64,000 bases of DNA from Xylaria sp. FL1777 (Eukaryota; Ascomycota; Sordariomycetes; Xylariales; Xylariaceae), in the NCBI GenBank assembly GCA_022578965.1, contig MU400607.1, positions 1 to 64,000 of the forward strand, written 5' to 3'. A program made the translations under genes and the position numbers. Below, piece by piece: positions 1 through 64,000 of this stretch (positions within the stretch are counted from its first letter, which is position 1; every line of letters begins with the position of its first letter). The notes beneath the pieces were generated by a model. The model was not told the DNA's origin. It did no database searches and saw only the letters and a program-made list of their open reading frames with translations.

Positions 1-440
1 AAATGCTTTAATATTATATTATTAGCTAGTTTATTTAGTTTGCTAAGTTTTTTAATAAATTTTAAAAGTTTTAAAGCTATTAGTTTTTTTAAAAAACAAT
101 TATTAATTAAGCTAAAGCTAAAATTATTAAAAGTTTATAGTTTTATAATAAAATAAAAAAATAATACTAATTAATAAATTAATAAATAAAATTTAACTTT
201 TAATTATTTAAGCTTAAAATATTATAATATAATAAAGTATTTTAATTATAAAATTAATATTAAATATAAGTATTACTATAAAAAGCTTTAAGCAATATTA
301 TAATTATTTTTTTTAAGTTTTATTAGCAAATAATTTATAAATATAAATAATATATATATATATATATAAAATAAACTTTAGCTTAAAAATTAACAAAAGT
401 GCTTTAAACTAAAATATATAAAACATAGGCTTTAATCTTA
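1..440. mobile_element. AT-rich, RIP-type retroelement relic (left edge, partial)
   Basis: Almost pure A+T sequence; surviving C and G sit mostly in AGCT/GCT contexts, the pattern left when CpA/TpG sites have been converted. No open frame or protein motif can be read. It abuts a segment (541-598) that matches the end of the LTR of element O at 60971-61028, so it is most simply the inner part of another O-family copy that continues beyond the left edge of the window. Confidence 0.6.
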
Positions 441-540
441 TAAATATATTTGCACGAGCCCTTAAAGAAGATAGGTTATAGCTTGCAGCAAGCGTAGCCC
501 GTTATTCTATGTTTCTAGTCTAAGGCACCTGAGATAAAGT

Positions 541-598
541 TTCTGCACAGCAACTGTCGCACGGTATACACTATGGCCTGTGCTGCCTAGAAGCCACA
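541..598. repeat. 3' end of an O-family LTR
   Basis: About 58 bp align with the last 58 bp of the right LTR of element O (60971-61028), differing by roughly five transitions, and both end in GAAGCCACA/TAGAAGCCACA. The preceding 100 bp (441-540) do not align well to that LTR, so this is either a diverged subfamily or a rearranged LTR. It marks the boundary between AT-rich DNA on the left and normal DNA on the right. Confidence 0.6.
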
Positions 599-1450
599 TA
601 TAAGGCAGCACATACATAGTATCTACCTATGTACTATGTAGGTACGTAGATACTACTTATGTACGTACATATGTAAGTACGTTAGGTACTTGAGCAAGGT
701 ACCTATACTTATTGCATGAGCACAGAAAATACTAAGATGTCGGCTTTATGGGACCTGAAGTACACGCAGATGTATACCATACCTAGGTAGATAGCAATCA
801 CCCACTCTCTTACTCTACATACTTCAGTAGCTGCCGCTCGTTGAAGCAAAGACATGGCATCTGAGGCTTTTGAACCGGAATCCCGAGTTACCTAAGAGCT
901 AGGGATACTGAAGCAAGAGGTAGGTAGGTACCTATATAACACAACATCTCTTGTTTTCACCATCTGATATATCATTACAGCCACCATCGAAGCATTATCA
1001 TTCATCAAGGACCATGCTAATATCAGACTTATTAGGGCCATTTAGATTGAATTAGACGTTATCTTGGACCGCCATCATCTTTGTGACTACTGTTAATCGG
1101 TACCTTGAAAAGACACTAGTTTGATCTCCCTGATCACTACCTAGGTATTCTCCTAATAGCCACCATGGTTATTAATTTACCTAATTGTATCATCTGAAAT
1201 CGCATGCAGAGAAGTGCTTAGAAGATCTGCTGCTCAGGTCCATGTTAGGATGTCGGCTTTATCGTATGGGCACTACAGATATAGCCACTGGTGGCTCAAC
1301 TACTCAATTAGAGTTGAAGGTCTTGATTGTGTTGTCCTTGTTGTTGTATAGTTCGTCTCACTCCACGCGCATAAATGGTTCATGAAAGATGGCGTAAGGT
1401 GATCTCTTAAAGTTTTTTTTTCGCCCTATTTCAGCATCTATGAGAGCGTG
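599..1450. other. Gene-free intergenic stretch
   Basis: No convincing coding sequence. 610-700 is a low-complexity, partly palindromic tract of TAC/GTA words (TAGTATCTACCTA facing TAGGTACGTAGATACTA) that could fold into an imperfect hairpin. A 66-codon frame at 1185-1385 has no recognisable content and is regarded as chance. Confidence 0.5.
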
Positions 1451-3308
1451 CTAAGCCTGCGGGTGAGAGCCGGAGAAAAGTCTGTTCATCATCTCCCACT
1501 GCAGTCTTCGATCTTCCCGTGCTTCTTCCTGCCCTTTGGCCAACATGTCTACGATCCGATCAAATTTCTTGGATAGTTCTTCCACTTGACTCTCTTCTCT
1601 AGAGGATGTCAGCTGTGACTTACTCGTCTGTGTACGTGACCGCGAGTTGCCAGATCGTCCCGCCGGGGGGTACGCAAGTCGTAGGTTTCTGGAGTCGCTT
1701 GCTGGATCGAGGACCTTCCACTCGGGAGTAATACCTTTGGCAGCAAACCAATCATCAATGTATTGATCTGCCACTCTTTGTTGTAACCACCGGCGAAGCG
1801 TTGATCGGGTTACAATAGTTGGCTTGGCAGAATGCGTGCGCGTTTCGACCCAGATATAGGTAGTTGGTAATCGTCCGGGACACCCCCCAGACATATACGC
1901 AACGCCGATGATCTCGACAAATTCCGTAGGAGACATGGTAGCATACTTCGCAGCGCTCTCCTGAATGTTGTTCTTTTTATGTTGCGGGAGTTGATGATAT
2001 GCTAGTGCAGCAGCATCACCAACTTCGCTGCCTAACGCGATCTTGATTGGGTTAACACCGTCGACCCTGACGAACATTGTAAAGCCAAGAGTAACGGTGC
2101 TTCCTTCGATGGCCCGGCGTGACGTAGGGAAATACCCCAGGATAGGATCTCCGTTGACTGTGAACCCCGGACGGAGCCGCCTGCGGGTGTTCTGACGGTG
2201 GGCACCTTCTATGTCCTCATCGACGTCCTCATATGTATCCTCCTCCATTTTGACATCGTCAGTGTTGACATTTGGCAGGGAAGTGCCATTGCCTATTTGT
2301 GGAGGCATCTGCTGCTCCATATGAATGCCCTGCATGGCTAGCTTCGAGAGTAATGGCTCCATAAGGAGCTGGACCCAGTCCATCGGCCAGCTGTAAAGGG
2401 GTCTTTGGCATGTTTTTGTGAAATATGTTTGCAACCCGAGTATTTCCCTCTTTACTTCTGCCGTGTCAAGTATCTGGATCTGGAACTTCATGAGAATGCT
2501 TCGTTGTGTGTACTGAATCCCGAGGAGCTTCTGTCGCGGAACTCCATACATTGTTGGGACAGGTCTCTTGCGATTGAGGTTCTCCCTTTCGATTTTCTTA
2601 TTAATCTTGTCAATCTCGACTAGTCGAGAAAGATTAATAGGCCCTTCAAGACTCTCAAAGAATTCTCTGATAAATGGGGTTATTTTGCGATGCAATTTTA
2701 CAACTTGTGTGCTGGGCGGTAGGTATGTCGCTTCAATGTCTTCTTCGCTATCTTCATCGTCCAGTTCGAAAGCGTTGTCATCGTCGCTGCCAGCGTCATC
2801 GAACGCGCCTTCAGCAAAGTCTTCGCCAAAGGTCTCTGCCATAGGCGGTCGAGGAGTACTATTAAGAAAGTTGTCGTAGATCATTCGCTTCTTGGGGTCT
2901 ATTAATACGTCCCTCGCATTATTAACATCTATAATGCAGTAATATTAGTAAAAAGCTAGTACGGAGTAGGTGCGAAGTAAAACCAGACGTTTAGTACATA
3001 CGTTGAGTACATTTCTTTGCGCCTTTATCCTTATTTTTATCCGGGTGGACACCGCCCACGATTCTCTTCCAGGCAATGAGAATATCGTTTGGCGTTGCAT
3101 ATGGTGGTACACCAAGTAAGTCATACATTGTAGCTTTTTGTAATATAAGCTTCAATATATAGTTCACTCTCTCACGTTGTGCCCGAGGGCCTGTATCAGC
3201 ATCGATTGCAGCCTCGATTGCCCGAGGAGTGTCAACCTCTTCATCGCTATCATCGGAAAGGGAAAACGGCTGCCGTGATTGTACTAGATCCATCATTGTT
3301 GACAACAT
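1451..3308 (-). CDS. J-domain (DnaJ-like) protein of unknown role
   Basis: Two exons, 3308-3002 and 2928-1451, joined across a 73-bp intron (3001-2929; donor GTATGT, acceptor TATAG) give 594 residues. The intron splits the J domain. Exon 1 carries YDLLGVPPYATPNDILIAWK and the HPD tripeptide that stimulates Hsp70 ATPase; exon 2 opens with VNNARDVLIDPKKRMIYD, the usual helix IV. The N-terminus before the J domain and the segment after it are acidic and low complexity. The remaining 400 residues are not recognised; the last 70 are rich in charged residues and probably helical. It is presumably an Hsp70 co-chaperone, client unknown. The start ATG at 3308 has further in-frame ATGs just after it. 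Only the J domain is certain. Most of the length matches no family I know. Confidence 0.8.
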
Positions 3309-3339
3309 AGAACTGACGAGATGCTTAGTGAAACTGGGT

Positions 3340-3403
3340 ATGAACTCAGATTGGACGTGATCTCAGCGTGGTTGTGAACTGAGAGTGGACGTGAACTCAG
3401 CAT
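3340..3403. repeat. Short imperfect tandem repeat
   Basis: The words TGGACGTGATCTCAGC (3352-3367) and TGGACGTGAACTCAGC (3386-3401) recur 34 bp apart, with a further related GAACTCAG before them and an inverted GAACTGAG between them. It lies just upstream of the J-domain gene, so it could be promoter sequence, but no known site was recognised. Confidence 0.4.
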
Positions 3404-3776
3404 GGATATAGCACTATTCATAACCTACGTATATGCTATCATACCTAACCCAGATCTCTTCCGTCTCAAATTTCCCGAGATGCTTCGAGTTTTCTATCCC
3501 TGGATTTCTCCCTTCATTCCCTGACATTACATATTCCCCTAAACGCTTGATATCACTAGCTAGGATCTATATTAGGTAATTAGTCCTAGTCCAAATGTTT
3601 GTTTATAAGATCAATGTAAGTAAACAAACTTTTACTTTTGATCATTTTTTTTAGTTTCCCCCCTTTGACTATTCTTCCCAATATTCTTATACACTGTGCT
3701 TTCTCACCACCGATTTTCTGGATCACTAGCAAGCCATACTGCCCACCCTGCGGTGACCCAGACTTAGACCAACACC

Positions 3777-4031
3777 ATGGCTGATACACTCCTATGCAGC
3801 TCAATCATGTGCTTAAGGTAGGAGAGCAAGGAAATAAATACCAAGATAGACGCACTAGACACCAAGATCGACACCAAGATAGATATACTGAACACTCAAG
3901 TGCAAGGATAGTTGCGGTTCAGTAGTCGTTTTGAAAGTATAGAGGGATACAATTGGCGACACGGCGTCAATTCATTCCTTGCGCTATGGCTGCCTAGTTG
4001 TCATTCTAGTTCAGATGTTTCTTCCTATTAG
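3777..4031 (+). pseudogene. Decayed small coiled-coil gene
   Basis: From an ATG in good context (CACCATGG) one frame runs 84 codons to TAG at 4029, broken only by two in-frame TAG codons at 3819-3821 and 3909-3911. The middle part is a heptad-like run (INTKIDALDTKIDTKIDIL), followed by FSSRFESIEGYNWRHGVNSF. Both interruptions are explicable as CAG-to-TAG changes, the C-to-T type expected from RIP or deamination. I do not recognise the family. It could also be a chance frame, but the ordered repeat and the single reading frame argue for a relic. Confidence 0.4.
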
Positions 4032-6372
4032 TGATGACCTCATTAATTATTATCGACGAACTAACATGCATGAAACGCCCTACCAAGGTAATCGTTCCCG
4101 CGCCATCGTTACCCCGTTACGTGGCAAGCTTGACTACTAGTTACACGCCGCTCCGGGAGATTGACTGCTCCCACGTGAGGATAGAGCCGTGAAGCGCTTT
4201 GAAGAGAGCACAGGCTTAACATGAACCGTCACAATCTGCGAGTACAACGGGAGGGTTCACAGAACCGGGCCCTTTTCACACACCTATGGGGGTGAACACG
4301 GTGTGTGATTGATTATCCCATGGCTTCAGGAGAGTCAGTTGGTTCCTAGAGCGCGCCCTTGGCTGCACGACCAAAGATTAACTGGTGGATCAAGGATATT
4401 CCAGGAAGGGATGGAAGGGAGGTGGCCTAAGTAGAGGCGGCATCGTTCGGCCGCCGTAGTGCCCCAATGAGCCAGCAAACGCCTTTGTACGATGTGTTCA
4501 ATATACTCCTGCTTCGCCTAACAGTAGACTCTAACAGCGGAGGAACTCCGAACGTTACTAAGAGCTGGGATAGATCTTCGAGTAAAGCCTCAGAACTATT
4601 ATTATAGAACTGAGAACAAAATATCAGACGATGTATCCACGGAACACTCTCCTGCTAACTTAGGAACGGATACCTACGCTTTGGCCTGAGGCTCATCTCG
4701 ACCATCATCAATGTCATGCCACGCTGTTTTCAATATAGTCTGCAACTCTTACGCGCTCGATGAACTAAGGCTTAATGACATGGCCATTGGCACTAGGCGA
4801 CTTGCCACCATCAGTTTTGGCTCAAATGGAATCAGACTCATCAATTTCGGCTAGGCCCATGCAAATAGGCGACTACACTTTAACCCACATTATGTACTTG
4901 TGCAAATGCGTCAGAGTCTGTCTCTATCTTGTTAGGGCCAACACGATTCGTGAGGATACACTTTTCTTGCCACTCCTGAATGTGGTCGTTGTCGAAGAGG
5001 GGCCCAATTTCTCATGCTCCGGTCGCATCTCTGCGGCTTTGCTGGATCGATGCGATCTATTCGAATCAGCAAAGTTTCGACAGAAATACTATGAATGCCA
5101 GCTACAAGCGAGTATATGGCGCTTATAGGAATACTACAGTGATTGTATAAGTGCGCACAAAACCGACGATAGGTATGCTGTAGGCCGCCACCAAACTCCT
5201 AACTCTCATGCCCGAACCTCGATTGGTAGACAATATTCATGGTAAGCCATACTAGTCCCACATCTCGATCTTTTACGGGTTCATACCTGCTTGACTTTGT
5301 TCTGCTGTATGGGTACCTTCTTCAGGCTTCGTTGACTTGGAGATGGCTTACTGGTCTGGTGGCTTGGGCAGCCTCCTGAGCATTGAGATGGCCCCACGGT
5401 GCATCGACACGTTTTACGATAGTGGTCGGGGATGTAACGTGAATATTGGATTTCGACGGTAGCCCATACGTAGTGCTATATCCTAGGGCGACTAATATAG
5501 GGTGCTGTCTTGCGAACACGGAGGTAGTTAGCAATATGCTATACTTCGGAAAATCTATGATCCTCGCCGGTTGCAATGGGTGGCGAAGCCTAAGGAGCCT
5601 GAGATATTTAGGTATAATAGATAAAGACGTGGCAAGTAGTATAGGGACTAAAAACTGCGGGGATTTAGTCGAGGGTGCTCCGTGGTGCCAAACAACTATG
5701 CTTTTCGCCTTGATTCCTCCCGTGATCCTATATTACTCGTCGGCTTACTGCGACCTACACTGAACAGTAATTAACTGTATTAATTCGATGAGAACGACCA
5801 TACTGTCTATTCGACTGAGCTGGCAAAGTTTGTGCCAGTGCTAGCCACGTGGGGATACACATGTCAATATGGTATTATTCCATGTGCCATCATTTAAGCA
5901 TGGGGCGACCAAACGGATTTGAAGGATCTCTACGGGAATAGGTTATCCACTACGGCGACGTGCGTCACGCCTGGAAAGAAAGCCCAGGGCTTCGGGACGA
6001 TGACACTCTACCGGACCCGGGTTGCACATGATATCCGATAGACGTGGACCGACTGTGAAGCAATCTATCGAAGTATGCGACTTCATGAGATCGTCATTAA
6101 ATCTTATGCCCAACTATTACTGTCACACTAAGGCGAAAAATATCAGTTTGGGCGACGAAAGGTTACCTGCATACCTACATCTGCTGTCATTGCCAAGAAT
6201 GATAGCCGCGATTTGCGACAGTGTTGACTGAGGCTGAAATAATAGAAACAAATATCAATTTCGGTACAAGAAGCCGCAGAATTCCATCATGAACAACAAC
6301 GATAAGTTCACGCATCCCTCTGACCTTAACTAAACTATTCACGGACTAAGCCAATCCTACCACCTACCCACC
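4032..6372. other. Gene-free stretch, nothing recognised
   Basis: About 2.3 kb of normal base composition without a recognisable protein, RNA gene or repeat. Several 60-117-codon frames exist (4775-5128, 5322-5576, 5446-5763, 6022-6231), and a 46-codon frame at 4467-4607, but none shows domain content, and several overlap each other on opposite strands. This may be a graveyard of decayed genes or long intergenic DNA. Confidence 0.4.
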
Positions 6373-7917
6373 ATGGCGTCCGTAGCGAGCACCCAAGCGG
6401 TGGGCGCACTTGAGGTCGTGAACTTCCTTAAACTCCTCAGCGCCCTGGCAACTGATCAATCGACGGCTTGGATGGACCGAGTCCTTAAAGACAACGAGGA
6501 TATGAAGGCCATTGTCCAACAGAAAGAAAGCGACAACAAAACATTCGTTCGAACCATAGCAAATCTCAAGAATGAGCTTGATGAGCAGGTTAAAAGGTCA
6601 GACGACGCCGCCGCCCAGAGCGCAGACGCCAAAACGAAAGCTAGCGAACTAGTAACTGAAATCGATGGCGCGAAGAAGACCATTGCCGAAAAAGATCAGA
6701 AGCTGAAAGAAGATGCCACCACGATCGCTGGCTTGAAAGGCAACGTGGAGGCGCTTCACGAAGAAGCGAAGAAACGTAATGATGTGATTGAGGAACAGAA
6801 GGAACTGCATGTGAAGGACAGTGCCTCCATCAATAAACTCCAGGGGCAGCTGGTGGCGGCAGAAACTGCGCTTAAGACCACATCGAATCAACTTAAAGAG
6901 CTACAAGACCTTTCTTGTAACGTGGTTGACGGCACAAAGGAGTTCGTGTAAGTCCCACTTTGCCCCTTTTCACATATACTCACTGAGGATACACACTAAC
7001 GAGTTACCACTAGCATCACGGAAATTGATAAGATCTATGGCCATGCCAAGGAGGTGGCTATAAGGTATTTCAACGAGGACCTTCCAGATGACATTCTCGC
7101 GGATACCCACCTTTTTGAAGGTATTCGCAAGCTAGTGAAGCTCCCCTTACCCGCATCAAATTCTGGACCTGCGAAACGGGTCCGGGTTGCAGCCTTCTTG
7201 GCTAGCTTGGGCTCCCAGCTAGCTGACCAAATCTTTGTTCCCTTTTACTTATTACCTGATGAGAATCAAGACTTACCAATAGGTATCGATACTATCACTG
7301 TGATGCTTTCGAATTTGACGCACACAGATCCCAGGAGAGAGTTGCATCTTCGCAGCGTACTGCTTGCAATTTCTCCCGAGGAGCAACGAAGGGTGGCCTA
7401 TGAAAGGGCAGATGAGATTGCAGATGATATTTTTGAAAACCTACGTCACCTAGTCACTACAGAACAACAGAGCAGTTTTGGAAATGATATCTTTAGACTA
7501 TGTCGACTGGCCGTCCAAATTTGGGATACGCTGCGGTCGCTCAAAGCAAAGGTCGAGCCGTTTACAGAGACGGAGGAGGATACGGAGAAATTCTGGCTCC
7601 CTGCAGAGCTGGACAGCACAAGTCAGACTAAGAAGTCGCAGGCTAACGGCAAGCCCAACGGCCTGGGCTCAAAGCCCTCTTTGCACTCCCTGAAGTCGGC
7701 AAGGGGGATCAAGCTTGTCTGGCCTGGATTCTCATATGGAAATGAGGTTCTCAAACAAGGGTTCATGCTTCTGGAGTCCCAGGTTGAGCGGGCAAACGAG
7801 GAGGTACCACTAAAGCGGAATGTGAGGGCGATGCAGAGAGCAGCTACTGCCTCCCCGGTGCTATCGCAGCGACGTTCAGTGGCCAAGAAAACAAAACTCT
7901 TAAAGGCCGCGGATTGA
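6373..7917 (+). CDS. Coiled-coil protein of unknown function
   Basis: Exons 6373-6947 and 7014-7917, with a 66-bp intron (GTAAGT donor, CACTAAC branch, CTAG acceptor), give 492 residues from an ATG in CACCATGG context. Residues about 50-185 are a long charged coiled coil (repeated K/E/D with L and A at heptad positions). The C-terminal 300 residues form a mostly helical region (RYFNEDLPDDILADTHLFEG, then SPEEQRRVAYERADEIADDI). It ends with a conserved-looking WPGFSYGNEVLKQGF segment and a basic tail (RRSVAKKTKLLKAAD), possibly a nuclear signal. No catalytic motif, signal peptide or membrane segment is seen. The layout suggests a structural or scaffolding protein. The family is not recognised and no function is assigned. 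Confidence 0.75.
6948..7013 (+). other. Spliceosomal intron of the coiled-coil gene
   Basis: A 66-bp intron with donor GTAAGT at 6948, branch-like CACTAAC near 6994 and acceptor TAG ending at 7013. Removing it joins a two-nucleotide codon remainder to one nucleotide of exon 2 and keeps the frame open (KEFVITEIDKIYGHAKEV). Confidence 0.85.
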
Positions 7918-8362
7918 CTGTCCGTAGGTGCCACCATCCTTTCACTGGCCGCGCTTGTCCAGCACAGGCGTGTTCGATTGCTCCAGGAGAGACAACTATT
8001 GCATCTACAACGTATTGTTCAACAGAAACCTCGGGCTCGGATTGGTTATAGGAAGCGTCACTGATTTAGCGTTTACATGTACAACTTCCGGCGAACATGA
8101 TGGTGGCTATTGTGTCTTAGGTATTGTCAGATTGCAGTGTAGTCAGTTATCGTATGCTTAGGATATCTTAAAAGAATTTGACTTTTTCCCTTTACTTCTA
8201 AAATCAGGATCGTCAGATCTCCTTAATGAAATCGTAAACATGCTTGTTTAACATTCGGATACCGCCTGTGACATGGGTAATGGATACTGTTGTCCCAATT
8301 TCTTTATGATGCTCGACTTAATAGAAACACCCCTTGAAGACACTATTGCACTATAGAACCCC
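7918..8362. other. Intergenic region between convergent genes
   Basis: 445 bp between two convergent stop codons. No feature is recognised; a 77-codon frame here is treated as chance. It should hold both polyadenylation regions. Confidence 0.5.
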
Positions 8363-9154
8363 TCAGCTCATCACAGTAACGGTATGTACATACTTCACCT
8401 TGCCCCCTTCAAGCCTAATCTCATGCGAATCAGGCAAGCTACCCAGGGAATCGAACGAACAAAGCACATCGACAGACCCAATGGTCTCATCAATAACATA
8501 CCGTCTATTCCCGTTATTCCTTGCACTGCCCCCACGCGGGAGCGACGCACCACACGGCTTGGTAAGCGCAGAGCCCTCGACGCGCTCACAGTCTGTGCCC
8601 CAGGGGATGGAGTCCGCGGCCTTGGCATCCGTCCACATATCCAGGTACGCGTCGCCGACCCTCTTCAACTCCGTGCGGTTCGACCTCTGGCCTTCATCTA
8701 GCATGCCCCAGTTCTCCTTCTGTATATACGAGAGTGTCTGCGCGGCATTGAAGAACAGCGCGCCCGTCGTCGCCACGATGCTGTCGATCGTGGAAATGGT
8801 GCCGGCGTCGCCGTCCGCATGGCGGATCTGCGTCGAGATGACGTACGGTTTGGATCCCGTCGACGAGATCAGCATCGTGTAGCTCGCGCAAGCGGTCGTG
8901 TCTGCCGTGGAGCGGTTGAGATCGATTTTCAGCGGTTGGCTTAGCACCCCCGTTTTGATGTCGGCCTTCTTGTTATTCTCCTGATATGTGAAGTTCGTCG
9001 CCGAGACTTTCAGGCCTTCGATACTCCCGATCGCCTGCGCGGCTAGATAGCTACTAGCAGCTGCGAGAAGCCCTTCGCGCGTGCATTCTGCTTGACCAAG
9101 AGCAATGAATCTGGCCAGAGCGGCGGCGGCGCCAAGCACGAATCGTGAAAGCAT
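8363..9154 (-). CDS. Secreted DUF8021-like protein
   Basis: Single exon, 263 residues. The first 22 residues form a signal peptide (hydrophobic [14 protein letters not shown], likely cut after GQA) and the mature protein opens with Cys ([20 protein letters not shown]). The next part ([20 protein letters not shown], then [20 protein letters not shown]) and the [20 protein letters not shown] stretch resemble fungal secreted proteins grouped under DUF8021. Candidate N-glycosylation sites are visible at NFT, NRS and NRT. The biochemical role of that family is not established to my knowledge. It is divergent from the xylosidase gene across 795 bp, which would allow shared control. The assignment rests on pattern memory, not a search. 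Confidence 0.75.
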
Positions 9155-9949
9155 CGTCAGAGTCTTCGCGGGAAATAGTGATAGCTTATGAGAATTGACA
9201 ACGCAGAATAACCACGTCCATGGCGCGCCATGTTTTGGCGAGCTCTCGGCGTCAGGTACATATAGAGGGCAATCTAAGCGTACATACGCTGTGCATCTCG
9301 ATATACCGTGCGGTGGGGAGCAGAGATCTTCCCATATTGAACTCCCCGCTTGTTATATAGGCGGGTGTAACCTCGTGCTTCTGCGGATTACAGGCTGGTG
9401 AGAGTGTCTTTAGTCATTGATATAGTTCTGGTTTTATTCGCCGGAATAGCTACATACTCAAAGGTCTCGCGTATATCCTGAGAAAGCCATAGAGCTACCA
9501 AAGTGCCAATCAATAGCTACGGGAATGGCTAGCCGGTGTGGACAGATACATAGGGTAGTCTCGAACTTGAGGATGAGCTCCATCGCGGCTCCGAACTCGC
9601 AATTATTGGAGACCAAGGAGTACACTGTTAAACTCCAAAAGCCGGGTAAAGTTTGGACTCTTCGCTGACTGGTGGCAATATTGAATGCACATCCGAGCCC
9701 TTTTGGAGAACGCGGTAAGGTCGAATGCATCTCCAAGAAATGTCGGCAAATCACCTCGGGGTAGATCCGCGGATACCACAATACACGTAGCTAATGTAAT
9801 GTAACTGACGTAATGAGACTCTAGGAGTATCTTGTTAGAAATCATAGAATAGTTCTCTGCATTTTGTAGCTTTTCTCTTTCTCCAAGCGGCGACTTGGTT
9901 CACCAGCAAATGGTGTATATAGCGCAGCATTTATATAATAACGCGTATC
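9155..9949. promoter_or_regulatory. Divergent promoter region (DUF8021-like / xylosidase)
   Basis: 795 bp between two divergent start codons. It contains a palindromic GGCTAGCC at 9527-9534, which fits the GGCTAR site of XlnR/XYR1-type xylanase activators on both strands. GTGGGG and CCCCGC near 9312-9350 fit SYGGRG, the CreA/CRE1 catabolite-repressor motif. A TATATA lies at 9916-9921, 29 bp before the xylosidase ATG. All are short words that also occur by chance, so this is suggestive only. Confidence 0.35.
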
Positions 9950-12341
9950 ATGAAATACTTGAACCAGATTGTAGCGCTTCCGGCGCTCTTCAACGCTATT
10001 ACGGCGGCGACGCTGGTGTTTCCAGACTGCGTCAATGGTCCTGAGATCTTAACGTCGAATTTGGTCTGTGACAGCACAGCTTCTCCGGCCGAGAGGGCGG
10101 CGGCCTTGATAAAAGTCTGGAATATCACGGAAAAGCTCACGAACTTAGTAAAGTGAGCAGAAGTCCCTCATACTATCTTTGCCTCACATCTGACAATGCA
10201 ACAGTACCAGTCCCGGCGCTGCGCGACTGGGTCTGGCGCCTTATGAATGGTGGAGTGAGGCGTTGCATGGGGTTGCGGATTCTCCAGGAGTTGCATTTAG
10301 CGCTTCAGGAGAATATTCTGGAGCGACTTCCTTCGCGAGTCCTATTCTGATGTCGGCAGCTTTCGACGATGAGCTTATTCACGCAGTCGCCGATGCCGTT
10401 AGCACAGAGGCACGAGCGTTTAGTAATGCCGGGCGAGCTGGTCTTGATTACTGGACTCCTAACATCAACCCGTACAAGGACCCACGATGGGGAAGAGGCT
10501 CGGAAACACCTGGCGAAGACCCGTTCCGAATCAAGGAATACGTGAAAGCTTTGATTGAAGGCCTTCAAGGTACTGAAAATACCACTAAGGTGATTGCGAC
10601 ATGTAAACATTATGCGGCATACGACCTAGAGCAATGGCATGGGATCAAACGGTACGATTTTGACGCGATCGTTACGACGCAAGACCTAGTCGAGTATTAC
10701 CTGCCGCCTTTTCAACAGTGTGCTCGCGATTCGAAGGTGAAGTCCATCATGTGCTCTTATAATTCCGTCAACGGTACCCCGGCTTGCGCCTCTACATATC
10801 TGATGGAAACGGTCCTGAGAGACTTCTGGGAATGGAATGACGAGAATCAATACATAACTAGCGACTGCAATGCCATTTTGAATTTTCATGAAGATCATAA
10901 CTATACCAAAACAGCAGCGCAGTCGGCAGCAGTCGCATTGAATGCCGGAACGGACACAATATGTCAAGTTTCGCCTAATACTGACGTTGCTGGGGCGTGG
11001 AACCAGACACTTCTAAAAGAACCAATTATGGATCGGGCGCTTCGCCGGCTGTACGAGGGGCTTGTAAGAGCAGGATACTTCGATGCTGCCTCAGGAACGT
11101 CATATCGCTCCCTCGCATGGAAAGACGTCAACACTACAGCAGCTCAACAATTGGCGCTTCGTTCTGCCGTCGACGGAATCGTGCTGAAGAAGAACAACGG
11201 CCTGCTTCCGCTTCAGAAAAACAATGCATCGTTGGCTCTGGTAGGCTTCTGGGCGGGCCCGGTGGTCGCAGGGAATCGTGTCATGCTTGGCGGATATGCC
11301 GGCATTCCCTCCTTTTACCATACGCCAACTGATGCTGCGCAGAAACTGGGCTTCAAGACTATAACTACTACAGGACCGCTCAACCAATCAGTATCGGATG
11401 ATGACTCATGGACTGCTGCGGCACTGGACGCTGCTAGTAAATCAGATATTGTCGTATACTTTGGCGGCAATGACATGAGTATTGAGTCGGAGGGTTTGGA
11501 TCGTGACTCAATAGCTTGGCCGGGAGCTCAATTATCCCTCATCGAGAGATTATGTGCCCTCGAGAAGCCGTGCATTGTCGTCGAGCTAGGAGACCAAAAT
11601 GATGACACGCCGCTGCTCACTAATAGCAATGTCTCTGCTGTCATTTGGGCTGGTTTCCCTGGACAGGACGGAGGGACTGCTGTATTTGATATCCTGACTG
11701 GCAAGTCTGCCCCTGCTGGGAGGCTGCCAACTACAGTATATCCAGCGGACTATGTCAACCAAGTGCCGCTGACAGATATGACCTTGAGACCGAGCAGTTC
11801 GAATCCTGGCAGAACTTATAAGTGGTATAACGAGTCCGTGCTGCCTTTTGGGTTCGGCCTGCACTACACAACCTTCAAAGCAACGTTTGAAGAAAACGGC
11901 CCGGCTAATAAGCAATACCCGATCGACAATATTGTGAGAGGTTGCAAGCTGCGATACTTAGACCTATGCGACTTCGATCCTATCTCCATCTCGGTGAAAA
12001 ACACCGGCAATGTCACATCCGACTATGTCGCATTGGCTTTCCTATCCGGAGAAAACGGGCCAGCGCCGCATCCGATCAAGCAACTGGCTGCATACACCCG
12101 ACTCAAAGCGATTGGCGTGGGGAAAACGAGCGAGACGAAGTTGAACATCAAGTTAGGAGAGTTGGCTCGTGTCGATGAGAATGGAAATACGGTTCTGTAC
12201 CCCGGGAAGTATCAGGTCTTACTCGACGTCCCAACCCAAGATCAGATCGCGTTCGAGTTAACAGGCAAACCAAAGACCCTCATTGAGTTTCCGCAGCCGC
12301 CAAAAGATCTTGGTGAAGGGAATGGGCACGATGAACTCTGA
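9950..12341 (+). CDS. Secreted GH3 beta-xylosidase
   Basis: Exons 9950-10152 and 10205-12341, with a 52-bp intron (GTGAGC...ACAG), give 779 residues, the normal size for fungal GH3 xylan 1,4-beta-xylosidases. A signal peptide (MKYLNQIVALPALFNAITAA) precedes the GH3 N-terminal barrel. Splicing restores the family hallmark LGLAPYEWWSEALHGVA. The substrate loop NPYKDPRWGRGSETPGEDPF, the KH..AYDLE region and the nucleophile motif YITSDC follow; the nucleophile would be Asp288. The C-terminal sandwich (about 330-560) and a fibronectin-III-like domain (ISVKNTGNVTSDYVALAF onward) complete the usual order. Many N-X-S/T sites fit a secreted glycoprotein. It releases xylose from xylo-oligosaccharides outside the cell. 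No frameshift or missing catalytic residue is seen. An arabinofuranosidase side activity is possible in this subgroup. Confidence 0.93.
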
Positions 12342-13131
12342 ACAGCTTGTTAGCCCGACTATAGCTTAGCGCTAGTAGCCCTAGGTCGAACATTGATCCG
12401 TATTAAGCTAATGGAGTTATATACTTCCATAGTTCGATAAGCTTTGCTAAATCTTCATTGAGGTTCAACGAACATGCAGTAATCAACCATCATTTTGCCG
12501 CGTTAGTTCCCTTTTACCCTCGCTGTGGTACAAGGCATGGCGCAAACACGGACTTGATGCTCCCGTTCTTGGGTTCCATCCTTTTCTGGGTATGCTTTTG
12601 ACGCATCTAACCCGAGTTAGAGACAGCTCTGGGTCGAGGGCCGTCGCGTTGTCCGTCGTCGCGTTTCCGGTTGCCTCGTTTTGAAATGTCGTAGGTTAGA
12701 AATTGTCATCCCATTTCGCACGCCTCTCGATTGAGGATCTTAGGTAGGATGGCACCGCTAGGGTCCCCTGTTGGAACTAACTACCTGGGCAGTGTGCGGG
12801 GGAAATAGTCCTTCAGCTAAGGAGCACTTGTGGCTTGCCAAGAAAATTTCTCATAGAGGATGCCTTACAAGGCGTTTCGTGTGGCTTACTGCGTAGGTAG
12901 GTATTTGATAATACCTAGGTGTCGTTGAGCAATGCCAGGATCAAGCATAGGGGTAGGTAATAACTATCGTTTGTTGCGCCAAGGGCTCTAACCCGCCTCC
13001 GTAGCTTCGTTTTCGATGTTCTCTATCCCAGAGGAGGTCTTACAACAAGCTCCATAGCTACCGGTACAACGTGCAGATACTCGGCCCAGGTTCAAAGAGG
13101 AACTCGTCCTGAACATTGCACAGTGGACCAT
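12342..13131. other. Intergenic region upstream of HET gene
   Basis: About 790 bp with no recognised gene. Scattered TACCTA/TAGGTA words occur at 12890-12960, as in other intergenic parts of this window. The promoter of the HET gene presumably lies here. Confidence 0.4.
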
Positions 13132-15181
13132 ATGCATCGATTTCGGTACACTCCTCTTCAGCCGGGAAGAAAGATTCGAGTGTTTAAGCTCGCTAGTGGA
13201 AGGGAGAATTGGGCTATTAAGGGGGAACTCATACATGCTGACCTTGACCTTGACCCAGAATATTCGGCCCTGTCATACGTATGGGGGACTGAACTAGGTG
13301 GCACGAAGATCGAATGCAACGGGCACGAAGCAGAAGTCACCAAGAATCTTGCCGAAGCTCTTCGACATCTTCGACATGAGTCGGAGTCGAGATATCTCTG
13401 GATTGATGCCTTGTGTATCAACCAGCAAGATGTAGATGAGAAAGGCCAACAGGTGGCATTAATGAAGGATATCTACGCCTATGCCCGAGAAGTTGTTGTG
13501 TGGCTTGGCCCGGACGAGGAAGACATTGCCGCCGAGTTATTCCCAGCGGTCGAAGATATGGTAACTGTACTGGAAACCTCAGTTGAGGAAGAATTCGACG
13601 GCATGAAAGGGGAGAGGTGGCCCCGACCCCCTAATTTGTTGGGCAAGCTCTTCCATCTATTTAAAAGGGAGTACTTCAGTAGAACATGGGTTATCCAAGA
13701 GGTGGGCCTTACGAATCGACCAGTCGCACATTGCGGAAAATCGGTAGTCAACTTCAACAAACTCGGTCTTCTGGCTATGGCCTTCATCAAGGGTCTCCGG
13801 TCTTCGCTGTCTTCGTTCGGGTATCTGAGAGAATTTAAGCGTGCCGCAAATCTCTACCAGACGTACCTCCCACAGCCCGGATCTGCACGGCTATATGATA
13901 TCATTCATCGATCTCGACTCAATGAGGTGACTGATTCCCGAGATAAAGTGTATGCCTTTATCTCACATCCGAGTGCACGGCAAGATGGAGGCGATTTTCC
14001 ATATGCTGGGAATGGCAGACCGCCTAAGGAGAATTTGACTGACGAAGATATCAAGCTGAGGGCCCTGAGTGTAATATTCGCGCCTACTGGCAACACTTTT
14101 ACATACGCACAGCTTGACCACATCGGGAATCATCCCATGAGACCCGCTTCTCCTGAGGAAGTCATGGCTAGAAGAATGCTCCATAACCCTGGACCCCAAA
14201 TGAAGGTTTCGAGGTATTGGCCCGGAAGATCCTTCATCAAGCCGGACTACAGCCTTTCGGTGGTTGACGTCTACCTTAACTTTACTAGGCAGATGATTAT
14301 GAGAACGGAATCTCTGGAGATCCTCTCTTTTGTTCAGCACAATGCTTCTCTTCCACCCACCGGTCCCGGGTTTCCCTCTTGGGTACCTCGTTGGGATGTT
14401 CCTTCAGACATCTCCATATTTGGTGGGGTGAATTGCGATCACTTTGCGGCAGCGAACAGGCGCCCAATCATCACTCCATCCCAAGATCCCAGCTCCTTGA
14501 CAGTACGGGGGCTCTTTTTTGACCGCATTGCACTCCACACGATCCCATTAACCCGAGGCGACTTCACTGATGAATCGAAAACGAGAATTATGGACCATGT
14601 CAAAAACCTGCCAAGTATCCACCTACCCCGTTCCAGATTACCCCAGAATCTCGGTGCCCGGAGTTGTCATGATGCAAAGCCCAGATCGTATGAAGGCCTA
14701 CCGGCAGACATGGATTGCTGGTAGAACCATTGCCACAAGCGATGCTCCCCGTGATCGTTTCAATCCCGATCTTGATTATGCCGCCCATCAACTAGATTTT
14801 TTCAAACGAAAACAGAATGATCAGCCTTCTACTGATCTATCATACATGTTTAGGATGGCTACGCTTGAAGAGGAAGCAAGAGGCGGAGACGGGGATAGGT
14901 TTGCTGAAGCGGCGGGGAATGCTTCGCATGGTCGATGCTTCTTTATCACCAAAAGCGGCTTCTTTGGACTCGGGCCAGGAATCTTAGAGCAAGGGGACAC
15001 GGTCGTTATCTTGTTGGGGGCCGATGTGCCTTTTATTATTCGTGAAAAGGAGAAATGTGGAGATAATTTCGGGGGCTGGGCTTTGATTGGCGAATGCTAT
15101 GTTCATGGGCTTATGACGGGGGACGCGATTAGAGCTTGGGGTGGTTCCGATGGAGACCTGAAGGATATAACGCTGTGCTAG
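13132..15181 (+). pseudogene. HET-domain protein gene with a frameshift
   Basis: The N-terminal frame starts at ATG 13132 (MHRFRYTPLQPGRKIRVFKL) and holds a complete HET core: YSALSYVWGTE, then SRYLWIDALCINQQDVDEKG, then ARTWVIQE-like FSRTWVIQEVGL. HET domains mediate cell death after fusion of unlike hyphae. The C-terminal half typical of these proteins (KAYRQTWIAGRTI, then GRCFFITKSGFFGLGPGI, then GDTVVILLGADVPFIIRE) continues to 15181, but in the next frame. The first frame stops at 14724 with nonsense residues after about 14600. No intron with usable borders and the right length was found there; a single extra base in the A5 tract at 14602-14606 would explain the shift. It is either a recently broken gene or a sequencing error. 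It ends 62 bp from the convergent stop of the kinase-HET gene. Confidence 0.75.
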
Positions 15182-15243
15182 GAATACGAATACAGTAATA
15201 GATTCTTCGCTCACTTATTTATCTACTACGTAGACCACTTATG

Positions 15244-18200
15244 CTAGAAGACTTGAGCTAGCAAACCAGCCCCTTCTAGAGTGATTGAGCTCCCGGGTAA
15301 GGACCCAACCCCTATTCTTTCGTAAATCCCCGCACCCCCTTTTTGAGCAACAACCAGCACGTAATGAATCTGCTCATCATCAATCCTTACTTTCGTTTTC
15401 CTTCTCCCAACTATCACACACTTCACCACTCGATTTTTGGGCGCCTCTCCGCTGTCGTATATGATGTGGGTGTCCAGTGAGGCTGAGAAATCTCTAGCGA
15501 TCACCGTGAGATCGATCCTCTCTTTAGTGCTAGTAGTATACCAAGTCGTGTTGGAGCTATTAATCGAACGCGACGATGAGGTCAAAAACGGCGTCCGAGT
15601 GCTCCATGGCGAGTGAATTTCCTTGTCTTCCCAACTTATCTCGCCAAATGGTAGATCCATGAAAGTGATAGCACCCTCATACGCCATCCAGGACCACGAA
15701 GGCACCTGGTATTTTTGCGACTTGGGAAACTTGATTGGCTTCATACCCGCTGGCGCTGAGGCGACATCACGCTGCCAGAGGAGCCCCCGGCCAAAGTACC
15801 GAGTGAACACGCCGTATCCGCCCTGGGTGTCGAACGCGCGAATCAGTCGTTGCTCTAACCCAGCAATTGCTAGCGGTCTATCGTGGATCCTGGTGAATTG
15901 AAGACTTGAATATTGCTTGTATAGATGCTCGTAAAGGCGAATTCGGCCGCCCTTCGATGAATCAGTGGCTACCTTGGGGAACTTGGGATCGCCGAGTAAA
16001 GCAGCTTGGTTACTAGAGCAAAGACCATTAGCAAGAATATATACTGGATGAGCATATCTCCGATGGGTTGCATTAGACATTGGTAGAATTTGCATTGGTT
16101 TGCTCACTTTCTCATCCTTGTCATCGTCTCACAGCGAACCCCCTCCCCACACTCCCAGTAATTTTGGTTTTCGGCGAAGTAGATTGTTCGTCGCGCTAGG
16201 GCTCTTTCCTGGAAGACCCAGCCCCTTTTATTTAGAGGCCCTTCGATAACGTCTCGCTGGAAATTGTCGATAGACTCGCAGACGAACAATGGAGGGTTTC
16301 CAGATCTTTCCAACCTGACCGCGTTTCGGTCTGGTCTGGGATTGAGAAATCCGCTAGACGCCCCCTTTGCGCGAGTTGCAGCAATTACGCAGTATGCCGT
16401 GGAAAACACCGTCTCCATGTGCATCGCCTCTTCGTCGAAGTCGCCGTCTTCCCCCTGTACAATGCAAAGTGAGTCAATCCAGAGGTATCGCACACCAAGC
16501 TCTCGTGTAACTTTAATAGCATCTTTAAAGGTATTCGGAAGGATATCTATCTGTATTCCAGCTTTGTGATGATTGATGTTCTGCCGCGTAGTGCAGTAAT
16601 GCTCATGCTCTCTTTTATCACCCCATGGATGGGATAAGGCAACGTATCTGAAGTGCTGGACTTGATCCCTCTGGCTCTGCTCAGTTTCGAGAAGATGTAT
16701 TCTGGGCGAATATTTTTCTTCAACGTCGATTAATCTAGTTGGTACCCTACTTAGTGATGCCTCCGCGGACTTGAGGTGACAATCTGGATGGCTATTGTCA
16801 CAGTCTTTAAGCCATTGTCGGAGAACCTCGAAATATATCGGACTCGGCATATCCGGAAGTTTCGGGAACCCTACCGGAATGTTTTGCACTTGAATATCGG
16901 GGCTGATATTGAGGGCTGTAACGAACTTTTAGCACCTACGTTGACCCCTCCCCTATTCAGTGTGTACTCACTCGGTATCCTGTAGAGAGATAAGGTCGGG
17001 TTTCCTCCATTGTGTCCTGCCAGCCCACCCTGAACTCGCCATGTTTCAACAATGCCTGAATTACCAGTGCGAAACATACTAAGCAGTAGTTTGCACAATG
17101 CGCAAAATTGTGCTCTTCGTTCAAGGAAGTCGGTCTCTTCTCTTGTGATCAAGCCTAAACTTCCAAATTCTAGTGTAAGGCAACGTTCGCATGTCGCTGA
17201 CGTGCTTTTTGGAATGATGCTTAAAGCGTTGAATTCCTTGCTTTCGACTATCCGCGAGTAGATTATATCATCATCATAAAATTCCCAACGACTATCCAAC
17301 TAAGTTCAATTAGTCTAGTAAGCGACAGTGAATAAGATTACTTACATTCTAATCGGAACTATAGTTAGTCGTAACATTTTATCGACTGTATATGATCAAT
17401 CTGGATAGTAAGGCTTACCACCTAGTAAACCGATACAGTTAAAAGTTAGTCTATGTTGCGTTACTCGCAGTCACAGTTGGTACTCACATGCTATTAAGTT
17501 AACGTTAGTAAAGGACTTCTCAGAATTTGCTATAAAAAAAACTTACTCTCTACGATCGGTGAACACCCGATGATCGTGATTAGTGACTGACACAATCTAA
17601 AGCTTAGGTCTGGTTACTATAACTTACATACTATCGTCCAAGTCAACCTCCTAATATTTGTAAAGTTGCAAAGTGGATTACTTACAGTCTTTAGTATCGA
17701 ACACGCTACCAGTTAGCTAGCACTCAATACGTTTTGAGAAGAGATCTCTGACATACATTCTTGAATTGATGAAGATTGTCAGTTGTTCGTTTGCTACCGA
17801 GTCTCAAAATCTGCATCGTTACTTACTAATGCAGGTTGAGATGACCCGTTACCCAGCGGGAGATTAACTCCGAGGTGATCTTGAGGCAGTGCGGTCTTCA
17901 GCTTTGGGACAGTTTCATTGTGGGTGCCGAGGAGCGACGGGATTTCAACATGGCTCCTATCGGAACCCGTGAATAAGTAATCATCGTCCTGGTTCGCGGT
18001 TCTCCTAATATTATCAACTTCTCTGTATAGCTCACCAGAAGTGGCGCGGTAACTGGTTTCCTTCGGCCTAGACCTACTCGGAATTGGCACAATGAGGAGT
18101 CTATCTCTCACCAACTCGAGTAACTGGCGAAGCGCAGTATATCCCTGGCATTCCGGGTCCTTTTCTAGCATCTCTCGAATCCAATGTAAAGCGATGTCGC

Positions 18201-20041
18201 TTACAGTAGCAACAAGCTCGTAGTTACCATCGATGAAGTGTCTCCGGGTTGTGAAATAAAGAGTCTGCTGAGCGTGGTCTTTAAAATGCGTATGTGCATG
18301 ATAGAATGTCTTGAGCCCTTTTGTGCCGTAAAGAAGCCATATGATGGACTCCAGAATGATACATCCCATTGACCATACATCGTAACGGCGGGACCTTGGC
18401 TCTTTCATATTAGTAACAGCCTCTGGGGCTTCATAGTGTAGCGTTGAGTGCTTAGTGGATGTGACTTGATGCCGAAACTCCGTGGCGAATTGATGCTGTT
18501 TGGCTAAACCAAGATCGGCTATCTTCAAGGTTCCGAGCCAGGTTGAGTCTTTGAAAATTAAGATGTTCTCAGGTTTGATATCTCCATGACGCCAATGCTT
18601 AGCATCACTGTCTCTATTCTCATTTGGAAGAATGATCATAGGCATGTCATCTATGTCTGATGATACACCGTTACCGGGACCGGTCTTGAAGGAGTGAGAT
18701 CGGGGGGTGATGGTGGCATCGACATCAGATTTCGAGTGTAACGACCGCGGGCCGCTGTTGGGTAAAGCTGAGTTTCTCAGGGACGCTTCTGCAAGTGCTG
18801 TATCAGTTTGGGTGTTGCTGCCGTGTAATTTGCAAAGGGCACCCGCCACGCCACAAATTTGTTCCAAAAACTCTCCGATCCGCTGCTTATTAAGATGAAG
18901 ATGGACATTGCTGGTCCTGTTCCAGAAGCTCCGGAGCGTGCCACCATTGGCCCATTCGAACATGATGTAGTGCGCTTGAACATCTAGTGTTAACACTGGG
19001 TCTGCTTAGATCAAGTATGAAGATTTTGGAAACGAGCTCAACTTCTCGTAAAAAGCTTGAAAACAGGATACGAACGATTACACAGATGATACTGACCTGT
19101 GCCCCACTTGAACGCAGCAATGGGATGAATCAAATGATTATCTTTTAACTCGCTGATCTCCTTCAATGCATTTACTTCAAGCCGCCATGAAGTTTCCACG
19201 TTGTAATCTGCTTCCTCACTTAAAGCGTGCTTGAGCTCCTTGAGAGCGACGTGCACACCGTCCGTGTCATTCTGTGAGATTTCAGTACATATTGATGGAG
19301 AAGGACCATCCAATGTTCGCGATTACATACCGGGTCATATCCAACTTGGTGTGATACATGAAGTTTTGCGTGAAAGACATTGCTAAAGTGACCACTACGT
19401 GGCTTTGGGTCTTTCCAGGTGAAGGGTAGAACTGTCTCCTTTAAAAGTCCATTCTTGAACTCTTGGGGATTATGTTTCTTGAACACAGGCGCAGAGAATA
19501 TCCACTGTTTATTGAGGAAGGTATCAAAGCCCAGCTTGCTCCATTCCTTCATGTGGAATGAATCCAAGGCTGTGTTGTGAGCGCAATCGCCCCCTCTTTT
19601 CTCGGGCACCCGAGGACACTTCTTGCACCTGCATCGCACATAACTATCTGGGTTAAGGCATCTGCCGCGCTTGGTGATGTCCTTGACAGGGAGACACTCA
19701 TCCGTCAACCCATTCTTTTGGAAGCTCCTGGCTACTTCTACTAGCCGAGGTCCCGTGATATCGATAGACAGTAATGCGGCTAGAAATACCTTTATTGCCT
19801 TTGTGTTGATGAAGTTGATCAGATCCTTGGATGCCCCGGGCAACAAGCGGTCAAAGTCTATCTCGTCGACTAGTTTAGGTAATGAGCTTTCTGGTAGGAA
19901 TTTGCCCCCGAAACTACTTTCAACTAGAGCGCGCGCGATTTTGTCTTGAATCTCTCGTGGATAATCCCAGTCGTCGTCAGATGTAAGCCTAGGTAGGCCA
20001 AGTCGACTTATAATCGTCCTAAAAATACTCGTAACAATCAT
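15244..20041 (-). CDS. Kinase-HET fusion protein, 13 predicted exons
   Basis: Exons: 20041-19331, 19271-19097, 19001-17827, seven 3-nt exons in 17759-17346, 17299-16972, 16915-16108 and 16012-15244. They join in one frame of 1328 residues. Residues 1-235 form a helical region shared with the kinase at 21877. The kinase domain follows: VALK lysine about 248, WRHGDIKPEN catalytic loop (Asp about 436), DLG instead of DFG (about 458), YEAPE (about 488), and a 75-residue insert before the catalytic loop. After a linker come LDSRWEFYDDD and a CERC/CALC region, then a HET domain from about 893 (RYVALSHPWGD, RYLWIDSLCIVQ, KRGWVFQERALARRTIYF). A regulated cell-death or allorecognition role is inferred from HET. 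The HET half has no in-frame ATG of its own. Alternatively these are two genes, with the kinase stopping at 17794. Confidence 0.7.
17300..17826 (-). other. Run of eight tandem introns with 3-nt exons between them
   Basis: Read on the minus strand, introns lie at 17826-17760, 17756-17689, 17685-17631, 17627-17550, 17546-17491, 17487-17422, 17418-17349 and 17345-17300 (lengths 67, 68, 55, 78, 56, 66, 70, 46). Six donors are GTAAGT/GTAAGC, one GTATGT and one GTGAGT. Every acceptor is AAG or TAG, and most have CTAAC, CTAAT or CTGAC about 9-25 nt upstream. Between successive introns stand exactly three bases: AAT, ACT, TAT, AGA, CAT, GTG, AAT. All are phase 0 and none is a stop. The second intron could instead end at 17706, leaving a 20-nt exon, which would break the frame. 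Removing the whole 527-bp stretch as one long intron would also keep the frame. The usual kinase stop (17794-17796) falls inside the first intron. Confidence 0.7.
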
Positions 20042-21876
20042 TGGTGCGGACCCTCCAGCCAGACAAGGGTATATGAGAGGTACGCAGTAAGAAGGGGCTG
20101 TAGAGCTAGATTGAAAATTGCACAATAATCGAGGCTGATTCCAATGAATGCTGTGTCGTATCCCTCGTCCTTAAAGGTGTAGAGGTTGTGACGTTACTAG
20201 AATCTGCAAATGTTGTAGGCTGCCCCGCGTGCGGATTGCCCTCCGCTTTTTTCTATACATTACCTGGGCATGATTTATTGGGCATATACAGCATGGTAAA
20301 ATACACTATGTACCTAAATACCCAATTGGTACCGACTCTTCACAGCTTGACATATTGGATTTGGGAGGTGATACTACTTTGGTAGCATCAGTGGCCTTGT
20401 CATTGGTACCTGACCGCGCTGAGCAGCATATTGACGTGCAGAGAGCCAAGCCCCTAGGACCCAAGCGTGACGAGATATGGTAGATATGCAACATTCTAAT
20501 AGTTATCTAGGTAGTGAGCAAGAATGGGGTGAGATACAACGCCTCGAACGAGATGATTGGCTCCACAGAGCCGCAAGTTCGAGGTTGTGCTTCCTGATGA
20601 CGAAATCAGGCACGATCCCATTGGCATTCCCGATAGAAGACTCCAATCAGTGGCATTTATTAGTGACTCATGGGCGAACTGGGCTAGTCTAGGCTCTGGG
20701 TATGCGTTGTCTGGACATACGCGGGATTTTTCGGGTAACTATATGCATATATCCAATAAGCTGCTGGCTGTCACCGAAATCTGAGAAGAGATTCGTGATG
20801 TATACTCAAGGAACCAGATTGGTAATTGGTTGTGGTTTGAACGTGGCCAGGTGCAAGCGTGTAGTCCGACTGGTGCCAATGAAACAGACTACATATTACT
20901 CAGGATTGGCTGCCATTGATAAATTATGTCTACATGTACGTTCTTGTTCGTTACTCTACCTATCTAGGTCGTAACAGCTACTATTGCTACTGAGGCCGCC
21001 ACCGAGCAAAGGCAGGGGTTGCTGAGCATTGGGTGTCTACGCTGGGCTCGAAGCACAAGAACTAGGCAACGAGCAAGGATGCCATTTGAAACCACCATGG
21101 CAGCAAGTGCAGCAAACCCTGAAATTCATCACATCGTCCAAAAGAAGATGCTTCCCTTGAACTGTTACTAGCATGTCCTTCATCCCTACTTAAGTCAGCC
21201 AGCCAGCTCACAGTTCGCGGGGGAAGACGATTCCACCCCCCACCCTGCAACCATTATGCTATATATGCGGGAGGGGTATTCTGCTCAGCCATGGTGCAAC
21301 CCTCCGGATTGGCCGACATGGGCCTGAAGTTGGAGATCCGAAGTGCGGAGCTACGCAGCAGAGCGTCACACTCTCCTGGCTTACTGCAGTATCAGTAGAG
21401 TTGGGTGTCCCAATTAGTCTCCAGCCTTAGCCATGGCATGTCTTGCATATTATTGCATAATCCGACGATCAAAGGTGGGCGATTTTGCTGGCTAACCTGG
21501 TGTGACCGGTGCGTCATGTATTAAACTGGCGTGGTGCCCAAAGAAGTGGCTGCGATGGTGCTGACCACATTCGACTGGGGTACTAGTATACTACACACCA
21601 GGACGCCTACATGTCACCAATCACCCGGATTAAGGCAGAACACCAAGGCAACCATCATGAACACTGCCAGTTTGCCCGGCGCGAGCGTGATGGCGTTAAT
21701 ATTATGTGGTCCGCGCCCGCCAATTGTAGGACTAACGTGGCCTACTATTACTAGTATAAAAGACATATCGCGAACCCCTCACACTCAGGGTAGCTAATGT
21801 TGAATCCACCTAACACTTCCTCACCAGCCTAGAGAATTTTCTTCTGTGGGATAAGTTTATCCTATAGAATACAATA
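20042..21876. other. Divergent intergenic region between the two kinase genes
   Basis: 1.8 kb between the divergent starts of the kinase-HET gene (20041) and the second kinase (21877). Overlapping frames of 62-91 codons on both strands carry no recognised motif. It presumably contains both promoters. Confidence 0.45.
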
Positions 21877-23678
21877 ATGTCATCCCTACAGAACCCAGTG
21901 ATGCCATCCTTATCTCGACAGTCATCAGGGCACTCGTCCCAATACTCGGATTCCCTCAGCGACCTATCTCGACAATCTTCAGGGCAGTCATCTCAGCATT
22001 CAACCCCATCCAGCTATAACTCGAACGGACAGGGCTTGTATCATAAACTGAGCTCAAGAATATATGGGAATGATGAGGAGAAGGAACCCCAGGCCCTTTC
22101 TCGTGTCTCATTCTTCTCATTCTTACCCATAGACGCTATAGATGAGGTCATCACTATAGATGTTGTCAAAGCCCAATTGCCATATATCTTTGATTATACC
22201 AAAGCTAAATTGACCTTGGCCGATCTTATCAAAGCTCAAATACCCTGGCCCTTTTCCTACAACATTCCTCGTTTCTCTGAAGTAGTCGAACAATCGAAAA
22301 AGATACTCGCGATTCTTGGACTCTGTGAGGCTGAAAAGTATTTCTGGTACCTATTAAGTGAGGGTCTCACAGACGAGCACCTCCCACTTGCAAGAATAAC
22401 ATGTGACAAATGCTCCAACACCTTGATTTCTTCCCGGGGCACAAAGGTCACAACGTTCTCGAACAAGGGAGGTAATATTGTCGTTGAAAACTTCCTCAAA
22501 AAACAATGGCAGGTCCTTGCCCCGGTATTTACTACGCTAGGTGAAGACATCAAGATAGAGGGCAATGCTGCTTTACCATTCTATGATGTTAAGATGATAT
22601 CGTTCCTCAATGACAGAAGCACTGTTTATAGAGGCACGCTTCACGCAGCCCATATAGTAAGTACTCCATCTACATACCTCTTTGGGTCTAGTTGTTTATC
22701 AAACGCTAACTAGAAAATTAGATGCCTAAACCTAAGGCCGATGTCAAAATTGCCATTAAAGACTATACGCATCAAGATGATTTCGATAAGGAGAAAGACA
22801 ACTTATTGAAAATCCAAAACCTCAATAACCCACATCTGATCCGGCACATCGCTACTATTCAACAAGGCAATCTTTTCTATGTCATCTTCCCTTGGGCTAA
22901 TGGAGGCAATCTTTCTGAATTCTGGATGCGTCCTCATGCTTCGCAGGCACGGAGCCCCAAGCTTTTCATGTGGTGCTTTCAGCAGATGCTTGGCATGGTC
23001 GATGCTCTGTTCGTTTTACATGATATGAACTATCGACACGGCGATCTAAAACCCGAGAATATTCTCCACTTCAAAGGTTCATCCAACTCTGACGCTCGGT
23101 ATGGTAAATACGGGAGCTTGGTTATTGCGGATGTTGGCGTGTCCAAAGTCCACATCGAAGCGACGGAATCACGAAAGAAAGGGACAACTACAAAGGCCAC
23201 CACGCCATGCTACGAGGCACCAGAAGCGGAGATAGACGACGGAAAGCCGAGAGGAAGAAGATACGATATGTGGTCGGTTGGTTGCATCTTCATGGAGTTT
23301 GCCATCTGGCTGTTGTACGGCTACGAGGCGATCAACGGCTTTAAAGAGCTGCGTAGAGCGAACGACGACCCATTTCCTCAAAAGGCAGCTTACTACAGAC
23401 GCACCGGGAAGAATACAGCAGAAATCCACCCAATTGCGTCCGACGGATTGAGCGCGCTCAAGAATGACCCTCGATGTGCCGAAGGCACTGCACTGGCAGA
23501 TCTCGTCAGTCTGATTGCAGAAGATCTTATCGTAATTGACCCAAAGAAACGTGCAAATGCAAAAGAATTAAAAGACAAGCTCAGAGAAATCCTTCGGAAA
23601 GCCGAGAAAGACCCTGGTTACTTGATGAGAAGTGTCGGTCCGCCTCCCAGAATTCCCCATCCTTTCACACCAGGGTAA
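21877..23678 (+). CDS. Fungal kinase-like protein, paralogue of the kinase-HET N-terminus
   Basis: Exons 21877-22656 and 22722-23678 (65-bp intron, GTAAGT, GCTAAC branch, TTAG) give 578 residues. Residues 1-50 are Ser/Gln-rich with an 18-residue unit repeated twice (LSRQSSG[HQ]SSQ, 54 bp apart at DNA level). About 75-250 is the helical domain shared with the kinase-HET protein: GLTDEHLPL matches GLTDECLPV there, and FLKKQWQVLAPVF matches FLNKQWIFSAPVF. The kinase part keeps an IAIK lysine (about 273), YRHGDLKPEN (Asp about 368), and YEAPE (about 427). DVG replaces DFG (about 397), and the glycine-rich loop is reduced to DRSTVYRGTLH. Activity may therefore be altered. It ends after the kinase domain, with no HET part. 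The two genes are head to head, so an inverted duplication is likely. Confidence 0.8.
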
Positions 23679-23878
23679 TATGGTGGTGGCTACGGATGGT
23701 GGCGTTAGGCAGCTTATGTATAGTCACTCGTTTCATATCAATACAAGCTTCATGCCCAATGAAACCCAAGGATTTGAAGTGCCTCTCCACTTGGAAGGCT
23801 GACCTGTTTACCTATTCTCAAATATATCTCGTTATGCAAGAAGTCCTACTAGGTATGTAAGTACACTTATGTAAGTAT

Positions 23879-23886
23879 TTTAGCTT
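23879..23886. repeat. Left 8-bp target duplication of the MITE
   Basis: TTTAGCTT at 23879-23886 is repeated exactly at 61044-61051, on the far side of the 37 kb block. An 8-bp duplication is the size made by hAT or P-type transposases. Confidence 0.65.
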
Positions 23887-24267
23887 GGGAATTGCTACGG
23901 ACACATGAAGAATTGCTACAGACACATGATCCTTACAGCCACATGACGAATAACTTTGCAACCACCGGTCGCACCACAACCTGGAACATATTCTTTGGAA
24001 CCTAATTGAAAGGGCTATTTAGAAATGCAAACGGCTTGTTCGTACGACCAACGGTCGCAAAGTTATTCATGCTACATGCTTATAGGCCCTAGAAAATCTG
24101 TATATGTACATATGTGTGAATATCTTTGCGACCATTGGCCGTACAAACAATGCGTTGGCATTTCTAAATAGCCCTTTTAATTACGGTCCAAATGAATGGT
24201 CTGGAATTGCGGTGCGACCGGTGGTTGCAAGGTTATTTGTCATGTGGCTGTAAGGATCATGTATCTG

Positions 24268-24488
24268 TGTGCCTTCTGAATACTGGCCCAGAACCTTGTA
24301 ATTACTACGTAGAGTTAGGTTTATACTTAAAAAAGTAGATGTTAAAAAAAAAACATTTCCTGAGTACAGTACTAAAAAACTATATATAAATATTACTAAT
24401 TTAGGTAAAGCTAGTTTATGCTTTTTAGGTTTTTATATAATAATTGTTGCATAATATATATTATAGCTTATGCTACTTAAAAGCTATA
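24268..24488 (-). repeat. Left LTR of element O
   Basis: Exactly 221 bp, the same length as the right LTR. The outer half keeps GC (ACTGGCCCAGAACC), while the inner half is converted almost completely to A/T relative to the right LTR. Confidence 0.8.
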
Positions 24489-25330
24489 ATTATTTTTTTT
24501 GTTAAATAGTTATTTTAGCTATTTATAAAAATAAAACTATTTATAAATACTTTTTAATATTTATATTATTAATACTTTTAATTTTCGTTTATTTTTTTTT
24601 AGTATATATTTATTAATATATTATAAACTTTTTATTAAGTAGCTATTTTTACTATAAACTAAAAATAAATTATTGCTATTATATTTATTAAATAACATTA
24701 TTTTTTTAAAGCTTTATAATTTATATATATTGCTATAATAATAATTTATAATAGCTTATAAGCTATTATAATATAATTTAAACTTATTAGCTTACTGTTT
24801 AATATATAAAACTTAATTACTAGTTTTATAAGTTTTAATTAAGTTTTTTTTTTTTTATAAATAAGCTTAAATTTAGTTTTTTAATGCTTTTAAACTGCTA
24901 AAATAATTATATATTAATAATATTTTATAGTTTTATGCTAAATATTATTAAAATTTAACTTTTTTTTTTTTGTTTAAATTTTTAATATAATTAGCAATTT
25001 TTATAACTAATTATTAATTTAGTAATTATATTTTAAACAATAAAAAATAGCTATTATAGCTATTAAGCTTTAAAGTTTAATTATATATATAAATAATTAC
25101 TTTTAATAAAGTTTAAAAATTAAAATAATAATAAGTTAAACTTTTATATAATATAATTTGCTTAATATTATTATTAGCTTTTTTAATTTTGCTATTATTT
25201 TTAGGTTTTTTAAATATAATTAATTTTATAATAAAACTATTTAATTTATGCCAATTAGTTGTTTTTTTGCTTATAAATATGCTTATATTATTACTTATTT
25301 ATTTTTTAAAAAAACTAAACATTTTGCTAA

Positions 25331-25543
25331 TGATAGAAAAGTTGATGGGTAGTAAAACAGAAGATGGATTTTCTAAGTTCTACACAATACTGGCTAATCC
25401 AGTATTTCTATGGTGGGTGTGGGGCACGGGCCATACATGCCCTATCCTCACAGCCACAGTGTGTGGCTCAGCCCATGGGGCTAGTGCCACCCACAGACTC
25501 TCCTCTGGAGGTTACCAGTTCGACCCCCTACGCGGGCCTATCA
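25331..25543. mobile_element. 213-bp element without RIP, probably a solo LTR
   Basis: An island of ordinary base composition inside element O. It starts TGATAG, ends CTATCA (perfect inverted ends) and is flanked by GCTAA at 25326-25330 and 25544-25548. TG...CA ends with a 5-bp duplication are the signature of an LTR, so a solo LTR of a short-LTR family is the first reading. It also contains a hairpin (AATACTGG...CCAGTATT, about 25387-25407) and GTTCGACCCC near 25518, which fits the tRNA-type B box. A tRNA-derived SINE is therefore an alternative, but no good A box or tRNA fold was found. It is too short to be an efficient RIP target, or it arrived after RIP. Confidence 0.65.
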
Positions 25544-26490
25544 GCTAATTTGTTAAATTAGCAGTTTTGTTGCTTTAAAACTAATATTAAATATTATTTT
25601 TGCTTTAATTTATATAATAGCATATTTAATACATATTAATAGCTTAAAGTTAGCTATAAATATATAGTTTATAGCTTAATACATAAATAATAAAAGTAAT
25701 ATAATAAGTTATAAGTTTAAAAGTTTATTTAATAGTAGTTTTATTAGCTAATATTAGTTATATTTAATAATAATTTATTAAGCAATAAATATAGCTTTTA
25801 AGTATTAAAAACGTTTATTTAGCTTTTAAATTAAGCTTTTAATAATAATATGCTTTAAGTTAATATATATATTTTTTACGTTTTGTAGTAATTTTAATAC
25901 TTTAAGCACTTTTAAAAGCATTATAGCTTAAAATGCTATACTAACTAAATATAAAAGGTTTTTTAAAGCTTATTTATAATTAATTAGCTTAAATAATATG
26001 TTATTTTTTTTAATAAAGTGCTATTTTATTTACTTTAAACTTATATTGCGTAATAATTTAGTTTTAAAACAAAAATTCTTAAAAATAGCTTATAAATTTA
26101 TAATATTAAAATATTATAGTAATATTATTAGCTATATTTTAACTTTTAGCAATAATTTTATATTAGCTTTAACTTTTGCTAATAAAAAAACTAATATAAC
26201 TAGTAGTTTTAATAGCTAGTTTGCTAAAATGTTTAATTTGCTTGTTTTATATATAATTTTTATGCTAAAATATTTAATAATGTTTAAAAAATGTATTATT
26301 TTTACTAGTTGTTTTATTTTTGTTTTTATTATTATAAAAAACTTATAATTTATATAAATAGTAACTTTTTTGCTTTTTATTTAATGCTATTAATATTAAA
26401 ATGCTAGCATTATAACTAGCAACTTTTTTTTTTGCGTTAAATAATATAATTAGTATACTTTAAGCTTTTTTAAAAAGTATACTATTAAAT

Positions 26491-26984
26491 TATAACAAAC
26501 CTATTATATATTAATATAACAGGTTTACCTTTAAGGTTTTAATTTGCAGGTAATAATAGAATTCTTAACAGTAGTTCGTTAAGGAGATTTTTGAAGTACT
26601 TTTATTATTATGCATTAATAAGAGTTTTAAAAAATTAAAAATAATAAATATATTAATGCTTAGCAATTATAAAAAATTAATAGCTAAAAAACTAAAACTA
26701 AATAAATAATTAAATATAAAAAATATATAATTATATAAACAAAAAAAAGGTAAAAAAAGTAATAACTTTTTTTAAATTATTATAAGTTTAATAAGCACTA
26801 AATTATTATAAGCTTAGTAAGCTTTAAATTATTGTAAGCTTAATAAACTTTAAATTATTGTAAGCTTAGTAAGCTAAGTAAATTATTACATAACTTTAGC
26901 TTTAGCTAGTAAAAAAAAAGGTATAAAGTATATATAAAAGCATTAAGCTATTTTAAAAGCTATTTTTGTGCTAATTTTATAATA
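26491..26984 (-). repeat. 3' LTR of G1
   Basis: 494 bp. It aligns end to end with 33699-34192, differing mainly by C/T and G/A changes. It begins TATAACAAACC, a RIP-altered TG-type end, and ends ATTTTATAATA where the other LTR keeps ATTTCGTAACA. Confidence 0.85.
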
Positions 26985-29900
26985 TTATTTTTTTTTTTTT
27001 AGAATTGTTGTTTTAATAATTTTCTGTAAGTATTCTTTTTTTTTTTTTTTCTATATATTATAATATTAAAGCGCATTAAAAAAACTAACTGCTTATTTAA
27101 AACAAAGCAAAAACTTATTTTTGCCTTTTTTATTAATTTTACTAGCTATAAAATTATGCTTTGCTTTTGCTGCTTTAATTAATTATTAATATATAAAATA
27201 ACAAATAATATATTTTATTGTTTTAAATATGTATGCGCTAATTGCTTTTGCAACAAATTAAAAGTTTTAATTAATTTAATTAATAATATAATTTTTAAAT
27301 ACTGTTGTTTTAAAAAAAAAAAAAAGCAAGCAAAACAATAGCTACTTTTAGTTTAAAAGAAATTAAAACAAGCTTAAAATAGCTTTAATTCTGTTTTAAG
27401 TAAGTTAGCTTAGCTTTATATATAAAAACGTTTTTTAAAAGCAAAAAATATTAAAATAGTTTAGTAAAAGCTTTAGTTTTTAAATAAACTAAACAAAATA
27501 AAACGCATTAAAAAAAAACAAAAAACGTTAGCAAAAAAGCAAAAACAATAAAAAAAGCAAGCTAAAGCAACACAAGCTATTTTATTTAAGTTTAATTAAA
27601 ATTTTTTAAACGTTTTTTTTAAAGTTAACTTTTTTTTTTTAGTTTTAAACAGTTAAAATATTAGTAATAAAACTAATTTATAACTACTTTAGCAGTTTTT
27701 AAGTATTTTTTAAGTTCTTAAGTATTATTAGCATATAAATATTTTTTTTATTTAATAAAATATTTTAAGTTATTATTATTTTAATAGAAATTTAATATAT
27801 TTTTAACTTTATAAACATTTTAATTTGTTTTTATTTTTAGTTATATTTTAATAAGTATTTTAATAAATGCTAGTTTTAGTAAAAAAATATAAAAAATAAA
27901 GTAAATTTATATATTCTTTAATAATAATAGTTTATAGTTAATAAATAAAATAACTTTTTTAATTTTAAAAAAGCTAAGTTTTTTAAATTTTAATTTATTG
28001 CTTAGTTGTTTTGTTTTAATTTAAGGAATATTAGTATTTATATTTTGTTTTTATTATAGCAAATAAACTTTGTTTTCTTTTTTAAAGGTTAGTTCTTTAG
28101 TTTGTTTTTTATTATAATATATTAATATTTATTGTTATAAAAATTAAAAGCATAATTATAATTTAGCTTATAGCGTTTTAATGTCTATTATAATAGTTTT
28201 TATTTAAAGTATTATAGTTAAAATAATAAATGCTTTTATTAATGTTTTTTTTTGTTTTTTAATAATTGCTTGCTATTTATAAATAGCTTTATGCAAAAAT
28301 ATATTTATATTTTTATTTATTAATATATTATATAAAATTTATACTATTAATAATAGTTTTATTTAATTGTTTTATTAATAGTTAATATAACTTTATAAAT
28401 ATTATTTTAATATTTAGTTTAGTTTTTTTATTTGTTTATTTATTTATAAGTAATAAGTAATTAAAAACTTTAATTTAATACTAATAAGTTTAAAAAAGCT
28501 AGTTTTAAATTTAAAAATAAACAATTTATTTTAGTTTAAAACAATTTTTTTTAGTAGCTTATGCTTATTTAAATATTAGCATATAAAAGCATATATAAGT
28601 TATTTAACTATTATATTTTCTTTAAACAGTAAAAAATAAGCATACTTAGTAAGTTTATTAATAATAACTTATATTTTATTATATTACACTTTTATAACTA
28701 AATTAGTTAATAAAAATAGTACTATAATAAAATTTTAAGCAATAATATATTATGCTTATTTAAATATTTATATAAATTATAATAATTTATAAAGCTTATA
28801 TTAAACTGCTTTAGCTTTATTATAAATATTGCACTTTTTTATAATAAATTTAACTATATTTTATAGTTTTAAAAAATTGTACTTTTTTTATAATCGTTAA
28901 ACTATTTTTATTGCTTTTTAATATTTATATAATAAATATTTATAGAACTTTTTAATAAACTTGTTTTATAAGAATTTTAGTAAGTAAACTTTATGTTTAT
29001 ATATTAGCTTATTATTTTTTAATTTTTTGTGTTTTTATAATTATGCTAACTTTTTTAAGTTATAAGCTTATTATAGCTATATATTTATAAAGTTTTTAAG
29101 TATAATTTTAACTTTTAAGCTTTTATTTCTTTAGAAATATAACATTTAAATGTTTTTTTTTAAAACTTTAAATCTTTTTTAACTTTGTTAATTAAGTATG
29201 TTTGCTTAAATGTTTTTTTTTTTTTTTAATATAATATATTTTAAAGTTAAACTTAAAAAAAAAAACTATTTAATTTTTATATTATTTAGTAATTTTTTAT
29301 ATAATTATAAATTTTATTAAGTTTTAATAATTTAAATAAATTTTAATTAGCTTTATAGTTTTTATAAAAAACAGTTTTTATTTTTTAAGTGCTATAATAA
29401 TTGCAAGCAGTTCTTTGTTATATATAAAGTATTATAATGCTATATTTTATAGTATTTTAAAATAATAAGCTATTAAGTGCTATTTTTTGTTGTTTTTTAG
29501 TTGTTTTAAAACTTTTGCAATTATACTATTTAAAGCATTTATTTTTAGCTTTTTTTTTTTCTATAAATTAAATAGTTTAACTATAAAATTAAAAATAACT
29601 TTTAGTTTTAGTTTTTTAAAAGCTTTTTAAGCTTTCTTTAAAATTAAAAAAAATTTTCTTTTGTATTTTTTTTTTGTATACTTTATAAAGTAAAATGCTA
29701 TTTTTCTAAAGTTTTAAATTAATATTTAAATATAGTTCAAAAATCTTAATGCTTATTATATATTTATAATAATAACTAAATTAAATATTTTTTAGTTTTG
29801 TATTATATTAATTTTTAACTATTAAATTTATATTTATTTTAAAGTAATTATAAATTTTAAAAAGTTGATTTTTTATGTATACTATATATACTTTTTTATA

Positions 29901-32900
29901 TTAAGTTATAATTTTATTTGTTTAAGTATTTTTAATACTTAAGTTATGTGTTTTTTGTGTTCTTTTAGTGTTTTAAAATAAATCAAAATATTATTTAAGT
30001 AAATAAACATAAACTTGTTTAAAAACTTCTGTAAAATTATTATTATTATATGTTAAAAGCTAGCTAATATATTTTATAGTTTTTATAGTATAACTATATA
30101 TTTATATAGTTTATATATTATTTATATAGCAGTTTTTTATTTTTTTTTTTTAGCTATTTTAATAGTATAATATTTATTTAGAATATTAACTGCTATAAAT
30201 TATTTTGCTTAGCTAATGTTTTTTTTTATAGTTATTAATAAAATAAAAAAGTATTTATTTATAATAATAATTACGTTTAATAATTAATAATTAATTATTA
30301 CTTATTATACTAGTTTTTCTTTTTTATTAATTAGTTATTTTTTATTTTTTATTTTAAGTATTAATATTATAAAGTATTTAGCAAATAACTAAAATTTTCT
30401 TAAAAATTTCTTTACTAAATTTTTTTAAATATATTTTTATAAAGCATTTGTTTTGTTTAAGCTTATATAGTATATTTAATAAAGCTTTAGTTAACATTTT
30501 TTTTTAATAAAAATATAATAATTTTATAAGCTATGTTTAAGAAGTTTTTTTTTTTTTTTTTTTTTAAATAGTTTATAAAATTTATAATATACTTTTAGTA
30601 TTTTGTTTAGGATTTTTTTTGCAATTTTTCTAATTTTTTTGCTTTATTTTTTGCTTTTTTAATTAATAGTTTTTACTTTTTATTAAATTAAAAAATTACT
30701 AGTTTTTAGCTATAATATTTCTAAAATAATATTATAATTAAATATATTAATAATATTTAATATAATTTGTTTTTTGTATTTTTATATAAATATATTAAAA
30801 AGTTTAGTTTTTTTAAATATGCAACTATTATTATAACTAAAAGTGCTTTTATTAAATCTTTTAATTTTTTAAGATTTTTGCTTATATTTTTAAAAAATTT
30901 TATTTTGTTTTATTACTTTAAATAAAATTATATTAGTTTATGCTTTTAAGTTAATTAAAGTATTATATTTTCTTTTTTAATATATAAGTTTAATTTTAAA
31001 TTAATTTTGCTAGTTATTATATTAAACTTTATATAAAGCTTTAGTTTTTTTAGCTATTTACTGCTTTTTTAATAAATGCTTATTTTGTTTTTTGATTTTT
31101 TTTTATAAAATGTTTAAATGCTTGTTTTATTTTATACTTTAAATGTTATTATGCTTTATTTTGTTTTTGCTTTTAATTAAGCTTTAAATTATAGTTTTTA
31201 AGCTTTTTTATTTTTAATAACTATTTTTTAATACAATTATGCTTTAATTAGCTAATAATATTTATAATAGTTATTTTTATATTCTTTTAAAATAATATTA
31301 TAAATATAATTAAAATTTTCTTTAAATGTTGCAAATTTTTATAAATTTTTATAATAAATTATAGTTATAATTAACTATTTTAATTTATAAAAGTTTTATA
31401 TTTTTGTTTTTACAATTTATTTAAAAAACTAATTATTTTTTAGTTTATTAAGTAAATATTAATAATAATAATATATTATATAGCAATTTTATAGTACTTT
31501 ATTATATTTTAGATTTTTTAAGCATAAAATATTATTATTGTTTTTTATTATAGTTTTATTATAATAATAACTTTTAGTAATTAATTAAATTATTAGCTTT
31601 AGTTTTTAAAACATATTAGTTTTTATGCTAACTATTAATGTTTTTTTGTTTTATTAAATTTAAAGCAGTTTAAGCTATAAAAATACTTTATTTATTTTTA
31701 TTAGTTCTTTTTTTATAGTATTTTTTATAGCTTTTAATTTTATTTATTTTTGCTTTAAAGTTTTATAAGTTTTGTTTTTTTAAGTTTATTTAGTAACTAA
31801 ATATTTTAGTAATTTATAATTAGTTTAATAATTATACTATTTATAATTATAGTTTTGTTTTTTTAAATATAATTTTTTTTTAAGTTATATTTTAAGCTTT
31901 AATAGTTTAAAGTTTTTATAGTTTTATAAGTTTGCTAACTATATTAATTTATTATTTTTTATTATTTGCTATTTTTAGTTAAACTATTTTTTTAAGTTAT
32001 ATATTAAACAACTTTAATTATTTATATAATAAATATATTTTTTTGTAATTTGTTTTAATAATTGCAAAGCTTTTAAATAATATTTATATGCTTATTTATT
32101 TTAACTTATATAAATAAAGCATTTAAATTTATTTAGTATAACACTTTTATTTTAATTTAATATAGCAATTTTATATTTTTGCTTTAAAAACATATTTTTT
32201 AAATTGCTTTGTTGTTTTTTGTTATTTTAAACTTTTATAATTTATACTTTTTTTTTAAGTTAAAGAATTTTTTCCTTTTTATAGCTTTTTTTTTTGTTTT
32301 TTTTTTTAAATTTGCATTATTTTTAAAAATGTTTTTTTTTTTTACAGTTATAATATTTAACTTTAAACATATTTTAAAATTATTGTTTTTAAACTTTATT
32401 AATTTGCTTAAATTTTTATTTAATACTTTTTTAAATATTTTTTTTTTTGTTTTTTCTAGTTTTTTTAGTTTTAAAATACTAATTAAATAATTATTAATTA
32501 ATTATAATAGCTATATTAATATACATATTAATTTTTGCTAGTTTATTTATTTTATATAGTTTGTTTTAAACTTAAGTTTTAAGTTTATTATAAAATAAAT
32601 AAAATAATATAAACTTAAGTAATTTTAAGATTACTACTAATTATTTAAATTTTATAGCATAATTTACTGCTGCTTTTATTTGTTTTAAGCAATAAAATGC
32701 TTTTTTTGCATGTTTTGCTTTTTAGGTATTTTTAAATAATGCTTTTATTTAATTTTTAAACTTAACGTAATTTTTAAAAAATTTTTTTATTTTTAGCTTA
32801 AAGTTAGTTAACTTATTAGCTTTTAAAAAAATTTTTAAAATAAATTAAAACTATTTTAATAGTTTTTTTAATAAAAATTATAAAATAATTATTATTTTTT

Positions 32901-33698
32901 GATTTTTTTTTATAATAGTAATAAAGTACTATTTTAAATAAAGTTTAATATAAATTAAAAAAGCTTTTATATTTATAAATTTATTATAAAGCTTTAAAGC
33001 AATAAGTTTAAAACTTTTAATGTTTAGCATTTTTAATATTATAAATAATCTTAATAATAAAAGCAATAATAATAATAAAAAGTTAAGTTTTTTATTTTAA
33101 ATTATTACTTTAAGTATAGCAATAATAAAAATAAGCATTAAGTTTGCTAATAATAATATTAATATTAGTTATAATATAATTATTTATTTAAAGCTTTAGT
33201 TTATTATTATAATAGCAAGTATTATTACTACTTTAATTATTATAACTAATATTTATACTAGTTTAAAAGTTATAACGTTTAATATTTAAGTTATTTTTTA
33301 AGTTAAAGCAACTAGTTTGTTTTGTAGTACTAATGTTAATATTAGTTTTTTTTTATTATTATTGCTTGATTTTTTCTTTTTTACTACTGCTTTTCTTTTA
33401 ATAAAAATAGCTAATAAAAGTACTAAAGTTTATTGTTTTAATACGTTGCTAGTTTTAAAGATTTTTAAAATTTTTAAACTTAATTTTTAACTTTTTGTTT
33501 TTAGTAGTATAACTTAAATCTAGTTTTATTAGTTATTAAGTAAAGTTTACTTATGCAATGCTATTTAGCATTTTTGTTTTTTAAATATTTCTTTAGTATA
33601 TTTTTAAAAGTTTATTTTATAAATTGTTTATTATTTAATTTTTTATATTAATATTTGTTTTTATATGTTAAGTTTTATTAATTAAAAAGCTATTAAAG

Positions 33699-34192
33699 TA
33701 TAACAAACTTATTATATATTAATATAATAGGTTTGCTTTTAAAGTTTTAATTTGTAAGTAATAATAAAATTTTTAACAATAGTTCGTTAAAAAGGTTTTT
33801 AAGGTACTTTTACTACTATATATTAATAAAAGTTTTAAAGAATTAAAAGTAATAAATATATTAATGCTTAGCAGTTATAAAAAATTAATAGCTAAAAAAC
33901 TAAAACTAAATAAGTAATTAAATATAAAAAATATATAATTATATAAACAAAAAAAAAGTAAAAAAAGTAGTAACTTTTTTTAAATTACTGCAAGTTTAAT
34001 AAACATTAAATTACTATAAACTTAGTAAGCTTTAAATTACTATAAGCTTAATAAGCCTTAAATTACTGTAAGCTTAATAAGCTAAGTAAATTATTATATA
34101 ACTTTAGCTTTAGCTAGCAAAAAAAAAGGTGCAAAGTATGTATAGAAATATTAAGCCGCTCTAAAGGCTACTTTTGTGCTAATTTCGTAACA
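33699..34192 (-). repeat. 5' LTR of G1
   Basis: 494 bp, the partner of the left LTR. It retains CCGCTCTAAAGGC and TTTCGTAACA near its outer edge, so it is less altered there than the other copy. Confidence 0.85.
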
Positions 34193-36972
34193 TAAATGCA
34201 AAAATATAGTTGTTTTATAAAAATGCAGCTATATTAAATATGCTTTAATATAATATATACTTAAGTTAATATTTATTATAAATAAAAGCTTTTAATTAAA
34301 AACTTAAATAATTAGTATAGTAATAATAGCTTTATAAATTTTTTGTTATGCATTTTTAGCTTTTATGCTTAATTTTACTTTTTAGTTTTTAAGTTTTTTT
34401 ATTAATGCAGTTAATAGTATAGCAATTAATAAATAGTTTTTAATAAAATGTTTAAAATAGCTTGCAGCGTTTATAAATGCTTTTATTTTTATAGTAGTTT
34501 TAAATATAAGCTGTTTTTATACTGCTATAACTTTTGCTAAGTTTGCTTTAATACTATTGCAAAAAACGTTAAAACTAAAAAAAATACTAAAATTTATAAA
34601 AAGCAATGTTTTTAATATATTAACTATTATGTTATACTTAATTAATTATATAAATAGTAAGCAATAATGCTTATATAGCTGTTTTTTTGTTTTAGCTTAA
34701 ATATAAATATTATTAAGTAAGCTAGCTAGTTATTTATAAAAAAGTTTAATTATTTTTTGTATTAATGCTTAAAACGTTACTAAAGCGTTATAAAGTTTAA
34801 AAAGCATTACTATTTATTTATATAGCTTAAATAATATAATAAACGTTATTTTTTTGCAATATAGTTTATATATAGCAATATGCTAAAATTTATTTTTTAA
34901 GTTAATAAAAATATATTATTAACGTTTTATAGCTTGCTATATTTAGTTTATTATATTAAGTAATAAATAAGCTTGCTTTTTTGTTTTTTTATTAATTTTA
35001 TAATAGTTATAACAAAAATGCTATATTATTAATTTATTATTTTTATTAAGCTTAGTAGTTATACTTAGCGCTTTTTTTAAAGTTAATAGTGCTAATAAAC
35101 TTTATAGCTTTATGCTTTTTTTAATATAAATATTTTTATATGCTTTTATAAACTTATATAATGCTTTTTTTTATGCTAAGCTATATTTTTATAATAGTAG
35201 TTTAACTAATAAACTATTGCTTATATTAATATAATGCTTTATTTTAGCAATAATATTAGTTTTTTATTTAAAATAATTAAATAGTTTAAAAAAATTCTTT
35301 ATATAATAATTTTAATATTTAGTAATTTATAGTTTTTTTAAGGTATTTTTATGCTATTTAATAGTTATAATATAGCACTTTTTACTAGTTATACTAGCAA
35401 ATAAACGTTTTATTAGTTATATTAAAAAGCTTTTTTTAAACCTAAATAATATAATAACTTTATAACTATTTAAAATAGCAAAAATGTTTTTTTATTTATA
35501 AAAAATCTGTTTTTTAATAGTTATATTGCTTAAAAAAGTATAATTTAGTATTATATTTACTATTAACGTTTATGCTTTTAATATACTGCTAGTAGTTATA
35601 AAATTTACTATTATTTTGTAATTTTTAGTTATTTAAAGTTTTGTTTTATTAATGCTATATATTATGCTGTATTTTTATAACTAATATAGCGCTAGCTTAA
35701 ATACTAAAAATTATAAAATATAGCAACTAATATAATTATAGTTCTAAAAAACAGTAAATTTATAGCTATTAGCTAGCTTAACTAAAAAAAGATTATAATA
35801 ATTATTATAACTATTTTTTAGCTTTTGCTTTTTATTAAAGTTTTTTTAGCTTTTGTTTGTTTTAACTAATAAAGCAAAGCTACTTTAAGCAATATTAAAA
35901 ATTTTAGTAAGTTTTTTATTAATTATATTATTTTTAAAATAATTAATAAAGTATTGCTTTATTTTATTAGCATTATTTTTATTTTTAGCGTTATTTATAA
36001 TAAAAACGTGCTTAAAGCTACTAATTAAAGCTTTGCTTTTAAAGGTTTTATATTTATTTTGAACTTTATTAAATCTGCTAAAAGAATTATTGCAAAAAAG
36101 CCTGCTTTTAATAATTATAAATTAGCTAATTTGCTTTTTTTAGTTTGTTTTATAGTTTTTAAGCTATTTAGCTTTTGCTTTATAGTTTTTTGTATAATAG
36201 TTAATTTTGCTGCAATTAAAACACTTGTTTTATATTGCTTAAGCTATAAATTTAGCTTTAAATTAATTATTTTTATGTTTTATAACTTAGCTTACTTTTT
36301 GTTTATTAGTTTTAAAGTTTAAAATTATTAGTATTAATAATGTTTTAATATAATTTATTAGTTAAATTTACGCTATGCTTAGTTTTTTAGTAATTTTAAC
36401 GCTAATATTACACTTATAGTATAGCGCTAAAATACTTTGCAGTTAAACTATTACTTTAAAAGTGCTATAGATTTTTAGCTTAATTAATGTTATAGCTACT
36501 ATATAAAATAACTATATAGCTTTTTTAACTATTTAATTAATATTTAAGTTATTATTAAACTTTTTTATATGCAGCTAAATTATTAGTATAAAATTAGTTA
36601 ATTTATTAATAATAATATTATAGGTTTGCTATATATTTTTAATAATTGCTAGTAGTTTATAAAACGCTATATAAAGCTATTACAAGAAGTTTATTAATGC
36701 TTTATTTTGTGCTAACAATATATTAATAAATATTATTAATAAGCTATAAAATGTATTATATTTAATTAACACCTAAATTATAGCTTTTAAAAAGTTTATT
36801 TAACTAGCGTTATAATAACAAACAAATAAAGCTACTTAATAAAAGTTTTCTTTTAACTTTATTATAACTTTTTTTAGCTATAGTTTATATAATATTAGCG
36901 CTTAAATTAAGCAATTTTAAATATTTTTAACTTTATTAAAAGTTATATAATTTGCTTTTATTAGCTATAATA

Positions 36973-37466
36973 TGTTACGAAATTAGCACAAAGGTGGCTT
37001 TTAAAGCAGCTTAATGCCTTTATATATATTTTGCACTTTTTCTTTTGCTAGCTAAAGCCGAAGTTATATAATAACTTATTTAGCTTACTAAGCTTACAAT
37101 AATTTAAAGCTTACTAAGCTTACAGTAATTTAAAGCTTACTAAGCTTATAATAATTTAGTGCTTATTAAACTCGTAGTAATTTAAAAAAAGTTACTACTT
37201 TTTTTATTTTTTCTTTATTTATATAATTATATACTTTTTATATTTAATTACTTACTTAGTTTTAGTTCTTTAGCTATTAATTTTTTATAACTGCTAAGTA
37301 TTAATATATTTATTACTTTTAATTTTTTAAAACTTTTATTAATACATAGTAATAAAAATACTTTAAAAACTTTTTTAATAAATTACTATTAAAAATTTTA
37401 TTATTATTTGTAAATTAAAACTTTAAAAGTAAACTTATTATATTAATATATAATAAGTTTATTATA
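36973..37466 (+). repeat. 5' LTR of G2 with four 26-bp tandem repeats
   Basis: 494 bp, starting TGTTACGAAATTAGC. A 26-bp unit (TTTAAAGCTTACTAAGCTTA plus six bases) recurs with starts near 37082, 37108, 37134 and 37160. The same array occurs in both G1 LTRs and in the right G2 LTR, so it belongs to the family's U3 region. Confidence 0.8.
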
Positions 37467-40400
37467 TTTTAATAGCTTTTTAATTAGTAAAACTTAATAT
37501 ATAAAAACAAATATTAATATAAAAAGTTAAATAATAAACAATTTATAAAATAAACTTTTAAAAATATACTAAGGAAATATTTAAAAAACAAAAATACTAA
37601 ATAGCATTACGTAAGTAAACTTTACTTAATAACTAATAAACTAAATCTAAGTTATATTACTAAAAATAAAAAGTTAAAAATTAAGTTTAAAGATCTTAAA
37701 AACTTTTAGAATTAGTAATGTACTAAAATAACAAACTTTAGCACTTTTATTAGCTATTTTTATTAAAAAAAAAGCAGTAGCAAAAAAAAAAAAATTAAGC
37801 AGTAGTAATAAAAAAAAACTAATATTAATGCTAATATTATAAAGTAAACTAGTTGTTTTAACTTAAAAAATAGCTTAAATATTAAACGTTATAATTTTTA
37901 AACCAGCATAAATATTAGCTATAATAATTAAAGTAATAATAATAACTGCTATTATAATAATAAATTAAAGTTTTAAACAAGTAATTATGCTATAATTAAT
38001 ACTAATATTATTATTAGTAAACTTAACGCTTATTTTTATTATTGCTATACTTAAAGTAATAACTTAAAATAAAAAACCTAACTTTTTATTATTACTATTG
38101 CTTTTATTATTAAAATTATTTATAATATTAAAAATGCTAAACATTAAAAGTTTTAAACTTATTGTTTTAAAGCTTTATAATAAATTTACAAATATAAAAG
38201 CTTTTTTAATTTACGTTAAACTTTATTTAAAATAATATTTTATTATTATTATAAAAGAAAATTAAAAAGTAATAATTATTTTATAATTTTTGTTAAAAAA
38301 AGTACTAAAATAATTTTAACTTATTTTAAAGAATTTTTTAAAAGCTAACAAATTAACTAATTTTAAGCTAAAAATAAAAAAAATTTTTAAAAATTATATT
38401 AAGTTTAAAAATTAAATAAAAGTACTATTTAAAAACACTTAAAAAGCAAAATACATAAAAAAAGCACTTTACTGCTTAAAACAAATAAAAGTAGCAATAA
38501 ATTATGCTATAAAATTTAAACAATTAGTAATAATTTTAAGATTACTTAAGCTTGCATTATTTTACTTATTTTATAATAAACTTAAAACTTAAATTTAAAA
38601 TAAACTATGCAAAATAAATAAACTAATAAAAATTAATACGTATATTAATATAATTATTATAATTAATTAATAATTATTTAATTAGTACTTTAAAACTAAA
38701 AAAATTAAAAAAAACAAAAAAAAAATACTTAAAAAAGTATTAAACAAAGATTTAAATAAATTAATAAAGTTTAAAAATAATAACCCTAAAATATATTTAA
38801 AGTTAAATGTTATAACTATAAAAAAAAAAAACACTTTTAAAAATAATACTAATTTAAAAAAAAAAACAGAAAAAAAAGCTATAAAAAAAGAAAAATTCTT
38901 TAACTTAAAAAAAAAGTACAAGTTATAAAAATTTAAAATAACAAAAAATAACAAAATAATTTAAAAAATACGTTTTTAAAGCAAAAGTATAAAATTGCTA
39001 TTTTAAGTTAAAATAAAAGTGCTATACTAAACAAATTTAAATGCTTTATTTATATAAGTTAAAATAAATAAATATATAAATATTATTTAAAAGCTTTATA
39101 ATTATTAAAACAAATTACAAAAAAATATATTTGCTATATAAATAATTAAAGTTATTTAATATATAACCTAAAAAAATAGTTTAACTAAAAGTAATAAACA
39201 ATAAAAAGTAATAAATTAATACAATTAGTAAACTTATAAAACTATAAAAACTTTAAACTATTAAAGCTTAAAATGTAGCTTAAAAAAAAGTTATATTTAA
39301 AAAAACAAAACTATAATTATAAATAATATAGTTATTAAACTAATTATAAACTATTAAAATATTTAGTTATTAAATAAACTTAAAAAAATAAAACTTATAA
39401 AACTTTAAAGCAAAAATAAATAAAATTAAAAGCTATAAAAAACATTACAAAAAAAGAACTAATAAAAATAAATAAAATATTTTTATAGCTTAAATTGCTT
39501 TAAATATAATAAAACAAAAAAGTACTAATAATTAGCATAAAAACTAATATGTTTTAAAAACTAAAGTTAGCAATTTAATTAATTACTAAAAGTTATTATT
39601 ATAACAAAACTATAATAAAAAACAATAATAATATTTTATGCTTAAAAAATTTAAAACATACTAAAATATTATAAAATTGCTATATAATATATTATTATTA
39701 CTAATATTTACTTAATAAACTAAAAAATAATTAGTTTTTTAAATAAATTGCAAAAATAAAAATATAAAACCTTTATAAATTAAAATAGTTAGTTATAACT
39801 ATAGTTTATTATAAAAATTTATAAAAATTTATAACATTTAAAAAAAATTTTAATTATATTTATAATACTATTTTAAAAAAATATAAAAATAATTATTATA
39901 AATATTATTAGCTAATTAAAGCATAATTATATTAAAAAATAGTTGCTAAAAGTAAAAAAGCTTAAAAATTATAATTTAAAGCTTAACTAAAAATAAAAAT
40001 AAAACAAAACGTAATAATATTTAAAGTGCAAAATAAAATAAACATTTAAACATTTTATAAAGAAAAATTAAAAAACAAAATAAATACTTGCTAAAAAAGC
40101 AACAAATAGCTAAAAAAACTAAAGCTTTATATAAAATTTAATATAATAACTAATAAAACTAATTTAAAATTAAACTTATAGATTAAAGAAAAAAATATAA
40201 CATTTTAATTAATTTAAAAGTATAAGCTAATATAATTTTACTTAAAATAGCAAAACAAAATAAAATTTTTTAAAAATATAAGCAAAAATCCTAAAAAATT
40301 AAAAGATTTAATAAAAGCACTTTTAGCTATAATAATAATTATATACTTAAAAAAATTAAACTTTTTAATATATTTATATAAAAATATAAAAAATAAATTA

Positions 40401-41008
40401 TATTAAATATTGCTAATATATTTAATTATAATATTATTTTAAAAATATTATAGCTAAAAACTAGCAATTTTTTGATTTAATAAAAAGCAAAAACTATTAA
40501 TTAAAAAAGTAAAAAACAAAGCAAAAAAATCAAAAAAATCGCAAAAAAAATTCTAAACAAAATATTAAAAGTATATTATAAATTTTATAAACTATTTAAA
40601 AAAAAAAAAAAAAAGAACTTTTTAAACATAGCTTATAAAATTACTACATTTTTATTAAGAAAAAATGTTAACTAAAGCTTTATTAAGTATACTATATAAG
40701 CTTAAATAAAACAAACGCTTTATAAAAATATATTTAAAAAAATCTAGCAAAAGGATTTCTAAAAGAATTTTAATTATTTGCTAAATATTTTATAGTATTA
40801 ATACTTAAAATAAAAAATAAAAAACAATTAATTAATAAAAAAAAAAAACTAGTATAGCAAATAATAGTTAACTATTAATTATTAAATATAATTACTATTA
40901 TAAATAAATATCTTTTTATTTTGCTAGTAATTATAAAAAAAAACATTAATTAAGCAAAATAGTTTATAGCAGTTAATATTTTAAATAAATATTATACTAT
41001 TAAAATAA

Positions 41009-41487
41009 TGTTACGAAATGGGCTAACTAAGCCGGTTAAAAGGCTAGGTGTAAAGAAAGTATACGCGGAAGAAGTCCTATTTGTTAAAAGAATATATATT
41101 TAAACTACTATAAGGGTTTAATGCATAAACTTAATAAACTTAAGCGTTAAGTTCATTAAACTATAAACTTAAAACAATATAGCGTTAAGTTTATTAAAAA
41201 AAGCAATATTTACGGATTATTACTATTGTTTTCTTTGTTTATATAATTATGCACTTTTTATATTTAATTATTTACTTAGTTTTAGTTTTTTAGCTATTAA
41301 TTTTCTTATAATTACTAAGCATTAATATATTTATTACTTTTAATCTTTTAAGACTTTTATTAATGTATAGTAATAAAAATACCTTAAAAACTTCCTTAAT
41401 AAACTACTGTTAAAAATTTTATTATTACTTGCAAATTAAAACCTTAAAAGCAAACCTATTATATTAATATATAATAGGTTTGTTATA
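41009..41487 (+). repeat. 5' LTR of G3
   Basis: 479 bp, the same length as its partner at 48189-48667. The last 35 bp hold a perfect inverted repeat with 14-bp arms and a TAAT loop (41451-41482). The outer 130 bp keep several CG and GG words, so the start of this LTR is among the least altered retroelement DNA in the block. Confidence 0.8.
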
Positions 41488-44400
41488 CTTTAATAACTTT
41501 TTAATTAATAAAACTTAATATATAAGAACAAATATTAGTATAAAAAGTTAAATAACAAACAATTTACAAAATAAACTTTTAAAAATATACTAAAAAAATA
41601 TTTAAAAAAACAAAAATGCTAAACAGCATTACGTAAAAAAATCTTACTTAATAACTAATAAATTAAATCTAAGTTATACTACTAAAAACAAAAAGTTAAA
41701 AATTAAGTTTAAAGATTTTAAAGACTTTTAAAATTAGCAACGTACTAAAACAACAAACTTTAGCATTTTTACTAGCTACTTTTATTAAAAAAAAAGCAGT
41801 AATAAAAGAAAAAAAATTAAGCAGCAGTAATAAAAAAAAACTAACGTTAATATTAGCGCTATAAAACAAACTAATTGTTTTAACTTAAAAAGCAGCTTAA
41901 ATATTAAGCGTTATAACTTTTAAACTAGCATAAATACTAGCTATAATAATTAAAGCAGTAATAATAACTATTATTATAATAATAAATTAAAGCTTTAAAC
42001 AAGTAATTATGTTATAACTAATGTTAATATTACTACTAGCAAACTTAATGCTTATTTTTATTACTATTATACTTAAAGTAATAACTTAAAATAAAAAACT
42101 TAACTTTTTATTATTATTGCTGCTTTTATTATTAAAATTATTTATAATGTTAAAAATGCTAAACATTAAAAGTTTTAAATTTATTGCTTTAAAGCTTTAT
42201 AATAAATTTATAAATATAAAAGCTTTTTTAATTTATGCTAAACTTTATTTAAAATAGTATTTTATTATTATTACAAAAAAAAATCAAAAAGTAATAACTA
42301 TTTTATAATTTTTATTAAAAAAAGTACTAAAATAGTTTTAACTTATTTTAAAGAATTTTTTAAAAGCTAACAAGTTAACTAATTTTAAGCTAAAAATAAA
42401 AAAGATTTTTAAGAATTACGTTAAGTTTAAAAATTAAATAAAAGCATTATTTAAAAACACTTAAAAAGCAAAACACGCAAAAAAAGCACTTTATTGCTTA
42501 AAACAAACAAAAGCAGCAATAAATTATACTATAAAATTTAAACAATTAGTAATAATCTTAAAATTGCTTAAGCTTATATTATTTTATTTATTTTATAATA
42601 AACTTAAAACTTAAGTTTAAAACAAACTATATAAAATAAATAAACTAGCAAAAATTAATATATATATTAATATAGCTATTATAATTAATTAACAATTATT
42701 TAATTAGTACTTTAAAACTAAAAGAACTAAAAAAAACAAAAAAAAAAATATTTAAAAAAGTATTAAACAAAAATTTAAGCAAATTAATAAAGTTTAAAAA
42801 TAATAATCTTAAAATATATTTAAAGTTAAATGTTATAACTATAAAAAGAAAAAACACTTTTAAAAACAATGTTAATCTAAGAAAAAAAACAAAAAAAAAA
42901 GCTATAAAAAAAAAAAAATCTTTTAGCTTAAAAAAAAAGTATAAATTATAAAAGTTTAAAACAACAAAAAACAACAAAGCAATTTAAAAAATATGTTTTT
43001 AAAGCAAAAATATAAAATTGCTGTTTTAAGTTAAAATAAAAATGCTATACTAAACAGATTTAAATGCTTTATTTATATAAGTTAAAATAAATAAACATAT
43101 AAATATTATTTAAAAGCTTTGTAATTATTAAAACAAATTGCAAAAAAATATATTTGCTATATAAATAATTAAAGTTATTTAATATATAACTTAAAAAAAT
43201 AGTTTAATTAAAAGTAGTAAACAATAAAAAATAATAAATTAACGTAATTAATAAACTTATAAAACTATAAAAATTCCAAACTATTAAAGCTTAAAATATA
43301 GCTTAAAAAAAAGTTATATTTAAAAAAACAAAATTATAACTATAAATAGTATAGTTATTAAACTAATTATAAACTACTAAAATATTTAGTTGCTAAATAA
43401 ACTTAAAAAAACAAAACTTATAAAACTTTAAAGCAAAAATAAATAAAATTAAAAGCTATAAAAAATACTATAAAAAAAAAACTAATAAAAATAAATAAAA
43501 TATTTTTATAGCTTAAACTGCTTTAAATATAACAAAACAAAAAAGCATTAATAGTTAATATAAAAATTAATATGTTTTAAAAACTAAAGCTAGCAATTTA
43601 ATTAATTGCTAAAAGTTATTACTATAATAAAACTATAATAAAAAACAATAATAATATTTTACGCTTAAAAAATTTAAAATATAATAAAGTATTATAAAAT
43701 TATTATATAATATATTATTGCTATTAATATTTACTTAATAAACTAAAAAATAATTAGTTTTTTAAATAAATTGCAAAAATAAAAATATAAAACTTTTATA
43801 AACTAAAGTAGTTAGTTATAACTATAGTTTATTATAAAAATTTACAAAAATTTATAATATTTAAAAAAAATTTTAACTATACTTATAATATTATTTTAAA
43901 AAAATATAAAAATAACTACTATAAATATTATTAGTTAATTAAAGCATAATTATACTAAAAAATAGTTGCTAAAAGCAAAAAAGCTTAAAAACTGCAATTT
44001 AAAGCTTAACTAAAAGCAAAAACAAAACAAAGCGTAATAATATCTAAAATACAAAATAAAATAAATACTTAAACATTTTACAAAAAAAAATTAAAAAACA
44101 AAATAAGCATTTGCTAAAAAAGCAGCAAATAGCTAAAAAAACTAAAGCTTTACGTAAAGTTTAATGTAATAATTAACAAAACTAATTTAAAGTTAAACTT
44201 ATATATTAAAAAAAAAAGTATAACATTTTAATTAATTTAAAAGCATAAATTAATATAATTTTACTTAAAGTAGCAAAACAAAATAAAATTCCTTAAAAAT
44301 ATAAGCAAAGATCTTAAAAAATTAAAAGATTTAATAAAAGTATTTTTAGCTATAATAACAGTTGCATACTTAAAAAAACCAAACTTTTTAATATATTTAT

Positions 44401-47400
44401 ATAAAAATACAAAAAATAAATTATATTAAATATTCCTAATATATTTAATTATAATATTATTTTAGAAATATTATAGCTAAAAACTAGCAACTTTTTAATT
44501 TAATAAAAAGCAAAAACTATTAATTAAAAAAGTAAAAAACAAAGCAAAAAAATTAAAAAAATCGCAAAAGAAATTTTAAACAGAATACTAAAAATATATT
44601 ATAAATTTTACAAACTATTTAAAAAAAAAAAAAAAAAAAACTTTTTAAACATAGCTTATAAAATTATTATATTTTTATTAAAAAAAAATGTTAACTAAAG
44701 CTTTATTAAGTATACTATATAAGCTTAAATAAAACAAACGCTTTATAAAAATATATTTAGAAAAATCTAGCAAAAGAATTTCTAAAAAAATTTTAGTTAT
44801 TTGCTAAATATTTTATAGTACTAGTACTTAAAATAAAAAATAAAAAACAACTAATTAATAAAAAAAAAAAACCAATATAACAAATAGTAATTAATTATTA
44901 ACTATTAAACGTAATTACTATTACAAATAAATATTTTTTTACTTTATTAGTAACTATAAAAAAAAACATTAATTAAACAAAATAGTTTATAGCAATTAAT
45001 ATTTTAAATAAATATTATGCTATTAAAATAGCTAAAAGAAAAAAATAAAAAACTGCTATATAAACAATATATAAATTATATAAGTATATAGTTATGCTAT
45101 AAAAACTATAAAACGTATTAGCTAGCTTTTAATACATAATAATAACGATTTTATAAAAGTTTTTAAACAAATTTATGTTTATTTACTTAAATAATATCTT
45201 AATTTATTTTAAAATACTAAAAAAACATAAAAAACATATAACTTAAGTATTAAAAACACTTAAATAAGCAAAATTATAACTTAATACAAAAAAGTATATA
45301 TAGCATATATAAAAAATTAACTTTTTAAAATTTATAATTACTTTAAAATAAATACAAATTTAATAGTTAAAAATTAACATAGTATAAAACTAAAAAATAT
45401 TTAATTTAGCTATTATTATAAACATATAATAAGCATTAAAATTTTTAAACTATGTTTAAATATTAATTTAAAACTTTAAAAAAATAGCATTTTACTTTAT
45501 AAAGTATATAAAAAAGAAATACAAAAAAAAGTTTTTTTTAATTTTAAAAAAAGCTTAAAAAGCTTTTAAAGAACTAAAACTAAGAGTTATTTCTAACTTT
45601 ATAGTTAAACTACTTAATCTATAAAACAAAAAAAAGCTAAAAATAAATGCTTTAAATAGTATAATTGCAAAAGTTTTAAAACAACTAAAAAACAACAAAA
45701 AATAATACTTAATAGCTTATTACTTTAAAGCATTACAAAACGTAGCATTATAATACTTTATATATAATAAAGAACTGCTTGCAATTATTACAGCACTTAA
45801 AAAGTAAAAACTGTTTTTTATAGAAACTACAAAGCTAATTAAGATTTATTTAAATTATTAAAACTTAAGAAAATTTATAATTATACAAAAAATTATTAAA
45901 CAACATAAAAATTAAATAGTTTTTTTTTTTAAATTTAATTTTAAAATATGCTATATTAAAAAAAAAAAAAACATTTAAACAAACATACTTAGTTAATAAA
46001 GTTAAAAAGAATTTAAAGTTCTAAAAAAAAACATTTAAGTACTATATCTTTAAAAAAATAAAAGCTTAAAAGTTAAAATTATACTTAAAAACTTTATAAA
46101 TATATAGCTACAATAAGCTTATAACTTAAAAAAGTTAATATAACTATAAAAACACAAAAGATTAAAAAATAATAAGCTAATATATAAATATAAGGTTTAT
46201 TTATTAAAATCTTTATAAAACAAATTTATTAAGAAATTTTACGAACACTTATTATATAAATATTAAAAAGCAACAAAAATAGTTTAACAATTATAGAAAA
46301 AATATAATTTTTTAAAACTATAAAACATAATTAAATCTATTATAAAAAAGTGCAATATTTGCAACAAAGCTAAAATAATTTAATATAAGCTTTATAAACT
46401 ATTATAACTTATATAAATATTTAAACAAGCATAGTATATTATTGCTTAAGATTTTATTACAGCATTACTTTTATTAATTAATCTAGTTATAAAAATACAA
46501 TATAATAAAATATAAGTTATTATTAATAAACTTATTAAGTATGCTTATTTTTTACTATTTAAAAAAAATATAATAGCTAAACAACTTATATATGCTTTTA
46601 TATGCTAATATTTAAACAAGCATAAACTACTAAAAAAAATTATTTTAAACTAAAATAAATTGTTTACTTTTAAGTTTAAAACTAGCTTTTTTAAACTTAT
46701 TAGTATTAAACTAAAGTTTTTAACTGCTTATTACTTATAAACAAATAAACAAACAAAAAGATTAAACTAAATATTAAAACAATATTTATAAAGTTATATT
46801 AACTATTAATAAAACAATTAAGTAAAACTATTACTAATAGTATAAATTTTATATAATATATTAATAAACAAAAATATAAACATATTTTTATATAAAGCTA
46901 TTTATAAATAGTAAACAACTATTAAAAAACAAAAAAAAACATTAATAAAAGCATTTGCTATTTTAATTATAGTACCTTAAGCAAAAACTATTATAACAAA
47001 AATTAAAACGCTATAAGCTAAACTATAATTATACTTTTAATTTTTATAATAACGAATGTTAATATACTATAACAAAAAATAAACTAAAAAACTAACTTTT
47101 AAAAAAAAAAACAAAGTTTATTTGTTATAACAAAAATAAAACGCAAATACTAATATTTCTTAAATTAAAACAAAATAACTAAGCAATAAATTAAAATTTA
47201 AAAAACTTAATTTTTTTAAAATTAAAAAAATTATTTTATTTACTAACTATAAACTATTATTACTAAAAAATATGTAAATTTACCTTATTTTTTACATTTT
47301 CTTACTAAAACTAACATTTATTAAAACACTTATTAAAATATAACTAAAAATAAAAACAAATTAAAATATTTATAAAGTTAAAAATATACTAAATTTTTGT

Positions 47401-48667
47401 TAAAATAATAATAACGTTAAGTATTTTATTAAATAAAAAAAATACTTATATGCTAACAATACTTAAAAACTTAAAAAACACTTAAAAACTGCTAAAATAA
47501 TTATAAACTAGTTTTACTATTAATACTTTAACTAGCTAAAGCTAAAAAAAAAAAATTAACTTTAAACAAAGCGTTTAGGACGTTTTAATTAAACTTTAAA
47601 AAAACAACTAGCAATAGCTATGCTACTTTAATGCGCTGTTTTTGTTTTTTAGCTACATAGCGCTCTTTTGCTTCAACTTATTTAAGCTTTTTTAAACTAC
47701 TTAAACTATAAGCTATAGCAGCAGTTATTTTTTTTTGCTATAATTTCTTTTATTGCTTAAAACAGCAGATTTTTGCACTTATTTTTTTATGCTTTTTTAT
47801 TAGCAAGTCTAATTTATTTTTTAGCTTTTTATGCTAAAAAATAAGCTATTATATTTGCTTTAAAAACAAACCTCTAGCGTTATAATTTACTTGTTTAGCT
47901 ACAATACATTTAATATATTAATTAAAGTTAAATTTTAACATTAAACATTTTATGCTATAACAATTGCAGCAAAAGCATAAAGCTATTTTAATTAATTTTA
48001 GTTTAATAAAAAAAAGCAACGCAAAATTTTGTTAAGCTTTTTGTTTAGAACGCAATAAGCAAGGTTTTTTAAAAACCTTACTAAATATAATAAGCGTAAA
48101 AAACAAAAAACAGAAAATAAAAGAAGAAAACTTACAAAAAAGAAAATATAGAATTATTAAAACAACAATTATAAGAAAAAAAAAATAATATTATAAAATG
48201 GGCTAACTAAGCCAGTTAAAAAGCCAAGTATAAAAAAAGCATACACAAAAAAAGTTCTATTTATTAAAAAAATATGTATTTAAACTACTATAAAGGTTTA
48301 ATGCATAAACTTAATAAACTTAAGCGTTAAGTTTATTAAGCTATAAACTTAAAACAATATAGCATTAAATTTATTAAAAAAAGCAACATTTATAGATTAT
48401 TACTACTGTTTTCTTTGTTTATATAATTATGTATTTTCTATATTTAGTTACTTATTTAATTCTAGTTCTTTAGCTATTAATTTCTTTATAACTGCTAAGC
48501 ACTAATATATTTATTACTTTTAATTTCTTAAGACTTTTATTAATGCATAGTAGTAAAAGTACCTTAAAAACCTCCTTAACGAACTACTGTTAAAGATTTT
48601 ATTGTTACCTGCAAATCAAGACCCTAAAAGCAAACCTATTATATTAATATATAATAAGTCCGTTATA
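41009..48667 (+). mobile_element. Gypsy element G3, nested in G2, with a different U3
   Basis: 7659 bp, LTRs of 479 bp at 41009-41487 and 48189-48667. The TSD is AATAA (41004-41008) and AATAG (48668-48672). The uninterrupted site is visible inside G3 itself at about 45028-45040 (ATTAAAATAGCTAAAA), because G2 and G3 share their internal sequence. An RT relic at 44977-45240 includes KFMFIYLNNILIYF, with the YLDD position at 45184. The internal region and the LTR 3' halves match G1/G2. The first 200 bp of the LTR do not (TGTTACGAAATGGGCTAACT). Confidence 0.85.
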
Positions 48668-51600
48668 AATAGCTAAAAAAAAAAAAATAAAAAACTGCTA
48701 TATAAACAATATATAAACTATATAAATATATAGTTATGCTATAAAAACTATAAAACATATTAGTTAGCTTTTAATACATAATAATAACGATTTTACGGAA
48801 GTTTTTAAACAAGTTTATGTTTATTTACTTAAATAATATCTTAATTTACTTTAAAACACTAAAAAAACATAAAAAATATATAATTTAAGTATTAAAAACA
48901 TTTAAACAAGCAAAATTACAACTTAATACAAAAAAAATATATATAGCATACATAAAAAATCGACTTTTTAAAATTTATAATTACCTTAAAACAAATATAA
49001 ATTTAATAGTTAAAAATTAATACAATATAAAACTAAAAAATACTTAACTTAACTACTATTATAAATATATAACAAGCATTAAGATTTTTAAACTATGTTT
49101 AAATGTTAATTTAAAACTTTAAAAAAATAGCATTTTATTTTATAAAGTATACAAAAAAAAAATATGAAAAAAAATCCTTTTTAATTTTAAAAAAAGCCTA
49201 AAAAGCTTTTAAAAAACTAAAACTAAAAATTACTTTTAACTTTATAATTAAACTACTTAATTTATAAAAAAAAAAAAAGCTAAAAACAAATATTTTAAAT
49301 AGTATAATTACAAAAGTTTTAAAATAACTAAAAAACAACAAAAAATAGTACTTAATAGCTTATTACTTTAAAGCACTACAAAATATAACATTATAATATT
49401 TTATATATAACAAAAAACTGCTTATAATTATTATAGCACTTAAAAAATAAAAACTGTTTTTTATAAAAACTATAAAGCTAATTAAAATTTATTTAAATTA
49501 TTAAAACTTAATAAAATTTATAACTATATAAAAAATTACTAAACAATATAAAAATTAAATGGTTTTTTTTTTAAGTTTAACTTTAAAATATATTACATTA
49601 AAAAAAAAAAAAACATTTAAGCAAACATACTTAGTTAATAAAATTAAAAAAAATTTAAAGTTTTAAAAAAAAACATTTAAGTATTACATTTTTAAAGAAA
49701 TAAAAGCTTAAAAATTAAAGTTATACTTAAAGACTTTATAAATATATAGCTATAATAAGCTTATAACTTAAAAAAATTAACATAACTATAAAAACACAAA
49801 AGATTAAAAAATAACAAGCTAATATATAAATATAAAGTTTACTTATTAAAATCTTTACAAAATAAGTTTATTAAAAAATTTTATAAATACTTATTATATA
49901 AATACTAAAAAGCAACAAAAACAGTTAAACAATTATAAAAAAAGTACGATTTTTTAAAACTATAAAACATAGTTAAATTTATTATAAAAAAATATAATAT
50001 TTATAATAAAGCTAAAACAACTTAATATAAACTTTATAAATTATTATAACTTATATAAATACTTAAATAAGCATAGCATATTATTGCTTAAGATTTTATT
50101 ATAGCATTACTTTTATTAACCGATTTAAGTATAAAAGTACAATATAATAAAATATAAGTTATTATTAATAAACTTATTAAGTATGCTTATTTTTTACTGT
50201 TTAAAGAAAATATAACAACTAAATAACTTATATATGCTTTTATATGTTAATATTTAAATAAATATAAGCTACTAAAAAAAATTGTTTTAAACTAAAATAA
50301 ATTATTTACTTTTAAGTTTAAAACTAGCTTTTTTAAACTTATTAACGTTAAACTAAAATTTTTAATTGCTTACTACTTATAAACAAATAAACAAACAAAA
50401 AAACTAAACTAAATACTAAAACAATATTTATAAAGTTATATTAACTATTAATAAAATAATTAAGTAAAACTATTATTAATAGTATAGATTTTATATAACA
50501 TATTAATAAACAAAAATATAAACATATTTTTATATAAAGCTATTTATAAATAGTAAACAACTATTAAAAAATAAAAAAAAACATTAATAAAAGCATTTGT
50601 TATTTTAATTATAGCACTTTAAGCAAAAACTATTGCAATAAAAATTAAAACGTTATAAGCTAAACTATAATTATGCTTTTAATTTTTATAATAATAAATG
50701 TTAATATATTATAACAAAAAACAAACTAAAAAACTAACCTTTAAAAAAAAAAACAAAGTTTATTTGCTATAATAAAAACAAAATATAAACATTAATATTT
50801 TTTAAATAAAAATAAAACAACTAAGCAATAAATTAACATTTAAAAAACTTAGCTTTTTTAAAATTAAAAAAGTTATTTTACTTATTAACTATAAACTATT
50901 ATTACTAAAAAATATGCAAATTTACTTTATTTTTTACATTTTTTTACTAAAATTAATACTTATTAAAACATTTATTAAAACATAACTAAAAATAAAAATA
51001 AATTAAAACGTTTATAAAGTTAAAAGTATACTAAATTTTTATTAAAACAATAATAACTTAAAATATTTTATTAAATAAAAAAAATATTTATATGCTAATA
51101 ATATTTAAAAACTTAAAAAATACTTAAAAACTATTAAAGTAGTTATAAGTTAGTTTTACTACTAATATTTTAATTGCTTAAAACTAAAAAAAAAAGGTTA
51201 ACTTTAAAAAAAACGCTTAAAAAATTTTAATTAAACTTAAACAAAGCAGCTTATGTTACTTTAGCTTGCTTTTTTTGTTATTTTTGCTTTTTTGCTAGCG
51301 CTTTTTGTTTTTTTTTAATGCGCTTTATTTTGTTTAGTTTATTTAAGAACTAAAGCTTTTGCTAAATTATTTTAATACTTTTTGCTTTTAAAAAACGTTT
51401 TTGTATATAAAGCTAAGCTAATTTGCTTAAAATAAAGTTAAAGCTATTTTAAGCTCGTTTTAATTTTTTTTAAATTAAAAATAACTGTTGTTTTGTTTGC
51501 TTTTTTTTTTTTTAAAACAACAGTATTTAAAAACTATATTATTAATTAAATTAATTAAAACTTTTAATTTATTACAAAAGCAACTAACGCATACACATTT

Positions 51601-52602
51601 AAAACAATAAAACATATTATTTGTTATTTTATACGTTAATAATTAATTAAAGCAGCAAAAGTAAAGCATAATTTTATAGCTAATAAAATTAATAAAAAAA
51701 GCAAAAATAAGTTTTTGCTTTGTTTTAAATAAACGGTTAGTTTTTTTAATGTGTTTTAATATTATAATATATAGAAAAAAAAAGAAAAAAGAATACTTAC
51801 GGAAAATTATTAAAACAACAATTTTAAAAAAAAAGGAATAATATTATAAAATTAGCACAAAAGTAACTTTTAAAGCAGCTTAATGCTTTTATATATACTT
51901 TATATTTTTTTTTTTGCTAGCTAAAGCTAAAATTACGTAATAATTTACTTAGTTTACTAAGCTTACAGTAATTTAAAGCTTATTAAGCTTATAATAATTT
52001 AAAGCTTATTAAGCTTATAATAATTTAGTGCTTATTAAACTTGCAGTAATTTAAAAAAAATTATTACTTTTTTTACTTTTTTTTTGTTTATATAATTATG
52101 CATTTCTTATATTTAATTACTTACTTAGTTCTAGTTCTTTAGCTATTAATTTTTTATAACTACTAAGCACTAATATATTTATTACTTTTAATTTTTTAAA
52201 ACCTTTATTAATGCATAGTAATAAAAGTACCCTAAAAACCTCCTTAACAAACTACTGTTAAGGATTCTATTATTACTTGTAAATTAAGACTTTAAAAGCA
52301 AACCTGTTATATTAATATATAATAGGTCCGTTATATAGTATTGCTAAAAACATTACTTTGTTTTTTGCTTTGTAACTATTTAGCTAAACAATATTACTTA
52401 ATAAAAATGCGTTTAAAAAAATGGTTTAAACGTGCTATTTTTGCTTAGTTTATAAGTTACTAAGCTTAAAATATTTATAAAAGTTAAAAGTTAAATTTTT
52501 AAGCCTTTTGTTATTTGTTATATTAATTAGCTGCTTTATATATAATACTTGGTTATTTTTTAAATTAATAAGCTTACTTATTAAGTTATTAACTTTATTT
52601 TT

Positions 52603-52795
52603 TGTTATAAAAAATATAAAGCATTAAAGGTTAAATATAATAGTTAATATATTTTTAGTTTTATAATAAGTATTTAATAAAACTAAAGCTTAAAGAAAAG
52701 AAAAAACTTTTATAAAATAAGTATAAAAAAAATATCCTATATATATATATAACTTATAATATATGCTAAAGTACTTAAGTAGCTTAGTTATAACA
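52603..52795 (-). repeat. 3' LTR of H
   Basis: 193 bp, the same length as 60272-60464 and about 90% identical by eye, with differences mostly G/A and C/T. Confidence 0.8.
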
Positions 52796-53052
52796 ATTAC
52801 TTCTTTTTTTTTAATGAAGTTATTTTTAATTTATATATAAGTAAAATTAATTAAAATAATTAATCTTAAATATAAGTAATAAAATAAAATAGTATAAAGT
52901 AATTAAGCATAAATATAATATATTAAATAAAATGTTTATATAGTATAATAGTTAAAATATTTATATATTTATGCTTATATTTATATGTTAAGTTATATTT
53001 GTTTTATGTTATATTTATAGCAAGTTTTATGCTTATACTTTTATTACTATAT

Positions 53053-53095
<43 letters not shown>

Positions 53096-56000
53096 TTATT
53101 ATTAAACAATTAGTTTTAGCTATATATTTTATTACTGCTATTTTTATACTTATTTTACATTTTTTCTGCTTTTTTTTTAATTATTATTTGTATTATAATT
53201 ATGCTGCTTAAACTTGCAGTAGTTAAAAGTAATATATATAAACGTAGTTATAATTAAAGCTATAGTTATAAATATAAACGCAAAAAATTATTATAATTTG
53301 CTTTATGTTTAAATTTATTTAAAAATAAGTTTAATTTTACTATAAAATAAAACTTTAATAAACTTTTTTGCTAAAAGTTTAATAACTTTAATAATAAAAA
53401 TAAAAGTTTTAGCAGTTTGCTTTTTTTTTAAAACAGCTTTAATTTTAATAAAAATATAAATACTATTAAGCTTTTTATAAGTTAAAAAAAAAAAAATAAA
53501 AATAAAAATAAAAATAATTTAAACTTTATAAATTTAAATAAAAATTTAAATGTTATTTTGTGCAATTTTAATATAAATAATGCAAAAAATAAGTTCGATT
53601 TTAATATAAATATTAAAGTTTTTACGCTAGCTAAACGTTAGCTTGTTTTTATAATAATTTTTGTTTATAAACTTTGCAAGCAAACTATTAAAGCTAAAAA
53701 CAAAAAGTATAAAACTATTAAAAAAGCAATAGTTTTAAGTAGTTTATTAATATATTAGCTTTATTTTAAGCGTTTTAAAAAAGCATTTTAGCTAAAAAAT
53801 AGTTTACTTTTAAATATAGTTTGTAAATTTAAAAACCTAAAAATAATAGCTTATATAAGCTATATAAATAGCTATATTTTATGTAAGCTTATAAGTTAAT
53901 TTATATTTATTTTAAATTAGTTTTATTAATAAGTTAATTATTTGCTATGTTATATTTTAATATAATATATATTTAGAAATTATTAAACTAGTTTGTTTAT
54001 TTTTTTGTTTTTTAAAAAAACAACCATAAAAAAGTTGTTATAAATAAAAATTGCACTATTATTTAAAAAACTTTAAACAATTATTATATTAACTTTATAG
54101 CTATATAATTTTACTTTTTAAAAGCATTTTTACGTTTTTTATTAATTTATAAAGCTTAGTTTTAATTAATTAGCAAAATTAACAACATAAAAATAAGTAG
54201 TTTTATTTTTATTTTATATAAAGTTTAGCTAATAATTAGTAATACAAAAACATTATGCTAAATATAAGCACTTAGTAATAAAGCATAAATTTTTAGCTTA
54301 TTAAATTATTAAGCTTTTTTATATAAACGTTATAAATAGCTTTATTTAAACTAATTTTATAAAGTTTTTTAATAAAATTAAAACTATTTTTAATGCTAGT
54401 AGTATGCTTGTTTAATTATACTTAAAGTGCAAGTTTTAAACTATAAATATATAGCTTAAAAAGCTGCTTTTATTTCTTTTAAAAAAAATATATGCAAAGC
54501 TATATTAATTATTATTAATAAGCATAAATAAAAGTATTTAATAAGCTTTTTTTAATATAAAAATGTTTTAAAGTTTAATAATTAATGTTTTAAAGCTTTT
54601 TTGTAAAGATTTTATAACTTGTTTATAGCGTTTTTATATATAGTTTATTAATAAAGCGCAAATATTTTAAAACTTAAAGCAATAAGTATAATTTTTATTA
54701 TATAATTAAAAACAAAAAAATAACTAATTAGTATATATAACATAATTAAGCTTTAGTTTATAGCTAAATTAATAATAAATTAATATTATTTTGTTAATTT
54801 AATAGTTTTGCTTTTTTTTTATAACTTAAAAGCTTTTTAAAGTTTTTAATTGCTTTAAAAGCTATAATATTAATAGTAAATACTTATTAATTATACTTAG
54901 TTAGCTAGCTTTTTTACTTAATAAAATAATATTTTTTTTTATTATAAGTTATTTTATTTATTATATTTTTAACTTTTTATTTTTTTAATTTATTTTTAAA
55001 GTTTAACATAAGCAAACTATACTTATGTTTAGCTTTTTAAAGCTTAAGTAGCTAAATTAAAAAAACAAAATAAAAATAGCTATATTATTTTAAAAAACTA
55101 ATATAATATGTTTATAAACTAACTATAAAAAGAATTTAAAAAAGTTTAATAAACTTAAGCGCTAATTTTTTATTTTTAAACTTAATATTTTTTATTAATA
55201 GTATTACTAAGTTTTTAGTTTTAAAAGTTATAAATTTATGCTTATTGTTATAGTATTTTATATATTTATTAGTTATAATTTATTATTGCTTTATTATTTT
55301 GTTTTTAATAGTTTATAATTTATTAAAACGTTTTTATATAGCTAAAATTCTTTTTAATATAAAGTTATTTTTAACAAATAAACGAAATTTTAGCATATAA
55401 CTATATAAAGCTTTAAAAAGTAATTGTTTAGTTATAAAATTAATAGCAAAATTTATAACAAAAAAAGCTTAAAGTAAAAATTAAAGTTAATTAGTTTATT
55501 TATTATTTATAAAGCACTTAAAATAGCTTTTAATTATTTAGTTTATTTGTTTTGTTTGTTTATTAGTTTTAAAATAAAATACTACTAAAAGCTTTTATTT
55601 AATTTTTAAGTAATAATATAAATTAAACTAAAATTAGCTAATAAAAATAAAGCTTTTATTAAAAATAATGCTTTTTAAGCTATTATAAATACATTTAATT
55701 TTATAATAAAATAAAACTGCTAACTTAACTAAAATTATAGTAGTATTAACTAAAAATAAGTATATAAGCTTAATAAATTTATTTATAATAATAAAAATAG
55801 CATTAACTAGTTTTTTTTTATAAAAAATTTTTAGTAAACTTATAATAAAGTTTATAAATAGCTTTTATATAAGTTTACTAAGTATTAATAAAGCATTAAG
55901 TTTATTATATTTTTAGTAATGTTTTATTTTAGTTTTAAAGCAAATTATATAGCTTTATACGTATTTTTTAATATTTAGTTTTATATTGCTTTAATAAAAC

Positions 56001-59000
56001 TTTTATTATAATAGTTTTAAAGTATAGCTTTAACTAAAATGTTTAGCTAAAAAATTATTATAATATAGCTTAATAAATTAAAAATATATAGCTTTTTTAA
56101 AAAAAATATAAATTTTGTTTTTATAGCAAACTAAAGATTTTTTTATTAACTATTAAAAATTTATAAGCTTTTTTGCTTTTAATTGTTTTATAATTGTATA
56201 ATATTTAAGGTTTTTTTTTTAAACCTTTTAAATAAAGTTTTTTAGCTTTTTAAAAGCTTTTAAATTTTTTAATTTTTTTAAGCTTATAGCTATTTATATA
56301 TGCAAACATATAACTACTTAAATAAAAAAAGCTTTTTTAATAAGTATAGCTTTAAAATATAAAGCTTTAGCTTAAATATTAAAATATAAATTAAAAACTT
56401 TAATTTGTTATACTATTATAACTTTTTTTTTTAATGTTAAAAAAATGTTAATATTATTAAGTAAAACAGCTATATAATTAAAACAACGCAAAAAAAAATT
56501 AGCTTTGTTTTTTTTGCTTGCTTAATATTTAATAATAAAATTAAAAAAAGCTAATAATAAATATTAATAAGTTTGCTTTTTATTAAGCTTTAACGTTTTT
56601 ATAAACGCTTAAAAGTTAATATAATTAATTAATACTTTAACTAGTAAATTGCTTTTTTATAAATAATACTATTAGTGCTTAAAGCAATTTATTATTATAA
56701 GCATTTTTTAGTTAAACATATTATATTATATTTTTTTTTTAAATAGCTTTTAAAAATAAAACATAACTAGTTTAAAAATGCTTTAATTATTTTGCTAAAA
56801 TAGATTTTTTGCAAAAGCTACTTTAAAAGAATTAGTTTTTAGTAATATTTATTTTTTAAAGTTAAAATGTATAAAAAAAATAGCTTGCTTAAATATATTC
56901 TAAAAGTTTTTAAAAGCTTTTTTTTTAAAACTATTTAAAAAAATTTAACTTTTTTTTGTTTTTATTACGTTTTTTTTTAAATATTTAAATAAAAGCGCAA
57001 CAATATAAAAATACCTATTTATAAAACAGCAATAAAAATTATAAAACTTTAAAAATTGTTATAACATTTAATAAATATTTAATATAAGCTATTATTAAAT
57101 AATATTTATATATAAAAAGTTTATTTTGATTTTTTAGCTAAAAATAATATAACTTAAAAATTTAATTTTTTTTTAATAAAATTAACACTTAAATAGCTTA
57201 GCATATAGTTTTGCTTTTTATAGCCTTTTAATAATATTTTAAATATGTTTTATATAAAAATCTTTATTTAAAAAAAAAATAAATATATTATTAAAATATA
57301 TAATGTAAAATATATTTATTATATTATTAAGTGCTTTTTATATATAACTTTAAAAAGTAGCAAAAACATTTAATAAATTTATAAGTATAACTAAAAATTT
57401 ATAGTAGCTATAGTATATATAAAACGTTATTTTTTACTTATTTTTTTTTTAAATATATAAGCAATAATAAGCGTTTTTAAAGTTAATTTTGCTAAAGATT
57501 TTAGCTTTTAAGATTTTATTAAGCAGCTTTAAAATAAGTAATAAAATATATTAATTTTTACGTATAACTTAATTAAGTTTTTTATAGTTTATATATAAAC
57601 ATAAGCTTTTATTTTTTTTAAATATAAAAAGAATTAAAGCGTTAGTAAAACTAATAAACTTTTTAATTTTTTTTGCTTTTAGTATTTTATTAAGCTATTT
57701 TTATAGTTTTTTTAGCTTATTTTAAGCTAATAAATATATAAAAAAATAAAATACAACTGCGTTTTTTTTTAGCTTAATAGTAAAGTTTTTTTGCTTTAAT
57801 TGTAACAATATGTTTGCTTTGCTAATATTAAAAAACTTAAATAAGTTATAAAACTTTTTTAAAATTATTATAAAATTAAAGTAATTAAAGCTTTTTTTTA
57901 ACTTTTTAAGTTATATAAATTTAAATAATTAAATAATAATATAATAGCAAGCTTAATTTTAGCAAGCTTTTATAAACCTAGTTAAACTAAATATTTTTAT
58001 TTAAAAGCAGCATAATTTAAAAAACCATTAATTAATGCTTAAATTTAATATAATTTTTTTATTTTTTAAAGTAGTTTAAAATAATAAAAAAAAGCTGCTT
58101 TTAAAGCAATAGTTATAATTAATAGCTATATATGCACGCTTAATTTTGCAAATAATACTATAATTATTAGTTAATTTACAAATAACTTAATAAGCTTTAT
58201 AAATAAAAAATCTACTTTTAATAATATACTATAATATAAATATATAAAAAAATGCTTGTTATAATTTATAATAAAAAGCAAAAGTAAAACTAATATAGTT
58301 ATATTTAGCGCATAAATTAAAATTAATATAAGTTTTAATAAATAGTTTTATAAAGCTAATAAAATAAATAGTGCAAAAAGTATAAAAATAGCATAAAATA
58401 AATATATAAAGTAATAACTTTAGCTTAAAATTTATAGCTAATATAGTTAGTATTAAGCTTACTACTTGTTTTTTAAGTTATAATACTATAGCTTTTATAA
58501 AAAAAGTATATAAAACTTTAATTACTGTTTTTAGTTTTTTTTATTTATGTTCTAGTTTTTATTTACTTAGATTTTTTAAATAGTTTGTTTTTAAGTAATA
58601 TTATTATTATAGCTAATATAGCTATTAAATTTATTGTTTTTATTATTACTATTATTGTTATTACTTTTAAGCTAAAAGTAATTAAAAGTAATATAACTAA
58701 GTTATTTATAGCTATAATAAATAAAGTTTTTATAAAAGTTTAAATTTAAACTATTTTTATTATTGTTTTAAAGTTAATTTAAAGAAGTTTTAAAAATATA
58801 ATAGTTTTTTAAAATATAAGTATTATTAATATTACTTTAGTTATTTATATATTTTTAGTTTTAATACTAGTTATAATTTTTAATATTATTATTTTTATAA
58901 TATTAGTTTTAGCTTTTATAGTTATTATTGCTTTTATAAAATCTTAAGTTATTATTATTATAGCTATTATTATAGTTATTATTTCTGTAATAATAGTTTT

Positions 59001-60271
59001 AGTTATTAAAACTAGTATTATTATTTTTATAGCTAGTATTAATATATTAATTACTAGTTTAGTTTTGCTTAATATTTAAAGTTAATTTATTAGTAGTTTA
59101 AATAACATTTAACTTTAGTTTTTTTTTATTATAGTTTAAGCGTTGTTTTTTAGTTATTAGTTCTTAGCGTTATTATATAGCATTAATTATATTAGCTTAT
59201 ATAATTAACAAAAAGTTATAATAGTTTATTAACTTTTGCTAAAGTAATACGCTTAGTTTTTAATAATATAATAAAGCTTTTTTGCTTTTGTTTTAGCAAA
59301 TATTTTAAAGTTTAATACTAGTAAAGTATTAATTAAACAGCTTTAAGTTTTAGTTAGCTTGTTAATTTGCTTGTTTTAATTATATATTTATATTAGCTTA
59401 TAAAAAAGCAAACTATTTAAGCAAAGTTTTAGTTTAGTTTAAAAACACTTTTTAATTAGTTTTAAATTATTTTTTTTTAAGGTTAATAATTTTTATAATG
59501 TTAATTAATAAGCATTTTTATAGTTTTAGTTTATATTGCTATGCACGTATAAAATTTTGTTTTTATTATAGCAGAATTTTTAATTAGCTTTTTTAAAAAT
59601 AGTTTAAAGTTTTTTTATTTACTTTAGCTAGCATTAATAAATAAATTTTATACTAAAAAAGTTATAATTAAACTTTAATAGTTAACTAAAATTAGCATTT
59701 TTAAATAAGTAGCATTAATAGTAATATAAGCAATTTTAATATAATTAGTATTTAAGTTTTCTTTAATTATGCTTTTTATTAAAGCTAAAAAATAAAAAGT
59801 TATTATTATTACTAGGATTTTTATGTTTTTATTTTTAACTTAAGTTATAAAATTATTTTTTAAGGTTTAAAAAGTTTTTTTGTTCTTTTAAAAATATTAT
59901 TCTTTAGTTTTTTTATTTACTTAATTATAAAATAAAAATAGTATAAATTATTTTTAATTTTAAAGCAACTTGTTTGCTTTTATTTTTTTACTGTATAACT
60001 TGCTGCTTTAGCTTTTTAATTTTAATTAAAAGCTATATAATTTATGTTTGCAATAATTAAGTATTAATACTTAAAGCACTAAGTAATTATTATTTGCTTA
60101 AGCCTAGTTTTAAAAATAATTTATGCTAAGTTTATTTTTAGTTTATTATTAAAGTTTATTCTAAAAAAAAGCTATTAAAAATAGCACTAGCTTATGTAAT
60201 TAGTTAATATTTAGCTATTTTATAGTATAATAAAATATTATAAGTAACCTTATTTTAAAAAGCTTTAAAAT

Positions 60272-60464
60272 TATTATAAAAGATATAAAACATTAAAAGT
60301 TAAATATAATAGTTAATATATTTTTAGTTTTATAGTAAATATTTAATAAAACTAAAGCTTAAAGAAAAAAAGAAACTTTTATAAAATAAGTATAGGAAAA
60401 ATATCTTATATATATATATAACTTGTAATATATACTAAAGTATTTAAGTAGTTTAATTATAACA
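60272..60464 (-). repeat. 5' LTR of H
   Basis: 193 bp, the partner of 52603-52795, starting TATTATAAAAG where the other copy keeps TGTTATAAAAA and ending TTATAACA. Confidence 0.8.
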
Positions 60465-60807
60465 TTTTTTAGCTTTTGTTTTTTTAGTACTATATTTAGT
60501 TTTTGTTATATTTTTATTAATATAGCTTTAATTTTATTAAATCGTAGTTATAAATTAACTGCAAATTAATTAATATACTTATAAACACTTTTAATAATAT
60601 TGCTAATTGTTAGCTTAACTAAATTGTTGCTTTTAAAGCTAAGCTTTATAGTTTTACTGCTGCTTTTAGCTATTTTATTAAGTTAATATTAAAGTATATA
60701 AAGTAAAAATAAAGTTAAAAAATAAAATAAAAAATAAATAAAGTATTAATATATTATATAAAAGTTTATTTAAAATATAATGTTATAAAGCTGCTTAAAT
60801 AATTATT

Positions 60808-61028
60808 TATACTTTTTAAATACTAGCTTAAAACCTTATAATTACTACGTAAAATTAGGTTTATATTTAAAAAAGTAAATGTTAGAAAAAAAACATTTCC
60901 CGAGTATAGTACTAAGAAACTATATACAAATACTACCAATTTAAGTAGAGCTGGTCCGTGCTCCTCAGGTTCCTGCACAGCAACTGTCGCACAGTGTACA
61001 CCATGGCCTGTGCTGCCCAGAAGCCACA
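60808..61028 (-). repeat. Right (5') LTR of element O
   Basis: 221 bp. The inner half is A/T-converted and the outer half (GGTCCGTGCTCCTCAGG, then CTGTCGCACAGTGTACACCA) is nearly unaltered, the mirror image of the left LTR. The end GAAGCCACA is followed by the TSD TCTG and then the displaced MITE end. Confidence 0.8.
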
Positions 61029-61051
61029 TCTGTAGCAATTCCCTTTAGCTT

Positions 61052-61483
61052 TAGCTGAACTGAACTTATGGTAGTATGACTAAGCATAATTAGCGTTGAG
61101 TATGCACGATTGGGTAGGTCACGTGAGTTTTGGTGGGACGGGCCGTCAATAGGCTTCCTGACAAGTGGGCTGTCTGAATTAGGAAAACATTTCTCATTTC
61201 TCTTCATTACAAGTAGGTATCGGGAGAGGACTGCTGCTGCCGCCCGCCTTGAGAATGTACTATTTTACAAGATTCGATTCAACGTACAGCCAACCCACCC
61301 CCGCCTGCCCAAAGGAAAATAGGCGCCCTCACAAATCGGCATCGTAAAACGCCTTATTTACAATGAACAAAGACTCTCGGGTCAGAGATGCCTGAGGATT
61401 GGACGCCAGCATAAAAGCACGAGGGCGAGGCTTGAAACCGATGGGGTTCTCAATTCAAAATAACCGCAACTGCCCAAAGCCGC
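61052..61483. other. Intergenic, downstream of the transposon block
   Basis: About 430 bp of normal composition with no recognised gene. It contains the 3' flank of the secreted-protein gene at 61484. Confidence 0.4.
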
Positions 61484-62098
61484 TTAAAGCATGGCTACGG
61501 CGCCGAGGACACCGCCCATGGCGGCCGCGCCCAGCCAGACACCGGTGGGCCTAGCAGCAGCGGCCGTGACGACCGAGGTGGGATAGGTGGTGTTGCCGGG
61601 GCTGGCAAAGGAGGTCGTGGCTGTCGGGGCGGGCGAGGTCGGGTAAGTGCCGTTGGCCGCGCTGCCGGGGGCCGGCGTCGTCTTGCAGGGGTTGCCGGTA
61701 GGGGTGAGCATGGCGTAGATGTAGCTGGTCACGCTCGCGACCTTGTCTGCGGGCTCGCAGTCCGTGGCGAGGTCAAGCAAGACGGTGCTGTGGGCATTGC
61801 CGAAGCTGAGAACCGATGTGATGTACGTTCTAAACTCGGGAATCAGGCTGGGAGGCAATTCGTTGAGGATAGAGCAAATCTCGTCCTGGTGGCCGTGGGG
61901 ATCGAAAGTAGATAGAGGCGGTTTGGAATTTGGTTGAGTGGCCAGAAAAGAGAGTACAGCAGCCGGTGTTGTAGGACCTGCCGCGGCAAAGGAGAAAAAG
62001 GAAGTCATTTTTGAGGCGCAGTATGCAGCATCGGATTTCTGAGACAGCGAAACGCCTGCAAAGGCGGCGATGAAGAAGAGAACTCTAGCGCCATACAT
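61484..62098 (-). CDS. Small secreted, probably GPI-anchored protein
   Basis: Single exon, 204 residues. A signal peptide (MYGARVLFFIAAFAGVSLSQ) leads into a Cys-containing core of about 110 residues (AAYCASKMTSFFSF, EICSILNELPPSLIPEF, LLDLATDCEP). A Thr/Pro/Ser/Ala-rich spacer with NGT and NTT glycosylation sites follows, then a C-terminal hydrophobic tail (GVWLGAAAMGGVLGAVAML). That order is the standard layout of a GPI-anchored wall or membrane protein. The core, with ...LPPSL...F..Y...VLSF, loosely recalls fungal proteins annotated as infection-structure-specific, but I would not assign function. It lies 430 bp from the transposon block and is GC-rich, so RIP has not leaked into it. Confidence 0.8.
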   Translation of the reverse strand: MYGARVLFFIAAFAGVSLSQKSDAAYCASKMTSFFSFAAAGPTTPAAVLSFLATQPNSKPPLSTFDPHGHQDEICSILNELPPSLIPEFRTYITSVLSFGNAHSTVLLDLATDCEPADKVASVTSYIYAMLTPTGNPCKTTPAPGSAANGTYPTSPAPTATTSFASPGNTTYPTSVVTAAAARPTGVWLGAAAMGGVLGAVAML

Positions 62099-63466
62099 GT
62101 TGCTTGTTGGTACAGGTATCTTCAGGCTGCTGAGGGAGGATGATGGTAGGAAGGTACATAGGAGTGAAGTTAGAAGGACCTGTTTAGAGCATTCACAGGT
62201 CGACGTGAATAGGTAGTTTATATATTAGAGGAGTTTATATCGAAGATGGTGCCATATCTCCAGGATCAACAGCATCGCCTAACTAGCAAGGGTGCTAGTT
62301 GAAAGGAGCCATTCCCTGTTCCCCTCGAAGCCCAGGCCCTCCATTACATGTCACAATCCTTCACTGGTAGTTCTAGCATTAACTCATTATTATTACCCAA
62401 AGAGAGCAGCCCTAAGCTAGCAACGGTTGCTACACGAGTATATATATAGTATGGTACCTGTCTTGGCCCGTGTAATATCAGCCCCCGTCCTCCGTATGAT
62501 CCTTTGTCTCGCGCATAATATCAGACCTACCGACATGGTTTATAGCGCTAGGTTCGGGACGTAGGCCGAGCTACGGGATATCCCGCTTGTAGACTATAGA
62601 GCTAGTTAGAGGAGGGAAAGAGGTGCCTACACTAAAATCATAAGGTAATAGAATAACAGATCCTCTACATCCTATGCTCGACCCTAGCTGTGTTAACCAA
62701 CATATGCGTGTAAGTCGTTGCGAGCCCTATAGGGAGCGAATCTGGACAAGGTGGGGCGTAGCGCGGGTATTATGCTGATTGGCCAATTACATGCTGGCAC
62801 CTTCTCGATTCGTCTTTCTTGATTTCAAGGCCTAGCTTACTATCCATGCGGGCGGTGCGGACTCTACCTAGGAGGTAGCTATCAAAATTAAGCGAGCCGT
62901 TATTATGAGGGTGTATCGTGATGTATTGTCGTAAGAGCGCGAGTTGCTTTCACCCATCTCTACACGTGTAAGACGTGTTCTAACGAATCGTGCGGCGGGC
63001 CATCAGGGGCCAAGCAGACTCTACTCACGAGTCACACGTGCTGTAATAGACCAGATTAGGAATACCCTCAACTTCCCCGGCCCTGGAGCTGAGCGCTACG
63101 GGCTGCGGCCGCACGCGCTCTATACGACGCCGACTTTGAAGCCTTTAAACGATGGCATCTCAACAGATTTATCGTCATTATAACGCACGTCGTCGTACGA
63201 TTGTGGTTACAGGCTAGAGTTATTTGGAACCTAGATGGTCGGTCTCGACCTATAAAAAAGCCAGGATGCCGTCACGATCAAGAATTAGCTGTCACGCTAC
63301 GCCGTCATGCTACGCCGTCACGTAAGGCCGCAGGTATCGTGTAGTAGAGGGAATTGAAAAGGAAAGTTCTATTCAAAAAGCAAGGAAGGATTCCAAATAA
63401 GGACAGAATTCTCCTGCATCAACAGTACTAATATATCAATCAACTGAACGCTTCAGTTGACTAACG
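62099..63466. other. Gene-free stretch, nothing firm recognised
   Basis: 1.4 kb of mixed composition. A 13-bp unit GTCA[CT]GCTACGCC is repeated in tandem at 63291-63316 with a partial third copy. A 79-codon frame at 62944-63183 lacks an ATG and shows no known motif. This could be an old, lightly mutated repeat. Confidence 0.35.
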
Positions 63467-63853
63467 TTACGAGAGATATTGTGAATTGTTGGCATCATAC
63501 CTGCCCAGGGGTCTTGGTGAAGTTGACTGAGTTGATGTGACCTTATTCAGAGGTGTTCGAGGACCTTTTCCACTTCTCCGTTTTCTAGGTTGTGGAAGAG
63601 CTGGTCGATATTTTCCAAAACGTCTTAGGTCTATGAACAAACTTGTCTTTTTGACTTTTGGTAGCAAACCAGGGGGTTGGTTGATGGCAATAGCCTGACC
63701 CTTTCGGCGTAAGTGGATTAGATAATATTCGCTTTCGGCCTGGTATTGTTCGTAGTTTTGAGTGAAATGGCGGCTTAATTAGATATACTTGAAACAACTA
63801 ACATAGCTAGCGAACAGGGCTGTTGCGCTTAGGGCACCAACAAGGTATGACAT
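63467..63853 (-). pseudogene. Possible broken gene with one in-frame stop
   Basis: From ATG 63853 the frame reads MSYLVGALSATALFASYV, then TAA at 63781-63779, then stays open for 103 more codons (HFTQNYEQYQAESEYYLIHL, AINQPPGLLPKVKKTSLF, a basic PQPRKRRSGKGPRT) to 63467. Ordinary codon composition on both sides of one TAA suggests a gene broken by a point change, or an unrecognised intron. The family is not recognised. It could also be a chance frame. Confidence 0.3.
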
Positions 63854-64000
63854 CAAATGCTTCTGCTATCGTGATGGAATGAACGATATTTCGTTCTAGG
63901 CCGGACGATTATGTTAGGTAAGTATGTACGTTTAAATGAGGGGTTGATGCGGCTGAGAAAAGGAAACACTTGAGTGGTGGGTTGAGCGAGGGGTGTCTGC

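What the first reader, a model, noticed from the sequence alone, without database searches (positions are those of the whole stretch)
17300..17826. Eight consecutive introns separated by seven exons of exactly 3 nt
Seen: on the minus strand, each acceptor (AAG/TAG) is followed by three bases and then a new canonical donor, seven times in a row. Intron lengths are 46-78 bp and most have good branch sites. All micro-exons are phase 0, none is a stop, and together they connect a kinase frame to a HET frame that lacks its own start. Known: fungal genes can carry twin introns (stwintrons) and some lineages multiply introns through introner elements. I know of no described run of eight introns with constant 3-nt spacing. 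Inference: repeated intron gain next to an existing splice site, or stepwise (recursive) removal of one composite 527-bp intron. Exons of 3 nt are hard to define for a spliceosome, so the order of removal would be informative.
Basis: partly seen in the sequence, partly recalled or inferred. Interest (0 to 1): 0.9.

Follow-up and report, generated by a model that had tools for sequence, protein, structure and literature searches.

The report
Eight introns with single-codon exons
In a fungal gene that joins a protein kinase to a cell-death (HET) domain, the connecting stretch is chopped into eight short introns separated by exons of only three bases, and two distantly related copies of the gene in the same genome keep the same odd design, which suggests it is real and maintained.

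Summary
Confirmed at the stated coordinates. On the minus strand, 17826-17300 holds eight intron-like units (46-78 nt) with exactly 3 nt between each acceptor and the next donor, joining a kinase frame to a HET frame without a stop. The decisive new evidence is in the same genome: two paralogous kinase-HET genes (kinase 38-40%, HET 49-52% identical) carry the same kind of array at the same place: 8 introns with micro-exons of 6,3,6,3,3,3,3 nt, and 5 introns with 3,3,3,3 nt. A search blind to reading frame found 18 of 18 micro-exons to be multiples of three. A branch site precedes 20 of 21 acceptors (background 24%), and 16 of 18 internal donors have AG exactly 3 nt upstream (background 6%). 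No shuffle reached eight units, and no other regular run appears in 303 kb examined. Intron bodies share no convincing similarity. Best reading: one gene whose interdomain spacer is removed intron by intron, leaving a 4-9 residue linker; retention of any single intron truncates before HET. Splicing is untested (no RNA), and other species could not be searched. New variant of a known kind.

The parts
17827..20041 (-). Kinase half of the gene: exons 20041-19331, 19271-19097, 19001-17827 (introns 19330-19272 and 19096-19002)
   Evidence: open frame and canonical introns; PF00069 match
17760..17826 (-). array intron 1, 67 nt, GTAAGT..CTGAC..AAG; holds the kinase frame's stop ending at 17794
17757..17759 (-). 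micro-exon 1, AAT (N)
17689..17756 (-). array intron 2, 68 nt, GTATGT..CTAAC..AAG
17686..17688 (-). micro-exon 2, ACT (T)
17631..17685 (-). array intron 3, 55 nt, GTAAGT..TTGAC..TAG
17628..17630 (-). micro-exon 3, TAT (Y)
17550..17627 (-). array intron 4, 78 nt, GTAAGT..CTAAT..TAG
17547..17549 (-). micro-exon 4, AGA (R); the fourth micro-exon of the C162 paralogue is also AGA
17491..17546 (-). array intron 5, 56 nt, GTAAGT..CTAAC..TAG
17488..17490 (-). micro-exon 5, CAT (H)
17422..17487 (-). array intron 6, 66 nt, GTGAGT..CTAAC..TAG
17419..17421 (-). micro-exon 6, GTG (V)
17349..17418 (-). array intron 7, 70 nt, GTAAGC..CTAAC..TAG
17346..17348 (-). micro-exon 7, AAT (N)
17300..17345 (-). array intron 8, 46 nt, GTAAGT..CTAAT..TAG
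15244..17299 (-). HET half of the gene: exons 17299-16972, 16915-16108, 16012-15244; no in-frame ATG in the first 74 residues
   Evidence: similar starts LDSRWE / LNDDWD / LDDIWE in the three paralogues

Best explanation
One gene encodes a kinase-HET fusion protein. The spacer between its halves is a tandem array of short canonical spliceosomal introns separated by single-codon, phase-0 exons. Each intron carries its own donor, branch site and acceptor and is removed by intron definition, one at a time around each micro-exon, because a 3-nt exon cannot be occupied from both sides at once. All micro-exons enter the mRNA and give a short linker (7, 9 and 4 residues in the three paralogues). The array most likely persists because it cuts a 0.3-0.6 kb non-coding spacer, probably left by the kinase-HET fusion, into introns of the size this spliceosome handles, at the lowest coding cost that keeps frame (one codon per cut). 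A by-product is a built-in brake: a full-length product carrying the death-effector domain needs every intron removed, and retention of any single one stops translation before the HET domain. SHOWN: anatomy, frame, presence in three paralogues, statistics. INFERRED: that splicing occurs, its order, the origin, and the brake.
For: A frame-blind chain search returns the array in three genes, 18 of 18 micro-exons multiples of 3 (16 of 3 nt, 2 of 6 nt) (at one third each, (1/3)^18 = 2.6e-9). Branch site YTRAY in 20 of 21 introns against 23.7% of 5187 background AG sites; AG exactly 3 nt upstream in 16 of 18 internal donors against 5.9% of 1750 background donors. Runs of 4 or more AG-N(k)-donor units occur, for k=0-12, only at k=3 and only in these three linkers. 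The kinase donor and the HET acceptor are phase 0 in all three (coordinates). The HET exon start is conserved at or just after the last acceptor. The C162 and C89 HET exons are the two closest matches of the window's HET exon in the genome, 52% and 49%, the next in rank 35%, yet intron bodies are dissimilar, so splice signals and frame were kept while the rest randomised. Retaining any one of 21 introns gives a stop, inside the intron in 17 and further downstream in 4. HET over-expression kills (PMC2988816, passage).
Against: No RNA evidence. An ATG open and in frame to an array acceptor exists in each gene (intron 1, intron 1, intron 3), so a HET-only transcript is possible. In C162 the first donor is weak (GTAGGC), two micro-exons are 6 nt, and the frame-blind search preferred a last acceptor (6191) that leads to a stop; 6241 was chosen for frame. 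In C89 two donors are GTTAGT, and 1 of 2000 shuffles of its shorter linker also reaches five units. One of 66 within-gene intron pairs scored z 3.48. The 'brake' and 'cutting a long intron' roles are untested ideas.
Confidence: 0.72

Rival explanations
1. One composite intron: exon 17827 is usually joined straight to 17299 and the internal sites serve only as relay points (or are skipped), so few or no micro-exon codons reach the mRNA. Skipping any subset keeps frame, so the linker length would vary.
For: All 18 micro-exons are multiples of 3 and lie in phase 0, so every skipping pattern is in frame. Stepwise removal of long introns is known in Drosophila (PMC8605326, abstract; reviewed in PMC13149111, passages).
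Against: Pure relay sites would have no need to be multiples of three; 18 of 18 are. Zero-length relay sites (AG directly before GT) are absent, 0 of 18. Intron definition (recalled) favours the nearest pair, on average 65 nt apart, over 294-603 nt (lengths).
Confidence: 0.13
2. Micro-exon-gene logic: regulated inclusion or skipping of the single codons produces many linker variants (up to 128 for seven exons), as a source of protein diversity in a non-self recognition gene.
For: Symmetrical tiny exons in a row, frame-neutral in any combination; [quoted passage not shown]
Against: Differences of 0-7 linker residues are small; by eye the codons are not conserved between paralogues apart from one shared AGA; the splice signals are good (19 of 21 donors match GTRNGY, 10 of 21 are GTAAGT), which argues for constitutive use.
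Confidence: 0.1
3. Two genes: the kinase ends at its own stop (17794) and a separate HET transcript starts inside the array, so the array is the 5' part of a HET-only gene.
For: Each gene has an ATG open and in frame to an array acceptor: C102 intron 1 (19 codons), C162 intron 1 (9 codons), C89 intron 3 (8 codons).
Against: Three such ATGs among 21 introns is about what chance gives (my estimate, not simulated), and they are not all in the same intron. In C162 the kinase stop and the ATG lie about 20 nt apart and in C102 the ATG lies before the kinase stop, leaving no room for a terminator and promoter. Kinase and HET stay neighbours, in phase, in all three paralogues. The micro-exons remain necessary in this model too.
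Confidence: 0.1
4. Chance arrangement of splice-like words in an AT-rich spacer, or a decayed gene.
For: AT-rich sequence produces many donor-like and AG words; besides the three arrays, 5 chains of 4-5 units with irregular exons occur in 303,001 bases, and 1 of 2000 shuffles of the C89 linker reaches its five units.
Against: 0 of 2000 shuffles reach 8 in C102 or in C162; three loci agree; the kinase and HET exons examined are open.
Confidence: 0.02

Closest known systems
Isolated 3-nt and smaller exons (Dactylellina haptotyla lipS; Drosophila homothorax; human RPS24; Fusarium CYP621A 1-nt exon)
   Same: Exons of 1-3 nt between normal introns can be spliced; the Fusarium 1-nt exon has read support (PMC12940212, part 1 of 3 of the text). 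D. haptotyla lipS genes include two exons of 3 nt (PMC5639578, passage); Drosophila hth has a 3-nt exon (PMC7392893, passages); RPS24 has three micro-exons (3, 18, 22 bp) between two exons (PMC11162997, passages).
   Different: Those are one to three tiny exons per gene. Here seven in a row, all single-codon, and the design is shared by three diverged paralogues.
Spliceosomal twin introns (stwintrons), strict and sensu lato
   Same: Fungal complex intervening sequences of several short U2 introns removed in consecutive steps; Lipomyces sensu lato cases have neighbouring intact donors (PMC7138796, section 6 part 1 of 2 and section 7).
   Different: A stwintron has an internal intron nested in an external one, strictly inside a splice element. 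Here introns follow each other with one or two codons between and no element is interrupted.
Recursive splicing with ratchet points / RS-exons
   Same: A long spacer is divided by internal acceptor-donor pairs.
   Different: Zero-nucleotide recursive sites leave 0 nt and sit in introns typically of tens to hundreds of kilobases (PMC13149111, passages). Here 0.5 kb is divided eight ways and each site leaves one codon.
Schistosome micro-exon genes (MEGs)
   Same: Very small symmetrical exons, so combinations stay in frame (PMC4350168, passages).
   Different: In MEGs most of the coding region consists of such exons; here they form only a short linker in a kinase-HET protein. No transcript variants have been shown here.
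Fungal micro-exon switch (Trichoderma Xlr2, 20 nt)
   Same: Inclusion of a micro-exon in a filamentous fungus decides whether the product carries an N-terminal domain (PMC11121469, passages).
   Different: Single 20-nt exon, not a multiple of three, regulated by glucose; no array.

Membership tests
Spliceosomal (U2-type) introns | GT donor near GTRNGY, branch site YTRAY before an AG acceptor, fungal length | tested here: met
   19 of 21 array donors match GTRNGY, the other 2 are GTTAGT; lengths 46-92 nt; YTRAY in 20 of 21
Spliceosomal (U2-type) introns | excision seen in RNA | not testable with these tools
   no transcript data in the collections on hand
Stwintron (strict) | internal intron interrupts the donor, branch site or acceptor of an external intron | tested here: not met
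   each internal donor hexamer is intact and lies 3 or 6 nt after an AG; interruption of a branch site or acceptor was not searched for separately
Recursive splicing ratchet point | AG directly followed by GT (0-nt exon), donor regenerated at the junction | tested here: not met
   0 of 18 internal donors have AG directly before GT
Micro-exon gene (MEG-like) | run of tiny symmetrical exons | tested here: met
   18 of 18 multiples of three, phase 0
Micro-exon gene (MEG-like) | alternative inclusion producing protein variants | not testable with these tools
   needs RNA
Introner / repeated intron copies | introns share sequence | tested here: not met
   z-scores of intron bodies: within genes mean 0.38, 0.52 and 0.0 (66 pairs, highest 3.48, in C162), between genes 144 pairs, highest 2.7; repeat search shows only short matches around the splice sites and no tandem array is listed at 17300-17826
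Kinase-HET fusion protein | PF00069 and PF06985 in one open frame after splicing | tested here: met
   for the window's gene, under the proposed splicing; for L025 and L026 both families are found in the separate exons, the full frames were not joined

The most novel reading that the evidence does not exclude
A conserved 'single-codon exon array' is a splicing gate on a death effector: a row of minimal, frame-neutral exons forces many ordered splicing steps, so the HET domain is made only when splicing runs to completion, and the default product of incomplete splicing is a truncated kinase. Coding ratchet points of this kind would be an unrecognised way for intron-defining organisms to divide a long intron.
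Probability: 0.2. Interest if true: 0.9.

Novelty: new variant of a known kind. Interest (0 to 1): 0.76.

Why it matters
Exons of 3 nt are near the limit of what a spliceosome can define; seven in a row, kept in kind by paralogues whose intron bodies share no convincing similarity, make the order and mechanism of their removal directly testable in a small gene segment. It also bears on how introns are gained or divided (no copying is visible here, only signals and frame are kept), and such exons are easily missed by gene predictors, so other such arrays may be hidden as 'intergenic' spacers between domains of fungal recognition genes.

Tried and rejected
Copying or tandem duplication of units: repeat search, tandem-repeat search (150 of 492 rows shown, none at 17300-17826) and intron comparisons gave nothing convincing. 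Stable RNA structure bringing the outer sites together: z-score 0.22, 55 of 100 shuffles fold at least as well. Training a species splice-site model: only 8, then 17 introns were recovered, with 1 to 6 hits in each of five decoy sets, so it was used only for a rough comparison. In that comparison the acceptors differ, CAG 1 of 21 in the arrays against 10 of 17; the 17 were picked by a CAG/TAG rule, so AAG was excluded there by design. Homologues elsewhere: the protein database is switched off, the query was not sent. Organism name: not determined; 135 HET-domain matches point to a filamentous ascomycete (recalled link).

Rows dropped: searches left out loci L001-L009 and L023, which repeat or overlap sequence held under other ids; one search left out L001, L002, L004, L023 (so its list shows the C162 and C89 runs twice). 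L044-L047 were fetched later and scanned together with four kinase loci (L024, L027, L028, L029) and the window. Kinase-HET neighbours were found by reading two coordinate lists by eye; those lists are lower bounds (150 of 156 and 123 of 243 candidates scored), and two further same-strand pairs 4-5 kb apart (contigs C3 and C41) were not examined.

Full report
OBSERVATION. The minus strand between 17826 and 17300 was read directly. Donors and acceptors listed by script give eight introns of 67, 68, 55, 78, 56, 66, 70 and 46 nt and seven exons of 3 nt: AAT ACT TAT AGA CAT GTG AAT. With four ordinary introns of the gene (19330-19272, 19096-19002, 16971-16916, 16107-16013) the exons join into a 3987-base frame without internal stop, from ATG 20041 to 15244, 1328 residues with a protein kinase match at 433-579 and a HET match at 894-1040.

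CHANCE. A chain finder was written that scores donor, branch site and acceptor, allows introns of 40-110 nt and exons of 1-12 nt, and knows nothing of reading frame. On the kinase-to-HET stretch it returns exactly the eight introns. On 2000 dinucleotide shuffles of the C102 stretch it never reaches eight; the best is five, in 2 of 2000. For C162 the best of 2000 is three (observed eight); for the shorter C89 linker 1 of 2000 reaches the observed five. On both strands of 303,001 fetched bases it finds chains of eight only here and at C162; besides the three arrays there are 5 chains of four or five, with irregular exons such as 7, 11, 7, 9. A simpler scan for AG-N(k)-donor runs with k from 0 to 12 finds runs of four or more only at k=3 and only in the three kinase-HET linkers.

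PARALOGUES. Searching the own genome (58.7 Mb, 588 contigs) with the kinase exon gave 21 matches and with the HET family 135. Read by eye from the two lists, a kinase followed by HET on the same strand within 2 kb occurs at three places: the window (contig C102), C162 (locus L025) and C89 (locus L026) (lower bounds). The C162 and C89 HET exons are the two best matches of the window's HET exon, 52% and 49% identity, the next in rank (C10) 35%; the kinase exons match at 38% (C162) and 40% (C89). Between kinase and HET both paralogues have an array of the same kind. C162: eight introns of 55, 60, 68, 80, 64, 77, 80, 92 nt with micro-exons TACCTT GAT TACACT AGA TTC ACG CCG. C89: five introns of 55, 67, 57, 50, 53 nt with TAC AAT GCG TTT. 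In C162 the frame-blind search ended at acceptor 6191, which leads to a stop; the acceptor at 6241 keeps frame and starts the conserved HET exon, and is the one counted here. All 18 micro-exons are multiples of three. The kinase donor is phase 0 and the HET exon starts in phase 0 in all three (from the coordinates).

SIGNALS. Across the 21 array introns a branch site YTRAY lies in the expected place in 20, against 23.7% of 5187 background AG sites of similar composition; RCTRAY in 14 against 4.8%. The 18 internal donors have AG exactly 3 nt upstream in 16 and 6 nt upstream in 2; for 1750 background donors each distance from 0 to 12 holds AG in 5-9%. The chain finder asked for a modest branch score, so the branch comparison is slightly favourable to the arrays. 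Donors are GTAAGT 10, GTGAGT 4, GTAAGC 3, GTTAGT 2, GTATGT 1, GTAGGC 1; acceptors TAG 16, AAG 4, CAG 1. No micro-exon ends in AG (0 of 18), so no acceptor is doubled at the donor.

ONE GENE. The HET exon begins at the last acceptor with LDSRWE, LNDDWD or (EPTK)LDDIWE, followed by two shared CxxC motifs, and a stop lies immediately upstream in that frame in all three (0 open codons). The first methionine in that exon is residue 75, residue 109, or absent. An upstream start is therefore needed. A start inside the array is possible (one open in-frame ATG in intron 1 of C102, intron 1 of C162, intron 3 of C89), but this is about as frequent as chance (my estimate). The HET relatives ranked 4 to 7 (C10, C11, C441, C15; fetched, frames) and four other kinase relatives have no such array: longest chains 1-4 units with irregular exons.

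EVOLUTION. Intron bodies show no convincing similarity: 144 between-gene pairs with highest z 2.7, 66 within-gene pairs with highest z 3.48 and means near 0. From the protein divergence the paralogues look old (inference). What stayed is the set of splice signals, the exon length of one or two codons, and the frame; the number of introns differs (8, 8, 5). This is what selection on splicing and on frame would leave. It does not show copying as the source.

MECHANISM. Shown by sequence: each unit has the signals for its own removal. Inferred: removal by intron definition, one after another, because a 3-nt exon cannot carry factors for both neighbours at once (recalled knowledge of spliceosome footprints). 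Inferred: the mRNA carries the micro-exon codons, since translation best explains 18 of 18 multiples of three. Inferred: the array divides a spacer of 527, 603 or 294 nt, left by fusion of a kinase gene with a HET gene, into introns of ordinary size at the price of one codon per cut. Consequence shown: retaining any one of the 21 introns brings a stop, within the intron in 17 and further downstream in 4; for C89 introns 4 and 5 that stop comes at codon 98, inside the first HET-side exon and before the PF06985 match, which lies in the next exon. HET domains are described as death effectors whose over-expression kills whatever the background (PMC2988816, passage), so a built-in limit on full-length product is plausible but untested.

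COMPARISON. Tiny exons are known: one nucleotide in Fusarium CYP621A with read support (PMC12940212, part 1 of 3 read), two exons of 3 nt in D. haptotyla lipS (PMC5639578, passage), a 3-nt exon in Drosophila hth (PMC7392893, passages), three micro-exons between two exons in human RPS24 (PMC11162997, passages), and symmetrical micro-exons in schistosome MEGs (PMC4350168, passages). Fungal complex introns are known as stwintrons (PMC7138796, section 6 part 1 and section 7; PMC9024468, passages), but here no donor is interrupted. Recursive splicing uses zero-length sites (PMC13149111, passages), absent here. In ten searches of open-access full text I saw no run of single-codon exons of this kind; I judged by titles and the starts of abstracts of the rows listed (for example 15 of 113 and 15 of 1,238), and subscription papers are not covered. 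I file it as a new variant of a known kind.

LIMITS. No RNA, no other species, and only 303 kb of 58.7 Mb (0.5%) examined, the targeted loci included. The functional reading is therefore weaker than the structural one.

Noticed in passing
L025 5639-6241 and L026 5448-5741: The paralogous arrays; C162 has two 6-nt micro-exons (TACCTT, TACACT) and shares AGA as fourth micro-exon with the window's gene.
   Followed up: yes
window 12964-15181 (+): HET-type frames (HET match 13261-13701) on the opposite strand that run up to about 60 bp from the end of the kinase-HET gene at 15244; probably a convergent HET gene.
   Followed up: no
window 21868-23576 (+): A second kinase of the same kind (43% identical over query residues 135-317) in the same window; no micro-exon array on that strand (longest chain 2) and no HET match listed downstream of it.
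   Followed up: partly
window 24001-60000: About 36 kb of extremely low G+C (11-17% from 26001 on) with GC-skew sign changes near 36-38 kb and 52 kb, between ordinary sequence; looks like RIP-degraded repeats (recalled idea).
   Followed up: no
array acceptors in window, L025, L026: Acceptors are TAG in 16 of 21 and CAG in 1 of 21, and no micro-exon ends in AG, as if alternative acceptors next to the donor were avoided.
   Followed up: partly
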